Assembly (NCBI GenBank): GCA_040757205.1
Contig: JBFLXL010000007.1
Coordinates: 1 to 44,142, forward strand
Source of the DNA: Bacillota bacterium
GTDB lineage: Bacteria; Bacillota; Desulfotomaculia; Desulfotomaculales; Desulforudaceae
Direction of reading: 5' to 3'
DNA length: 44,142 bases
The translations under genes were made by a program, and so were the position numbers. The notes beneath the pieces were generated by a model that had not been told where the DNA came from, did no database searches, and was given only the letters and a program-made list of their open reading frames with translations. Below, one piece after another: positions 1 to 44,142 of the stretch (position 1 is its first letter; each line of letters begins with the position of its first letter).

Positions 1-125
1 TGTATACTTGGAGCACGGTTTCAGGGGGTGACATTTTCTCAGGCCACTTTAACGATCTTAAGGGGTGACATTTTCTCAGGCCAAATTAGCGTGTTCTAAG
101 GTGACATTTTCACTGGCCGTTGACA
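1..125. mobile_element. End of an IS21-like insertion sequence (partial, runs off the left edge)
   Basis: Read outward-in on the minus strand from 125, the sequence begins TGTCAACGGCCAGTGAAAAT, a TGT-type terminus followed by repeated subterminal motifs, which is the organisation known for IS21-family ends. Three copies of a GGTGACATTTTC motif lie at about 37-nt intervals. No transposase (istA) or helper (istB) reading frame is inside the window, so only the end is seen. Positions 120-125 form a TTGACA hexamer pointing into the CBM gene, which could act as an outward -35 element, but I see no good -10 at the right spacing. Assignment to IS21 is from memory of the family and is not certain. 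Confidence 0.5.
25..118 (+). repeat. Three subterminal direct repeats of the IS end
   Basis: Two copies of a 22-bp motif GGGGTGACATTTTCTCAGGC (plus CA) are identical at 25-46 and 62-83. A third, diverged copy (GGTGACATTTTCACTGGCC) is at 100-118. The periods are 37 and 38 nt. Such repeats are the usual binding sites for an IS21-type transposase. Confidence 0.75.
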
Positions 126-240
126 GGCTCCTGTGAAATTTTTCTCTATTCCCTGGAATATTGTGGTTGGTGATACACGAAATACTACTTATTTTTTGCA
201 TCTCCGTGCAGATTCTATTGCTTAAAAGGAGGTCGATACA

Positions 241-558
241 ATGTACGTAGCCCAAGGCCGCAACTTTTTGGACAATCGTGTTGACGTGATCCCCTCTCCC
301 AGCCTGAAGGATCGTCACGCGACCATTCGTTACGAGGGGTTGCTCCAGAAATGTGGTGCCGACCGGGTCTTCATTCATTACGGCTTCGACGGCTGGAAGA
401 GCAACTCTTTCGCCGAGATGCGGCGTGAACCCGACGGCTCATTCGCCTGCTCCATCCCGATGCAGGGCGATAGTGAATGCAACTTCTGCTTCAAGGATGC
501 CGCGAACAACTGGGACAACAACAACGGGTGGAACTGGGCCACCGACATCAGATACTGA
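241..558 (+). CDS. Stand-alone carbohydrate-binding module protein (CBM25/CBM53 starch-binding type)
   Basis: The 105-residue product is essentially one beta-sandwich starch-binding module. The motif HYGFDGWKS (about residues 46-54) and the C-terminal WDNNNGWNW segment (about residues 91-99) match the aromatic and Asn-rich signature of CBM25/53 modules, which bind alpha-glucans. There is no signal peptide, no membrane segment and no catalytic domain, so the protein probably acts in the cytoplasm, perhaps on glycogen; that role is inference. The start is ATG 241 with an excellent ribosome binding site AAGGAGGT at 226-233, 7 nt upstream. It lies between an IS end and a rho-independent terminator (605-632), so it is probably monocistronic. 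It and the next gene are the only plus-strand genes in the window. Confidence 0.8.
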   Translation: MYVAQGRNFLDNRVDVIPSPSLKDRHATIRYEGLLQKCGADRVFIHYGFDGWKSNSFAEMRREPDGSFACSIPMQGDSECNFCFKDAANNWDNNNGWNWATDIRY

Positions 559-604
559 TCCCCCCACCTGAACCGCCACGCGGAACCGAGGTTCACCACC
601 TTAG

Positions 605-632
605 AAAAAGGGCGCGTTACGCGTCCTTTTTT
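605..632 (+). terminator. Rho-independent terminator after the CBM gene
   Basis: The hairpin pairs AAAAAGGGCGCG with CGCGTCCTTTTT around a TTA loop (617-619), with one G-T wobble, and ends in a run of six T residues at 627-632. It lies 47 nt after the CBM stop codon and directly before the next plus-strand gene. Confidence 0.85.
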
Positions 633-677
633 GTGCCGGCCGCCGGGCCATGGTATGATGAGATTTGAGGAGTGTGT

Positions 678-1325
678 TTGCCGATGGTGTATTCCGACGC
701 CCTCCGGTACCGGTGGACCAAGGCCGCCCGGGAAAAGGTGGAGATGCTGCGCCGCCTTCATCCCGAGGATGACCGTCGTCAACTGGCCCAAAAACTGATC
801 ACCGACAAGGCGGTGACCTGCGGCGCGGTCGGGGCGCTCACCGCCCTGCCGGCCATCGTGCCGGGATTCGGCACGCTGATCGCGATCCTATCCGGGGTGA
901 TGGTGGACGTGATGGTACTGGGTGCCCTCCTCTACCGGTTGGTGCTGGAGATGGCCATTGTCTACGACCGCAACCCTGATGCTGTTGAAGTACAGAAGGA
1001 AGCCCTCTGGGTCTTCGGCATGGCCGCCGGAGTGCAGTCGGCGGGCAAAAAGGCGGCCCGGATCACCGCCGGGCACCTGTCCGCCCAGATGGCCGCCACC
1101 GGGATGAACCGGCCGCTCATTTTCCTGGGGTTGCGCGCCAGCCAGCGCTCGGTTCTGGGCCGGGTGATCCCCCTTTTCGGGGTGGTTGTCGCCGGCGGTA
1201 TCAGTTTCTTCTTTGCCCGCGCGATCGGCAACCGCATCTTCAGGCACTACGAGGGTACCGAAAAAACACAGACCGGCCCTTGGAAGGGCCGCACCGTCGA
1301 GACGGATTACCGGGTTCTCCAGTAA
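678..1325 (+). CDS. EcsC-like membrane-associated protein
   Basis: The product is about 215 residues. It has a polybasic amphipathic N-terminus, a hydrophobic segment with the pattern ALPAIVPGFGTLIAILSGVM (about residues 55-75) followed by MVDVMVLGALLYRLVLEMA, and a second hydrophobic stretch near residue 165 (IPLFGVVVAGGISFFFA). The P-G-x-G-T motif after an Ala/Val-rich segment is reminiscent of EcsC-family proteins, whose biochemical role is unclear. The GAGGAG ribosome binding site at 667-672 favours a TTG start at 678; ATG 684 and GTG 672 are also in frame. The gene is convergent with the rhomboid gene, with only 3 nt between stop codons and no obvious terminator. The family call is moderate at best. 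Confidence 0.55.
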   Translation: MPMVYSDALRYRWTKAAREKVEMLRRLHPEDDRRQLAQKLITDKAVTCGAVGALTALPAIVPGFGTLIAILSGVMVDVMVLGALLYRLVLEMAIVYDRNPDAVEVQKEALWVFGMAAGVQSAGKKAARITAGHLSAQMAATGMNRPLIFLGLRASQRSVLGRVIPLFGVVVAGGISFFFARAIGNRIFRHYEGTEKTQTGPWKGRTVETDYRVLQ

Positions 1326-1328
1326 AAC

Positions 1329-2012
1329 CTATTGTCGGCCGGCCGTCCGTGAGCCCGCCGCCATGAACTTCATCAACAGCATCCCGGCCGCGAAGCCGCC
1401 TACATGCGCCCACCACGCGACCATATTGGCCGGGCCGGTGACGGCCAAAACCCCGTAGAGGAGCTGGAGGCCGATCCAGAGAAACAGGAACAGCACGGCC
1501 GGAACCTTCACGAAAGTGATGAAGAACAGAATCGGAACCAGGGCCAGGATCCGGGAACTCGGAAAAGTGATGAAGTACGCTCCCAACACTCCGGCCACCG
1601 CGCCGGAGGCCCCGATCGTCGGAATCAACGAGCCGGGAGCGCTCACGATGTGAGCCAGCCCTCCCGCGAAGCCGGCCAGGAGGTAGAACAGCAAAAACCG
1701 CCCCCGCCCCAGAACATCCTCGACGTTATCCCCGAACACCCAAAGGTAGAGCATATTCCCCAACACGTGAAACCACCCGCCGTGGAGGAACATGGAGGTC
1801 ACCACCGGTATCCAGGTGTCAAGCACCAAGGGAGCCTGTAAAAACATCTGAATCTGCAGGGCGGGCACGATTCCGAAAGCAGTCACTAACCGCTGCAGCT
1901 CACCTGGAGAAAGCGCGATGGAGAACAAAAAGACCGTGAGGTTGGCGACGATGATGGCAACGGTGACGACCGGAAAGCGGCGGGTCCGGATTGTATCGCG
2001 CAGCGGTATCAA
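1329..2012 (-). CDS. Rhomboid-family intramembrane serine protease
   Basis: This 227-residue polytopic membrane protein cleaves transmembrane substrates within the bilayer. Six hydrophobic segments are visible. The catalytic serine is in GASGAVAG (about residue 135) and the catalytic histidine in AHVGGFAAG near the C-terminus. The upstream motif HGGWFHVLGNMLYLWVFG carries the His and Asn residues that form the oxyanion site in rhomboids. The start is TTG 2012, preceded by GGAGGGG about 7 nt away. It is the last gene of the minus-strand series and ends 3 nt from the convergent EcsC-like gene. Its substrate cannot be deduced. Confidence 0.9.
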   Translation of the reverse strand: MIPLRDTIRTRRFPVVTVAIIVANLTVFLFSIALSPGELQRLVTAFGIVPALQIQMFLQAPLVLDTWIPVVTSMFLHGGWFHVLGNMLYLWVFGDNVEDVLGRGRFLLFYLLAGFAGGLAHIVSAPGSLIPTIGASGAVAGVLGAYFITFPSSRILALVPILFFITFVKVPAVLFLFLWIGLQLLYGVLAVTGPANMVAWWAHVGGFAAGMLLMKFMAAGSRTAGRQ

Positions 2013-2108
2013 CAGCAGCCCCTCCTGCCCGGATCCGGGCCCGCGATTTTAAAAACCTTGCTTCCAGTATGCCCGGCACCGGCCGTGGTGATCGCTTCCG
2101 CCCCGCAC

Positions 2109-3257
2109 CTAAAGGTTGCGTTCCAGAATGGCGGTCAGGTCGGCGCGAGTCGCCTTGCGGGGGTTGGCCGCCAGAGAAGCGCTTTCAAGCGCCCCGGCAA
2201 CCAGTTCGGGGACAGCCTCCCCGGTCAGGCCGAGAGCGCCGAGCTTCTCCGGCAACCCCAGCCGGGCCGACAGGCGGACCACATAATGGTGGAAGCGCCC
2301 GGCCGCCTCGGAATCCGAAGCGCTTGGCTGAGCCACGCCGATGGTCCGGGCCAATTGGGCGTACTCGTCTTCGGCCACGGCCATGTTGAATTCCACCACG
2401 TAAGGCAAAAGCACCCCGCATACCAATCCGTGCCCCAAGCCGTAACGCGCACCGACCGGAGACGCCAGGGCGTGCACCGCGCCGGCCCGCGCCGTGTTGA
2501 GCGCCATTCCGGCCAGTACGCTGCCCAAAAGCATGCTTTCCCGGGCGTCCCGGCGCCCGGGATGGTGGCAGGCCGTGTAGAAATTCTGCGCGATCAGGCG
2601 TACGGCCTCCCGGCTCAACGCGTTCGTATACGGGGTGGCCCAGCGGGAGGTGAAGGCTTCAACGGCATGCGTGAACGCGTCCATTCCGGTCTGCGCGGTC
2701 AAGCTCCGCGGCATGGACATGGTTAAAATGGGATCGGCCACGACCGTGCGGGCCATCCACCAGTCCGAGCGCACGCTTTGCTTCCGCCTGGTTGGCGGAT
2801 CAATGAGCACCGCAGTCCTGGTCATTTCCGAGCCGCTGCCGGCGGTCGTCGGCACCGCGACAAAGGGCAGACCGGGGGCCAGGATCTCCCGGCCGTTCAG
2901 ATAGTCCAGCGCCGGGCCGTCCGCGTGCGCCAGTCCGGCGATCATCTTGGCGGCGTCCAGTGCACTACCCCCGCCCGCACCGATCACCACCGTGCAGCCT
3001 TCTTCCCGGGCCCGGCGCCGTCCGGCTTCCACCACGTCCACCGCCGGCTCCGGCGGCACCTCCGCAAAGCTGATTACTTCGATCCCGGAAATCGCCAAGG
3101 GCTGGGTCACCCGTTCGATGTTTCCGGACTTTTTCAAGCTTTCCCGCCCCGTGACCAAAAGCGCCTTCTTGCCCAGTGCGGCCGTCTCTTCGCCCAGACG
3201 ATAGGTGCTGCCCGGCCCGAAAAGCACCCTGGCCGGCGTAAGGATATCAAAAAGCAA
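2109..3257 (-). CDS. Iron-containing (group III) alcohol dehydrogenase
   Basis: The 382-residue product has the full length of the Fe-ADH family, NAD(P)-dependent oxidoreductases that interconvert alcohols and aldehydes. The nucleotide-binding motif GAGGGSALDAAKM is at residues 94-105. The metal ligands can be placed at MDAFTHAVEAF (Asp and His) and in VHALASPVGARYGLGHG (two His). The start is TTG 3257, with GGAGGAGG 8 nt upstream. About 270 nt of non-coding DNA separates it from gpsA, so it probably has its own promoter. Substrate specificity cannot be read from the sequence; 1,3-propanediol, butanol and lactaldehyde dehydrogenases all belong to this family. Confidence 0.9.
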   Translation of the reverse strand: MLFDILTPARVLFGPGSTYRLGEETAALGKKALLVTGRESLKKSGNIERVTQPLAISGIEVISFAEVPPEPAVDVVEAGRRRAREEGCTVVIGAGGGSALDAAKMIAGLAHADGPALDYLNGREILAPGLPFVAVPTTAGSGSEMTRTAVLIDPPTRRKQSVRSDWWMARTVVADPILTMSMPRSLTAQTGMDAFTHAVEAFTSRWATPYTNALSREAVRLIAQNFYTACHHPGRRDARESMLLGSVLAGMALNTARAGAVHALASPVGARYGLGHGLVCGVLLPYVVEFNMAVAEDEYAQLARTIGVAQPSASDSEAAGRFHHYVVRLSARLGLPEKLGALGLTGEAVPELVAGALESASLAANPRKATRADLTAILERNL

Positions 3258-3358
3258 AGAATCTTCCTCCTCCGGTGACTACCACCTAGAGAAAAGTGGC
3301 GATGTTCTTGATTTCCCGCCTTCGGGCACATATCTGGTAGTATTTTCGCGGAACGGCT

Positions 3359-3469
3359 GTGAATTCAGACCAGGCCGGACATTGAGCCGTGTGACTAATC
3401 GAAAACCTCTCTTCCCGGACAACCGCCCGGGAGTGAATTCAGACTTCTCCGGACATTGAGTCGTATGAC
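3359..3469. repeat. Intergenic repeat-insert-repeat, 37/37/37 bp
   Basis: Two imperfect direct repeats, both beginning GTGAATTCAGAC, occupy 3359-3395 and 3433-3469 (37 bp each, 31 of 37 identical by eye). They are separated by a 37-nt insert (3396-3432). They lie in the 270-nt gap between gpsA and the Fe-ADH gene (3258-3528), in which I see no other gene. The repeat sequence is unrelated to the other repeats in the window, but the geometry is the same as at trpB2. Confidence 0.8.
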
Positions 3470-3528
3470 CCGCAATACGTCCACTTCGCGGCACCCGGTG
3501 TCACGCGAGGCGGGCAACTCCACGGCTT

Positions 3529-4575
3529 TCAAGACCTCTTTCTGGACCACCAGACGTCAAATCCGGCCACTTCCTCGATCTCTCGGGTGCGTCCTCTGCC
3601 CATCAGCTGTTTTACGGCTTCGGCCGGGGACAGGCCCTCAAACAGCACCCGGTAGATCTGGTCCGTAATCGGCATTTCCACCCCGTGGATGCGGGACAAC
3701 AAGCGGGCCGCCCGGGTGGTGCGCACTCCTTCGACCACCATGCGCACCGCGGCCTGGGCCTCCTCCAGCGTCTGGCCCCGGCCGATCTCAATCCCCGCCC
3801 GCCGGTTGCGGCTGTGGCGACTGGTACAGGTGACGATCAGGTCGCCCACCCCGGCCAATCCGCCGAAGGTGAGCGGGTTGGCACCGAGCCTGATCCCCAG
3901 CCGGGTGATTTCAGCCAGCCCCCGCGTCATGAGCGCCGCCTTGGCGTTGTCCCCGGATCCCAGTCCGTCGGCGATGCCCGTCCCCAGGGCGATGATGTTC
4001 TTCAAAGCCCCGCCCAGCTCCACCCCGACCGTGTCGGGATTGGTGTAGACCCGCAGGCCCGGGCTCATAAACAACGCCTGAACGGCCTCCGCAGCGGGTG
4101 CGAAGGGCGAAGAGGCGACTACGGCCGTGGGCAGGTTTCGGCCAACCTCTTCGGCGTGACTCGGCCCCGACAAGGCGACGTACCGGGAAAGGTCCGCGGC
4201 GCCCGATTCCTGAAGGTATACCTCGGATAAACGTTGGAGGGAATCCACCTCCAGCCCCTTGGCCACGTTGACCACGACCGCTTCCGCAGGCAGGTGGGCA
4301 TGCGCGGCAGCCAGTACCCCGCGGAAGCCGTGGGAAGGAACGGCGAACACCACCACCGTGCTCCCCGCCAGCACCTCCTCCATCCCGGTGCTGACCCGCA
4401 CCGTTTCCGGCAGTTTCACTCCCGGCAGGTACGCCACGTTTTCGCGGGTGCTTTTCAAGTTTTCGGCCAGACCGGCCCTGCGGGCCCATAACCAGACGGG
4501 GTGACCGTTGCGGGCGAGGTGTACGGCCAAAGCCGTTCCCCAGCTTCCCGCGCCCAATACGGCTACTTTATCCAC
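3529..4575 (-). CDS. gpsA: Glycerol-3-phosphate dehydrogenase [NAD(P)+]
   Basis: The enzyme reduces dihydroxyacetone phosphate to sn-glycerol 3-phosphate, the backbone for phospholipids; PlsY and PlsC, the next enzymes of that pathway, are also encoded in this window. The N-terminal Rossmann motif [14 protein letters not shown] begins a few residues after the start, followed by family motifs [17 protein letters not shown] and the substrate-site segment [20 protein letters not shown]. The product is 348 residues, a normal length. I chose GTG 4575 because AGGAG lies 8 nt before it and it leaves 13 nt after purQ; an ATG at 4617 would overlap purQ and add a non-homologous extension. It appears co-transcribed with purLQ. 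Confidence 0.95.
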
Positions 4576-4588
4576 CGTCACCACTCCT

Positions 4589-5362
4589 CTACATTTCCCG
4601 CGCGTAGCGGACCGCATTCCGAAATACCGGCAGGCCGTCCGGATCGCCGCCCTCGCCCCGGCGCCAATTCGGGTTCTGGGTCGTCTCCACGGACCTTTCC
4701 GGGTGCGGCATCAACCCCAGGATTAGCCCGGTCGGGTCGGCCAGGCCGGCGACTGCGTTCAAGGAACCGTTCGGGTTGTGCGGGTAAGTTTGAGCCGGGT
4801 CCCCATCGGGACCGACGTAACGGAAGACCACCTGGCCGGTGTTCTCCAGTTCTTGCAACACGCCTTCGGAGGTGTAAAACTTGCCCTCGCCGTGAGCAAC
4901 CTGGTAGGTTACCGTACGTCCCTCAGCACCATGGGTAAAAACCGACCGGCCTTCAATGCGCATCCGAACCCAGCGGCATTCAAACCGACCGCTGTCGTTG
5001 GCCATCAGCGTCGCCGAGATCTCCCCCAGCCGGGCGTAGGGCAAAAGCCCCGTACGCACCAGCACCTGAAAACCGTTGCAGATTCCGAGCACCGGCCGGC
5101 CCCGGACCGTAAACTCCAACAGGGCATCCCGCAGAAACGACGTCAGTTCAACCGCCAGGATCTTGCCGGAATGGACGTCGTCACCGTATGAAAAACCCCC
5201 GGGAATGACCAGCACCGCGTGGTCTGAAAGCTTCCTGCTCCCGTCACGCAGTTCGTTCACGTGCACCAACCGGGGGTCGGCGCCGCACTTCTCGAAGGCG
5301 TAGGCTGTTTCCACGTCACAGTTGGTTCCGTCGGTTCGGAGAATACACACCGGGGGTCTCAC
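4589..5362 (-). CDS. purQ: Phosphoribosylformylglycinamidine synthase, glutaminase subunit PurQ
   Basis: PurQ hydrolyses glutamine and passes ammonia to PurL for the fourth step of purine synthesis. It is a class I glutamine amidotransferase of about 257 residues. The nucleophile cysteine is in GICNGFQVL, the catalytic His in LMPHPERS, and the oxyanion region in [11 protein letters not shown] place the start at GTG 5362, which overlaps the purL stop in a GTGA arrangement and has AGAGGTG about 10 nt upstream; an ATG at 5395 is possible but would give a 37-nt overlap. The tight overlap suggests translational coupling, consistent with the two subunits forming one complex. Confidence 0.95.
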
Positions 5363-8205
5363 GCACCGAACACCTCTTTCATCGGTCTCTGCCACCGGCG
5401 CTTCAAGAACGCCACCGGTACGGAAAAGAGTTCCTTTTCACCGGCTCGCGCCGTGACGGCGCTGTCTGCCGTGGTTTCCCCGATTACCAGGCAGGGCACG
5501 TGCGCAAACACTTCCCCGGGCTCCCGCCCGGGCGTGAGTTCCACCACGAAGCAGCCAGCCGTTTCGTTGAACAGGAAGTGGTCGGGGCGGATGCCGGCGG
5601 GCAGGGTCAAGCGGACTCCGCACCGGCCGCCGAAAGCCATCTCGGCGACGGCGGCCACCAGACCCCCTTCGCTGATGTCGTGGCAGGCGGCGACTGCGCC
5701 GGCGCGGATCGCCCGGTGTACGGCTTCAAAAACCAACCGGAGCACCTCCAGGTCGATTTCCGGCACGCTTCGGCCCAGGAAACCGTGCAGGTCGTAGTAG
5801 GCTGAGCCGCCCAACTGTTCCGGGCGGCGCCCTCCCACCAGCGCCAGGGTGCTCCCGGGCCGCTTCAGGTCGGCGGACACGGTCCGCCGCACGTCCGGCA
5901 CCCGGCCCATCACCGACACGCACAGCACCGGCGGAATCCGGACGGTCAATCCTTCGCCGGTGGTATAGGTGCTGGACAGGCTGTCCTTGCCCGAGATGAA
6001 TGGCATTCCCATGGCCCGCGAGAAATCCACGCAGGCATCCACCGCCCGGTCCAGGGCCCCGAGCGGCCCGACGTCCGGCACCGGCCAGATGAAGTTATCG
6101 ATCAGGGTCATTTCCGCCGGATCGGCACCGGCGGCCACCGCGTTGGAGACGGCTTCGGCGGCGGCCCAAATGCTCCCGTGGTACGGGTCGATCAGGTTCA
6201 GCACCGGGTTTAGGCCGTGGGCGATCACCAGGCCGTAAGGCCGGCCCAGCAGCGGGGTGAGCACCACGGCGTCGTTGGGGGCGTCCAGGTCGGCACCACC
6301 CAGGGGCGGCAGCGCGTTGGTGCCCTGCACTCCGTGGTCGTACAGCCTGATGATCGGTTCCTTCGAACACACGTTCAGGTGCTCCATCACCCTTCCGTAT
6401 AACTCCGCCCAGTCCGAGGGGTGCGCGGGGGGTTCCAGCACGGGTTCCGGATGCTCCGGCGGCTCCCAGGCGGCCTCCAACACGCGCATGCGCAGTCCGC
6501 CGTGCAGGAAGGACATCTCCAGGTCCAGGACGGTCTCACTGTTGTACGTGGCCCGAAAGCGCCCGTCGCCGGTGAACTCACCGATAACCGTGCTCTCCAC
6601 GTTCAAGCGGCGGCAGACCTCCTGAAACGGTTGCCGGTTCTCCGGGGCGACGGCCGCCACCATGCGCTCCTGGCTTTCCGACAGCAGGATCTCCCAGGGT
6701 GCCAACCCCGAGTATTTAAGCGGGGCGGCGTCCAAGGCGAGCAACACGCCCGTATCGGCACCCATTTCCCCCGCCGCCGACGCGAAGCCGCCGGCGCCGC
6801 AGTCGGTGAGCGCGCGGATCAGGTTCTTGTCCCGCGCTTCGAGGATCGCGTCGCTCATCCGCTTTTCCTCGATCGGGTGGCCGATCTGCACCGCCTGTGC
6901 GTTTACGTCCATTGTGCGCTCGGTCATGGCCGCGCTGGAAAAGGTAGCGCCGTGGATGCCGTCCCTTCCGGTGCGCCCGCCGATGACCAGCACCAAATCA
7001 CCCGCCCGGGCCACGCCTTTTGAGCAGCGCGCCTCGGGCAAAATCCCGTAGGCACCCACGATAACGGTGGGTTTGGCCCGAAAGTCCCGGTGAAAATGCA
7101 CCGAACCATTATTGGTCGGGATGCCCATGCGGTTGCCGTAGTCCCGTACCCCGGCCACCACCCGCCGCAACAGGTAATGGGGATGCAGGCAGCCGGGCGG
7201 TATCTCTTCCCACGGAGTGCCGGGCGGGGCAAAGCAGAACATGTCGGTGGAGGCGATTACCCGGGCCCCCTGCCCCGTGCCCATTATATCCCGGAAAACG
7301 CCGCCGCTCCCGGTGGCCGCGCCTCCGTACGGCTCGATCGCCGAAGGGGAATTGTGGGTCTCCACCTTGCCGCAGACGGCCCAACCCTCGTAGAAGGCCA
7401 TCACGCCCGAGTTGTCCACGTAGGCCGATCGTACCAGCGGGTGATTGACGTCCGCGGTGGCCTCCTGCAAACGCTTTAAAAACGGTTTCTTCTCCAGGCC
7501 GCCTACCGTGATTCGGGCCTTGAAAGTCTTGTGCACGCAGTGTTCCGACCAGGTCTGGGCCAGCACCTCCACCTCGCAGTCCGAGGGGTCTCTTCCCGCC
7601 CGGCGGAAGTAATCCTGAATGAGGCGCATTTCTTCCAGGCTCAGAAAGAGCTTGTCCCGGCTCAACTCCATCAGTTGGCCATCGTCCATGCGGCGCAAGG
7701 GGATGATCTCCGTCGCCCGGCCGGCGCCGGCAATCCGCAGGGACTCCGGCTTGGCCGTCACCACATGCTGGATGGTGGTGTTGACCAACAGTCTTTTTGT
7801 AATCAGCCCGATTTCTTCGGGGGTGACCGGCCCGTAAAAGGCGTACTCCTGACTGGAATCGGCGGCCCCCAGGTGCCGAAGTCCCAGATCGTGGGCCGCT
7901 TTTACCAAAGAGGCGGCCTCCGGGTTCATCACCCCGGGCCGGTACGCCACTTCCAGCAGGCGGTCGGCGTCGGTGATCAGGGGCCGGTTTACAGTGTAAT
8001 CCTGAAAGGTCTCCTCCCACAGCAGGCTTTGCGCCAGCAGATCAGCTTGGGCGGGTGTAAGGTCTTCAAACCGGAAAACGCGGGCGGTGCGCACCATCCG
8101 GACACTGGTCAGGCCCAGGGCGGACCTGATCTCGGCCAGCAGCGCTTCACCCGCGGGATCGGGCAGGTTGGTCTTGATCCTGGTGCGGACTTCCTGTACC
8201 GGCAT
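5359..8205 (-). CDS. purL: Phosphoribosylformylglycinamidine synthase subunit PurSL (PurS-like domain fused to PurL)
   Basis: The enzyme converts FGAR to FGAM with ATP and ammonia from PurQ. At about 948 residues it is much longer than a usual small PurL (about 740) and shorter than the E. coli-type fusion (about 1,300). The first ~160 residues carry two PurS-like repeats (one with VEVAYRPGVMNPEAASLVKA-like sequence). The PurL core follows, including QTWSEHCVHKTF, VETHNSPSAIEPYGGAATG and GGRTGRDGIHGATFSS. The glutaminase is separate (purQ). No free purS is seen next to it, as expected if the domain is fused. ATG 8205 is favoured because GGGGAGG ends 10 nt upstream; ATG 8214 is only 1 nt from that site. 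The 155-nt gap to plsY has a possible TAGAAT -10 near the start, but its -35 is poor. Confidence 0.95.
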   Translation of the reverse strand: MPVQEVRTRIKTNLPDPAGEALLAEIRSALGLTSVRMVRTARVFRFEDLTPAQADLLAQSLLWEETFQDYTVNRPLITDADRLLEVAYRPGVMNPEAASLVKAAHDLGLRHLGAADSSQEYAFYGPVTPEEIGLITKRLLVNTTIQHVVTAKPESLRIAGAGRATEIIPLRRMDDGQLMELSRDKLFLSLEEMRLIQDYFRRAGRDPSDCEVEVLAQTWSEHCVHKTFKARITVGGLEKKPFLKRLQEATADVNHPLVRSAYVDNSGVMAFYEGWAVCGKVETHNSPSAIEPYGGAATGSGGVFRDIMGTGQGARVIASTDMFCFAPPGTPWEEIPPGCLHPHYLLRRVVAGVRDYGNRMGIPTNNGSVHFHRDFRAKPTVIVGAYGILPEARCSKGVARAGDLVLVIGGRTGRDGIHGATFSSAAMTERTMDVNAQAVQIGHPIEEKRMSDAILEARDKNLIRALTDCGAGGFASAAGEMGADTGVLLALDAAPLKYSGLAPWEILLSESQERMVAAVAPENRQPFQEVCRRLNVESTVIGEFTGDGRFRATYNSETVLDLEMSFLHGGLRMRVLEAAWEPPEHPEPVLEPPAHPSDWAELYGRVMEHLNVCSKEPIIRLYDHGVQGTNALPPLGGADLDAPNDAVVLTPLLGRPYGLVIAHGLNPVLNLIDPYHGSIWAAAEAVSNAVAAGADPAEMTLIDNFIWPVPDVGPLGALDRAVDACVDFSRAMGMPFISGKDSLSSTYTTGEGLTVRIPPVLCVSVMGRVPDVRRTVSADLKRPGSTLALVGGRRPEQLGGSAYYDLHGFLGRSVPEIDLEVLRLVFEAVHRAIRAGAVAACHDISEGGLVAAVAEMAFGGRCGVRLTLPAGIRPDHFLFNETAGCFVVELTPGREPGEVFAHVPCLVIGETTADSAVTARAGEKELFSVPVAFLKRRWQRPMKEVFGA

Positions 8206-8369
8206 AGACGGCATTCCTCCCCGACAATTCTACCACGCCACCCGGCCTTCGTGCTACTTGTATGCCCCCCGAAAAACAGAGTCGGCGCGCCGAGCGGCTG
8301 CGCGGTGCGCCGGGCCCCGAACCGGGCCGCGGGAGCATCCCACGCGTTGGGCGGGGCTTAACAGGAGCG

Positions 8370-8966
8370 TTACTTGCGGAAACTGAACTTGGACTCCTTC
8401 CCCTTCAGGAGCCGGTCTATGTTCGCCCGGTGCTTGTAAACGGCCACCAGCGCCAGGAAGAAACCGAACAATACGTGGCGCCACCCGGCCCCGCCCAGGG
8501 CGAAGGCCAGCGGCACCGAAGAGACGGCGATAATAGACGCCAGGGAGACGTAACGGGTCAACGCCATCACCGCGATCCACACGGCGGCCGCCGTCGCCAG
8601 GGCCACCGGCGGCAGCATGATCAGCACCCCCAGGCTGGTGGCGATGATTTTGCCCCCCTGGAAGCGCAGAAACACCGACCACCCATGCCCGGCCAGCGCC
8701 GCCGCCGCAGTAAGCAACTCCACGCCCGGCACGCCGAACGCCCTCCCGAGGAGGACGGCGACGATTCCCTTGGTGGTGTCGCCCGCCAGGGAAACCAGTC
8801 CCCAGCCCGGCCCCAGTGTGCGCCATACGTTTGTAGCCCCGATGTTGCCGCTTCCGTGACTGCGGATATCGATGCCCTTGACGTACCGGGCGATCAGGTA
8901 ACCGGTGGGCACGGAACCAACTAGATAACTAAGCCCGATCGCTAGAATAACCGTCAGCGCCATCAT
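8370..8966 (-). CDS. plsY: Acyl-phosphate:glycerol-3-phosphate acyltransferase PlsY
   Basis: PlsY is an integral membrane enzyme that makes lysophosphatidic acid from acyl phosphate and glycerol 3-phosphate. The 198-residue product has the three family motifs: SVPTGYLIAR near the N-terminus, SGNIGATNVWRTLG (residues 38-52) and HGWSVFLRFQGGKIIATSLG (residues 94-113). The third usually reads GGKGVAT; here it is GGKIIAT. Start ATG 8966 overlaps the der stop as ATGA and has AGGAGG about 10 nt upstream; the open frame extending to 9395 is only antisense-free run-through inside der. The C-terminus is basic and cytoplasmic. Together with gpsA and plsC it supplies the start of phospholipid synthesis. 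Confidence 0.95.
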   Translation of the reverse strand: MMALTVILAIGLSYLVGSVPTGYLIARYVKGIDIRSHGSGNIGATNVWRTLGPGWGLVSLAGDTTKGIVAVLLGRAFGVPGVELLTAAAALAGHGWSVFLRFQGGKIIATSLGVLIMLPPVALATAAAVWIAVMALTRYVSLASIIAVSSVPLAFALGGAGWRHVLFGFFLALVAVYKHRANIDRLLKGKESKFSFRK

Positions 8967-10282
8967 TTTGACTCCCGCCTCCTGAACAAAATTCGCACCG
9001 GCACGCCTTGGAAACCCATGGCCCGCCGGACTTCGTTCTCCAGGTACCGCCGGTAGCCCGGGGAAACCAGCCCGGGGTCGTTTACAAACAAGAGAAAGGC
9101 GGGCGGCCCGGCCGCCACCTGGGTACAGTACATCAGCTTCAGCCGTTTCCCTTTCCGGGCCGGCGGCGGAGAAATCATAAAGGCGTCGTGCAGGATCCGG
9201 TTCAGCACGCTCGTGGGGACCTGACGCCGGTACTCGCCCATGACGGTTTCGACCGAACCGAGGATTTTCGGGATCCCCAGGCCGGACACCGCCGAAACGC
9301 ACAGTACCGGGGCATAACCGATAAAGGTCAGCTCCCGGCGCACTTCTTCCTGATAGCGGTGGGCCGAGACTCCGGTCCCCTCCGCCAGGTCCCACTTGTT
9401 CACCACGATAATGGTGCCTTTGCCGGCTTCCTCGGCCAGCCCCGCGATCCGCTGGTCCTGGTTCGTCACCCCGTCGGCGAAGTCCAGCACCACCAGCGCA
9501 AGGTCGGCGCGCTCCAGGGCCTTTTTGGCCCGGAGCACGCTGTAGTGCTCGATCGACTCCCGGATTTTCGCCTTGCGGCGCATGCCCGCGGTGTCAATGA
9601 ACACGTATTCCCGGCCGTCCCGGCGAAACAACGTGTCCACCGCGTCTCTGGTGGTGCCGGGGATATCACTGACGATTACGCGGTCCTCACCCAGGATGGC
9701 GTTCACCAGTGAAGACTTGCCGACATTCGGCCGGCCCACCACCGCGATCCGCACCGGCAAAGGCCCCCCGGGTTCATCGGCTCTGGGCGGCATTTCGGCC
9801 ACCACCAGGTCCAGAAGGTCCCCGATATTAAGCCCCTGGGCGGCGGACACCGGTACCGGCTCGCCGAGCCCCAGCCGGAAAAAGTCGCCCAGCGGCAAGG
9901 GCCGGTTGAAGTCATCGACCTTGTTGACCACGACCAGGACCGGCTTGCCGGAACGCCGGAGCAGCGCGGCCACCTGGACGTCCTCTTCCAGTAAACCGGC
10001 GTTGCCGTCCAAAACGTAGAGAATCAATTGGGCTTGGGCAATCGCCCGCCGGGCTTGGCCGGCAACCTGGCCGGCCATATCCTCGCCCGCCCCGCTTTCG
10101 ATCCCGCCCGTATCCACCAGGACAAACCGCCTTCCGGCCCAGTCGACCTCCTGGTACAGCCGGTCCCGGGTGACGCCCGGTTCGGCATCGACCACGGCGG
10201 CCTGCCGGCCCAGTATCCGGTTGAAAAGTGTGGACTTGCCCACGTTGGGACGGCCCACGATGGCCACCACCGGCTTGGTCAC
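8963..10282 (-). CDS. der: Ribosome biogenesis GTPase Der (EngA)
   Basis: Der is an essential GTPase for 50S subunit assembly. The 439-residue protein has two tandem G domains and a C-terminal KH-like domain. Domain 1 shows GRPNVGKST (residues 10-18), DTGGIES (57-63) and NKVDD (120-124). Domain 2 shows GRPNVGKSS (183-191), DTAGMRR (230-236) and NKWDL. All G motifs are intact. It is followed by plsY with a 4-nt overlap; der-plsY-gpsA clusters are common in Clostridia. The ATG at 10282 fits the family N-terminus exactly. Confidence 0.97.
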   Translation of the reverse strand: MTKPVVAIVGRPNVGKSTLFNRILGRQAAVVDAEPGVTRDRLYQEVDWAGRRFVLVDTGGIESGAGEDMAGQVAGQARRAIAQAQLILYVLDGNAGLLEEDVQVAALLRRSGKPVLVVVNKVDDFNRPLPLGDFFRLGLGEPVPVSAAQGLNIGDLLDLVVAEMPPRADEPGGPLPVRIAVVGRPNVGKSSLVNAILGEDRVIVSDIPGTTRDAVDTLFRRDGREYVFIDTAGMRRKAKIRESIEHYSVLRAKKALERADLALVVLDFADGVTNQDQRIAGLAEEAGKGTIIVVNKWDLAEGTGVSAHRYQEEVRRELTFIGYAPVLCVSAVSGLGIPKILGSVETVMGEYRRQVPTSVLNRILHDAFMISPPPARKGKRLKLMYCTQVAAGPPAFLLFVNDPGLVSPGYRRYLENEVRRAMGFQGVPVRILFRRRESK

Positions 10283-10312
10283 TATCCGGTTCCCCCTTGA
10301 CTGGTTGTGCGG

Positions 10313-10371
10313 TTCCAGGACCAGAATCCAGGATTCAGAATTCAGAATGAAGAACCAGGATCAAAACTATG
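10313..10371. repeat. Low-complexity intergenic repeat between der and the DUF512 gene
   Basis: The 136-nt gap 10283-10418 contains a stretch made of overlapping short units such as CCAGAATCCAGGATTCAGAA, in which CAGGA, CAGAAT and TTCAGAA recur. No reading frame or terminator is apparent. It may be a decayed simple repeat. Confidence 0.5.
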
Positions 10372-10418
10372 GCCGGACTTGCTGGTACTTGATTGACGGC
10401 CTCATCTGTTGTGAAGCA

Positions 10419-11717
10419 TCAAGAGTCAAGAATCAGCCTTACCAGTGTGCGCGGTCCGGCGGCGCCCTCGACGCGGGTTCCGAGACGCCGGCCCAATTCG
10501 GCTTTTGTCATGTCGTCCAGAAATTCCCGGCCGTCCTTGAGTGCGGTTCCCGGTACCACCACCAGGTCGGCCAAAGCACCGCCCGCCAACTGTTCCGCGA
10601 TGTCACCGCCCGAAAGCAGGCCGCTGACCGTGACCGTTCGGCCGAGGAACTGGTTGTCGATTGCGGCCACACACACCTCCAGCCCCTCCACCCGGTTCAG
10701 CCGCTCCACCATCGGCGCGAAGAGGGACGCAGCCAACCGCCCGCTGACTATGGTCACCCGGCGGGGAGACATCCGGTTGGGCAGTTCGGGTTCAACCAGC
10801 GCCCACTCGTCCAGGAAGAGCCGTACCAGTCCGACTCCGTTCTCCAGTTGCGGGAAACCGTCGTAGGCCGCGGCGGGGGGGACGTCGCACCCCGCGAGCA
10901 GGAAGAACTCGTCGGCCGCATACACAAAGGAATTGCCGTACCGCTCGCGATAACGCTCCTGCCAGGCGCTAACCGCCGTGAGCAACGACCGCGCTCCGGA
11001 CACCGTGAAACCGGTGAGCGGGTAGAGCCCTTTACGATACCGGGTCCGGCCCACCGGAACCACGCCCACCGAGCGGACCGACGGCCAAAGGGCCGCCAAG
11101 TCTTTCACCGTGCGCCCCAGTTCATCCCCGTCATTGAGGCCCGGGCAAAGCACCACCTGAGTGTGGACCTCGATGCCGGCCGCCTTCAAAAACCGCAGTT
11201 GGCGCCCGATTTCCCCGGCACGGCGGTGACCCATCAAGCGGCGGCGCAGGGCCGGGTTCGTGGAGTGGACCGAAACGTAAAGCGGGCTCAAGCGCTGGCC
11301 GGCGATCCGCTCTAGGTCCCTCTCGTCCGCGTTGGTCAGGGTGATGAAGTTGCCTTCGAGAAAAGAGAGCCGGTAGTCGTCGTCCTTGATGTACAGGGAG
11401 GACCGGAGTCCGGGCCGCATTTGGTCCACAAAGCAAAACAGACACCGATTCCGGCAGCGGTGCATTTTCGGAATGGGCGCGGCGAAACTCAAGCCCAGGT
11501 CCTCGTCGTATTCCTTCTCGATCTCCAGGAGCCATCGCTCCCCGCCCTGCTTGGCCACCAGTACGCGAAGCCGCTCGTCGGTTGAATAGAACCGGTAATC
11601 GATCAAATCCTCCAGGGCGGCGCCGTTGACGGAAATGACCCGGTCACCGGGGGACAACTCCAGCTCCGCGGCGATGCTGCCCGGCCGTACGGCCTGTACA
11701 ACCAAGCCCTCGGACAA
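10419..11717 (-). CDS. DUF512 family protein: PDZ domain plus radical-SAM-like Fe-S oxidoreductase
   Basis: The roughly 432-residue protein starts with a PDZ-like domain (VRPGSIAAELELSPGDRVIS). A Cys motif CRNRCLFC with the CxxxCxxC spacing of radical SAM enzymes follows, then a radical-SAM-type barrel and the DUF512 C-terminal domain. The family is widespread in Clostridia and cyanobacteria and usually sits next to der, as here; its reaction is not known to me. I chose TTG 11717 because AAGGAGGGG precedes it by about 8 nt and it gives the family-like N-terminus SEGLVVQAVRPGS. ATG 11744 and ATG 11771 are further upstream without a good ribosome binding site. Confidence 0.88.
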   Translation of the reverse strand: MSEGLVVQAVRPGSIAAELELSPGDRVISVNGAALEDLIDYRFYSTDERLRVLVAKQGGERWLLEIEKEYDEDLGLSFAAPIPKMHRCRNRCLFCFVDQMRPGLRSSLYIKDDDYRLSFLEGNFITLTNADERDLERIAGQRLSPLYVSVHSTNPALRRRLMGHRRAGEIGRQLRFLKAAGIEVHTQVVLCPGLNDGDELGRTVKDLAALWPSVRSVGVVPVGRTRYRKGLYPLTGFTVSGARSLLTAVSAWQERYRERYGNSFVYAADEFFLLAGCDVPPAAAYDGFPQLENGVGLVRLFLDEWALVEPELPNRMSPRRVTIVSGRLAASLFAPMVERLNRVEGLEVCVAAIDNQFLGRTVTVSGLLSGGDIAEQLAGGALADLVVVPGTALKDGREFLDDMTKAELGRRLGTRVEGAAGPRTLVRLILDS

Positions 11718-11767
11718 TACTGGCCCCTCCTTTGCTACCAGCATTATCCCGCAGTTCCTTTCATCCG

Positions 11768-12166
11768 TCAACGCTGACCGGCCGGGAGGGGGGAAGAGCG
11801 CCCCTTTTCCAACCGTTCCAGCAACCGGCGGCCGAGCCCGTAAAACCCGATCCGGTAACAGAAGGCCGCCAACCGCAGCCTGGACCCCGGCGGCACGGTG
11901 ATCCGCCGCACGGCGTACTGTTCCGGCCCGATGTCAAACATGCCGCAAAAAGTGCCGATCAGCCTGGGAAGCAGTGTTCGGTCTGTCCGCGCCCAGACGG
12001 CGTACACCTCCCGCTCCTGCGCGTCCTTCCCGGCGTACATGAACCGGTGGTGGTGATCCAGAAAGGACAACGAGTCGGAGCGGGTCTTCCCGCCACCGGG
12101 GGCGGCCGTTTGTTCCAGCGCGAACAGGCCCGCCAACGGCGTATGATGCACGTAGAAGATCTTCAG
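11768..12166 (-). CDS. DUF3189 family protein, second copy
   Basis: This product of about 132 residues is a diverged paralogue of its upstream neighbour: both start with a KxxYxxH-type strand, carry a central REVYAVWARTD / NRVYVMGRRRH strand, and end in a similar helical GFYGLGRRLLERL / GLKAVGRFLVTRG segment. Function is unknown. There is no ATG, GTG or TTG at the family N-terminus. The frame runs back to a CTG at 12166, 3 nt after the upstream stop and 9 nt after GAGGTG, giving an N-terminus starting MKIFYVHH that parallels its neighbour. The alternative is GTG 12151, which would lose the first beta strand. Confidence 0.65.
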   Translation of the reverse strand: MKIFYVHHTPLAGLFALEQTAAPGGGKTRSDSLSFLDHHHRFMYAGKDAQEREVYAVWARTDRTLLPRLIGTFCGMFDIGPEQYAVRRITVPPGSRLRLAAFCYRIGFYGLGRRLLERLEKGRSSPLPAGQR

Positions 12167-12169
12167 TTT

Positions 12170-12622
12170 TCAAGGCACCTCGTTTCTGGCTTCGTTCACC
12201 AGCGCAACCACTTTCCGGTAGGCCGCGCGTGACCCCCGGGTGACCAGAAACCGCCCGACGGCCTTCAGCCCGACGGCCCGGGACAAAAATCCGCCCAACT
12301 GCATGCTCCAATTCAGGGCCGGGGTGGAATCGACCACTTTAAGTCCGGTCTGGATGGCAAACGCCGAGTGCAGTCCGGCCAGGATCATTTCGGTTTCCGC
12401 CCCGTGCCTGCGGCGTCCCATGACGTAAACCCGGTTTCCGGCCGGATCCACGCCGTAGCAGTGGATCCGGCCGTAGTCATTGCCGTCCTGCTTGTCGAAA
12501 AGAGGCAGAGACAAAAGCCGGTCGGGAGCGGGAGCCTCACCGGACGCCAGCATCCCCGTATGCACGGCCGCGGCCAGAACCGAGGAGTGGGTGCCCCCAA
12601 AACAGTGGTAAAGAAACTTCAA
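12170..12622 (-). CDS. DUF3189 family protein, first copy
   Basis: A 150-residue protein that begins KFLYHCFGGTHSSVLAAAVH, the typical start of DUF3189 proteins, which have a P-loop-like N-terminal strand-turn (YHCFGGTHSS) and are found mostly in spore-forming Clostridia. No function is established. The start is TTG 12622, with AAAGGAG 8 nt upstream. It lies 18 nt after spoIIP and immediately before a second, shorter paralogue, so the three are probably co-transcribed. Confidence 0.8.
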   Translation of the reverse strand: MKFLYHCFGGTHSSVLAAAVHTGMLASGEAPAPDRLLSLPLFDKQDGNDYGRIHCYGVDPAGNRVYVMGRRRHGAETEMILAGLHSAFAIQTGLKVVDSTPALNWSMQLGGFLSRAVGLKAVGRFLVTRGSRAAYRKVVALVNEARNEVP

Positions 12623-12640
12623 CTACCCGGCTCCTTTACG

Positions 12641-13834
12641 CTAATGATCCGGCTTGTTTTCGTCGTCAGTCCTTTCCTTCAGCTTCAGCGGCCGGCCCAA
12701 CCGCCCGAAATCAAATTCCCGGCTCAAGAATTGGTGCAACTTCTCTTTGGCCTGCGCCCAGCCTCCGGCCGCGATCACCAGGTACGCACCCACCGCCAGG
12801 ATGACCGCTAGCGCAATGCCGAAAGCCACCCGCCAACCGGCACCGCCGCCGGCTTGATCGGGGCCGACCGGGCCCACGCCGAGGACGGCCGGAACCGCCT
12901 CGGCTAAAAGCGACACCCCGCCTTTGGCCTCCGACTTGCTGTTCGTGTGGGTGCCGGCCTCGATCAGGATGGCGGTGGAAATCAGGTCCTGGTTATAATT
13001 GCCCCGCGCCATGAAGATCTCCTTGACCACGTTGGGGTTTGCTTCGTTGGCGCGGGCCATCAGGCGGCGGGCGAAGTCGATGTTGGCGTCCCGTTTCGGG
13101 TTTTGCCGCCCCACCACCAGCCGGATCTGGCTGACCGTCTCTCCCTGGATCTGCTCGCGGAAAAACTCCGGGTCCGGGATTCCGTCTCGGTGCACGTCGA
13201 TCAGGGCGGCCGGACCGCGCCCCAGCAACTGTACCGCCGTCTTCCGGGAGCGTTCATAGGCTTGGGCGTCGTGGGGGTTGTGGTTGGTGGTGTCGTGGAA
13301 CACGGATAATCCCTGTTCCCGCAGGCTTTGCGCGAATATCCGGCCGACTTCGATGATGTCCCCGCGGTTCTCGAAAGCCGTGCCCGAATCGGGCACGTAG
13401 GATTCCATGGTGTGCGAATGGTAGACGGCCACGTCCAGCCCGCCCCGGCGGGCGTCTTGGGGTGTTTGCGCCGGCAAGGCCAATTCGTGGCCGTAACGCC
13501 TGAAGTAGTCCGACCAGGCCAGAAGGTCACGGTCCAGACCCAACAGGCGCGCCTCGGCAATGCCGTTGTCCACCCGGACCACCCGGTAGTGTTCCGCCCG
13601 GGCGGTGATCACCTCGTCACCGGAGAACACTTGCCGGCTGGTCTTGGTGATTATCTTGCCTTGCTCATCCACCACCGTTGTGTACCGACCCGCTTCATGG
13701 TCGCAAAAATCCAGGCTGATTGTCTCCGCCCTGGTCAAAGCAGTCAGCCCTCTTTCCGATTCCAGATAGCCAATGACCGCCAGAATGACCACGAAGCACG
13801 CCAGGACGAGTCTTACAACGAGTTTACGTCCCAT
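12641..13834 (-). CDS. spoIIP: Stage II sporulation protein P (peptidoglycan amidase)
   Basis: SpoIIP cleaves peptidoglycan with SpoIID and SpoIIM during engulfment of the forespore. The product is about 397 residues. An N-terminal membrane anchor (LVLACFVVILAVIGYL) is followed by the amidase domain with AVYHSHTMESY, in which the His and Glu are zinc-site residues, and later SQIRLVVGRQNP and ILIEAGTHTNSKSEA, also typical of SpoIIP. A C-terminal membrane segment (VAFGIALAVILAVGAYLVI) is unusual in position but seen in clostridial forms. I chose ATG 13834, 9 nt after AGGAGGG; ATG 13852 lies inside that site. It overlaps the end of the DUF1614 gene by 11 nt. Confidence 0.9.
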   Translation of the reverse strand: MGRKLVVRLVLACFVVILAVIGYLESERGLTALTRAETISLDFCDHEAGRYTTVVDEQGKIITKTSRQVFSGDEVITARAEHYRVVRVDNGIAEARLLGLDRDLLAWSDYFRRYGHELALPAQTPQDARRGGLDVAVYHSHTMESYVPDSGTAFENRGDIIEVGRIFAQSLREQGLSVFHDTTNHNPHDAQAYERSRKTAVQLLGRGPAALIDVHRDGIPDPEFFREQIQGETVSQIRLVVGRQNPKRDANIDFARRLMARANEANPNVVKEIFMARGNYNQDLISTAILIEAGTHTNSKSEAKGGVSLLAEAVPAVLGVGPVGPDQAGGGAGWRVAFGIALAVILAVGAYLVIAAGGWAQAKEKLHQFLSREFDFGRLGRPLKLKERTDDENKPDH

Positions 13835-14540
13835 CTTTCCGGCCCTCCTCATCTTCCCCGGGTGTTCTCAGGTTCACGAGCAAAGCAGGGTCCCGACCCT
13901 CGGTCCGGGGGCCGCCCTGGAGGCGCTCCCTGAGTTCACCGACGATTTCGGCCAGCAGCACGGCCAGTACACCAGCCACTACTACTACGTCGAAAACCCC
14001 GGCCCCGCCGAAATGGACCAAGCCGGTCAGGCCGCGGGCCGCCAGAAGCGCCCCGTGGAACACGTCGGCCAGCAGCACGCCCAGAGTGGCCGCGACCCAG
14101 GCCCCGCGTCGGGACCGTCCCACGGCGTAAGCGATGACGGCGGCGACCACCGGGTAGACGTAGATGATGTCCACAAAGGCGAAACGGCCTGCCGGTTCGG
14201 GAAGCCCCGTAAACAAGAAGGAACCGATCCCGAACACCACCACCGCGGTGATCAGCGCGGCGCCCAGGGCCCTGGCCACCTCAACCCCGGTGCCCGCCCG
14301 GCTGAGGAGATAAACGGCCAGGCCGACCGGAACCAGCGCCCCACCTATGTTGATGGCGAAGGCGATGTTTCCGATGGTGAAGGGGATGTCGATCAGGCTG
14401 CCCACGATCAAGGCGCCGAGGATCAACAAGGCCGCCCTGTCGGTCAGCCGGAGGCGGTCCAATACCCGCTGCGCCGCCCCCAGGTAAATCAGGACCGAGA
14501 CCACGATCAGGATGATAATACCCACCGGCAAGTTCTGCAT
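13824..14540 (-). CDS. DUF1614 membrane protein
   Basis: A 238-residue protein with about seven hydrophobic segments, first at residues 7-20 and last near 190-205, and a charged cytoplasmic tail rich in Arg, Glu and Gly. Features such as GSLIDIPFTIG and LLADVFHGALL fit the DUF1614 family, multi-pass proteins of Clostridia and archaea without known function. ATG 14540 follows AGGAGCAGG by about 10 nt. It directly precedes and overlaps spoIIP, so a link with sporulation is possible but is only inferred from position. Confidence 0.75.
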   Translation of the reverse strand: MQNLPVGIIILIVVSVLIYLGAAQRVLDRLRLTDRAALLILGALIVGSLIDIPFTIGNIAFAINIGGALVPVGLAVYLLSRAGTGVEVARALGAALITAVVVFGIGSFLFTGLPEPAGRFAFVDIIYVYPVVAAVIAYAVGRSRRGAWVAATLGVLLADVFHGALLAARGLTGLVHFGGAGVFDVVVVAGVLAVLLAEIVGELRERLQGGPRTEGRDPALLVNLRTPGEDEEGRKDGT

Positions 14541-14620
14541 GGCACCTGCTCCTTCCGGAAGCCGATTGAATTAAAAGTATGCTCCCCCAGCCGGTCCAAA
14601 ATATGCAATCCGGGGAAGAC

Positions 14621-14653
14621 AGAAAAAGCCCCGGCGGTTCTGCCGCCAGGGCT
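14621..14653 (-). terminator. Rho-independent terminator after ispH-rpsA
   Basis: On the minus strand a stem AGCCCTGGCGG / CCGCCGGGGCT with a short loop occupies 14653-14627, followed by TTTTT at 14627-14623. It lies 23 nt after the ispH-rpsA stop codon, which separates that transcript from the DUF1614-spoIIP genes. Confidence 0.85.
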
Positions 14654-14675
14654 CCTGAGCTTTTTTGAGCACCGG

Positions 14676-16724
14676 TTAATTCTTCTGAAGCAGGTCTCCG
14701 AAAACGTCTCCGATGGTGACCTCGCCGCTCCCCTGGGTGTCCTGGTAGTCCTTGTCTTTTTCCACTTCCCGCAGTGAAAGCCGGATCCGCTTGTTTTCGT
14801 CGTCCACGCTTAAGACCTTGACGTTTATCTGCTGGCCCTCCGCAATCACGTCCTCCGGCTTGGCCACGTGCCAGTCGGCCAGGTGGGAAATATGTACCAA
14901 TCCCTCGACGCCCGGCTCCAATTCCACAAAGGCGCCGAACGGGACCAGGCGGACCACGCGGGCGCTGACCACGCTGCCGACGGGGTAATTCTCGGCGACC
15001 AGCTCCCACGGATTGGGCAAGACTTGTTTCAAGCTCAGCGACACTTTCTCATTGTCCCGGTCGATCCGCAGCACCTGCACCTCCACTTCGTCCCCCACCT
15101 TCAGCACTTCGGACGGATGGTTGATGCGGTGCCAGGAAATCTCGGAGATGTGCAGCAAACCGTCCAGGCCGCCGATGTCCACAAAGGCGCCGAACTGGGT
15201 GAGCCGCCGGACGACCCCCTTCACGACATCACCCTCCTGGATGGTCTCCAGCGTGTCTTTCCGTTTCCGGGAGTACTCTTCCTCCAGCAGGACCTTCCGG
15301 GATAGGATCACTTTCTTCCGGGCCTTGTTCAGCTCGATGACCCGGGCGGAAATTTCCCGGCCCACATACTGGCTCAAGTCCTCCACGTAGCCTCTCTCCA
15401 CCTGCGATGCCGGCAGAAATGAACGCACACCCAGGTCCACGAGCAGTCCGCCCTTGACCACTTCGCGGACAACGCCCCTGACGGTTTCCTCGCCTTGAAA
15501 GGCCTTGTCCAACGTATCCCACGCCTTGACCGCGTCGGCCCGGCCCTTGGAAAGGATGATCCGGCCCTCGTTGTCCTCGGCCTTGACCACCCACACATCT
15601 ATCTCGTCTCCCACCTGAACCACCTCGCCGGGGGAGCTGACATCATAGCACGACAACTCACGCAAAGGCACAACACCCTCCGACTTCGCCCCGACATCCA
15701 CCAAAACTTCGTCCTGACCGACCTGGACGATGACGCCCCTGACGATCTCCCCGCTCCTGAGGGACCGCACCGGTGTGGTCTTAAGTTCTTCCTCCGGACT
15801 TCTGGCCTCTTCCTGCTGGTTTTCCTGCCGGTTCGCGGCAGCCTGCTCCGTGTTTACTTGTTCCTCCGGACCGACAACCTCTTCCTTCTCCGACAATTCT
15901 TCCATTCGCCTCTTAACCTCCTCAATAATCCAATCGGGCGTTGACGCTCCCGCCGTCAGGCCGGCCGCCGTGCAGCCCTGGAACCATTCGGGCTGCAACC
16001 GGTCTCCGGTCTCGATGTGGTAGGTCGGAGTGCCGCCCGAGCGGCACAAATTGGTGAGCTTGCGGGTGTTGGCACTGTTGATGCCCCCGACAACCACCAT
16101 TACGTCCACCTGTCGGGCCAGCGTGAGGGCGGCGTTCTGGCGCTCCACCACCGCGTTGCAGATGGTGTCGCATACCAATACCTCCCCCATCCTGGAACGC
16201 AACTCCTCCACCACCGCCTCCAGGTTCGCGTGCGGCTGCGTGGTCTGGGCCACTACCCCGACCCGCGGATAGAAAGGCAGGGCACCGGCTTCCGCCCGGT
16301 CCTCCACCACCAGGGCCTGGCCGTTGGTCCAGCCTACAATCCCCCTTACCTCCGGGTGTTTCCGGTCACCGACCACGACCACCTGGTGTCCGGAGTCGTT
16401 CAAATCACAGGCCAGCCGTTGCGCACGCTTCACGAAGGGACAGGTCGCGTCCACCACCGTGAATCCTAACTCCTGAGCCTTCTCCAACAACTTGGGCTCC
16501 ACGCCGTGGGAACGGATGATCAGCGTTCCGCGCGGCACCGTTTCGATTTCTTCGACAACCTCGATTCCTTGTCCGGCGAGATGGGCCACCACCTGGGGGT
16601 TATGGATCAAAGGTCCCAAGCTGTAAATGGGAGGGGCTGTTTCGCGAACCGTTTTCAACGCCAGATCGATCGCCCGGTGTACCCCGAAACAAAAGCCCGC
16701 TTTGGTGGCCAACCTCACTTCCAC
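14676..16724 (-). CDS. ispH-rpsA: Bifunctional IspH (HMBPP reductase) / ribosomal protein S1 fusion
   Basis: Residues 1 to about 285 are IspH, the last enzyme of the MEP isoprenoid pathway, a [4Fe-4S] enzyme. Its cluster cysteines are at Cys12 (AGFCFGVHRA), Cys95 (DATCPFV) and Cys189 (DTICNAV). After an acidic Glu/Gln-rich linker of about 30 residues come four S1 RNA-binding domains, beginning near residues 325, 415, 500 and 585; the last two have the best-conserved FGAFVDIGG / FGAFVELEPG and GLLHISEIS / GLVHISHLA motifs. The 682-residue fusion is characteristic of Clostridia. GTG 16724 is the start, with GAGGTGA 9 nt upstream. It is preceded by cmk-plsC, which is the common order, and followed by a clear terminator. 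Confidence 0.96.
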   Translation of the reverse strand: MEVRLATKAGFCFGVHRAIDLALKTVRETAPPIYSLGPLIHNPQVVAHLAGQGIEVVEEIETVPRGTLIIRSHGVEPKLLEKAQELGFTVVDATCPFVKRAQRLACDLNDSGHQVVVVGDRKHPEVRGIVGWTNGQALVVEDRAEAGALPFYPRVGVVAQTTQPHANLEAVVEELRSRMGEVLVCDTICNAVVERQNAALTLARQVDVMVVVGGINSANTRKLTNLCRSGGTPTYHIETGDRLQPEWFQGCTAAGLTAGASTPDWIIEEVKRRMEELSEKEEVVGPEEQVNTEQAAANRQENQQEEARSPEEELKTTPVRSLRSGEIVRGVIVQVGQDEVLVDVGAKSEGVVPLRELSCYDVSSPGEVVQVGDEIDVWVVKAEDNEGRIILSKGRADAVKAWDTLDKAFQGEETVRGVVREVVKGGLLVDLGVRSFLPASQVERGYVEDLSQYVGREISARVIELNKARKKVILSRKVLLEEEYSRKRKDTLETIQEGDVVKGVVRRLTQFGAFVDIGGLDGLLHISEISWHRINHPSEVLKVGDEVEVQVLRIDRDNEKVSLSLKQVLPNPWELVAENYPVGSVVSARVVRLVPFGAFVELEPGVEGLVHISHLADWHVAKPEDVIAEGQQINVKVLSVDDENKRIRLSLREVEKDKDYQDTQGSGEVTIGDVFGDLLQKN

Positions 16725-16738
16725 GCTCTTATCTCACC

Positions 16739-17320
16739 TCACGCCTTGAGCAGGGTGCCGATCTCCCCCATAACCCGGTTGCTGATCTCCTCCAGAGCCT
16801 CTTTTGAGGGTTTCTTTCCGGCGTATTCCGGAAACGCGAGCGGTTTTCCGACCCGCACCCGGACTTTGCCCAAAACCCCTTTGGTTCCAATGAGGGCCAC
16901 CGGCAATATGGGGACCCCCCCCTTCAAAGCCACCAACGCCACCCCGTAGTGTGGCTTTTGCAGTTCACCGCTCTTGCTCCGGGTTCCCTCCGGAAACATA
17001 CCCACCACCCGTCCCGCCTTGAGGTGACCCAGCGCCGTGCGGATCGCCTCCCGGTCAAAAGTCTCCCGGTGTACCGGGAACGTTCCCCACGCCGTAATGA
17101 TGGTCTTCAGCACGGGAATGCGGAAAAGCTCGGCCTTGGCCATAAAGTAGATCCGCCGGCCGATCATACACCCGCACACCACCGGATCCCAGTAGCTGCT
17201 GTGGTTGGCGGCCACAATCAACCCGCCCGACGGGGGGATGTTTTCCGCCCCTTTTACCTCCCAACGCCGCAGCAACAGGAGCACGGTCCGGCACAGGTGC
17301 CAGCAGAACCAATAAAACAC
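16739..17320 (-). CDS. plsC: 1-acyl-sn-glycerol-3-phosphate acyltransferase PlsC
   Basis: PlsC acylates lysophosphatidic acid to phosphatidic acid at the membrane. The 193-residue product has the HX4D motif in NHSSYWDP (about residues 39-46), the FPEGTRSKSGEL motif (near residue 130), and a hydrophobic N-terminus for membrane contact. GTG 17320 starts directly after the cmk stop codon, so translation is probably coupled. It follows cmk and precedes ispH-rpsA, an order conserved in many Clostridia. Confidence 0.95.
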   Translation of the reverse strand: MFYWFCWHLCRTVLLLLRRWEVKGAENIPPSGGLIVAANHSSYWDPVVCGCMIGRRIYFMAKAELFRIPVLKTIITAWGTFPVHRETFDREAIRTALGHLKAGRVVGMFPEGTRSKSGELQKPHYGVALVALKGGVPILPVALIGTKGVLGKVRVRVGKPLAFPEYAGKKPSKEALEEISNRVMGEIGTLLKA

Positions 17321-18022
17321 TTATGTATTGCCCACCTTTGCCACGATCATCGCCACCACTTCGTCGACACTCAGGTCGGTGGTGTCGATGACGACGGCGT
17401 CGGGCGCCACGCAAAGCGGCGCCAAGGACCGGCTGCTGTCTATCCGGTCCCGTTCCTCAATCTCGCGCACCAATCGGTCCAGGTCAAGCCGGTAACCCTC
17501 TTGGTTCAGCTCCTTCAAACGCCGCCGCGCCCTTTCCAGCGGGCTGGCCGTTACAAAGAACTTATGGTCGGCGTCCGGCAGAACGACCGTGCCGATGTCC
17601 CGGCCCTCCATGACGATACCGCCTGCCACGGCAAGTTCACGCTGCAAAAGGGTCAGCACCTGCCGCACAGACGGTATACGGGCATAGTAAGAAACCTGGC
17701 GCGACACATCGGGCTCCCTGATGGCCCGGGTGACGTCTTCTCCGTTGAGATGAACCCGCAAGCCCTCCCCGGAACCCGCCTCGAACTTGAGATCGGCGCT
17801 CCGGACCAGTTCGGTCAACTTCTCTTCGCTGTCCGAGGGAGCTATCCCCGCGCGCATCCCGAGAAGGGTGATACCTCGGTACATAGCTCCGGTATCAACA
17901 TAGGTGAATCCCAAACTGTCCGCGACCCTTTTAGCTACCGTACTTTTACCCGCTCCTGCAGGGCCATCAATAGCAGTGACGCCCCTCCCGATCGCCCCGG
18001 CCCCCTTTTGCACACCCAACAT
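17321..18022 (-). CDS. cmk: Cytidylate kinase
   Basis: Cmk phosphorylates CMP and dCMP. The 233-residue product has the P-loop AIDGPAGAGKST (about residues 17-28), DTGAMYRGITL, and the conserved MEGRDIGTVVLPDADHKFFVTAS segment in the nucleotide-binding lid region. The ATG at 18022 has no ribosome binding site of its own. A GGGAGG at 18060-18055 is instead correctly spaced for a 7-codon TTG frame that ends in TAATG over the cmk start, so cmk may be translated by coupling. The N-terminus is about 10 residues longer than usual. Confidence 0.93.
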   Translation of the reverse strand: MLGVQKGAGAIGRGVTAIDGPAGAGKSTVAKRVADSLGFTYVDTGAMYRGITLLGMRAGIAPSDSEEKLTELVRSADLKFEAGSGEGLRVHLNGEDVTRAIREPDVSRQVSYYARIPSVRQVLTLLQRELAVAGGIVMEGRDIGTVVLPDADHKFFVTASPLERARRRLKELNQEGYRLDLDRLVREIEERDRIDSSRSLAPLCVAPDAVVIDTTDLSVDEVVAMIVAKVGNT

Positions 18023-18045
18023 TACGGTTGTACTTCGACAAACAA
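18022..18045 (-). CDS. Possible 7-codon upstream frame coupled to cmk
   Basis: A TTG codon at 18045 lies 9 nt after a strong GGGAGG (18060-18055) and opens a frame encoding MFVEVQP. Its TAA stop overlaps the ATG of cmk as TAATG. In the cmk frame itself no start codon is properly spaced to this site. This is seen in the sequence; that it is translated is inference. Confidence 0.35.
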   Translation of the reverse strand: MFVEVQP

Positions 18046-18122
18046 GCGATATTTCCTCCCGAAATAATAAAAAGACCGGATGTTTGGTAGTCGGTAGTCG
18101 GTCAAATCACTGTTGTTGAATA

Positions 18123-19418
18123 TTATTCGAGGCGCAGGGAATTTAATGCGTCGGCGAATCCGGGGAAGGACACGTCGATACAGCCGGAATCGCGGATGAT
18201 GGTGACGTCGGACGCGGCTAGGCCGGCTACGGCAGCCGCCATCGCGATGCGGTGGTCGCCGTGACTTTCGCACTCACCTCCGGTGAGCCGCCGCGGCCCC
18301 CGGATTACCAGGCCGTCGGGCGTCTCCCCGATATCGGCCCCCAGCCCGCTCAGTTCGTTGCGGGTGGCCGTCAAACGGTCGGACTCTTTTACCCTGAGTT
18401 CCGCGGCGTCGCGGATCACCGTTTCCCCGTCGGCGTACGCCGCGGCCACCGCCAGGACGGGAATCTCGTCCACCAGCCTCGGGATCAGAGCCCCCTCAAT
18501 CACTGTGCCGCGCAGGGCGCTTGACCGGACCCGGATGTCGGCCACCGGTTCCCCGCCGGTTTCCCGGGGCCGGCTCACGGAGATCCGCGCCCCCATGTCC
18601 GCCAGGGCGTCAAGTATTCCGGTCCGGGTCGGATTGACGCCCACGTCCTTCAGCACCAGGTCGCTCTCAGGCGTAATCAGCGCGGCGACGATGAAAAAGG
18701 CGGCCGAGGAGATGTCGCCCGGGATTCTGATTTCACGCCCGCCGAGATCCGGGGAGGGAGATACCGTCACTACTCGGCCCCGGCGCGCCACCCGCGCCCC
18801 GAAGGCGTTCAGCATCCGCTCGGTGTGGTCCCGGGTCGCCACCGGCTCCGTGATCTCCGTCGGCCCGTCCGCAAACAGCCCGGCCAGGAGCAGGGCCGAT
18901 TTCAACTGGGCCGAGGCCACCGGAAGCCAATACTTGAGGCCCGAAAGCCGGCCCCCGGTCACGGCGATCGGCGCCAGATTAGCGTTGTCGCGGCCCAATA
19001 TGGTCGCGCCCATCTCCCGGAGCGGCCCGGTCACCCGGCCCATCGGACGCCGCCGCAGAGAGGCGTCGCCCGTAAGCACGCTAAAAAAGGGCTGCCCGGC
19101 CAGAATCCCAAGCATCAGCCGCATAGTGGTTCCGGAATTGCCGGCGTCGAGCACGTCCGGGGCCTCGGTCAGGGCCTTGGGCCCGCGGCCCCGGATCCGG
19201 ACGGCGTCTTTGTCCGGCCCCTCGATTTCTACGCCGAGAGCCCGGAAACAGCGCACGGTGGCCAGACAGTCTTCCCCGGGCAGGAAATTGGTGGCCGCCG
19301 TTTCCCCGTGTGCCAGGGAGCCCAGCATTACCGCCCGGTGCGAAATGGATTTATCGCCCGGGACGCAGATCTCACCGCGCAGGCCCCGGGCCGGCGTAAC
19401 GGTCAGGGTCAAAAACAC
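18123..19418 (-). CDS. aroA: 3-phosphoshikimate 1-carboxyvinyltransferase (EPSP synthase)
   Basis: AroA transfers the enolpyruvyl group of PEP to shikimate 3-phosphate, the step before chorismate synthase. The 431-residue product has both family motifs: [16 protein letters not shown] (residues 20-35) with the essential Lys, and [16 protein letters not shown] near residue 90, plus the C-terminal [17 protein letters not shown] and [18 protein letters not shown] 19418 is preceded by GAGGCGGTGA. It is the last gene of the aromatic cluster; 100 nt with a GTAGTCG tandem repeat separate it from cmk. Confidence 0.97.
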
Positions 19419-19435
19419 TCACCGCCTCAACTGGA

Positions 19436-19735
19436 TTCTGGGTCACCGAGGGGAAACGGGGGAAACGGGGTCAGGCCCCTTTTTTCCTTCCTTTTCCCCG
19501 TGGGGGACTGGTCACCGAGGGGGACAGGCACGTTTTTGGCTGCATCAACTGCCCGGGGTCCAATTCGATTGCCTGCCCAAAAACGAGCCAGTCCCCCGGG
19601 GCGAAAAAGGGGGACAGTCCCCTATTTTTCTGCCCGAGCCAGTCCCCTGGGGCGCCCAACGGACGCACCCGCTACCGGAAAAGCTGTCAGAGTCTTTTTC
19701 CCGGTCACTCATGCTACAAGGGGGTCAGTGCCTGG
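19436..19735. repeat. Cluster of REP-like palindromic repeats between aroA and tyrA
   Basis: The 305-nt gap 19419-19724 has no gene but many G- and C-run palindromes built on GGGGACTGG / GGGGACAG and their complements. A 20-bp motif CGAGCCAGTCCCCCGGGGCG occurs at 19584-19603 and, with one mismatch, at 19635-19654. GGGACTGG at 19504-19511 faces CCAGTCCC at 19588-19595, giving a long imperfect hairpin. Similar GGGGACAG-type repeats are scattered through genomes of this group and resemble REP sequences mobilised by REP-associated tyrosine transposases; that link is inference. Confidence 0.65.
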
Positions 19736-20819
19736 TCACCGGGATCCCTTCGCCGGCCAGCAGTTCGGCGGCCCGGTCCCGGTCCCGTGCGGCGCCGAAG
19801 GCCAGGCGGACGGTGCCGCCTTCACCTTCCCGCACCCGGAGGATCTCCAGGTCGGAAATGTTTATTTCGTGCCGGCCGAGGAGCGAGGCCACCGTGGCAA
19901 TGGTCCCCGGGCGGTCGGAAATGGTGATGGTGATTTCGTGGAGGTCTTTCAAGTATCCCTTCGCCCGGGCCGGCAGGCCTTCCCGGCTCTCCCGTGCCTT
20001 TTGGAGCCAGGCGGTGATTTCTTCCGCCCCGCCTTCATCCAGGGCGCCTTCAATAACGTTCAGTTCCTCGCGGAACCGGTGCAGCAGAGCCTTCAGCATC
20101 CCCCGGTTGGCCAGGAATATGTCGAGCCACATCGGAGGACTGCCGGCCGCCACCCGGGTGGTGTCGCGGTAGCCGCCGGCCGCCAGCGCCAGCGCCCGTT
20201 CCGAACCTTCCATCCCGGCCACCGTATTCACCAGGGTGCAGGCCAACAGGTGCGGCAGGTGGCTGACGGCGGCCACGGCCCGGTCATGTTCCCCGGGCGT
20301 CATCTCGATCACCCGGCACCCCAACCCCTCCGCCATCAACCGCACCCGCGCAGACGCCCGCCTATCAGTGTGGGGCGTGGGAGTGAGGACGTAGTACGCG
20401 CCCTCAAACAGGTAACGGTCGGCACCGCCGATCCCGGCCTGCTCCGAACCGGCCATGGGGTGCCCGCCCACGAAGTGCACCCCGGCGGGAGTGATCCGAG
20501 CGGCGGCGTCCACCACCGCCGCTTTGCAGCTCCCGACATCCGTCACAATGGTTCCCGGTCGCAGGTGCGGCACCACCAAGCGCAACACCGGGATGATGCT
20601 GGCCACCGGAACGGCGATGACCACCAGTTCGGCGCCGGCCAGTCCGGTTTGGGGGTCGGTGGTGAAATGATCGACCGCGCCCCGCGCAAGCGCCTCCTGC
20701 AGGCGCGACGGGTCGCGGCCGACGCCGGTCACGGTGCGGGCTAATCCCCGGGCCCTTAAACCCAGGCCGATAGAGCCCCCGATGAGGCCCACACCGATAA
20801 TGGACACCTGGTTAAACAA
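19725..20819 (-). CDS. tyrA: Prephenate dehydrogenase with C-terminal ACT domain
   Basis: TyrA oxidatively decarboxylates prephenate to 4-hydroxyphenylpyruvate on the way to tyrosine. The 364-residue product has the NAD motif VSIIGVGLIGGSIGLGLRA at the N-terminus, HPMAGSEQAG in the active site (with the catalytic His), and a C-terminal ACT domain (EITITISDRPGTIATVASLL) that normally senses tyrosine. The start is TTG 20819, with AAGGAGAG about 7 nt upstream; the frame also extends to a TTG at 20846 without a ribosome binding site. It follows aroF by 35 nt and is separated from aroA by the repeat cluster. Confidence 0.95.
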   Translation of the reverse strand: MFNQVSIIGVGLIGGSIGLGLRARGLARTVTGVGRDPSRLQEALARGAVDHFTTDPQTGLAGAELVVIAVPVASIIPVLRLVVPHLRPGTIVTDVGSCKAAVVDAAARITPAGVHFVGGHPMAGSEQAGIGGADRYLFEGAYYVLTPTPHTDRRASARVRLMAEGLGCRVIEMTPGEHDRAVAAVSHLPHLLACTLVNTVAGMEGSERALALAAGGYRDTTRVAAGSPPMWLDIFLANRGMLKALLHRFREELNVIEGALDEGGAEEITAWLQKARESREGLPARAKGYLKDLHEITITISDRPGTIATVASLLGRHEINISDLEILRVREGEGGTVRLAFGAARDRDRAAELLAGEGIPVTRH

Positions 20820-20854
20820 AAAAGCTCTCTCCTTAAACGCCGGCAACCTGACCG

Positions 20855-21868
20855 CTAGACTCTCCGCCCGACTGCCTGCGCGACTTGTGCCAACTGAACC
20901 ATAGTCTTCCCAAACTTCTTCGGGGTCAGGGACTGCGCCCCGTCACACAAGGCCTCGGACGGGTTGGGGTGGACTTCGATCAGGAGGCCGTCGGCCCCGG
21001 CGGCCACGGCGGCCAGGGCCATCGGCGGCACGAACTTGTACTTGCCGATGCCGTGACTGGGGTCGACCACCACCGGCAGGTGGGAGAGATGCTTGACGAT
21101 CGGCACGGCCGAAAGGTCCAGGGTATTCCGGGTAAAGGTCTCAAAACTGCGGATCCCGCGTTCGCACAGGATTACGTTCGGGTTCCCCTCGTTCAGGATG
21201 TACTCGGCCGCCATCAGCCACTCCTCAATGGTGGCCGACAGGCCGCGTTTCAACAGGACCGGTTTGTTGTACCGGCCCACTTCGCGGAGCAGGTAGAAAT
21301 TCTGCATGTTCCGGGTGCCGATCTGGATGATGTCCGCGTACTCGGCCACCAGGGGCAGCGTCTGGGCGTCCATGACCTCGGTCACGATCAGCAGACCGTA
21401 CCGCGCCCGGGTCTCGGCCAGAAGCTTAAGCCCCGTCTCGGCCAGTCCTTGGAAAGCATAAGGGGATGTGCGGGGCTTGTAGGCGCCGCCCCGCAAAATC
21501 CGGGCTCCGGCCTCCCTGACTCTTTCCGCCACCTCAAAAAGCTGTTCTTCGCTTTCCACCGCGCACGGGCCGGCCATCACCTGGACGGTGTCGCCGCCGA
21601 TGGTCACGTCCCCGATGGCGACCACCGTGCGCTCGGATTTCATCACCCGGCTGGCCAGTTTGTACGGGGCCATGATCGGGATGACCTTGTCCACCCCCGG
21701 CAGGAGTTCGATCCCGGCGTCCCCGAGGATGGTCTCGTCGCCGATGGCCCCGATAATCGTCCGCTCCACCCCGCGGGAAAGGTGGGCCCGGTAGCCGGCC
21801 GACTCTATTCTCTTCACGACAGACTCAATCTCAGCTTCGCTCGCCTCATGGTGCATTACAATGACCAT
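20855..21868 (-). CDS. aroF: 3-deoxy-7-phosphoheptulonate synthase (DAHP synthase, type I-beta)
   Basis: This enzyme condenses PEP and erythrose 4-phosphate, the first step of the shikimate pathway. The 337-residue product begins with a ferredoxin-like regulatory domain (about residues 1-65) followed by the barrel with [43 protein letters not shown] and [10 protein letters not shown], whose Cys, His, Glu and Asp residues hold the metal. This is the Thermotoga/Bacillus-like type I-beta form, usually feedback-regulated by tyrosine or phenylalanine through the N-terminal domain. It lies 3 nt after hisC, so the two are surely one transcript. Confidence 0.95.
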
Positions 21869-21871
21869 CCT

Positions 21872-22960
21872 TTACTCCTCCTCCAGAAACGTTTCCAGGG
21901 CTTTGATGAACTTTCGATTCTGGTCGCGGGTGCCGATGGTGACCCTCAGGCGGGTGGGATAACCGAACCCACCCCGAATAATGACGCCCCGGCGCAATAG
22001 GCCTTGAAACACCGCTTTTTCGTCCCGGCCGACGTCAAACAGGATGAAGTTCGCCTCGGTAGGCACATAGGGCAACCCCATCCGGACCAATTCACGGTAA
22101 AGGTATTCCTTTTCCTCCCGGTTCAGCTTCCGGAGCGCCTCCACGTGGGCCTGGCCGGCCAATGCGGCGACCGCTGCTTCCTGGGCCATGCTGTTCACGT
22201 TAAACGGTTCGCGCACCCGCTCCAGGCAGTCCACGATCCCCGGCCGCGCCACGGCGTAGCCGACACGCAGCCCGGCCAGCCCGTACATCTTGGAAAAAGT
22301 GCGCAGCACGACCACATTAGGAAGAGCGGCGACGTAGGCCAGCCCGTCCGGGTAGCGCGGGTCGTCAACGTACTCGAAATAGGCCTCGTCCAGCACCACC
22401 AGGCAGCGCCGGGGCACAACGCCCATAAAACGGTCCAGTTCCGCGCGGCCGACGATGGTGCCGGTCGGGTTGTTCGGGTTGCAGATGTACACCAGCTTGG
22501 TGCGCGAGTTCAGGCGCGCGGCCATGGCCTCCAGGTCCAGGGTGTCGTCCTTAAGCGGCACCTCCACCGGCACGGCGTTCATCATCCGGGCCAGCGGCTG
22601 GTAGCGCGGAAAACTGGGAACAGGCATCAGTGCTTCGTCACCCGGATCCAGAAAAGCCAGGGAAATCTGCTGGACGATTTCATTGGAACCGTTGCCCAGG
22701 TGTACTTGCCCGGGGTCGAGGCCGTAAAATTCGGCCAACGCCTGCCGCAACCGGTAGCTCGACCCGTCGGGATAATAGTGTACCCCGTAAGCGGCGTTTT
22801 TCAGAACTTCGATTACTTCCGGGGACGCTCCGACGGCGTTTTCGTTCGACGCCAGCTTCACGACCTCCGTGAGGCCGAGTTCCCGCTGTACTTCCTCAAT
22901 GGGCTTGCCCGGCCGGTACACCGCCAGGTCCAGGATGTTCCCCCGCGCCAGTTCAGACAA
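21872..22960 (-). CDS. hisC: Histidinol-phosphate / aromatic aminotransferase
   Basis: This is a PLP aminotransferase of fold type I, 362 residues. The PLP lysine is in RTFSKMYGLAGLRVGYAV, with CNPNNPTGTIV and DEAYFEYV upstream. In Bacillus, the hisC of the aromatic supraoperon acts in histidine and in phenylalanine/tyrosine synthesis, and the position here (between trpA and aroF/tyrA) suggests the same double role; that is inference. The start is TTG 22960, with GGGGAGGGAG 8 nt upstream. The 105-nt gap to trpA contains an AT-rich stretch but no convincing promoter. Confidence 0.92.
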   Translation of the reverse strand: MSELARGNILDLAVYRPGKPIEEVQRELGLTEVVKLASNENAVGASPEVIEVLKNAAYGVHYYPDGSSYRLRQALAEFYGLDPGQVHLGNGSNEIVQQISLAFLDPGDEALMPVPSFPRYQPLARMMNAVPVEVPLKDDTLDLEAMAARLNSRTKLVYICNPNNPTGTIVGRAELDRFMGVVPRRCLVVLDEAYFEYVDDPRYPDGLAYVAALPNVVVLRTFSKMYGLAGLRVGYAVARPGIVDCLERVREPFNVNSMAQEAAVAALAGQAHVEALRKLNREEKEYLYRELVRMGLPYVPTEANFILFDVGRDEKAVFQGLLRRGVIIRGGFGYPTRLRVTIGTRDQNRKFIKALETFLEEE

Positions 22961-23065
22961 CCGACTCCCTCCCCGGGACGGAACCTCTTTGTCGACTAAG
23001 GATACATCTTGCGGCTCCGAAATAGTTTATAAAAAATGTTACCACCAACCCCGGAGGCACGCAAC

Positions 23066-23869
23066 CTATAATTTCCGTAGTGTTTGTTTCAGTTCAAGCA
23101 CCAGACTCCCCACTCTGTTGACGCTCCCGTTCTTATCCGTGCCTTGGATCAATTCGATGACGGCGCTGCCCACGATCAAAGCGTCGGCGTGGGGAGCCAG
23201 CGCGCGCACCTGGTCTCCGTGGGCGATGCCGAAGCCGACCGCGACCGGCAGTCCGGTATGCTCCCGCACCGTCCGGCACACCCCCGCCAGCTTTTCGGAG
23301 TAGCCGGCCCGCGCACCGGTCACGCCCGTCACCGACACGCAGTACACGAAGCCCCGGGCTTGCGCGGCGATCGCGGCGATCCGGCGTGGCGTGGAGGTCG
23401 GCGCCACCAGGGGGATCAGGTCCAGCCCGTATTCATCCGCCAGGGCGAGCACCGGGCCGGCTTCTTCCAGCGGCAGGTCCGGGATGATCAGGCCGTCGGC
23501 GCCGGCCCCGGCGGCAGCGGAAGCCAGCCGCTCCGGCCCGAAGCTGAGAATGGGATTGAAATAACTCATCAGCACCAAAGGAACATCGGTCTCCCGCCGC
23601 AGTTCCCGTACCAGCGCCAGGATCGCGGCCAGGGTTGTACCCGTTGCCAGCGCGGCCTGTGAGGCCCGCTGGATCACCGGACCGTCCGCCAGCGGGTCGG
23701 AAAACGGCACCCCTAGTTCAATCACGTCGGATCCCGAATCCGCCATCGCCAGCACCAGGCTCCTGGTCGTCTCCAAATCCGGGTAGCCGGCAGTTACAAA
23801 GGTGATAAGCCCCTTTTCCCCCCGCTCGCGCAGCCGCTCGAAGGCGACGGCGATCCGCCCGCCGCTCAT
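23066..23869 (-). CDS. trpA: Tryptophan synthase alpha subunit
   Basis: TrpA cleaves indole-3-glycerol phosphate to indole, which is channelled to TrpB. The 267-residue product carries the catalytic Glu and Asp in [20 protein letters not shown] (near residues 47-66), with [10 protein letters not shown] before them, plus [11 protein letters not shown] and [13 protein letters not shown]. The ATG at 23869 overlaps the trpB stop as ATGA, typical of coupled trpBA. Confidence 0.98.
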
Positions 23870-25050
23870 GGCCGCACCTCCCCCGCCACCGTCTCGACAT
23901 CTTTGTCCCCCCGGCCCGAGAGGTTGACGACGATCGACGCCGCCGGCGTCAGCGTCCGGGCCAGCTTCACCGCCTCGGCGACGGCGTGGGCGCTTTCCAG
24001 CGCGGGCAGGATGCCCTCCGTCCGGCAGAGCAGCCGGAAAGCGTCCAACGCCTCGGCGTCCGTGGCGGCGGTGAAGAGGACCCGGCCCGAATCTTTTAGA
24101 TAGCTCAGTTCCGGGCCCACCCCCGGGTAGTCCAGCCCGGCGGAGACCGAATGCACCGGCAGCACCTGGCCGTGGTCATCCTGCAACAGGTAACTCAGCG
24201 AACCGTGCAGCACCCCCGGCCGACCGCGGGACAGGGTCGCCGCGTGGCGGCCCGTTTCCGGGCCGAGCCCCCCGGCCTCCACGCCGACCAGACACACCTT
24301 CGGTTCCCCCAGGAACTCCGAGAACATGCCCATGGCGTTCGAGCCCCCGCCAACGCAGGCCACCACGTAGTCCGGCAGACCACCGGTCAGCCGAACGGCC
24401 TGCCGGCGCGTCTCCCTCCCGATCACCGACTGGAATTCCCGGACCATCAAAGGGTACGGGTGGGGCCCGGCCACCGAACCGATCAGGTAGTAGGTGTGTT
24501 CCACGTTGGTCACCCAATCGCGGATGGCCTCGTTCATCGCGTCTTTCAGGGTTTTGCTCCCCGCGGCCACCTCAACCACCTCGGCGCCCAAAAGCCGCAT
24601 CCGGAACACGTTCAGCGCCTGACGCCGCACGTCCTCGACGCCCATAAAGATGGTGCAGGAAAACCCAAACAGCGCGGCCGCCGTAGCGGTGGCCACGCCG
24701 TGCTGTCCGGCGCCCGTCTCGGCGATGAGCCGCTTTTTCCCCATCCGCCGGGCCAGCAGCGCCTGGCCGAGGGTGTTGTTGATCTTGTGCGCCCCGGTAT
24801 GGTTCAAGTCCTCCCTCTTGAGGTAGATACGGGCGCCTCCGGCGTAACGGCTCAGGTTCGCGGCGAAGTGCAGGGGGCTCGGCCGGCCCACATAGTGACT
24901 CAGGTAGTAGTCGATCTCCTGCTGGAACCGCTCGTCCGCCCGGGCGCTCTGATAGGCCTGCCCCAACTCCTCAAGCGCCGACATGAGTGTCTCGGGAACG
25001 TAGCGGCCCCCGAAAGCGCCGTAGTACCCCTTCTCATCCGGCAGCATCAT
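23866..25050 (-). CDS. trpB: Tryptophan synthase beta subunit (TrpB1 type)
   Basis: TrpB1 joins indole and serine to tryptophan with PLP. The 394-residue product has the family start [15 protein letters not shown], the PLP lysine in [17 protein letters not shown] (near residue 87), [13 protein letters not shown], and the phosphate-binding [12 protein letters not shown] loop. The start at ATG 25050 overlaps the trpF stop by 4 nt; ATG 25047 is also possible. It is a canonical partner of TrpA, unlike the second beta subunit at 42261-43616. Confidence 0.98.
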
Positions 25051-25664
25051 CCCGCCTCCCTTGCCAGTGTAATGAAACGGCGAATTTTCTCCGGGTCTTT
25101 GACCCCCCCGGTTTCGACCCCCGTGGAAACGTCCACCCCGTAAGGGCGGACGGCGGTGATCGCCGCCTGGACGTTTTCGGGATTCAAGCCCCCCGCCAGA
25201 ATGACCGGCCGGGAGAACTTCAGGGACTCCACGAGCCGCCAGTCGAACACCCGCCCCGTGCCGCCCGGCCGCCCCCCTGCGGCGGTGTCCAGCAACAGCG
25301 CCCAGACCGGATACGCGGCGCTGTCCCGCTCCAGGTCCCCGGCGGAACTCCTGGTCACCCCGAAAGCTTTGACTACCCGCACCTGAAAATCCCGGCAGTA
25401 GTCCGGACTTTCCCGCCCGTGGAATTGGAGCGCCCCCAGCCCGCAGTACGCAGCGATTCCACGGACCGTTTCCGGATCTTCGTCCACGAAAACCCCCACG
25501 GTGAGCACTTCCGGGGGCAGTCTCCGGATGATGTCGCGTGCCGTTTCCGGTGCGACCCGGCGTCTCCCCGAAGCGAACACGAAGCCTAGGGCGTCTGCGC
25601 CGGCGGCCGCCGCCGCCAGGGCGGTATCAAGGTTGGTAATCCCGCAGATTTTAACCAGGGTCAT
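25047..25664 (-). CDS. trpF: Phosphoribosylanthranilate isomerase
   Basis: TrpF isomerises phosphoribosylanthranilate in the third step of tryptophan synthesis. The roughly 205-residue TIM-barrel protein starts [15 protein letters not shown], with the catalytic Cys in KICGIT, and has [18 protein letters not shown] and the C-terminal [11 protein letters not shown] and [10 protein letters not shown] motifs with the catalytic Asp. ATG 25664 fits the family best although GGGAGG lies only 2 nt before it; ATG 25685 lacks any ribosome binding site. An unusual 174-nt spacer with direct repeats separates it from trpC. Confidence 0.95.
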
Positions 25665-25726
25665 CGCCTCCCAGGTGCCAGGCATTTGACTTATTCACTT
25701 GTGGTGCCGCCCTCCTTGATTTCTCC

Positions 25727-25824
25727 TGTCGCTTCCTCATTCAATAAGCCTGTTGTACGAGTGCCACATCTGCGGCGGCTTTGTTCTTGCATGTCGCTTG
25801 CTCATTCAATAAGCCCGGCATACG
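25727..25824. repeat. Direct repeat in the trpC-trpF spacer
   Basis: A 24-bp motif, read on the plus strand as TGTCGCTTCCTCATTCAATA plus AGCC, occurs at 25727-25750 and 25792-25815 with one mismatch. Weaker similarity extends the units to about 33 bp (25727-25759 and 25792-25824), with an insert of about 32 nt. It interrupts an otherwise tightly packed trp operon. I see no gene, terminator or promoter in the gap 25665-25838. Confidence 0.7.
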
Positions 25825-25838
25825 GCGTCCTTGAACCA

Positions 25839-26615
25839 TCAGGCCGTCCCCAGGAGTTCCCGGACGCGGGCCCCGATGTCGCCGGCCCGCATCAGGGCCT
25901 CCCCCACCAGGGCGGCGTCCACACCCCAGGCCGCCAGCGTCAGCATGTCCTCCCGGGTGCGGATGCCGCTCTCGCTGACTTTGGTCACCCCGGCCGGCAG
26001 ATGGGCCGCCAATTCCCGGGTGTGCTTGAGATCGGTCCGGAAAGTGCCCAGGTCCCGGTTGTTGATCCCCACCAGACTCGCCGCCGCAGCGGTGGCGCGC
26101 TCCAGCTCCCCCGGGGTATGGACTTCGACGAGAGGCTCCATGCCAAGCGCCACGGTCAGTTCCATGAGGTCTTTCAGTTCGTGGTCGTCCAGGGCGGCGG
26201 CGATTAACAGGACCGCGTCCGCGCCCAGCACGCGGGACTCGTAAACCTGGTGCCCGGAGATGATGAAATCCTTGCGCAACAGCGGCAGGGCCACGCTTTG
26301 CCGGATTGCCGAAAGGTATTCCGGACGGCCGCCGAAATAGGTGCGGTCCGTAAGCACGGAAACGGCGGCGGCCCCGGCGCCCTCGTAAAGGCCGGCGATT
26401 TCCACCGGGTCGAAGGCGGCCCGGATCACTCCGGCCGAAGGGGAACGGCCCTTAACTTCGGCGATCAGGGACACCCCGGGCTGCGCCCGCAGCGCCCGGC
26501 TGAGGCTCCGGGTGGGCGGCGCGGCGGCGGCCGCCTCCCGCCAGGCCGCCAGTGACGTTCTCCGCCGCAGCGTCTCCACCTCGCTACGCTTGGAGGCGAT
26601 TATCTGGTCCAGCAT
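25839..26615 (-). CDS. trpC: Indole-3-glycerol phosphate synthase
   Basis: TrpC closes the indole ring. The 258-residue barrel protein shows the standard N-terminus [27 protein letters not shown] with the catalytic Lys and Glu, LRKDFIISGHQVYES, LVEVHTPGELERA, GINNRDLGTF, and SESGIRTREDM. The family length is normal. ATG 26615 lies inside the end of trpD (16-nt overlap), so translation is probably coupled. Confidence 0.98.
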   Translation of the reverse strand: MLDQIIASKRSEVETLRRRTSLAAWREAAAAAPPTRSLSRALRAQPGVSLIAEVKGRSPSAGVIRAAFDPVEIAGLYEGAGAAAVSVLTDRTYFGGRPEYLSAIRQSVALPLLRKDFIISGHQVYESRVLGADAVLLIAAALDDHELKDLMELTVALGMEPLVEVHTPGELERATAAAASLVGINNRDLGTFRTDLKHTRELAAHLPAGVTKVSESGIRTREDMLTLAAWGVDAALVGEALMRAGDIGARVRELLGTA

Positions 26616-27627
26616 GCTTTTCCCCGCCCCGTAAATTCAATCAGTCGCGTCAATCGCTCCCGGGCCGCCCCGGAATCCAAGCACTCGGCCGCGAGGCGCA
26701 CCGCTTGGGCCATGTCCCCGGCCCGGCCCGCGGCCAAAAGCGTCAGGCCCGCGTTTAACAGCACGGCGTCCCGCCGCGGCCCGGAGGTGCCCTGCAGGAT
26801 TTCCAGCGTGATCCGGGCGTTGTCCGGCGGGGAACCGCCGGACAGTGACTCGACACCGGCCCGGGCAAACCCCAGTTCCGCCGGGTCAAGGACCCCCGCC
26901 CGCACCGAACCGGGGCGCACTTCCCAGACCTTGGCCGGGCCGGCCGGGGATACCTCATCAAGACCGGCGGCTCCGTGGATCACAAATGCGCGTTCCACGG
27001 CCAGGCCGCACAGGGCATCGGCCACCAACTCCGCGACCGCCGGGTCGAACACCCCCAGCACCTGAATCCGGGGGCGCACCGGGTTGGTCAGCGGCCCCAG
27101 GATGTTGAACACGGTCCGGATGCCGAGTTCCTGCCGCGGTCCGGCAGCGTGCCGCATAGCCCGGTGCAGGTGCGGCGCGAAAAGAAAGGCGATCCCCACC
27201 TCGTCGAGGCAGGCTCCCATCTCGGCCGGGGTCAAGTCCAGGTTCACCCCCAGATGGCGCAGGACGTCCGCGCTGCCGCACCGGCTGGAGACCGCCGTGT
27301 TGCCGTGTTTGGCCACCGGCACTCCGGCGCCGGCCACGACGAAGGCGGCGGTGGTGGAGATATTGAAAGTCTGGGCGCCGTCACCGCCGGTACCGCAGGT
27401 GTCGGCCACCAGTTCGTGCCGCGTCGGCACCGGTTCGGCCCGCGCCCGCATCGCCAGGGCGAAGCCCCTGATTTCCGCCGCCGTCTCTCTCTTCAGGCGC
27501 AGCCCGGCCAGCAACGCGCCGATCTGCGCGGGCGTGGCCCGGCCGTCCATAATGTCGGCCATGACCGCTTCCGCTTCGTGCTGCTCCAGGTCCTCCCCGC
27601 CGACCAGTTTCTGCAGCGCTTCCCGGA

Positions 27628-27631
<4 letters not shown>
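26600..27631 (-). CDS. trpD: Anthranilate phosphoribosyltransferase
   Basis: TrpD adds phosphoribose from PRPP to anthranilate. The 343-residue product has the PRPP motif [20 protein letters not shown], the anthranilate-site [17 protein letters not shown], and [13 protein letters not shown] and [11 protein letters not shown], all intact. I chose TTG 27631, which overlaps the trpG stop as TTGA, follows GGAGGGGAGGG by 8 nt and gives the standard N-terminus [14 protein letters not shown]; the open frame extends to 27697 inside trpG. It is not fused to trpG, unlike in enterobacteria. Confidence 0.97.
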
Positions 27632-28217
<586 letters not shown>

Positions 28218-28221
<4 letters not shown>

Positions 28222-29684
28222 GTTAAGGCCCCCTGTGCCGCCCGAATCAAGGCGGATGCCTTGTGCATCACTTCCTGGTACTCGCGGTCCGGATCGGAAT
28301 CAGCGACGATGCCCGCCCCGGCCTGGATATAGACCTGGCCGTCGCGGACGACGGCGGTGCGGATGGCGATACAGGTATCCAGGTTCCCGGTCAATCCCAG
28401 GTAACCGACCGCCCCGGCGTAGATACCGCGGCGGGAGGGTTCAAGTTCCTCAATGATCTCCATGGCCCGCACCTTCGGCGCGCCGCTTACCGTGCCCGCG
28501 GGGAACACGGCCCCCAGCGCCTCCAGGGCGGTTCGTCCGGACTCAAGGGTCCCCCGGACCTCCGAGGTGAGATGCATCACGTGAGAATAGCGCTCCACGG
28601 CCATAAACAGGGGGACTTGCACCGAACCGGGTGCGCACACCCGGGACAGGTCATTCCGGCCCAGGTCGACCAACATCAGGTGCTCCGCCCGCTCCTTCGC
28701 GTCCCCTTTCAGTTCTTCCTCGTAGGCCAGGTCGCCGGCCCGGCCGGCGCCCCGGGGGCGGGTTCCGGCAATCGGCCTGGTCCGCACCGCGCCGCCCTCC
28801 ACCCGGACCAGCATCTCCGGAGAGGCGCCGACCACCGTGGCGGAGCCCAGGTCCAGGTAGAACAGGTACGGCGAGGGATTGATGATCCGGAGCCTCCGGT
28901 ACATTTCAAAGGGCGGTGTTTGCAGCGGAACCCGCAGCCGCAGGGATAGAACCACTTGTAGTATTTCTCCCGCGGCGATGTACTCCTTGGCCCGGCGCAC
29001 CGCGGCCTTAAAGGCCTCCGGGGTGGTCTCCGCCACCACCCGAAGCTGCCCGTTCCCCGTGGCCGGAAGGCCGCCGTATTCCGGAAACCGTCCGTCCAGG
29101 GTCTCCCGCAGGCGTTGAATCCGGGCACAGGCTCGCGCGTGGGAGGCATCGGGATTATCGCCGACCATGGTGTTCACCACCGCTTTCAGGGTGTGCTGGA
29201 CGTGGTCGAAAATCAACACCGTTTCCGGGAACATCACGCTGCAGTCCGGAAGACCGAGGTTGTCCGGGGCGCTCGCCGGCAGCCGCTCCAGGTGGCGGAC
29301 CAGGTCATAGCCGAAATACCCGACGGCGCCGCCGAAAAACCGGGGCAGATCAAGGTCGGGACAGCGGTACTGCCCCAACGTACGGGCCAGGATATCGAGG
29401 GGATGACCGCTCACCGCCTCTTCGCCGGCTGCGCTGCGCATCACGCCCGCACCGTTCTTCAATTCCAGCGTCCACAAGGGATCGAAGCCCATAAAGGAGT
29501 ACCGGCTCAGGCTTTCGCCACCCTCCACGCTCTCCAGCAAGAAACACGGGCCTTGGGGCTCTAGACGCTTGAAAATGGAAATCGGGGTCTCCATGTCGAT
29601 GGTCCATTCCTGAAAAACGGGAATCAGGTTATTTGTCTCCGCCAGCATCCGGTATTGTTCGATGGAGGGGTTTACCGCGCTCAA
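28218..29684 (-). CDS. trpE: Anthranilate synthase component I
   Basis: TrpE makes anthranilate from chorismate using ammonia from TrpG. The 488-residue product carries the tryptophan feedback-site motif [19 protein letters not shown] near the N-terminus and the catalytic ADC-synthase domain with [39 protein letters not shown] and [14 protein letters not shown]. The start is TTG 29684, preceded by GGAAGGAGG; the frame stays open back to 29720 across the leader terminator, but those codons lack a ribosome binding site. A TTGACA promoter element, NAG repeats and a rho-independent terminator lie in the 170 nt upstream, so expression is probably controlled by attenuation. Confidence 0.97.
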
Positions 29685-29701
29685 GGCCGCGCCTCCTTCC
29701 C

Positions 29702-29735
29702 AAAATACAAAAACCGACACTCAGAAGAGCGCCGG
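29702..29735 (-). terminator. Leader terminator (attenuator) of the trp operon
   Basis: On the minus strand CCGGCGCTC (29735-29727) pairs with GAGTGTCGG (29722-29714) in nine base pairs (two G-U) around a TTCT loop. TTTTT at 29713-29709 and a further TATTTT follow. It ends just before the trpE ribosome binding site (29700-29692). A rho-independent terminator inside a leader, upstream of the gene it would block, is the hallmark of attenuation. The 5' arm and loop (29730-29723, GCTCTTCT) can instead pair with AGATGAGC at 29771-29764. Confidence 0.75.
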
Positions 29736-29754
29736 CAAGGTCTTGCGCACCAGG

Positions 29755-29796
29755 CTCAACTCAGCTCATCTATCTCGCCCTGTCTCCGCTACGCTG
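29755..29796 (-). promoter_or_regulatory. Probable TRAP-binding NAG repeat region of the trp leader
   Basis: On the minus strand nine NAG triplets begin every 4-6 nt. In plus coordinates their complements are at 29794 (CAG), 29789 (UAG), 29784 (GAG), 29780 (CAG), 29774 (GAG), 29770 (UAG), 29765 (GAG), 29760 (GAG) and 29755 (GAG). The mean period is 4.9 nt. TRAP (MtrB) of Bacillus wraps RNA with about eleven G/UAG triplets spaced by 2-3 nt. The distances from the likely transcription start (about +30 to +71) and to the terminator (about +91) resemble the Bacillus leader as I remember it. Binding of TRAP would block the antiterminator and favour termination. No Trp-rich leader peptide and no T-box were seen. 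Confidence 0.65.
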
Positions 29797-29830
29797 GTCC
29801 CAATTACCGAACCGGTTGGTTACATTCGTA

Positions 29831-29859
29831 TAAATACCACACCCGGGCGGAGTTGTCAA
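29831..29859 (-). promoter_or_regulatory. Candidate trp operon promoter
   Basis: On the minus strand a perfect TTGACA (-35) at 29859-29854 is followed, after 17 nt, by TATTTA at 29836-29831, a weak -10. The -35 overlaps the TGA stop of the upstream HD-GYP gene. The predicted start near 29825 would give a leader of about 140 nt before trpE. Confidence 0.5.
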
Positions 29860-30962
29860 TCGTTTTGGAAGATTTCCCCCAACGTTTGCCGGATGGTCCG
29901 AACTTCCTCGTCGTCCAAGACCCGGCTGACCCACAGGTTTTCCTGCACGGTCGACCGGGTGTAAGGAAGCACCTTTCGCCTCTGGGCGTTGAGCAGTATC
30001 CGCACGTTAGGGAAGAAGGGATGCGCCTGCGGGGTGTCGACTACGACCCCGACTTCCCCGGAACTCAGCACGACCAAAGTTCCCGTAGGATAGGCCGCCA
30101 CGCAGCGCACGAAGTTATGCACCAACCTGGTGTCAAACCACCAGTTCCCCGAACCGGCGATTAATTCCAGAGCGTCGTGGGGCGCGTGCGCCTTGCGGTA
30201 ACACCGTTCGGATGTGAGCGCGTCGTAAATGTCGGCTATCCCCACCATCTGAGCGAGGTAGTTGATGTCCCTTCCCTTGAGTCCAAGAGGATAACCTCCC
30301 CCGTTGTAACGCTCGTGATGGGCGTAAGCAATGACGCTGGAAGCCGGGTGTCCACCGAGGATATCCCGCCCGTGGGCGCAATGCAGCTTGACCTGGTCAA
30401 ACTCGTCAGCCGTCAGCGATCCCGGCTTGTTCAAGATCTCGGCGGGGACCCGTACTTTCCCGGCATCGTGCAGCAGAGCGCCCACCCCGAGATTGATCAG
30501 TTGTTCTCTTTGGAGCCCATAGTTTATTCCGGCGAGGACGGCCAGCACGCACACGTTTACCGAGTGGTGAAAGAGGTACGCTCCCTCGGTACGAATATCG
30601 ACCAGGTTGACGGTGGAGAAGGGGTTTTTCAATAAGTCGCCGACAATGGCGTCCGCTACCCGGGTAATGTCCTGAGTAACATTGATCGCTTTTGTTCCGG
30701 GCCTGGACCATTCCATGAGCGATTTTCGGACCTGCATTATGGCGTCCCGTCTGGTCTTATCCGATATAACGTCCTGCACGAACACCCCGTCAAGCAGGCG
30801 GTCCTCCACATAAACGGAGCTAAAGCCGATCTTCTCCAGCCGTTGAATGTACTTCCTGCTTAAAGTGACACCGGCCGCCAAATACACCTCGCCGCCGGTG
30901 CCCAGGACCGGCCGCGCCAGCCGCATTCCCGGTTCAAGGTAGTTCACCGGTACCTTTCGCAT
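29856..30962 (-). CDS. HD-GYP domain protein (probable c-di-GMP phosphodiesterase), copy A
   Basis: HD-GYP proteins hydrolyse cyclic di-GMP. The product is about 368 residues: an N-terminal region with KVPVNYLEPGMRLARPV, then the HD-GYP domain with HHSVNVCVLA, the metal-binding HDAGKVRVP, and HHERYNGGGYPLGL containing the GYP motif. There is no receiver, PAS or membrane segment. I chose ATG 30962; the frame extends to 31067 but would overlap the upstream copy. It is a tandem duplicate of 30989-32101, sharing the N-terminal and C-terminal sequences (VLDDEE near the end). Its stop overlaps the -35 of the trp promoter. A role in tryptophan control is not evident. Confidence 0.9.
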   Translation of the reverse strand: MRKVPVNYLEPGMRLARPVLGTGGEVYLAAGVTLSRKYIQRLEKIGFSSVYVEDRLLDGVFVQDVISDKTRRDAIMQVRKSLMEWSRPGTKAINVTQDITRVADAIVGDLLKNPFSTVNLVDIRTEGAYLFHHSVNVCVLAVLAGINYGLQREQLINLGVGALLHDAGKVRVPAEILNKPGSLTADEFDQVKLHCAHGRDILGGHPASSVIAYAHHERYNGGGYPLGLKGRDINYLAQMVGIADIYDALTSERCYRKAHAPHDALELIAGSGNWWFDTRLVHNFVRCVAAYPTGTLVVLSSGEVGVVVDTPQAHPFFPNVRILLNAQRRKVLPYTRSTVQENLWVSRVLDDEEVRTIRQTLGEIFQND

Positions 30963-30988
30963 CGATAGGCCATCTCCGTTTTTTGGCT

Positions 30989-32101
30989 TTAAGCCTGCCC
31001 GCTGTGCAAAGCCTTCTTGATGAAAGAGATCTCTTCCTCGTCCAACACCCTGGCTACAAACAGGCATTTGTCCAGGGTGGAGACATCATGCGCGTCGCCC
31101 AGCCAACCACCATCAGCCGCGACAAACACGCGCACCACCGGTTGGGTCGGGAACCCCTTGGGCGTGCTCACCACCACACCGATCTCCCTGGAGTTCAGTT
31201 CCACCAGTGTGCCGACCGGGTAGGCCGCCACGTTGACCACAAAAGCACGTACCAGATCGAAGTCAAACCAGAAATCTCCGGCCCCCAGCAGCATCTCCAG
31301 AGCCTGGTCCGGACGGTAGGCCTTCCGGTAGCACCGGTCGGCCGTCAGGGCGTCGAACAGATCGGCAATGCCGACAATCTGGACCAGCGGCGGGATCTCC
31401 CCTGCCTTCAGCCCTCTTGGGTAACCCTCGCCGTTCAGCCGCTCGTGATGCATACCGGCCAACGCCGCCGCCGGGGGATTGTTCTGAAGCAACTCCTCGG
31501 CATGCAGCGTGTGTTTCTTAACCAGATCGAACTCCTCCGCGCTCAGTTTTCCGGGCTTGTCCAGGATTTCCGCGGGAACTCTGATCTTCCCCACGTCGTG
31601 CATCAGCGCTCCGATTCCCAGTTCATACAGCTCACGCCGGGAGAGGCCGATCTGCGCGCCGATAACCAGCGCCAGGGCGCAGACATTGACTGAGTGGTGG
31701 TACAAATACTCATTTTGGGCACGGAGGTCGTAGATGTTGATGGTTGGGGAGGGGTTCTCCACAACTTGACTCACCATGTCACTGACCGTCCGGGCCAGTT
31801 CTCTCGGCGGCTCAATCACCTTGGCCCCGGACTCCGCCGTTTCCCGGAGGAGGTTAGCAACTCCGCTGACTGCTTCGCGCCGGGTTTCATCGCGCACTAC
31901 GTCCTCGGCTTGGGCTACGTGGAGATCACCCAGCAAAGCATCGCGCACATATACGGACACAAAGCCGAGTTCAGCCAGCTTGCGGATGTACCCTGGCGTG
32001 AGGATGACTCCGGTTTGGAGGTAGACCTCACCGTGGCCTCCCGCTACTTCCCTGGCGATCCGCATGCCCGGGACCAAGGCTGAAACAGGGACTCTACGCA
32101 T
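30989..32101 (-). CDS. HD-GYP domain protein (probable c-di-GMP phosphodiesterase), copy B
   Basis: This 370-residue protein has the same layout as copy A: RRVPVSALVPGMRIAREV at the N-terminus, HHSVNVCALAL, the metal site HDVGKIRVP, and HHERLNGEGYPRGL. All expected HD-GYP residues are present, so phosphodiesterase activity is likely. Copies A and B lie 26 nt apart and look like an old tandem duplication. They separate aroH from trpE, which are neighbours in the Bacillus supraoperon. It follows aroH by 30 nt and is probably co-transcribed with it. Confidence 0.9.
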   Translation of the reverse strand: MRRVPVSALVPGMRIAREVAGGHGEVYLQTGVILTPGYIRKLAELGFVSVYVRDALLGDLHVAQAEDVVRDETRREAVSGVANLLRETAESGAKVIEPPRELARTVSDMVSQVVENPSPTINIYDLRAQNEYLYHHSVNVCALALVIGAQIGLSRRELYELGIGALMHDVGKIRVPAEILDKPGKLSAEEFDLVKKHTLHAEELLQNNPPAAALAGMHHERLNGEGYPRGLKAGEIPPLVQIVGIADLFDALTADRCYRKAYRPDQALEMLLGAGDFWFDFDLVRAFVVNVAAYPVGTLVELNSREIGVVVSTPKGFPTQPVVRVFVAADGGWLGDAHDVSTLDKCLFVARVLDEEEISFIKKALHSGQA

Positions 32102-32131
32102 TGGTCAACCCCCAGGGGAAGGCGGAGATCA

Positions 32132-32497
32132 TCATTGAGAGAGGTCCGGACGCAAAGCGGCCGTCCGGCCCAGGTACACATGTTTGATCTCGTTCTGGGA
32201 GCGGCCGGTGTGGACGTGCATCAGGACACGCAGGCAACGGGGCATGGCTCCCGGAACATTGATCTCGGTGGCGCACAGGAGCGGAACCCGGTCCCAGCCC
32301 ATGTCCCGGGCCGCCGTCGCCGGAAAGTCGGCGTCCAGATCCGGAGTAAGCGTTAGAAACACGCTGACGATATCCTCCAACTGGAGCTCGTTGTCCCGGA
32401 CCACGGTCTCCAGCAGTTCCCGCGTAGCCTGGAAAATGGCTGCCCGGGTATTGTCCTCGACGGTGTTTGCGCCGCGGATTCCGCGTACCGGACTCAT
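32132..32497 (-). CDS. aroH: Chorismate mutase, AroH type
   Basis: AroH rearranges chorismate to prephenate for tyrosine and phenylalanine. The 121-residue product is full length for the monofunctional AroH fold and shows [13 protein letters not shown] with the active-site Arg, the helix [15 protein letters not shown], and the C-terminal [20 protein letters not shown] with catalytic Arg and Tyr. ATG 32497 gives the family start [13 protein letters not shown] lies 4 nt upstream and AGGAGG further away. The frame continues back to 32533 into the preceding gene. AroH upstream of the trp operon is the Bacillus arrangement. Confidence 0.93.
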
Positions 32498-32529
32498 ATA
32501 TTCCTGCTTAAACCTCCTCTGGATCGGCG

Positions 32530-33015
32530 TCAACGCGCGTATTTCCGCTCCAACATGCGCTGCACCGCCTTGTTTTCCTCATTGACCCGAAACATCAACC
32601 GCTCGACATCGAGGCGCCTTAATACCACGTTGGCGGGTTCCAGGACCTCGATCCGGCGAAAATCATCGCGCACCACGAACCGTACCAGATCCTCAACGGT
32701 ATCGGCCACCAGGGTCAGCTCGGCCGGAGCATACGCTACCTCAACGTTGCCCTGTTCGTCGAACACGGTGTAAATTTCCCCGCCCAAACTGATATCCTCG
32801 ATTCTTATTCCCTGTACCGGAACGTTCCGGAAAAGGGCGAGCTGCTGTTCGCGGGTCTCCTCCGCCACCTTCTCCGTCGGTTTCCCCCCAAAGAAAAGCT
32901 TCCCCGGGCGGGACACGCCTTTGAAGTCCAGACGCACCCTGACCCGCAGTTCCGCTTCCACCAGTTCCTGGCCCGTTTGGGTCCGTACCAACAGGCCTCC
33001 CTCCTTCGCGTCCAT
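32530..33015 (-). CDS. Conserved-looking protein of unknown function
   Basis: I do not recognise this protein of about 161 residues. It is soluble and charged, with beta-rich segments such as [23 protein letters not shown]-like sequence in the first third, [14 protein letters not shown] in the middle, and a C-terminal helix rich in Arg and Glu ending MLERKYAR. No signal peptide, Cys cluster or nucleotide-binding motif is visible. The start is uncertain: ATG 33015 is possible, TTG 33030 extends it by five residues, and TTG 32991 has the best ribosome binding site (AAGGAGG 8 nt upstream). It lies just upstream of aroH and is probably in the same transcript. Confidence 0.6.
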
Positions 33016-33069
33016 TGCCTCTTCTTCCAAAAAGTCAATTCTAGTCGATTAATGGAAATCCTGCCGGGT

Positions 33070-33798
33070 TTACGCCAAACTCACCAGTTTCCTTAAGCTT
33101 TGCAGCTCGGACGGCTGCAGGTGCCGCCAGCCGCCGGGCTCAAGTCTCCCGAGTTCGAGGCCGGCCATCCGCACGCGTTTGAGCCTCTTGACTTCAAAGC
33201 CCAGGGCGGCCCACATCCGCCGCACCTGGCGTTTCCGGCCCTCGTGAATGGTCATCTCCACCAGCGCCTCCCCGCCGTCACCCCCAAGCAGGCGGATTTC
33301 GGCCGGCGCCGTCGGGCCGTCCTCCAGGCGAACGCCGCGCTCGATCGCACCGAGCGCCGCTGGTCCGGGCGTGCGGTCCAGCACCACCCGGTAGGTCTTC
33401 GGGACGTGGAAACGGGGATGGGTAAGGCGGTAGGCCAGGTCGCCGTCGTTGGTCAGCAGCAGGAGACCCTCGCTGTCGTAGTCCAGGCGGCCGACCGGAA
33501 AGACCCGCCCGCCCGCTCCCGCCACCAGGTCCGTGACTTTTCGCCTTCCCTGGGGATCCCGGGCCGTGGTCACGTAGCCCCGGGGCTTGTACAACAAAAC
33601 GTAAACCTTGGCCTCGGGCCGGACTTCGCGGCCGTCCACCTCCACGCGGTCCTGAAAGCCATCGACCGTGGTCCCCAATTCGTGGACCACCCGGCCGTTG
33701 ACCCGCACCCGCCCGGCCAGGATCAGCTCCTCGCAGGCGCGGCGCGAGGCGACGCCGGCCTCCGCCAGGTACTTGTGCAGCCTCACCAAACGGTTCAC
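33070..33798 (-). CDS. rluB: Ribosomal large subunit pseudouridine synthase B-type (RsuA/RluB family)
   Basis: The enzyme converts a uridine in rRNA to pseudouridine. The 242-residue product starts with an S4 RNA-binding domain (HKYLAEAGVASRRACEELI) and has the catalytic motif GRLDYDSEGLLLLTNDG with its Asp, followed by KTYRVVLD and HEGRKRQVRRM. The start is GTG 33798, which has no ribosome binding site but overlaps the stop of a short upstream frame as GTGA. That upstream frame is a duplicated copy of the first ten codons of this gene (see 33768-33869), so translation probably depends on coupling. Confidence 0.92.
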   Translation of the reverse strand: MNRLVRLHKYLAEAGVASRRACEELILAGRVRVNGRVVHELGTTVDGFQDRVEVDGREVRPEAKVYVLLYKPRGYVTTARDPQGRRKVTDLVAGAGGRVFPVGRLDYDSEGLLLLTNDGDLAYRLTHPRFHVPKTYRVVLDRTPGPAALGAIERGVRLEDGPTAPAEIRLLGGDGGEALVEMTIHEGRKRQVRRMWAALGFEVKRLKRVRMAGLELGRLEPGGWRHLQPSELQSLRKLVSLA

Positions 33799-33869
33799 CC
33801 CGAATAACTATCAACGCCTATTGACTCTGATATATGGTACTTGTGCAGCCTCACCAAACGGTTCATCCC
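33768..33869. repeat. Duplicated 5' end of rluB with a 34-nt insert
   Basis: 34-bp repeats at 33768-33801 and 33836-33869 differ at one position and are separated by a 34-nt insert (33802-33835). The repeats cover the first ten codons of rluB. The single mismatch falls in the start codon: GTG in the copy that continues into rluB, ATG in the upstream copy. The insert resembles nothing else in the window. Confidence 0.9.
33795..33866 (-). CDS. 23-codon upstream frame created by duplication of the rluB start
   Basis: ATG 33866, 10 nt after AAGGTGA, opens a frame beginning MNRLVRLHKY, the same as RluB, then diverges into HISESIGVDSYSG encoded by the insert. Its TGA overlaps the GTG start of rluB. 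It is likely a by-product of the duplication that now drives rluB translation; no independent function is proposed. Confidence 0.45.
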   Translation of the reverse strand: MNRLVRLHKYHISESIGVDSYSG

Positions 33870-33904
33870 CGGCCTGGCTTCACCTTGCCCGGTTTCCCGC
33901 CGCT

Positions 33905-34441
33905 CTAACCTCCAAAAACGAGGCCCACGATGAAGAGGGACGCCAGGAGGGTGGTCAAATCCGCCGTCAGGCCGGAGGCCACGGCGTAGCGGTACCGCCT
34001 CACCCCCACGGCCCCGAAATACAGTGTCAGCACGTAGAAGGTGGTGTCGGTCGAACCCTGCATCGTTGAGACCAGCAGTCCGATGAAACTGTCGGGTCCG
34101 TGTTTTTCGATCAGTTCGGCGGCGATCCCCAGGGCGGCGCCCCCGGAAAGTGGACGCATCAGGGCGTGGGGCACAATCTCCGCCGGCGCGCCGACCAAAG
34201 CAAGCAGCGGGGCGATCAGCCCCACGAAGGAGTCCATGGCGCCCGAGGCCCGGAAAACGCTGATGGCGACCACCATCGCCACCAGATAGGGAATGAGCTT
34301 GACCGCCATTCCAAATCCTTGCTCGGCGCCTTCCACAAAGGCCTCGAACACCCGGACCCGGCGGCCGGCCCCCGCAATCAGGACCACGGCGAGGAAGACC
34401 GGAATAGCCCATTTGGAGACGGCCCCGACCAGCTCTAGCAT
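33905..34441 (-). CDS. spmB: Spore maturation protein B
   Basis: SpmB, with SpmA, is needed for full dehydration of the spore core; the two are membrane proteins related to nucleoside-transporter-like Gate domains. The 178-residue product has a long first hydrophobic segment (WAIPVFLAVVLIAGA) and the conserved MVVAISVFRASGAMD, MRPLSGGAALGI and STMQGSTDTTFYVLTLYFG motifs. ATG 34441 overlaps the spmA stop by 7 nt. The C-terminus ends in a membrane segment with FIVGLVFGG. Confidence 0.95.
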   Translation of the reverse strand: MLELVGAVSKWAIPVFLAVVLIAGAGRRVRVFEAFVEGAEQGFGMAVKLIPYLVAMVVAISVFRASGAMDSFVGLIAPLLALVGAPAEIVPHALMRPLSGGAALGIAAELIEKHGPDSFIGLLVSTMQGSTDTTFYVLTLYFGAVGVRRYRYAVASGLTADLTTLLASLFIVGLVFGG

Positions 34442-35034
34442 AGTCGATCACCCCGGGCCCTGTAAACCCCCCGGAAGAAACGGTCGGCCAGGATGGCGGC
34501 CGTCATGCCGCAAGCCGTGGCGAAAATGGTGGTGCCCACCACCGCGGCCGGTTCAGCCGAGCCGTACAGCGCCCGGATCCCGATGACCGTTGAAGGAATC
34601 AGCGTCAGGCAGGCGGTGTTCAGCGCCAGAAAAGTGCACATCGCGTCCGAAGCCCGGTCCGGATACGGATTCAGTCTTTGAAGCTCCTGCATCGCGATCA
34701 GCCCCATCGGCGTAGCGGCGTTGCCGAGTCCTAAGATGTTCGCGCTTAAGTTCATCACCATCGCCCCTACGGCCGGATGGTCCCTGGGCACGCTCGGAAA
34801 AAGGACGCGGACCAGCGGCCGGACCAGGAAAGCCAGTACCCGCACCAGCCCGGCTTGTTCGGCGATTCTCATGACCCCCAGCCAGAAGGCCATAACCGCG
34901 ATCAGCCCGAACGCTGTCTTTACCGCCAGTTGCGCCCCTTCCAGAGCCGCCTTGGTCACTATCTCGATCCGGCCGTTTAGGCCCGCCGCCAGAATCCCCA
35001 ACAGCATCAGCGCAAGCCACACGTAGTTGACCAT
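34435..35034 (-). CDS. spmA: Spore maturation protein A
   Basis: SpmA is the partner of SpmB in spore maturation. The 199-residue membrane protein has the Gate-like motif AVMAFWLGVMRIAEQAGLV, the conserved NLSANILGLGNAATPMGL, and FLALNTACLTLIPSTVI. ATG 35034 was chosen because AGGGAGGGGAGGG lies directly upstream; the frame opens at 35058. The 227-nt gap to ytfJ (35035-35261) contains short G/C palindromes, among them CCGGC-GCCGG at about 35214-35229, but no clear promoter or terminator. Confidence 0.95.
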   Translation of the reverse strand: MVNYVWLALMLLGILAAGLNGRIEIVTKAALEGAQLAVKTAFGLIAVMAFWLGVMRIAEQAGLVRVLAFLVRPLVRVLFPSVPRDHPAVGAMVMNLSANILGLGNAATPMGLIAMQELQRLNPYPDRASDAMCTFLALNTACLTLIPSTVIGIRALYGSAEPAAVVGTTIFATACGMTAAILADRFFRGVYRARGDRLC

Positions 35035-35261
35035 GCTCTCCCTCCCCTCCCTTGTCAACTAACGAATTACTATGAGGGGCGCGAAAAGGGTAGAACCCGT
35101 CCACGCGCGGGCCTGGCGGGTTTCTCCCTACCGCGGGGGCAAAAAAAGTCAACCCGTGTTAACGAGCGGGCCGAGGACGGATCCCAAGCGTCGTACCGTA
35201 CAGGACCACCGGCCTGCAAGCCGGCCTGTGTTCACCAGCGGGTCACACAGCCGGACTTGCT

Positions 35262-35663
35262 CTACTGCGGCGGTTGCTCTTTCTTCGGCTCCGAACGCTT
35301 GATCAGGGCGTCGATCTTGTCCAGCACCTGCGGCGCCAAGTCGATCAGGCGGTCGGCGATTACGTTGGCGTCCACCGGGATCAGGCGCACCTGGTCCTTG
35401 CCGATGACCAGAAAACCCACCGGCTGCACGGACACACCCGCGCCGCTGCCGCCGCCGAACGGGAACACGGTCTCCTCTTCACCCTTGTCGACCTCGAACT
35501 CAGCGCCACCGGCGGCGAAGCCCAGGGCGACCCGGGAAACCGGGATCACCACCGTTCCGTCCGGTGTTTCCACCGGATCACCGACCACGACGTTCACGTC
35601 GATCATTTCTTTTATGCTCTCCATCGCGGTCCTCATAAGTCCTTCGATGGGGTGCGGTTCCAT
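35262..35663 (-). CDS. ytfJ: Sporulation protein YtfJ (GerW family)
   Basis: GerW/YtfJ proteins are spore components; in Bacillus, GerW affects germination. The 133-residue product begins EPHPIEGLMRTAMESIKEMI, followed by VNVVVGDPVETPDGTVVIP, and a Gly-rich segment FPFGGGSGAGVSVQP, all typical of the family. I chose ATG 35663 because AAAGGA lies 7 nt upstream and the family begins just before HPI; upstream ATGs at 35669 and 35693 are also in frame. It overlaps the DUF2953 gene by 31 nt. Confidence 0.92.
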   Translation of the reverse strand: MEPHPIEGLMRTAMESIKEMIDVNVVVGDPVETPDGTVVIPVSRVALGFAAGGAEFEVDKGEEETVFPFGGGSGAGVSVQPVGFLVIGKDQVRLIPVDANVIADRLIDLAPQVLDKIDALIKRSEPKKEQPPQ

Positions 35664-36283
35664 TGCCATATCCTTTCCCCCCTGCTGCGCCATAAAACCT
35701 TAAGGCCTGTCATCATAATATGGCCGATGCGCACGTCGAATATGCAGTCCAGGGAAGTACGGAACCGGCGGTGCTCGTAGTCCGGGAACACCGCCAACTC
35801 CGGCTTCGCGGCCGGCGCGCAAAGAGCGTAAAGTCCGCTCACCAGCGTACCCTTGGCGGCCCAAGCCACACCGACGGCCAGCCCGGTATGGTGGACTTCT
35901 CCGGTACCGATCTCGGTGTACCAGCAAAAACGCCTGATCCGGGTCCGCCCGGCCAGATAAAAGAGGGCGAACAGATAGCCCCCGTATTTTTTGTAGACCG
36001 CGAACAAAGAGCCGAAAGGAACGGTCGTCTCTTCGGGGTCTCCCGCGGGCACCGTTTCGGGCAGGCCTTTTTTTGTTTCGAACCGTATCCCGGGACGGCT
36101 TTGCACCAGCAGGTCCACCAGGGCCACATCGAGCGAGTAGCGGAGGTACTTCAGCCAGGCCACGCCCACTCTGATCCGGTCGTCCTCACCGCGGCGCTTG
36201 AACCTTAAGTGCACCCTGATCCGGGACAAAGGTACCAGAACCAAGACCAAGACCACGGCGCCGGTCACAATGATGGCCGTCAT
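35633..36283 (-). CDS. DUF2953 family membrane-anchored protein
   Basis: A 216-residue protein with one N-terminal membrane segment (TAIIVTGAVVLVLVLVPL) and a beta-rich body with FCWYTEIGTGEVHHTGLAVGVAWAAKG, the DUF2953 signature. Family members occur almost only in spore-formers, commonly beside ytfJ, and are thought to be spore-related; their action is unknown. ATG 36283 lies 11 nt after GGAGG. The 31-nt overlap with ytfJ suggests tight coupling. Confidence 0.85.
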   Translation of the reverse strand: MTAIIVTGAVVLVLVLVPLSRIRVHLRFKRRGEDDRIRVGVAWLKYLRYSLDVALVDLLVQSRPGIRFETKKGLPETVPAGDPEETTVPFGSLFAVYKKYGGYLFALFYLAGRTRIRRFCWYTEIGTGEVHHTGLAVGVAWAAKGTLVSGLYALCAPAAKPELAVFPDYEHRRFRTSLDCIFDVRIGHIMMTGLKVLWRSRGERIWQWNRTPSKDL

Positions 36284-36355
36284 TCAAGGGTTCGCCTCCG
36301 GCTTGCCGGTTTTTATCCCTGCTGCCATTTCTTGCAGTTTTCCCGGAAAGCGCCG

Positions 36356-36386
36356 AAAAAATATCCGGCCCTTTGCGCGGAGCCGG
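36356..36386 (-). terminator. Probable terminator after trpS
   Basis: On the minus strand CCGGC (36386-36382) pairs with GCCGG (36369-36365) around a 12-nt loop, followed by ATATTTTTT (36364-36356). It lies about 35 nt after the trpS stop, before the DUF2953 gene. Confidence 0.5.
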
Positions 36387-36419
36387 AACATCCAAAGTTA
36401 ATCTTCAATTCTGGGCGGG

Positions 36420-37403
36420 TCAGAGGCCCAGCGCCCGGCGCACCAGGCGCATGGTCTCCCGGGCGGCCGCCCGGGCCTTTTCGGTACCGCGTTCGATTAC
36501 GGCGTCGATCACCCCGGGTTGGGCCAGAAGCGCCTCCCGCCGTTCCCGGACCGGCTTCAGGTATGCGGTGAGACTCCCGGCGAGCTGGAGCTTGCAGGCC
36601 ACGCACCCCACGGTGCCCGCCCGGCAGGACGCGGCTATTTCGGCGACCAGGTCGCGGTTGTAGAGTTCCTGGTAGGTGTATACGTCGCAAACCTCCGGGT
36701 GGCCGGGATCGTTCTTGCGGATGCGCGCCGGGTCGGTGACCATCATCCGCACGCGTTTCTCAATCAGTTCCGGAACGGCACTCAGGCTGATTTCATTCTC
36801 GTAGCTCTTGCTCATCTTCCGGCCGTCCACGCCCGGGAGCAAGGACTCCTCCGCCAGCAGCGCCTGCGGTTCGGGAAAGAGGTTCCCGTACAAGTGATTG
36901 AAACGGCGGGCCACTTCCCGTGACAGCTCCAGGTGCGGCAGTTGGTCCTGTCCGACCGGCACCGCGTCGGCCCGGTACATCAGGATGTCCGCCGTCTGCA
37001 ACAGCGGGTAGCCCAAAAAGCCGTACGTGGTGATGTCCTTTCCCTTCACCGCCAGTTGCTGGACCTGGTCTTTGTACGTCGGCACCCGCTCCAGCCAGGA
37101 CAGGGGGGTGATCATCGAGAGCAAGAGGTGCAGTTCGGCGTGCTCAAGGAGCCGGGACTGGATAAAGACGGTGCTCCGCTCCGGGTCAATCCCCACCGCC
37201 AACCAGTCGGCCAGCATCTCCCGGGTGTTTTCTTCGATGGAGCCCGGATCGTCAAAAGCGGTGGTCAGGGCGTGCCAGTCGGCCACAAAAAAGAAGCACT
37301 CGTGTTCTTCCTGCAGCCGCAGCCAGTTGGAGAGCACGCTCAAGTGACCGATGTGCAGCCGGCCGCTGGGACGCATTCCGCTCAGAATACGCAATACTTT
37401 CAT
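36420..37403 (-). CDS. trpS: Tryptophanyl-tRNA synthetase
   Basis: TrpS charges tRNA-Trp. This class I synthetase of 327 residues has the HIGH motif in SGMRPSGRLHIGHLSVL and the KMSKS motif in GRKMSKSYENEI, with GYPLLQTADILMY typical of the tryptophan enzyme. A Cys pair pattern (CRAGTVGCVACK) appears near residue 265. The start is ATG 37403 or possibly TTG 37394, since AAGAAGG lies 9 nt before the latter. It follows the site-2 protease gene by 28 nt. No T-box or leader was found upstream. Confidence 0.95.
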   Translation of the reverse strand: MKVLRILSGMRPSGRLHIGHLSVLSNWLRLQEEHECFFFVADWHALTTAFDDPGSIEENTREMLADWLAVGIDPERSTVFIQSRLLEHAELHLLLSMITPLSWLERVPTYKDQVQQLAVKGKDITTYGFLGYPLLQTADILMYRADAVPVGQDQLPHLELSREVARRFNHLYGNLFPEPQALLAEESLLPGVDGRKMSKSYENEISLSAVPELIEKRVRMMVTDPARIRKNDPGHPEVCDVYTYQELYNRDLVAEIAASCRAGTVGCVACKLQLAGSLTAYLKPVRERREALLAQPGVIDAVIERGTEKARAAARETMRLVRRALGL

Positions 37404-37430
37404 CCTTCTTTCACCAGACTAAAGGCCCGG

Positions 37431-38096
37431 TCAGCTTCCGAAGAAGCGTGCGATATCGGCCGCAAACCTTAACAGAAATTGAAATGCAGGCTTCACCACC
37501 GCCGCCAGGTAGATGCCGATGGCACCGGTGACCAGCAGCACGATCAAAACCGCGAAGCCGTATTTTTCCAGGCTGTAGAGCCATTCCTGCCGCCCCGGCA
37601 AGATTCCGGCCAGGATCTTGGACCCATCCAGCGGCGGAACCGGCAGCAGGTTCAGGAAAGCCAGCACCAGGTTGATCAAAATCAGGGAGTGAAGAAAATT
37701 GCCAAAAAGCGTTTGCGTCACGGCCGCGATCCCCTGCAGTCCCATGAGCAGGCCCAGAAGCACCGCGCCGACGGCGGCGAGCAGCAGGTTGGAACCCGGT
37801 CCGGCAAACGAAACCAGCATCATTCCCCGCTTGATGTCGCCCCGGAAGTTGTGCGGGTTCACCGGCACCGGTTTCGCCCAGCCGAAGACCACGCCGGCGT
37901 TCAGGAGCACCAGCGCCGCCGGGAGGATGATCGACCCGACCGGGTCCAGGTGGGGGATCGGGTTAAGCGTCAGGCGCCCGGCACGCTCGGCCGTCCTGTC
38001 GCCGAGCCTCTTGGCCATCCAGCCGTGCGCGACCTCGTGAAAGACCACGCCGATCACGATGACGAGAACGGCAATCACGGGATTGGCCCCGAACAT
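37431..38096 (-). CDS. Site-2 protease family protein (M50 zinc metalloprotease)
   Basis: A 221-residue multi-pass membrane protease that would cut membrane-bound substrates. The zinc motif HEVAHG (near residue 26) lies in the first membrane segment, and LNLLPVPPLDGSKIL supplies the third ligand Asp. The small form without PDZ is widespread in Clostridia. ATG 38096 overlaps the stop of the DHH-CBS gene as TAATG; a TTG at 38114 would add six residues. Substrates are unknown; it is not an obvious SpoIVFB by length or motif. Confidence 0.92.
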   Translation of the reverse strand: MFGANPVIAVLVIVIGVVFHEVAHGWMAKRLGDRTAERAGRLTLNPIPHLDPVGSIILPAALVLLNAGVVFGWAKPVPVNPHNFRGDIKRGMMLVSFAGPGSNLLLAAVGAVLLGLLMGLQGIAAVTQTLFGNFLHSLILINLVLAFLNLLPVPPLDGSKILAGILPGRQEWLYSLEKYGFAVLIVLLVTGAIGIYLAAVVKPAFQFLLRFAADIARFFGS

Positions 38097-40720
38097 TACG
38101 AGCGGTCCCCCCAATCCATCATTGTCTCCCGGGCCAGGTTCAATTCCCCTTCCCGGGAGGTCACCTCACCGCGCAATTTGGCCCGCCACACCGCTTCCCT
38201 GATCCTCTTCATGCCGGTTTGTTCCCGGTAACCCAAGTCCCTAATATCTTTGCCCGTGATCACCGGTTTATGTTTGTACAGTGCGGCCAGGGCTTCCCGG
38301 AACCGTTCTTTCCAGGCTTTCTTCTCCAGCATGAGCAGCACGATCGGGTAGCCCTCGCGCGGCAGGTTCACGAGGTTTAACGCCGCAGCCCGGGCCTCAG
38401 GCGCTTTTGCCGCCGACAGCCTGGATACCGCGGACCGCCAGCCGGCAATCGTGTACAGGATTTTGTCGGTCTGACCTTTGCGCAGCTGATACGACCGGCA
38501 GAGCTCGTCAACAACGACCAGGTTCTGCCAGTGCAGGATGGCGATCAAGTAGCATAGCCAGGGCTCGGCCGGCTGGGGCACTTTCCAGGAACCAAGACTG
38601 TCAAGGGCCTTGGGTATTCCCGAGATCATCGGTTGGACTTCCCAGTACAGGATGTCCGGAAACAACGACGGCCAGAGATTGAGCTGGGCCAGCCGGGCCA
38701 ATATGGCCGGAACCCGCGGCTCCTTCAGCAAACGCCGGAACTCGGCCCAGATCCGGTCGGGCGGAGCCTGGGACAAAAGCTTGTCACTCACCGCTTCCCG
38801 GATCAGCTTCAGCGTCTCCCGTTCGATATTGAAACCAAACCGCTGCTCCAGGCGGACCGCTTGCAAAAGACGCACCGGGTCTTCCTCGAAACTGTGGTTG
38901 TGTAAGGCGCGGACCACCCCGTGGTGCAGATCGTCACGGCTGCCGAAATAATCGATCACTTCACCGAAGCGGTCGGGGTTCACCCCCACGGCCAGGGCAT
39001 TCACGGTGAAATCCCGCCGGTAGAGTTCGTGCCGCAGGGCGGATACTTTGTTATTGGGCAGTTCCGAACCATGCTCAAAAAACCCGGTCCGCAAGGCCAC
39101 GATGGCCACTTTCCGCCCGTTACGGGCGATTGTATACCCCGACCGGTCGTCAGCGCCGAGCCGCCCCCCGGCCTTCCGGGCCAGTGCTTCGGCAAAGGCC
39201 GGCCCGTTACCCTCCACCACCAGCTCCAGATTTTGGCCCGGGGAACCCAGAAACACATCCCTGACCGTTTCTCCAGTCAGGTAGACGGCGCAACCGGTGG
39301 CCGAACCAACCTCGCCGGCGACCGTCAGAAGATCGGCCTGTTCGGGTTTGAGGCGGCGCCGGATCAGGTCGGCCGCGTCCCGGTAGTAGGACGGGACGCG
39401 GGTCTTTACGTACAAGGTGGAAAACCGCGGTTTGAACTGGGGATGCAGCGTCTTTAGGATGTCGGTCCGGGAAACGATCCCGATCAGGTACCCGTTATCC
39501 ACAACCGGCAGCCGGCCGATATTGTTCTCGATCATTACGGCCTGCACTTCGGTAACCGGGGTATCCCGTGAAACGGTGATCACGTTTTTGCTCATGTAAC
39601 CTTTGACCGGTGCGTGACCCAGGTTGTGCCGCTGGGCCTTCTCCACGTCCCGCCGGGAAATGATCCCGACCAGAGCGCCGTCCGACACCACCGGCATCCC
39701 GCGGTGTCCGTAGCGCAGCATGATCTGGTTGGCCTCGGAGACCGCGATGTCGGGGGGCACGCTTTTCACCGGCGAAGTCATGATGTCCCCGGCCAAAAGC
39801 GGCGGCACCACCATTTCTCCCACCACCTGCAGGAGTTCCGCCGTGATCGTTTCCACGTCGGTGCTCTTTACGGTGGCCGAGGCGGCCGCGTGGTGCCCGC
39901 CGCCGCCGAAGTGGGCCAGAATGTCCCGCACGTTCACCTCCGGAAGCGTGCTGCGCCCCACGATGTGGGTCCGGTCCTCCATGGCCACCGCGCAAAAAAC
40001 GGCGTCCAGCTGTTCAAGCTCGGCCAGCTTATGCGTCAAGAGCGCCAGGCCGCCGACGAATTCACTGACCCGTGTACGCGCCACCAGAATCCGGGCGCCG
40101 TTGACATAATGTCTCTCCGCCGAAATCAAGAGGTCCCGCAGCAGGTTTTTCTGCTCGTTGGTCAGGGGGCGCCCCAGGAAATTGGCCACCACGCCCAGAT
40201 TCGCTCCCTGGGCCAGCAGGAAGGCGATCGACTCCGCGTCCCGGTCGGTGGTACTGGAGAAAATCAAACACCCCGTGTCGCCGTAAATACCAAGCGCCAG
40301 CACCGTGGCCTCGTAGGGCGAGACCGGAACCCCGCGGCGCTTGATCTCCTCGACCAGCAGCGTGGTTGCGGCGCCTACCGGCTCAACGATCTCCAATTCA
40401 CCCTTCAGGTCGCCTTCCATCCGGGGGTGATGGTCCCAGACGTGAATCCGGAGCCTGGGGTTCTTCAAAATCTCCGCCAGGCGTCCCAGGCGGTTGGGTT
40501 GCATGGTATCCACCACGATCAGGAAGTTCACGTCGGAAAACCTGATTTCGCTCGGTTTCCGGATTTCAAGGATATCCATGTGGAGCGCGACAAACTCCTC
40601 GACATTCTGGGCCATTTTGCCCGGGAGCACCAGTTCGGCGTCCGGATGCAGCTTCTGCGCGGCCACCATCGCGGCCAGACCGTCGAAATCAGTATTGGTG
40701 TGGGTTGTGATCACTTTCAT
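38096..40720 (-). CDS. DHH/DHHA1 - CBS pair - class II nucleotidyltransferase-like fusion
   Basis: The 874-residue protein has four parts. Residues 1-180 are a DHH phosphoesterase domain (HTNTDFDGLA, VDTMQPNRL, DHH at 96-98, YGDTGCLIF). DHHA1 follows with GGGGHHAAA (272-280). Two CBS domains lie at about 315-430. From about 460 on there is a poly(A) polymerase/CCA-transferase-like head and helical tail (RRDFTVNALA, LHNHSFEEDPVRLL). Geobacter and Desulfotomaculum relatives with this layout are annotated as tRNA nucleotidyltransferases. Here, however, the DxD motif reads N497-L-E499, and the third carboxylate (usually Asp in IDVATAR) is Ala539, so the head is probably inactive, while the DHH residues look intact. 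The stop overlaps the site-2 protease start. Confidence 0.9.
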   Translation of the reverse strand: MKVITTHTNTDFDGLAAMVAAQKLHPDAELVLPGKMAQNVEEFVALHMDILEIRKPSEIRFSDVNFLIVVDTMQPNRLGRLAEILKNPRLRIHVWDHHPRMEGDLKGELEIVEPVGAATTLLVEEIKRRGVPVSPYEATVLALGIYGDTGCLIFSSTTDRDAESIAFLLAQGANLGVVANFLGRPLTNEQKNLLRDLLISAERHYVNGARILVARTRVSEFVGGLALLTHKLAELEQLDAVFCAVAMEDRTHIVGRSTLPEVNVRDILAHFGGGGHHAAASATVKSTDVETITAELLQVVGEMVVPPLLAGDIMTSPVKSVPPDIAVSEANQIMLRYGHRGMPVVSDGALVGIISRRDVEKAQRHNLGHAPVKGYMSKNVITVSRDTPVTEVQAVMIENNIGRLPVVDNGYLIGIVSRTDILKTLHPQFKPRFSTLYVKTRVPSYYRDAADLIRRRLKPEQADLLTVAGEVGSATGCAVYLTGETVRDVFLGSPGQNLELVVEGNGPAFAEALARKAGGRLGADDRSGYTIARNGRKVAIVALRTGFFEHGSELPNNKVSALRHELYRRDFTVNALAVGVNPDRFGEVIDYFGSRDDLHHGVVRALHNHSFEEDPVRLLQAVRLEQRFGFNIERETLKLIREAVSDKLLSQAPPDRIWAEFRRLLKEPRVPAILARLAQLNLWPSLFPDILYWEVQPMISGIPKALDSLGSWKVPQPAEPWLCYLIAILHWQNLVVVDELCRSYQLRKGQTDKILYTIAGWRSAVSRLSAAKAPEARAAALNLVNLPREGYPIVLLMLEKKAWKERFREALAALYKHKPVITGKDIRDLGYREQTGMKRIREAVWRAKLRGEVTSREGELNLARETMMDWGDRS

Positions 40721-40770
40721 GAATTGCCGTTCACCCCGCAGCTGGAAACTCCCCGGGCGGCATTAGGCCA

Positions 40771-40793
40771 GGGGCGCCCGCGCCGGGCGCCCC
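40771..40793. terminator. GC-rich hairpin between lysA and the DHH-CBS gene
   Basis: GGGGCGCCC at 40771-40779 pairs perfectly with GGGCGCCCC at 40785-40793 around a 5-nt loop. No T run follows on either strand, so it may be a weak terminator or pause site rather than a classical terminator. Confidence 0.35.
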
Positions 40794-40835
40794 ATCCCTT
40801 AACCCTGTTCCGTTCCGTTCACCGGATGCCGGCCG

Positions 40836-42158
40836 CTACGCCTCTCTGGTGCGAAACCGCGCCGGCAGAACATCGTTTCGGATCAGGTCGGCGTAGCTTT
40901 CCCGGCGCACAATCAACTCGGCGCTCCCGTCCCGGACCAGAACCATTGCCGGACGGGGATACCGGTTGTAGTTGCCCGCCATCGAGTAGGTGTAAGCCCC
41001 GGTGCAACTAACGGCGACCAGGTCGCCGACCCGCACCGGCGGCAGGTACGCCTGCCGGATCAATACGTCCCCCGACTCACAGTAGCGGCCGGCCAGTGAG
41101 ACGCCGGCGGTGTGAATGGGCCCGTTCATCCGGTTGGCCAAGCACGCCTCGTACTTAGCTCCGTACAGAGCCGGGCGGGGGTTGTCTCCCATCCCGCCGT
41201 CCACCGCCACATAGGTCCGGATATCTGGAATCTCTTTGACCGTGCCTACGGTGTACAACGTTGTCCCCGCCGGGCCGGAGATGGACCGCCCGGGCTCAAC
41301 CAATATCCTGGGAATGGGCAGGTTTTCGTCAGCTGCGGCCCGCGCAACTGCACCAAAGATCGTTTCGGCCAAGTTCTCCACAGCCGGCGGGTCATCCCCC
41401 GGACCATAGTAGATGCCCAGACCACCGCCCAGGTCAAGCTCTTCAATCACCCAGCCCGTCACGTCCCGCACCCGGCCGGCGAAGGCCAGCAGGATCCGGG
41501 CGGCGTCGGCGTACGGTTCCAGTTCGAAGATCTGCGAGCCGATATGGCAGTGCAGTCCACGCAGCCTCAAAGCCGGATGCTCCAGGCAGCGGCGGACCGC
41601 TTCCAGCGCCTGACCGTTCAAAATGGCCAAGCCGAACTTCGAGTCGATCTGTCCGGTTCGGATGTAATCATGGGTATGGGCCTCAATCCCGGGGGTCAGG
41701 CGCAGCAAAAGGCTGCATTCCCGGCCTTGCTCCGCCGCCAAGCGACCCAGAAGGTCAAGTTCGTCGATACTGTCACACACGAACCGGTGCACGCCAAGAC
41801 GAAGCGCTACCCGCACCTCGTCGGCCGTCTTGTTGTTGCCGTGAAAATAGACCCGGTCCATCGGGAAACCAGCCTGGACGGCGGTGTAGAGCTCGCCGCC
41901 GGAGACGACGTCCAAGCCCAACCCTTCTTCCTCGACCAACCGGCAAACGGCAAGGGTCAGGAGGGCCTTCCCCGCGTAGAGCACCCCGCCGTTGCCTCCG
42001 GCAAAGGCCCGCCGGTACGAACGGCAGTTTTCTCGAAACAATGCTTCATCCAGCACGTAAAGGGGCGTCCCGAAAACCCGGGCCAAATCGATGGTGTCGC
42101 AGCCCCCGATTTCCAGGTGGCCTTTTTCGTTGACCCGCATGGTGCCGTGCAGTCTCAT
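40836..42158 (-). CDS. lysA: Diaminopimelate decarboxylase
   Basis: LysA makes lysine from meso-diaminopimelate with PLP. The 440-residue product has the PLP lysine in VLYAGKALLTL (near residue 64), HCHIGSQI, GGGLGIYY, EPGRSISGPAG and YCESGDVL, with the catalytic Cys in the last. The family length is normal. ATG 42158 follows GGAGG by 5 nt. It lies downstream of trpB2 but is separated from it by a 102-nt stretch that contains a duplicated copy of the trpB2 3' end, with no clear terminator. Confidence 0.97.
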   Translation of the reverse strand: MRLHGTMRVNEKGHLEIGGCDTIDLARVFGTPLYVLDEALFRENCRSYRRAFAGGNGGVLYAGKALLTLAVCRLVEEEGLGLDVVSGGELYTAVQAGFPMDRVYFHGNNKTADEVRVALRLGVHRFVCDSIDELDLLGRLAAEQGRECSLLLRLTPGIEAHTHDYIRTGQIDSKFGLAILNGQALEAVRRCLEHPALRLRGLHCHIGSQIFELEPYADAARILLAFAGRVRDVTGWVIEELDLGGGLGIYYGPGDDPPAVENLAETIFGAVARAAADENLPIPRILVEPGRSISGPAGTTLYTVGTVKEIPDIRTYVAVDGGMGDNPRPALYGAKYEACLANRMNGPIHTAGVSLAGRYCESGDVLIRQAYLPPVRVGDLVAVSCTGAYTYSMAGNYNRYPRPAMVLVRDGSAELIVRRESYADLIRNDVLPARFRTREA

Positions 42159-42186
42159 GTCCGCCTCCCGGCCTGAAAAAAGATTC

Positions 42187-42297
42187 CTATACTTGGGGCA
42201 GCCCGGCGAGGGAGTGCTGCAGCAAGTAAGACCGGGCCTTGCGCATACCCTCGTCGGGGACTATACTTGGGGCAGCCCGGCGAGGGAGTGCTGCAGC
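42187..42297. repeat. Duplicated 3' end of trpB2 with a 37-nt insert
   Basis: A 37-bp sequence, beginning CTATACTTGGGGCAGCCCGG on the plus strand, is present without any mismatch at 42187-42223 and 42261-42297. The insert (42224-42260) is also 37 nt. The copy at 42261 is the real end of trpB2, including its TAG stop; the other copy lies downstream, in the trpB2-lysA gap. Because the copies are identical, the event is recent or the repeats recombine. Confidence 0.95.
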
Positions 42298-43616
42298 TCG
42301 GCCTCAGGCAGGGGGTAGTCCTGCAGCGACCCGGCCAGGAAATCGTCGTAGGCGGCCAGGTCCAGGTAACCGTGCCCGCTCATGCAAAATACGATCGTCT
42401 TGCCCTCTCCGGCTTCCCGGCAGGCAATCGCTTCCTCGACCGCGCAGGCCACGGCGTGTGCCGACTCCGGCGCCGGGACGACGCCCTCGGTCTGCGCGAA
42501 CAACACCGCGCTCTCGAACACCTGCTTCTGACCGTAGGCCACCGGGTGGATGAAACCGTCCCTGACCGCCTGACACAAGAGCGGGGCGTCCCCGTGGTAG
42601 CGCAGGCCGCCGGCGTGAATGCCGGGGGGCATGAAGTCCTTGCCCAGGGTGTACATGTGAATCAGGGGCGTCAATCCGGCCACGTCCCCGAAGTCGTAGG
42701 CCAGTTTGCCCCGGGTCAGCGTCGGGCAGGCCGTGGGTTCCACGGCCAGCAACCGCGGCGCGGCCTCACCCTTGATGATCTGCTCCACGAACGGAAAGGC
42801 GAAGCCGGAGAAGTTGCTTCCGCCGCCGCAGCAGCCGATGGCGATGTCGGCTTGCTCGCCGGTCTTGGCCAGCTGGGTCCTGGTCTCCAGGCCGATGACC
42901 GTCTGGTGCAACAGTACGTGGTTCAAAACGCTTCCCAATGCGTAGTTGGTATCGGCACGCTTGGCGGCGTCTTCCACCGCTTCGCTGATCGCCAATCCCA
43001 GGCTGCCCGGAGAATCCGGATTGGCGGCCAGTGCCGCCCGGCCCGCCTCGGTCCGGTCACTGGGGCTCGGGATGACTTCGCCGCCGAAGATCTGCATCAG
43101 CGAACGGCGGTAGGGTTTCTGCCGGTAGCTGACCTTCACCATATACACGGTGCACTCCAGTCCAAAGAACCGGCAGGCCATGGCGAGCGCACTGCCCCAC
43201 TGCCCGGCACCCGTTTCGGTGGCCAGCCTTTTCACGCCCGCCCGCTTGTTGTAGTAGGCTTGCGGTGCCGCGGTGTTCAGCTTGTGGCTGCCCGCCGGAC
43301 TGTAGCCCTCGTATTTGAAGTAGATGCGTGCCGGCGTGTCGAGCGCCTTCTCCAGGCGCAAGGCGCGAATCAGCGGGGTGGGCCGCCAGAGACGGTAGAT
43401 GTCCCTAATCTCGTCTGGGATCGGGATCCATTTGTCGGTGGAAACCTCTTGCATGATGAGTTCCATCGGGAAAATGGGGGCCAGGTCCTCCGGCCCGATC
43501 GGTTGCCTGGTGCCTGGGTGCAGCGGCGGTGGAACCGGGTTGGGGAGGTCGGCCTGAATATTGTACCAGGCCTCCGGGATCTCGGCTTCCGACAACAGGA
43601 TCTTGGTTTGGGTCAC
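42261..43616 (-). CDS. trpB2: Tryptophan synthase beta-like PLP enzyme (TrpB2)
   Basis: TrpB2 proteins form tryptophan from indole and serine, and some use O-phosphoserine; they lack a strong partnership with TrpA. The 451-residue product is longer than TrpB1, with a family-specific N-terminus [15 protein letters not shown] and HPGTRQPI. The PLP lysine is in [19 protein letters not shown], followed by [15 protein letters not shown] and the phosphate loop [15 protein letters not shown] 43616 was chosen from the AGGAG 5 nt upstream; the frame runs on to 43679. It is separated by about 17 kb from the trp operon and appears to have its own promoter. Confidence 0.95.
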
Positions 43617-43650
43617 TAAAACTCCTCTCCTCTCAAAAAAACTCATTTTC

Positions 43651-43679
43651 ATTTTACTGACTCTGACAAGCTTCTGCAA
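43651..43679 (-). promoter_or_regulatory. Candidate trpB2 promoter
   Basis: On the minus strand TTGCAG (43679-43674) is followed after 17 nt by TAAAAT (43656-43651), a good -10. The transcript would start near 43644, about 28 nt before the GTG. The -35 is poor. The remaining gap to spoVAE (43617-43901) contains short AT- and GC-rich palindromes but no gene I can support. Confidence 0.4.
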
Positions 43680-43901
43680 GGGCGAACTTCATACGCCCCT
43701 CGCGGTCTCGAAATTTTGAGAAATTTAAACAGCCATACCGCACGCGGCACCACTTGGGATGAAAATCACCTAAACCGCTGCTCTGTATTTTCGGAGCAGG
43801 GCTCCTTTGGCTGAAAAGCGCAATGGCTGCCGGCAGGCAGATGATATGGAGCCCTGAGGCACGGCGAATGGTGCTGATCTAAAAGACCGGCTGTGGGTTG
43901 T

Positions 43902-44142
43902 CTAACCCTTGGGTTTGAACAGGATCGCAAAGAAGTAGCCGAAAACCACGGCGGCGGTAACGCCGGCGGCGGCCGCCTCCACCCCCCCGGCGAACACCCC
44001 CAGCAACCCGTCCTTCTCAACCCCTCTGATGGCCCCCTGCGCAAGGATGTGCCCAAAACCGGTGAGCGGTACCAGCGCCCCCGCGCCCGCCAGTTCGACC
44101 AGCGGCTGGTAGAGACCCAGCGCCGAGAGGACGGCGCCCGTG
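43902..44142 (-). CDS. spoVAE: Stage V sporulation protein AE, 3' part (cut by the window edge)
   Basis: Translation of the minus strand from the right edge gives 79 residues ending at a TAG at 43904-43902. It contains LVPLTGFGHILAQGAIRG, VEKDGLLGVFAGG and a C-terminal membrane segment AAVVFGYFFAILFKPKG, the pattern of SpoVAC/SpoVAE membrane proteins that take part in dipicolinic acid uptake during sporulation. VEKDGLLG and FKPK at the end fit SpoVAE best. The start lies outside the window. The large GC-rich frame at 43766-44056 overlaps it in another frame and is a shadow. Confidence 0.85.
   Translation of the reverse strand, partial: TGAVLSALGLYQPLVELAGAGALVPLTGFGHILAQGAIRGVEKDGLLGVFAGGVEAAAAGVTAAVVFGYFFAILFKPKG

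Follow-up and report, generated by a model that had tools for sequence, protein, structure and literature searches.

A predicted TRAP-controlled attenuator in the leader of a clostridial trp operon

Attenuation by TRAP has, to our knowledge, been studied almost only in Bacillus, and TRAP outside the bacilli is said to have been noted before in genome comparisons. Does such an attenuator also govern the trp operon encoded on the minus strand of the window, that is, of the whole 44,142 nt stretch of Desulfotomaculales DNA analysed here? A preliminary description of this DNA proposed a TRAP-type attenuator ahead of the operon, and the proposal is supported by the mtrB (TRAP) gene, by a triplet array, by a terminator and by the conservation of these elements in relatives. 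We therefore predict, with high confidence, that the trpE leader is a TRAP-controlled transcription attenuator.

Elements of the trp leader

The first gene of the operon is trpE (28218-29684, minus strand), which encodes anthranilate synthase component I (TIGR00564, 560.8 bits). Among named genomes, matches came from close MAGs and distant phyla; the nearest was MAG UBA911 (TrpE 94% identical), followed by Candidatus Desulfopertinax cowenii and a Desulforudis MAG, and a Desulforudis-like MAG is the likely source of the window. Its open frame, 28218-29720, opens earlier, but the starts of relatives match the TTG at 29684, and this start was assigned by homology. A Shine-Dalgarno sequence, GGAAGGAGG, was read directly at about 29692-29700. 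Profile matches place trpG, trpD, trpC, trpF, trpB, trpA, a hisC-type aminotransferase gene, DAHP synthase and tyrA (prephenate dehydrogenase) 3′ of trpE (18123-28221, minus strand), with aroA at the end from an earlier reading. A long gap separates trpC from trpF (25690-25830, minus strand), and within it GGCTTATTGAATGAG.AAGCGACA occurs twice as a direct repeat. Among relatives, five operons gave no match to the TrpB of the window (L149 in G048, L152 in G040, L155 in G031, L167 in G034 and L163 in G018); TrpB2 or a distant trpB may substitute in some of these.

The trp promoter (29831-29859, minus strand) was read directly as TTGACA at 29859-29854, a 17-nt spacer and TATTTA at 29836-29831, just as first described. 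It shares positions with the stop codon of ORF 29856-31067, which lies upstream, and TTGACA is kept at this position in the relatives whose leaders were read. A consensus promoter scanner made no call at this TTGACA-N17-TATTTA. A terminator scan identified an intrinsic terminator, the attenuator, at 29703-29736 (minus strand), where the hairpin GCCGGCGCTC-TTCT-GAGTGTCGGT at 29736-29713 (-16.6 kcal/mol) is followed by the U tract TTTTGTATTT. The terminator lies between the triplet array and trpE, with its U tract just 5′ of the trpE ribosome-binding site. The preliminary description was thus right about a terminator and U tract before this site, but it gave a stem of 9 bp where the scanner gives 10 pairs, 6 of them GC. 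The leader as a whole has no unusual fold stability (z -0.36). An Rfam scan of the window returned 0 families, T-box included, at the gathering score and no T-box match upstream of trpE, in agreement with the absence of a T-box noted earlier.

The predicted TRAP-binding site (29755-29796, minus strand) consists of nine NAG triplets and is supported by direct reading, shuffles, conservation and the presence of mtrB in the genome. From 29796 to 29755 it reads CAG-cg-UAG-cg-GAG-a-CAG-ggc-GAG-a-UAG-au-GAG-cu-GAG-uu-GAG, with periods of 5, 5, 4, 6, 4, 5, 5 and 5 nt (mean 4.9 nt), so that the number of triplets and the mean period stand as originally reported. Seven triplets are GAG or UAG and two are CAG, and two spacers measure 1 nt; both weak points had been recognised from the outset. 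Triplet chains were scored by awarding 2 to GAG or UAG, 1 to AAG and 0.3 to CAG, and by penalising spacers other than 2-3 nt. The array scored 11.4, which makes it the top chain of the window (the runner-up scored 8.8), and this score was reached by 0/5000 dinucleotide shuffles of the 170-nt leader and by 0/100 shuffles of the whole window. Stable TRAP binding has been described for RNAs with at least 7 (G/U)AG triplets (PMC4027176), and the TRAP motif has been stated as (NAG)9-11 (PMC4347634); against the published minimum of 7 triplets, the trpE leader has 7 GAG/UAG plus the two CAG. A run of five triplets at 21847-21824 (minus strand; score 8.8), roughly over codons 8-15 of the gene for DAHP synthase, is kept in the genus. 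It was set aside as a TRAP site, being inside a gene and probably coding.

TRAP and the conservation of the leader

The genome (2.03 Mb, 26 contigs, 97.5% complete) was searched for mtrB, a gene whose absence had been named beforehand as counting against TRAP. A single mtrB was found (G000:C1:280288-280488), with 136 bits against a cut-off of 21.3 and an E-value of 7.3e-40. It is located elsewhere in the genome, outside the window, and by eye is flanked upstream by a DNA polymerase III alpha-like frame and downstream by an acetyl-CoA carboxylase beta-like frame. TRAP chains in the PDB match this MtrB at E-values of 8e-25 to 6e-53. Moreover, it is 55% identical to B. subtilis TRAP and keeps its EK, KxRG and AQFTEHT motifs; we take EK and KxRG to be the RNA-contact motifs and AQFTEHT to be the Trp-pocket motif of TRAP. 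The gene is widespread, being present in 58/60 genomes of an order sample, own genome included, and in 200/398 genomes of a phylum sample. Anti-TRAP (rtpA) gave no match above the cut-off in the own genome, and exceeded it in 1/60 genomes. Sub-threshold anti-TRAP matches fell inside a 377-aa frame and were rejected, the frame being DnaJ-like by its length and zinc motif.

The regions upstream of trpE were compared in 48 genomes, own included. A triplet chain scoring at least 7 was present in 46/48, and a script detected a terminator hairpin with a U run 3′ of the array in 41/46 of these leaders, whilst the remaining five mostly showed an interrupted hairpin by eye. The conservation of triplets and terminator that the preliminary description had called for is therefore observed. 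The terminator helix is paired in 97.3% of cells in an alignment of leaders. Many relatives carry 9-11 near-perfect GAG/UAG triplets, and G035 has 11; the own array, with its two CAG and two 1-nt spacers, is among the more degenerate. The arrays of relatives are orthologous in position and diverged in sequence. Across 41 trp operon regions, chains scoring at least 7.8 numbered 81 on the sense strand vs 1 on the antisense strand.

Antiterminator and mode of control

A candidate conserved antiterminator (29727-29757, minus strand) begins at the last triplet and pairs GAGC-CUGGU at 29757-29749 with GCCGG-C-GCUC at 29736-29727 in the 5′ arm of the terminator. Across 11 aligned leaders, 87.8% of cells of the helix GAG-N-CUGG/CCGG-N-CUC were paired, vs 32-53% when it was slid, and one pair showed a G-C to A-U exchange. 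Covariation of the helix in this alignment was not above shuffles, so that the helix rests on conserved complementarity. When relatives' leaders were folded up to the terminator loop, the last AUGAG/GAG and the next nucleotides typically paired with CUC(AU) and ACC(GG) of the 5′ arm. Moreover, the mean number of expected pairs between array and arm was 5.2 vs 2.1 with the upstream sequence shuffled (Wilcoxon P 7e-7 over 41 leaders, a value that is indicative since the leaders are related). Across leaders, pairing thus links the 3′ triplets to the terminator 5′ arm, and TRAP on the array would therefore block an antiterminator.

In the own leader this array-arm pairing amounts to only 0.4 pairs and lies below shuffles. 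The free fold (-20.6 kcal/mol), the conserved helix (-18.3) and the helix of the preliminary description (-17.1) all fall within about 3.5 kcal/mol, and the best alternative fold is some 2 kcal/mol more stable than the conserved helix. In the free fold a spacer hairpin occupies the same terminator arm and the triplets are not used. For the own leader, the folding energies thus do not single out one antiterminator. The pairing of AGATGAGC with GCTCTTCT, proposed in the preliminary description, does exist as a complementarity, but it is not the helix conserved in relatives; likewise, the proposed overlap of array and antiterminator holds as complementarity across relatives, whereas the own fold singles out none. 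Folding with the NAG region masked, a check suggested at the outset, gave the terminator when the triplets were blocked. For the lineage, the evidence for a switch between array and terminator is good; in the own leader such a switch is plausible.

The predicted mechanism would be as follows. When tryptophan is plentiful, a Trp-loaded TRAP ring would bind the GAG/UAG triplets as the leader is being transcribed and withhold the 3′ triplets from the antiterminator, the GC-rich terminator at 29736-29713 would fold, and RNA polymerase would stop short of trpE. With little tryptophan available, TRAP would be inactive, the terminator 5′ arm would be engaged by CUGG together with the 3′-terminal part of the array next to it, and the trp operon would be transcribed. 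TRAP binding, its dependence on tryptophan and the exact antiterminator in this species are what we infer here.

The same elements could be read in other ways. A constitutive terminator, or one regulated by a leader peptide or a T-box, might happen to lie beside a purine-rich AG run, and these genomes do contain chance AG-rich stretches, such that loose triplet patterns hardly exceed a reversed control. The shuffles, however, exclude a chance array, the Rfam scan shows no T-box, and neither the orthologous arrays at the same place despite diverged sequence nor the strong strand bias (81 vs 1) fits such a coincidence, which we regard as very improbable.

Somewhat less remote, albeit still unlikely, is that TRAP binds the array and acts mainly on trpE translation, through access to the ribosome-binding site, or stops the polymerase directly, with the hairpin switch playing a minor part. 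In B. subtilis, trpE translation is also under TRAP control, via a hairpin that hides the Shine-Dalgarno sequence (PMC11255114), and TRAP is able to promote termination by a route that does not depend on the attenuator hairpin (PMC3913778); in the own leader no antiterminator overlapping the array is clearly favoured. Such a reading sits poorly with the strong terminator and U tract found between array and ribosome-binding site in most relatives, in some of them >100 nt before the trpE match, and with an array-arm complementarity that exceeds chance across relatives. Control of transcription through the terminator hence remains our preferred reading.

Further candidate targets and comparison with Bacillus

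A second predicted TRAP site in the window, GAG-ag-GAG-ag-GAG-uuu-UAG (43616-43634, minus strand), spans the Shine-Dalgarno sequence to the GTG start of trpB2 (42261-43616, minus strand), which encodes a TrpB-like PLP enzyme (NF009057, 728 bits). Chains scoring at least 7.8 occurred at -60 to +15 of trpB2 in 19/30 orthologues, own included, vs 1/76 background genes with a Shine-Dalgarno sequence; the Fisher P of 2e-12 overstates this enrichment because the genes are related and the Shine-Dalgarno sequence itself contributes GAG motifs. At the own site 4 triplets are in phase, short of the 7 published for stable binding. On sequence grounds, trpB2 is probably another TRAP target within the window. 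The 3′ end of trpB2 and the stretch just past it (42185-42300, plus strand) carry a direct repeat, TATACTTGGGGCAGCCCGGCGAGGGAGTGCTGCAG, of about 35 bp.

In 18/40 relatives (e.g. L147, L157, L139 and L141) clusters of 4-11 NAG triplets, in chains again scoring at least 7.8, occur in the start region of trpD, which suggests that TRAP also acts on translation inside the operon; the own trpD start has no such chain. With a loose pattern, arrays were also detected in relatives before TrpP (PF17099), TrpX, a phenylacetate-CoA ligase-like gene and two transporters, and shortly before indolepyruvate ferredoxin oxidoreductase alpha in L212 (identified by HMM) and in L204 and L215 (by N-terminal similarity). 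Given the loose pattern and its high background in the reversed control, these additional arrays are leads only. In L206 and L216, an NCS1-type permease gene is preceded by triplet runs that resemble each other (GAGtaTAGg.. ..AGctTAGgtGAG). In the own genome the loose scan gave four matches, no more than the reversed control, among which only the trpE leader and trpB2 are sensibly placed. TrpP is absent from the own genome, and indolepyruvate oxidoreductase alpha was below the cut-off there. In the TRAP literature searched we found no description of trpB2, trpD or indolepyruvate oxidoreductase as TRAP targets.

The B. subtilis trp leader has 11 triplets, an antiterminator from +60 to +111 and a terminator from +108 to +133 (PMC4027176). 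The leader described here shares its order of promoter, (G/U)AG array with a period of about 5 nt, terminator and trpE, with a TRAP gene in the genome. It also resembles it in an antiterminator shared by array and terminator arm, a likeness drawn from relatives' leaders, as the own fold does not single it out. In contrast to the 11 triplets of B. subtilis, there are 9 here (7 GAG/UAG), and they are less perfect. The terminators of bacilli have been described as weak, with interrupted U stretches (-12.6 kcal/mol in B. subtilis, -8.4 kcal/mol in B. halodurans; PMC3913778), whereas the own terminator is GC-rich, strong (-16.6 kcal/mol) and has a U tract. Moreover, unlike in B. subtilis, trpG lies inside the operon, and no anti-TRAP was found in the own genome. 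The triplets in the translation initiation regions of the own trpB2 and of trpD in relatives resemble the translational TRAP sites of B. subtilis at trpG, trpP and ycbK (PMC11255114), and relatives' TrpP genes with arrays upstream resemble B. subtilis trpP.

The kind of attenuator is already known, and the list of targets would, as far as sequence can indicate, be partly new. One reading, on which we are evenly divided, is that TRAP in this lineage serves a wider regulon than in Bacillus, taking in trp attenuation, trpP, trpB2, trpD of relatives, uptake through trpX and breakdown through indolepyruvate ferredoxin oxidoreductase. On this same reading TRAP would work without anti-TRAP and on strong intrinsic terminators, and trpB2 and trpD would be controlled by repression of translation.

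Taken together, these data point to conservation of TRAP attenuation in a clostridial lineage of anaerobes. The strong terminators raise the question of whether TRAP needs direct action on the polymerase there. Lastly, if the sites at trpB2, trpD and indolepyruvate oxidoreductase are true, the known targets of TRAP would be joined by an alternative subunit of tryptophan synthase and by genes of tryptophan breakdown.

Follow-up and report, generated by a model that had tools for sequence, protein, structure and literature searches.

A DHH-CBS-tRNA nucleotidyltransferase fusion with a predicted dead nucleotidyltransferase head in a Bacillota bacterium encoding a separate rtcB-linked CCA enzyme

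We analyzed a 44,142-nucleotide stretch of DNA from a Bacillota bacterium (the window), which carries a gene for an 874-residue fusion of a DHH-DHHA1 phosphodiesterase part, a pair of CBS domains and a tRNA nucleotidyltransferase whose head is predicted from its residues to be catalytically dead. Probably, the duty of maintaining CCA ends moved to a separate enzyme encoded beside rtcB, the fused head lost catalysis, and a DHH-CBS phosphodiesterase with an attached pseudo-nucleotidyltransferase was kept. The reading frame, strand, length and every motif quoted in the initial annotation proved correct when frame and motifs were re-checked. No Rfam RNA or tRNA was found within the window. The parts of the gene are as follows:

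38096..40720, minus strand: DHH-DHHA1-CBS-CBS-nucleotidyltransferase fusion with a predicted dead head, 874 aa (open reading frame, Pfam, NF041569 and synteny)
39806..40720, minus strand: DHH-DHHA1 phosphodiesterase part, residues 1-305 (Pfam and residue conservation)
39431..39805, minus strand: CBS domain pair, residues 306-430 (Pfam CBS in two stretches, 114.7 bits)
38900..39343, minus strand: nucleotidyltransferase head, residues 460-607, catalytic carboxylates lost (PF01743, 54.6 bits, and alignments)
38099..38899, minus strand: neck, body and tail, residues 608-874, with E613-D614-P-V-R617 kept (PF12627, 43.3 bits)

Pfam places DHH (residues 3-145), DHHA1 (232-300), two tandem CBS domains, PolyA_pol (479-604) and PolyA_pol_RNAbd (629-690) along the protein, with scores for DHH (29.4 against a cut-off of 28.1 bits) and DHHA1 (27.0 against 25.9 bits) above threshold. 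The best NCBIfam match is NF041569, A-adding tRNA nucleotidyltransferase (592 bits over 866 residues), so the closest automatic name is indeed that of a tRNA nucleotidyltransferase, as had been expected. Since the curated cut-off of NF041569 (1440 bits) is missed by two intact relatives (767-798 bits) as well as by the fusion, it is not diagnostic here and was dropped as a test of activity. The gene is flanked by lysA (40836-42158) on one side and by genes for an M50 peptidase and then trpS on the other. The order trpB-like/lysA/fusion/M50/trpS is conserved in full or for the most part in relatives of both kinds, those with dead and those with intact heads (at the syntenic locus of genome G047, no trpB-like gene was seen), and this shared synteny indicates that the relatives are orthologues rather than paralogues.

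The catalytic carboxylates of the Thermotoga maritima CCA enzyme are D55, D57 and D99 (PMC3925840). When the head was aligned with this enzyme (3h37), and also with 1vfg, the three positions expected to be acidic in an active class II CCA- or A-adding enzyme were found to be N497, E499 and A539. These and two further altered motif positions are:

39269..39271, minus strand: E484, at the second Gly of the VGG motif (Gly in >=97% of intact heads and in 2 of 18 dead heads)
39230..39232, minus strand: N497, first catalytic carboxylate position, T. maritima D55 (alignments)
39224..39226, minus strand: E499, second catalytic carboxylate position, T. maritima D57 (alignments)
39104..39106, minus strand: A539, third carboxylate position, T. 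maritima D99 (Asp in intact heads, in 0 of 18 dead heads)
39083..39085, minus strand: G546, position of the conserved Glu in ATARxE (order-wide alignment)

The GG..RD motif is incomplete (G483-E484-T-V-R487-D488, read as TGETVRD), and the strand of the third carboxylate reads K-V-A539-I-V-A-L-R-T-G546, residue 546 being Glu in intact relatives. Motif B (RRDFTVNAL at 568-576, with R568, R569, D570 and N574) and the ED..R residues of the neck (E613, D614 and R617) are present. The claim of a dead head, with N/E/A at the triad and the second Gly of VGG lost, was thus borne out by alignments to solved structures and across the order. With none of its three metal-binding carboxylates left, the head is predicted to be incapable of nucleotide transfer. 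It had been foreseen that other acidic residues might take over the DxD role, and the alignment revealed no substitute: among the columns that are acidic in all heads of the source family (f1), no replacement carboxylate lies on the catalytic strands. Nearly all of these columns are frequently acidic in intact heads too, and since the few exceptions (646, 738 and 739) are off the catalytic strands, no takeover by other acids is visible.

Fusions could be aligned from 102 of the 113 genomes of the order. The triad is broken in 18 of them, comprising all eight genomes of f1, all eight of family f17, one of f2 and one of f15, and the remaining 84 headed rows have D/D/D at 497/499/539. Many different replacements are found: NEA, NET, NEK, NEL, NER, NKL and DEN in f1, EKY, ETK, ETH, KSS, VHH, VHY and DTK in f17, DRR in f2 and NDS in f15. 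None of the 18 dead heads has an acidic residue at position 539 (in f1 the residue is A, T, N, R, K or L), seven of the eight f1 genomes have N at position 497, and no dead head contains a stop or frameshift. The same dead state occurs in an independent MAG at 96% identity (L003; the near-identical G001 has the same motifs). Together with triad loss in all eight f1 genomes, this argues against chance or sequencing error, and the open frame in all relatives, along with purifying selection, rules out a sequencing error or pseudogene. Some deviating architectures were also seen. Genome G090 encodes a 451-aa DHH-CBS frame (L242) with no head downstream, and its genus relatives carry the full fusion; the headless frame could be a truncation or an assembly fault. 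Two proteins of 449-468 aa (L243 in G098 and L061 in G045) have an intact head without DHHA1 or CBS, and that of G098 opens with a short remnant of DHH motif I (ITTHINTDMDALSS) fused directly to the head, as by in-frame deletion.

In the DHH half of the protein, residues H7, D11, D13, D71, D96, H97, H98 and D148 are present in 18/18 dead-head proteins, and the fusion has the GGGGHH motif of DHHA1, so that the residues typical of the DHH-DHHA1 superfamily are complete in the source protein, as initially noted, and in every dead-head relative. Dead-head proteins keep 97% of cells in the DHH columns that are invariant in intact relatives (n = 61), compared with 63% in the invariant columns of head and neck (n = 60). 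The lost columns cluster on the catalytic strands (484, 497, 499 and 527-565), and motif B is retained along with a large part of the neck. At a DHH identity of 0.7-0.8, head identity is 0.58 between dead pairs versus 0.74 between intact pairs. In simple pairwise estimates, in which dS is high for some pairs, the dead lineages have a head dN/dS of 0.09-0.24 once the very close pair G000/G001 is set aside. The ratio of head to DHH values is ~1.4 to 3.5 in these lineages, against 0.5-1.7 in most intact pairs and 2.9 in one intact pair of f14. The low head values suggest that the head is relaxed yet constrained rather than junk, and pairwise dN/dS indicates purifying selection over the whole protein, in keeping with the earlier suggestion that selection had kept it.

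Since the triad was lost while the DHH site stayed complete, the activity retained is most likely that of a DHH-type phosphodiesterase, whose substrate, judging from the families concerned, would be short RNA or some related small phosphodiester; on the same grounds, the CBS pair may serve as an adenine-nucleotide sensor. The fusion gives weak whole-domain matches to NrnA and to c-di-AMP phosphodiesterases, and it scores only 51.1 bits on the NrnA equivalog NF053633, below the cut-off of 350 bits. A standalone NrnA-like candidate in the source genome (L172) reaches 97 bits on the same model, also under 350, so the fusion may still act in the manner of NrnA although it does not qualify as a member of that family. 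Its presence means that the fusion is not the only DHH nanoRNase candidate of this genome, a notion that was rejected on this ground, and suggests that the fusion probably has a niche of its own. The reverse kind of damage was seen in another order, where one fusion (L374 in G206) has an intact D/D/D head but is damaged at the DHH site, with D11 changed to G and DHH to DHY.

A search of the source genome for a second, intact CCA-adding enzyme, as had been proposed, recovered a loop-bearing candidate. This second PF01743 gene (L001) encodes 491 aa and is located on contig C8, the fusion being on C7. It shows VGGAVRD, E-F-D, EIEIATFRTE, a flexible-loop region ending in RPEKVEFV, and an HD domain, and it aligns to bacterial CCA enzymes. 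It resembles the fusion in belonging to the same head superfamily (PF01743 plus PF12627), but differs in these head motifs, the flexible loop and the HD domain and in the lack of DHH and CBS. An enzyme of this type, with the loop motif HRPEKV[ED]F[VL] or one near it, is present in 17 of the 18 dead-head genomes; in the exception (G001), which is 73% complete and also without rtcB, no second enzyme was found. The gene adjoins rtcB in 16 of the 17 genomes, and in the source genome rtcB lies eight bases upstream (G000:C8:76346-79720). The pair has the appearance of a tRNA-repair operon. In the rtcB-linked enzymes of f1, f2, f15 and most of f17, E-x-D replaces D-x-D, with genus g19 alone within f17 keeping D-L-D. 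The CCA enzyme of A. fulgidus works with Glu59, Asp61 and Asp110 (PMC3925840), so a Glu at the first position of the source enzyme is compatible with activity.

Whether tRNA genes encode CCA had also been raised, and all 34 distinct tRNA genes sampled in the source genome do so. Since CCA is encoded, the duty of the enzyme would be repair rather than synthesis. In the intact-head genome G047, 40 of 41 distinct tRNA genes sampled likewise encode CCA; a tRNA-Cys (GCA) gene there (L177) is without it. Given these two counts, missing encoded CCA was ruled out as the driver of the split. In a 60-genome subset, 17 genomes have an intact fusion together with a loop-less enzyme of the CC-adding type, loss of the flexible loop being the mark of bacterial CC-adding enzymes (PMC7014341). 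In 20 others (e.g., G054, G037, G041 and G044) no nucleotidyltransferase of the superfamily was found besides the intact fusion, which is therefore probably a full CCA-adding enzyme rather than an A-adding one, against its NCBIfam name.

In a tree of the DHH-CBS part only, built by a quick method, the 18 dead-head proteins and that of genome G012 form one clade (SH-aLRT 96), and the tree of the second enzymes agrees with the fusion tree in its main groups. These patterns are most simply explained if the rtcB-linked CCA enzyme was gained a single time, at the base of this clade, and the triad was afterwards lost in separate events. The congruent trees support vertical inheritance of that enzyme after its putative single gain. 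Genome G012 (assembly 95% complete) sits within the dead-head clade and keeps D/D/D in a divergent head (62 bits); no second enzyme was found in it, and no cca frame follows its rtcB gene. As one genome, it is a natural control for the takeover account that is suggestive only. Four genomes of family f5 (G011, G036, G075 and G076) have intact heads plus a second enzyme, which in G011 and G075 is a loop-bearing CCA enzyme of another type and in G036 and G076 is of a similar kind. Takeover by a second enzyme is thus not sufficient for decay of the head.

Dead heads recur outside the order. Among 78 fusions from other orders in our sample of the phylum, 75 keep D/D/D and three are dead, all of them in family f44 (REA in G311, LEM in G265 and EEK in G241), with DHH residues complete in all three. 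The nearest sampled relatives outside f44 have D/D/D. The DHH-CBS tree covered members of the order; the position of f44 outside the order, together with the intact triads of its nearest sampled relatives, suggests that the triad was probably lost at least twice in the phylum.

In the account that we favor, the protein is orthologous to the other DHH-CBS-tRNA nucleotidyltransferase fusions in its order, and a class II CCA enzyme with a flexible loop and an HD domain, beside rtcB, would have taken over CCA repair. Heads freed from this duty could then have lost the triad differently in each lineage, with the DHH-DHHA1 site staying complete. The dead head, neck and body most likely remain in place as a folded module with a structural or regulatory role, for which RNA binding is possible.

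A more specific role for this module, and one that we hold as tentative and on the unlikely side, is that the dead head binds the 3′ ends of tRNA or other RNA and presents them to the DHH nuclease for end trimming or surveillance. The LYRRDFT.NA motif, D590, D597, S610, F611, E613 and R617 are largely kept where the catalytic strands are not, PolyA_pol_RNAbd is still recognized at 43 bits, the C-terminal tail is full length in f1, and DHH proteins of the NrnB type digest RNA starting at its 3′ end (PMC12709177). However, the base-selecting D614 is kept in only 6 of 18 dead heads, and the retained residues may serve folding only. The tail is also shortened in genus g19 of f17 and in f44, and shortening in two dead-head lineages argues against one shared tRNA-binding role. 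It is likewise rather doubtful that the head is a functionless relic in slow decay, kept only by its attachment to DHH-CBS. Raised head divergence in dead lineages would fit such decay, and the headless frame of G090 would mean that the head is dispensable, if that assembly is right. The low dN/dS of the head, the invariance of several neck and motif B residues across 18 genomes of four families, and the absence of any stop or frameshift speak against it.

The co-occurrence of a dead head with a separate CCA enzyme in 17 of 18 genomes, with rtcB alongside in 16, could also mean that the fusion, as a dead partner subunit, serves to activate or position that enzyme or RtcB, as in other enzyme/pseudo-enzyme pairs; yet replacement predicts the co-occurrence equally and the genes lie apart, on C7 and C8, making this improbable. 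Least credible of all is a head that still transfers nucleotides through other carboxylates, or through E499 with a substitute third residue, since the acidity of E499 and the known use of Glu at catalytic positions by some family members (PMC3925840) are outweighed by the non-acidic residues at 539 in all 18 dead heads, the prevalent N at 497 in f1 and the lack of any new conserved acid on the catalytic strands. As a speculation that we consider unlikely at present, dead heads might have arisen at least twice in the phylum as a distinct class of DHH phosphodiesterases gated by CBS domains, the former polymerase having become a sensing or RNA-end-recognition domain. If this were true, a builder of RNA ends would have turned into a remover of RNA ends or a signaling enzyme.

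The dead-head clade would document the replacement of a tRNA maintenance enzyme by one linked to rtcB, and a second family shows head loss again. Annotation passes the A-adding name to proteins that are probably incapable of that reaction. We found no description of dead tRNA nucleotidyltransferase heads in the open-access literature, and the papers searched do not address what the DHH and CBS parts do in such widespread fusions. Loss of the polymerase with retention of the DHH site suggests that the DHH-CBS part has been selected for a function of its own, and dead-head fusions offer natural proteins in which this part could be assayed without competing polymerase activity.

Among known systems, the CCA enzyme of T. 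maritima in its native form is reported to share the Nrn/DHH-CBS-nucleotidyltransferase make-up (PMC8208693) and provides the closest solved head (3h37, aligned to residues 445-693), but it is active with D55/D57/D99 (PMC3925840) where the fusion has N/E/A, and its Nrn and CBS domains are reported to be dispensable for CCA addition (PMC8208693). The intact fusions of the same order (NF041569) match over the full length and have the same gene neighborhood, but possess the triad and score higher (767-798 bits for two relatives vs. 592). Phosphodiesterases of the NrnA, NrnB and GdpP types have DHH, DHHA1 and all of the motif residues checked; they are standalone or fused to PAS-GGDEF (PMC12709177), whereas the present protein joins these domains to a CBS pair and a pseudo-nucleotidyltransferase. 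DHH-DHHA1 parts in tRNA nucleotidyltransferases are mentioned in the same NrnB study (PMC12709177). The Nrn-CBS-CCA fusion is therefore known, and what is new is a version with a dead head.
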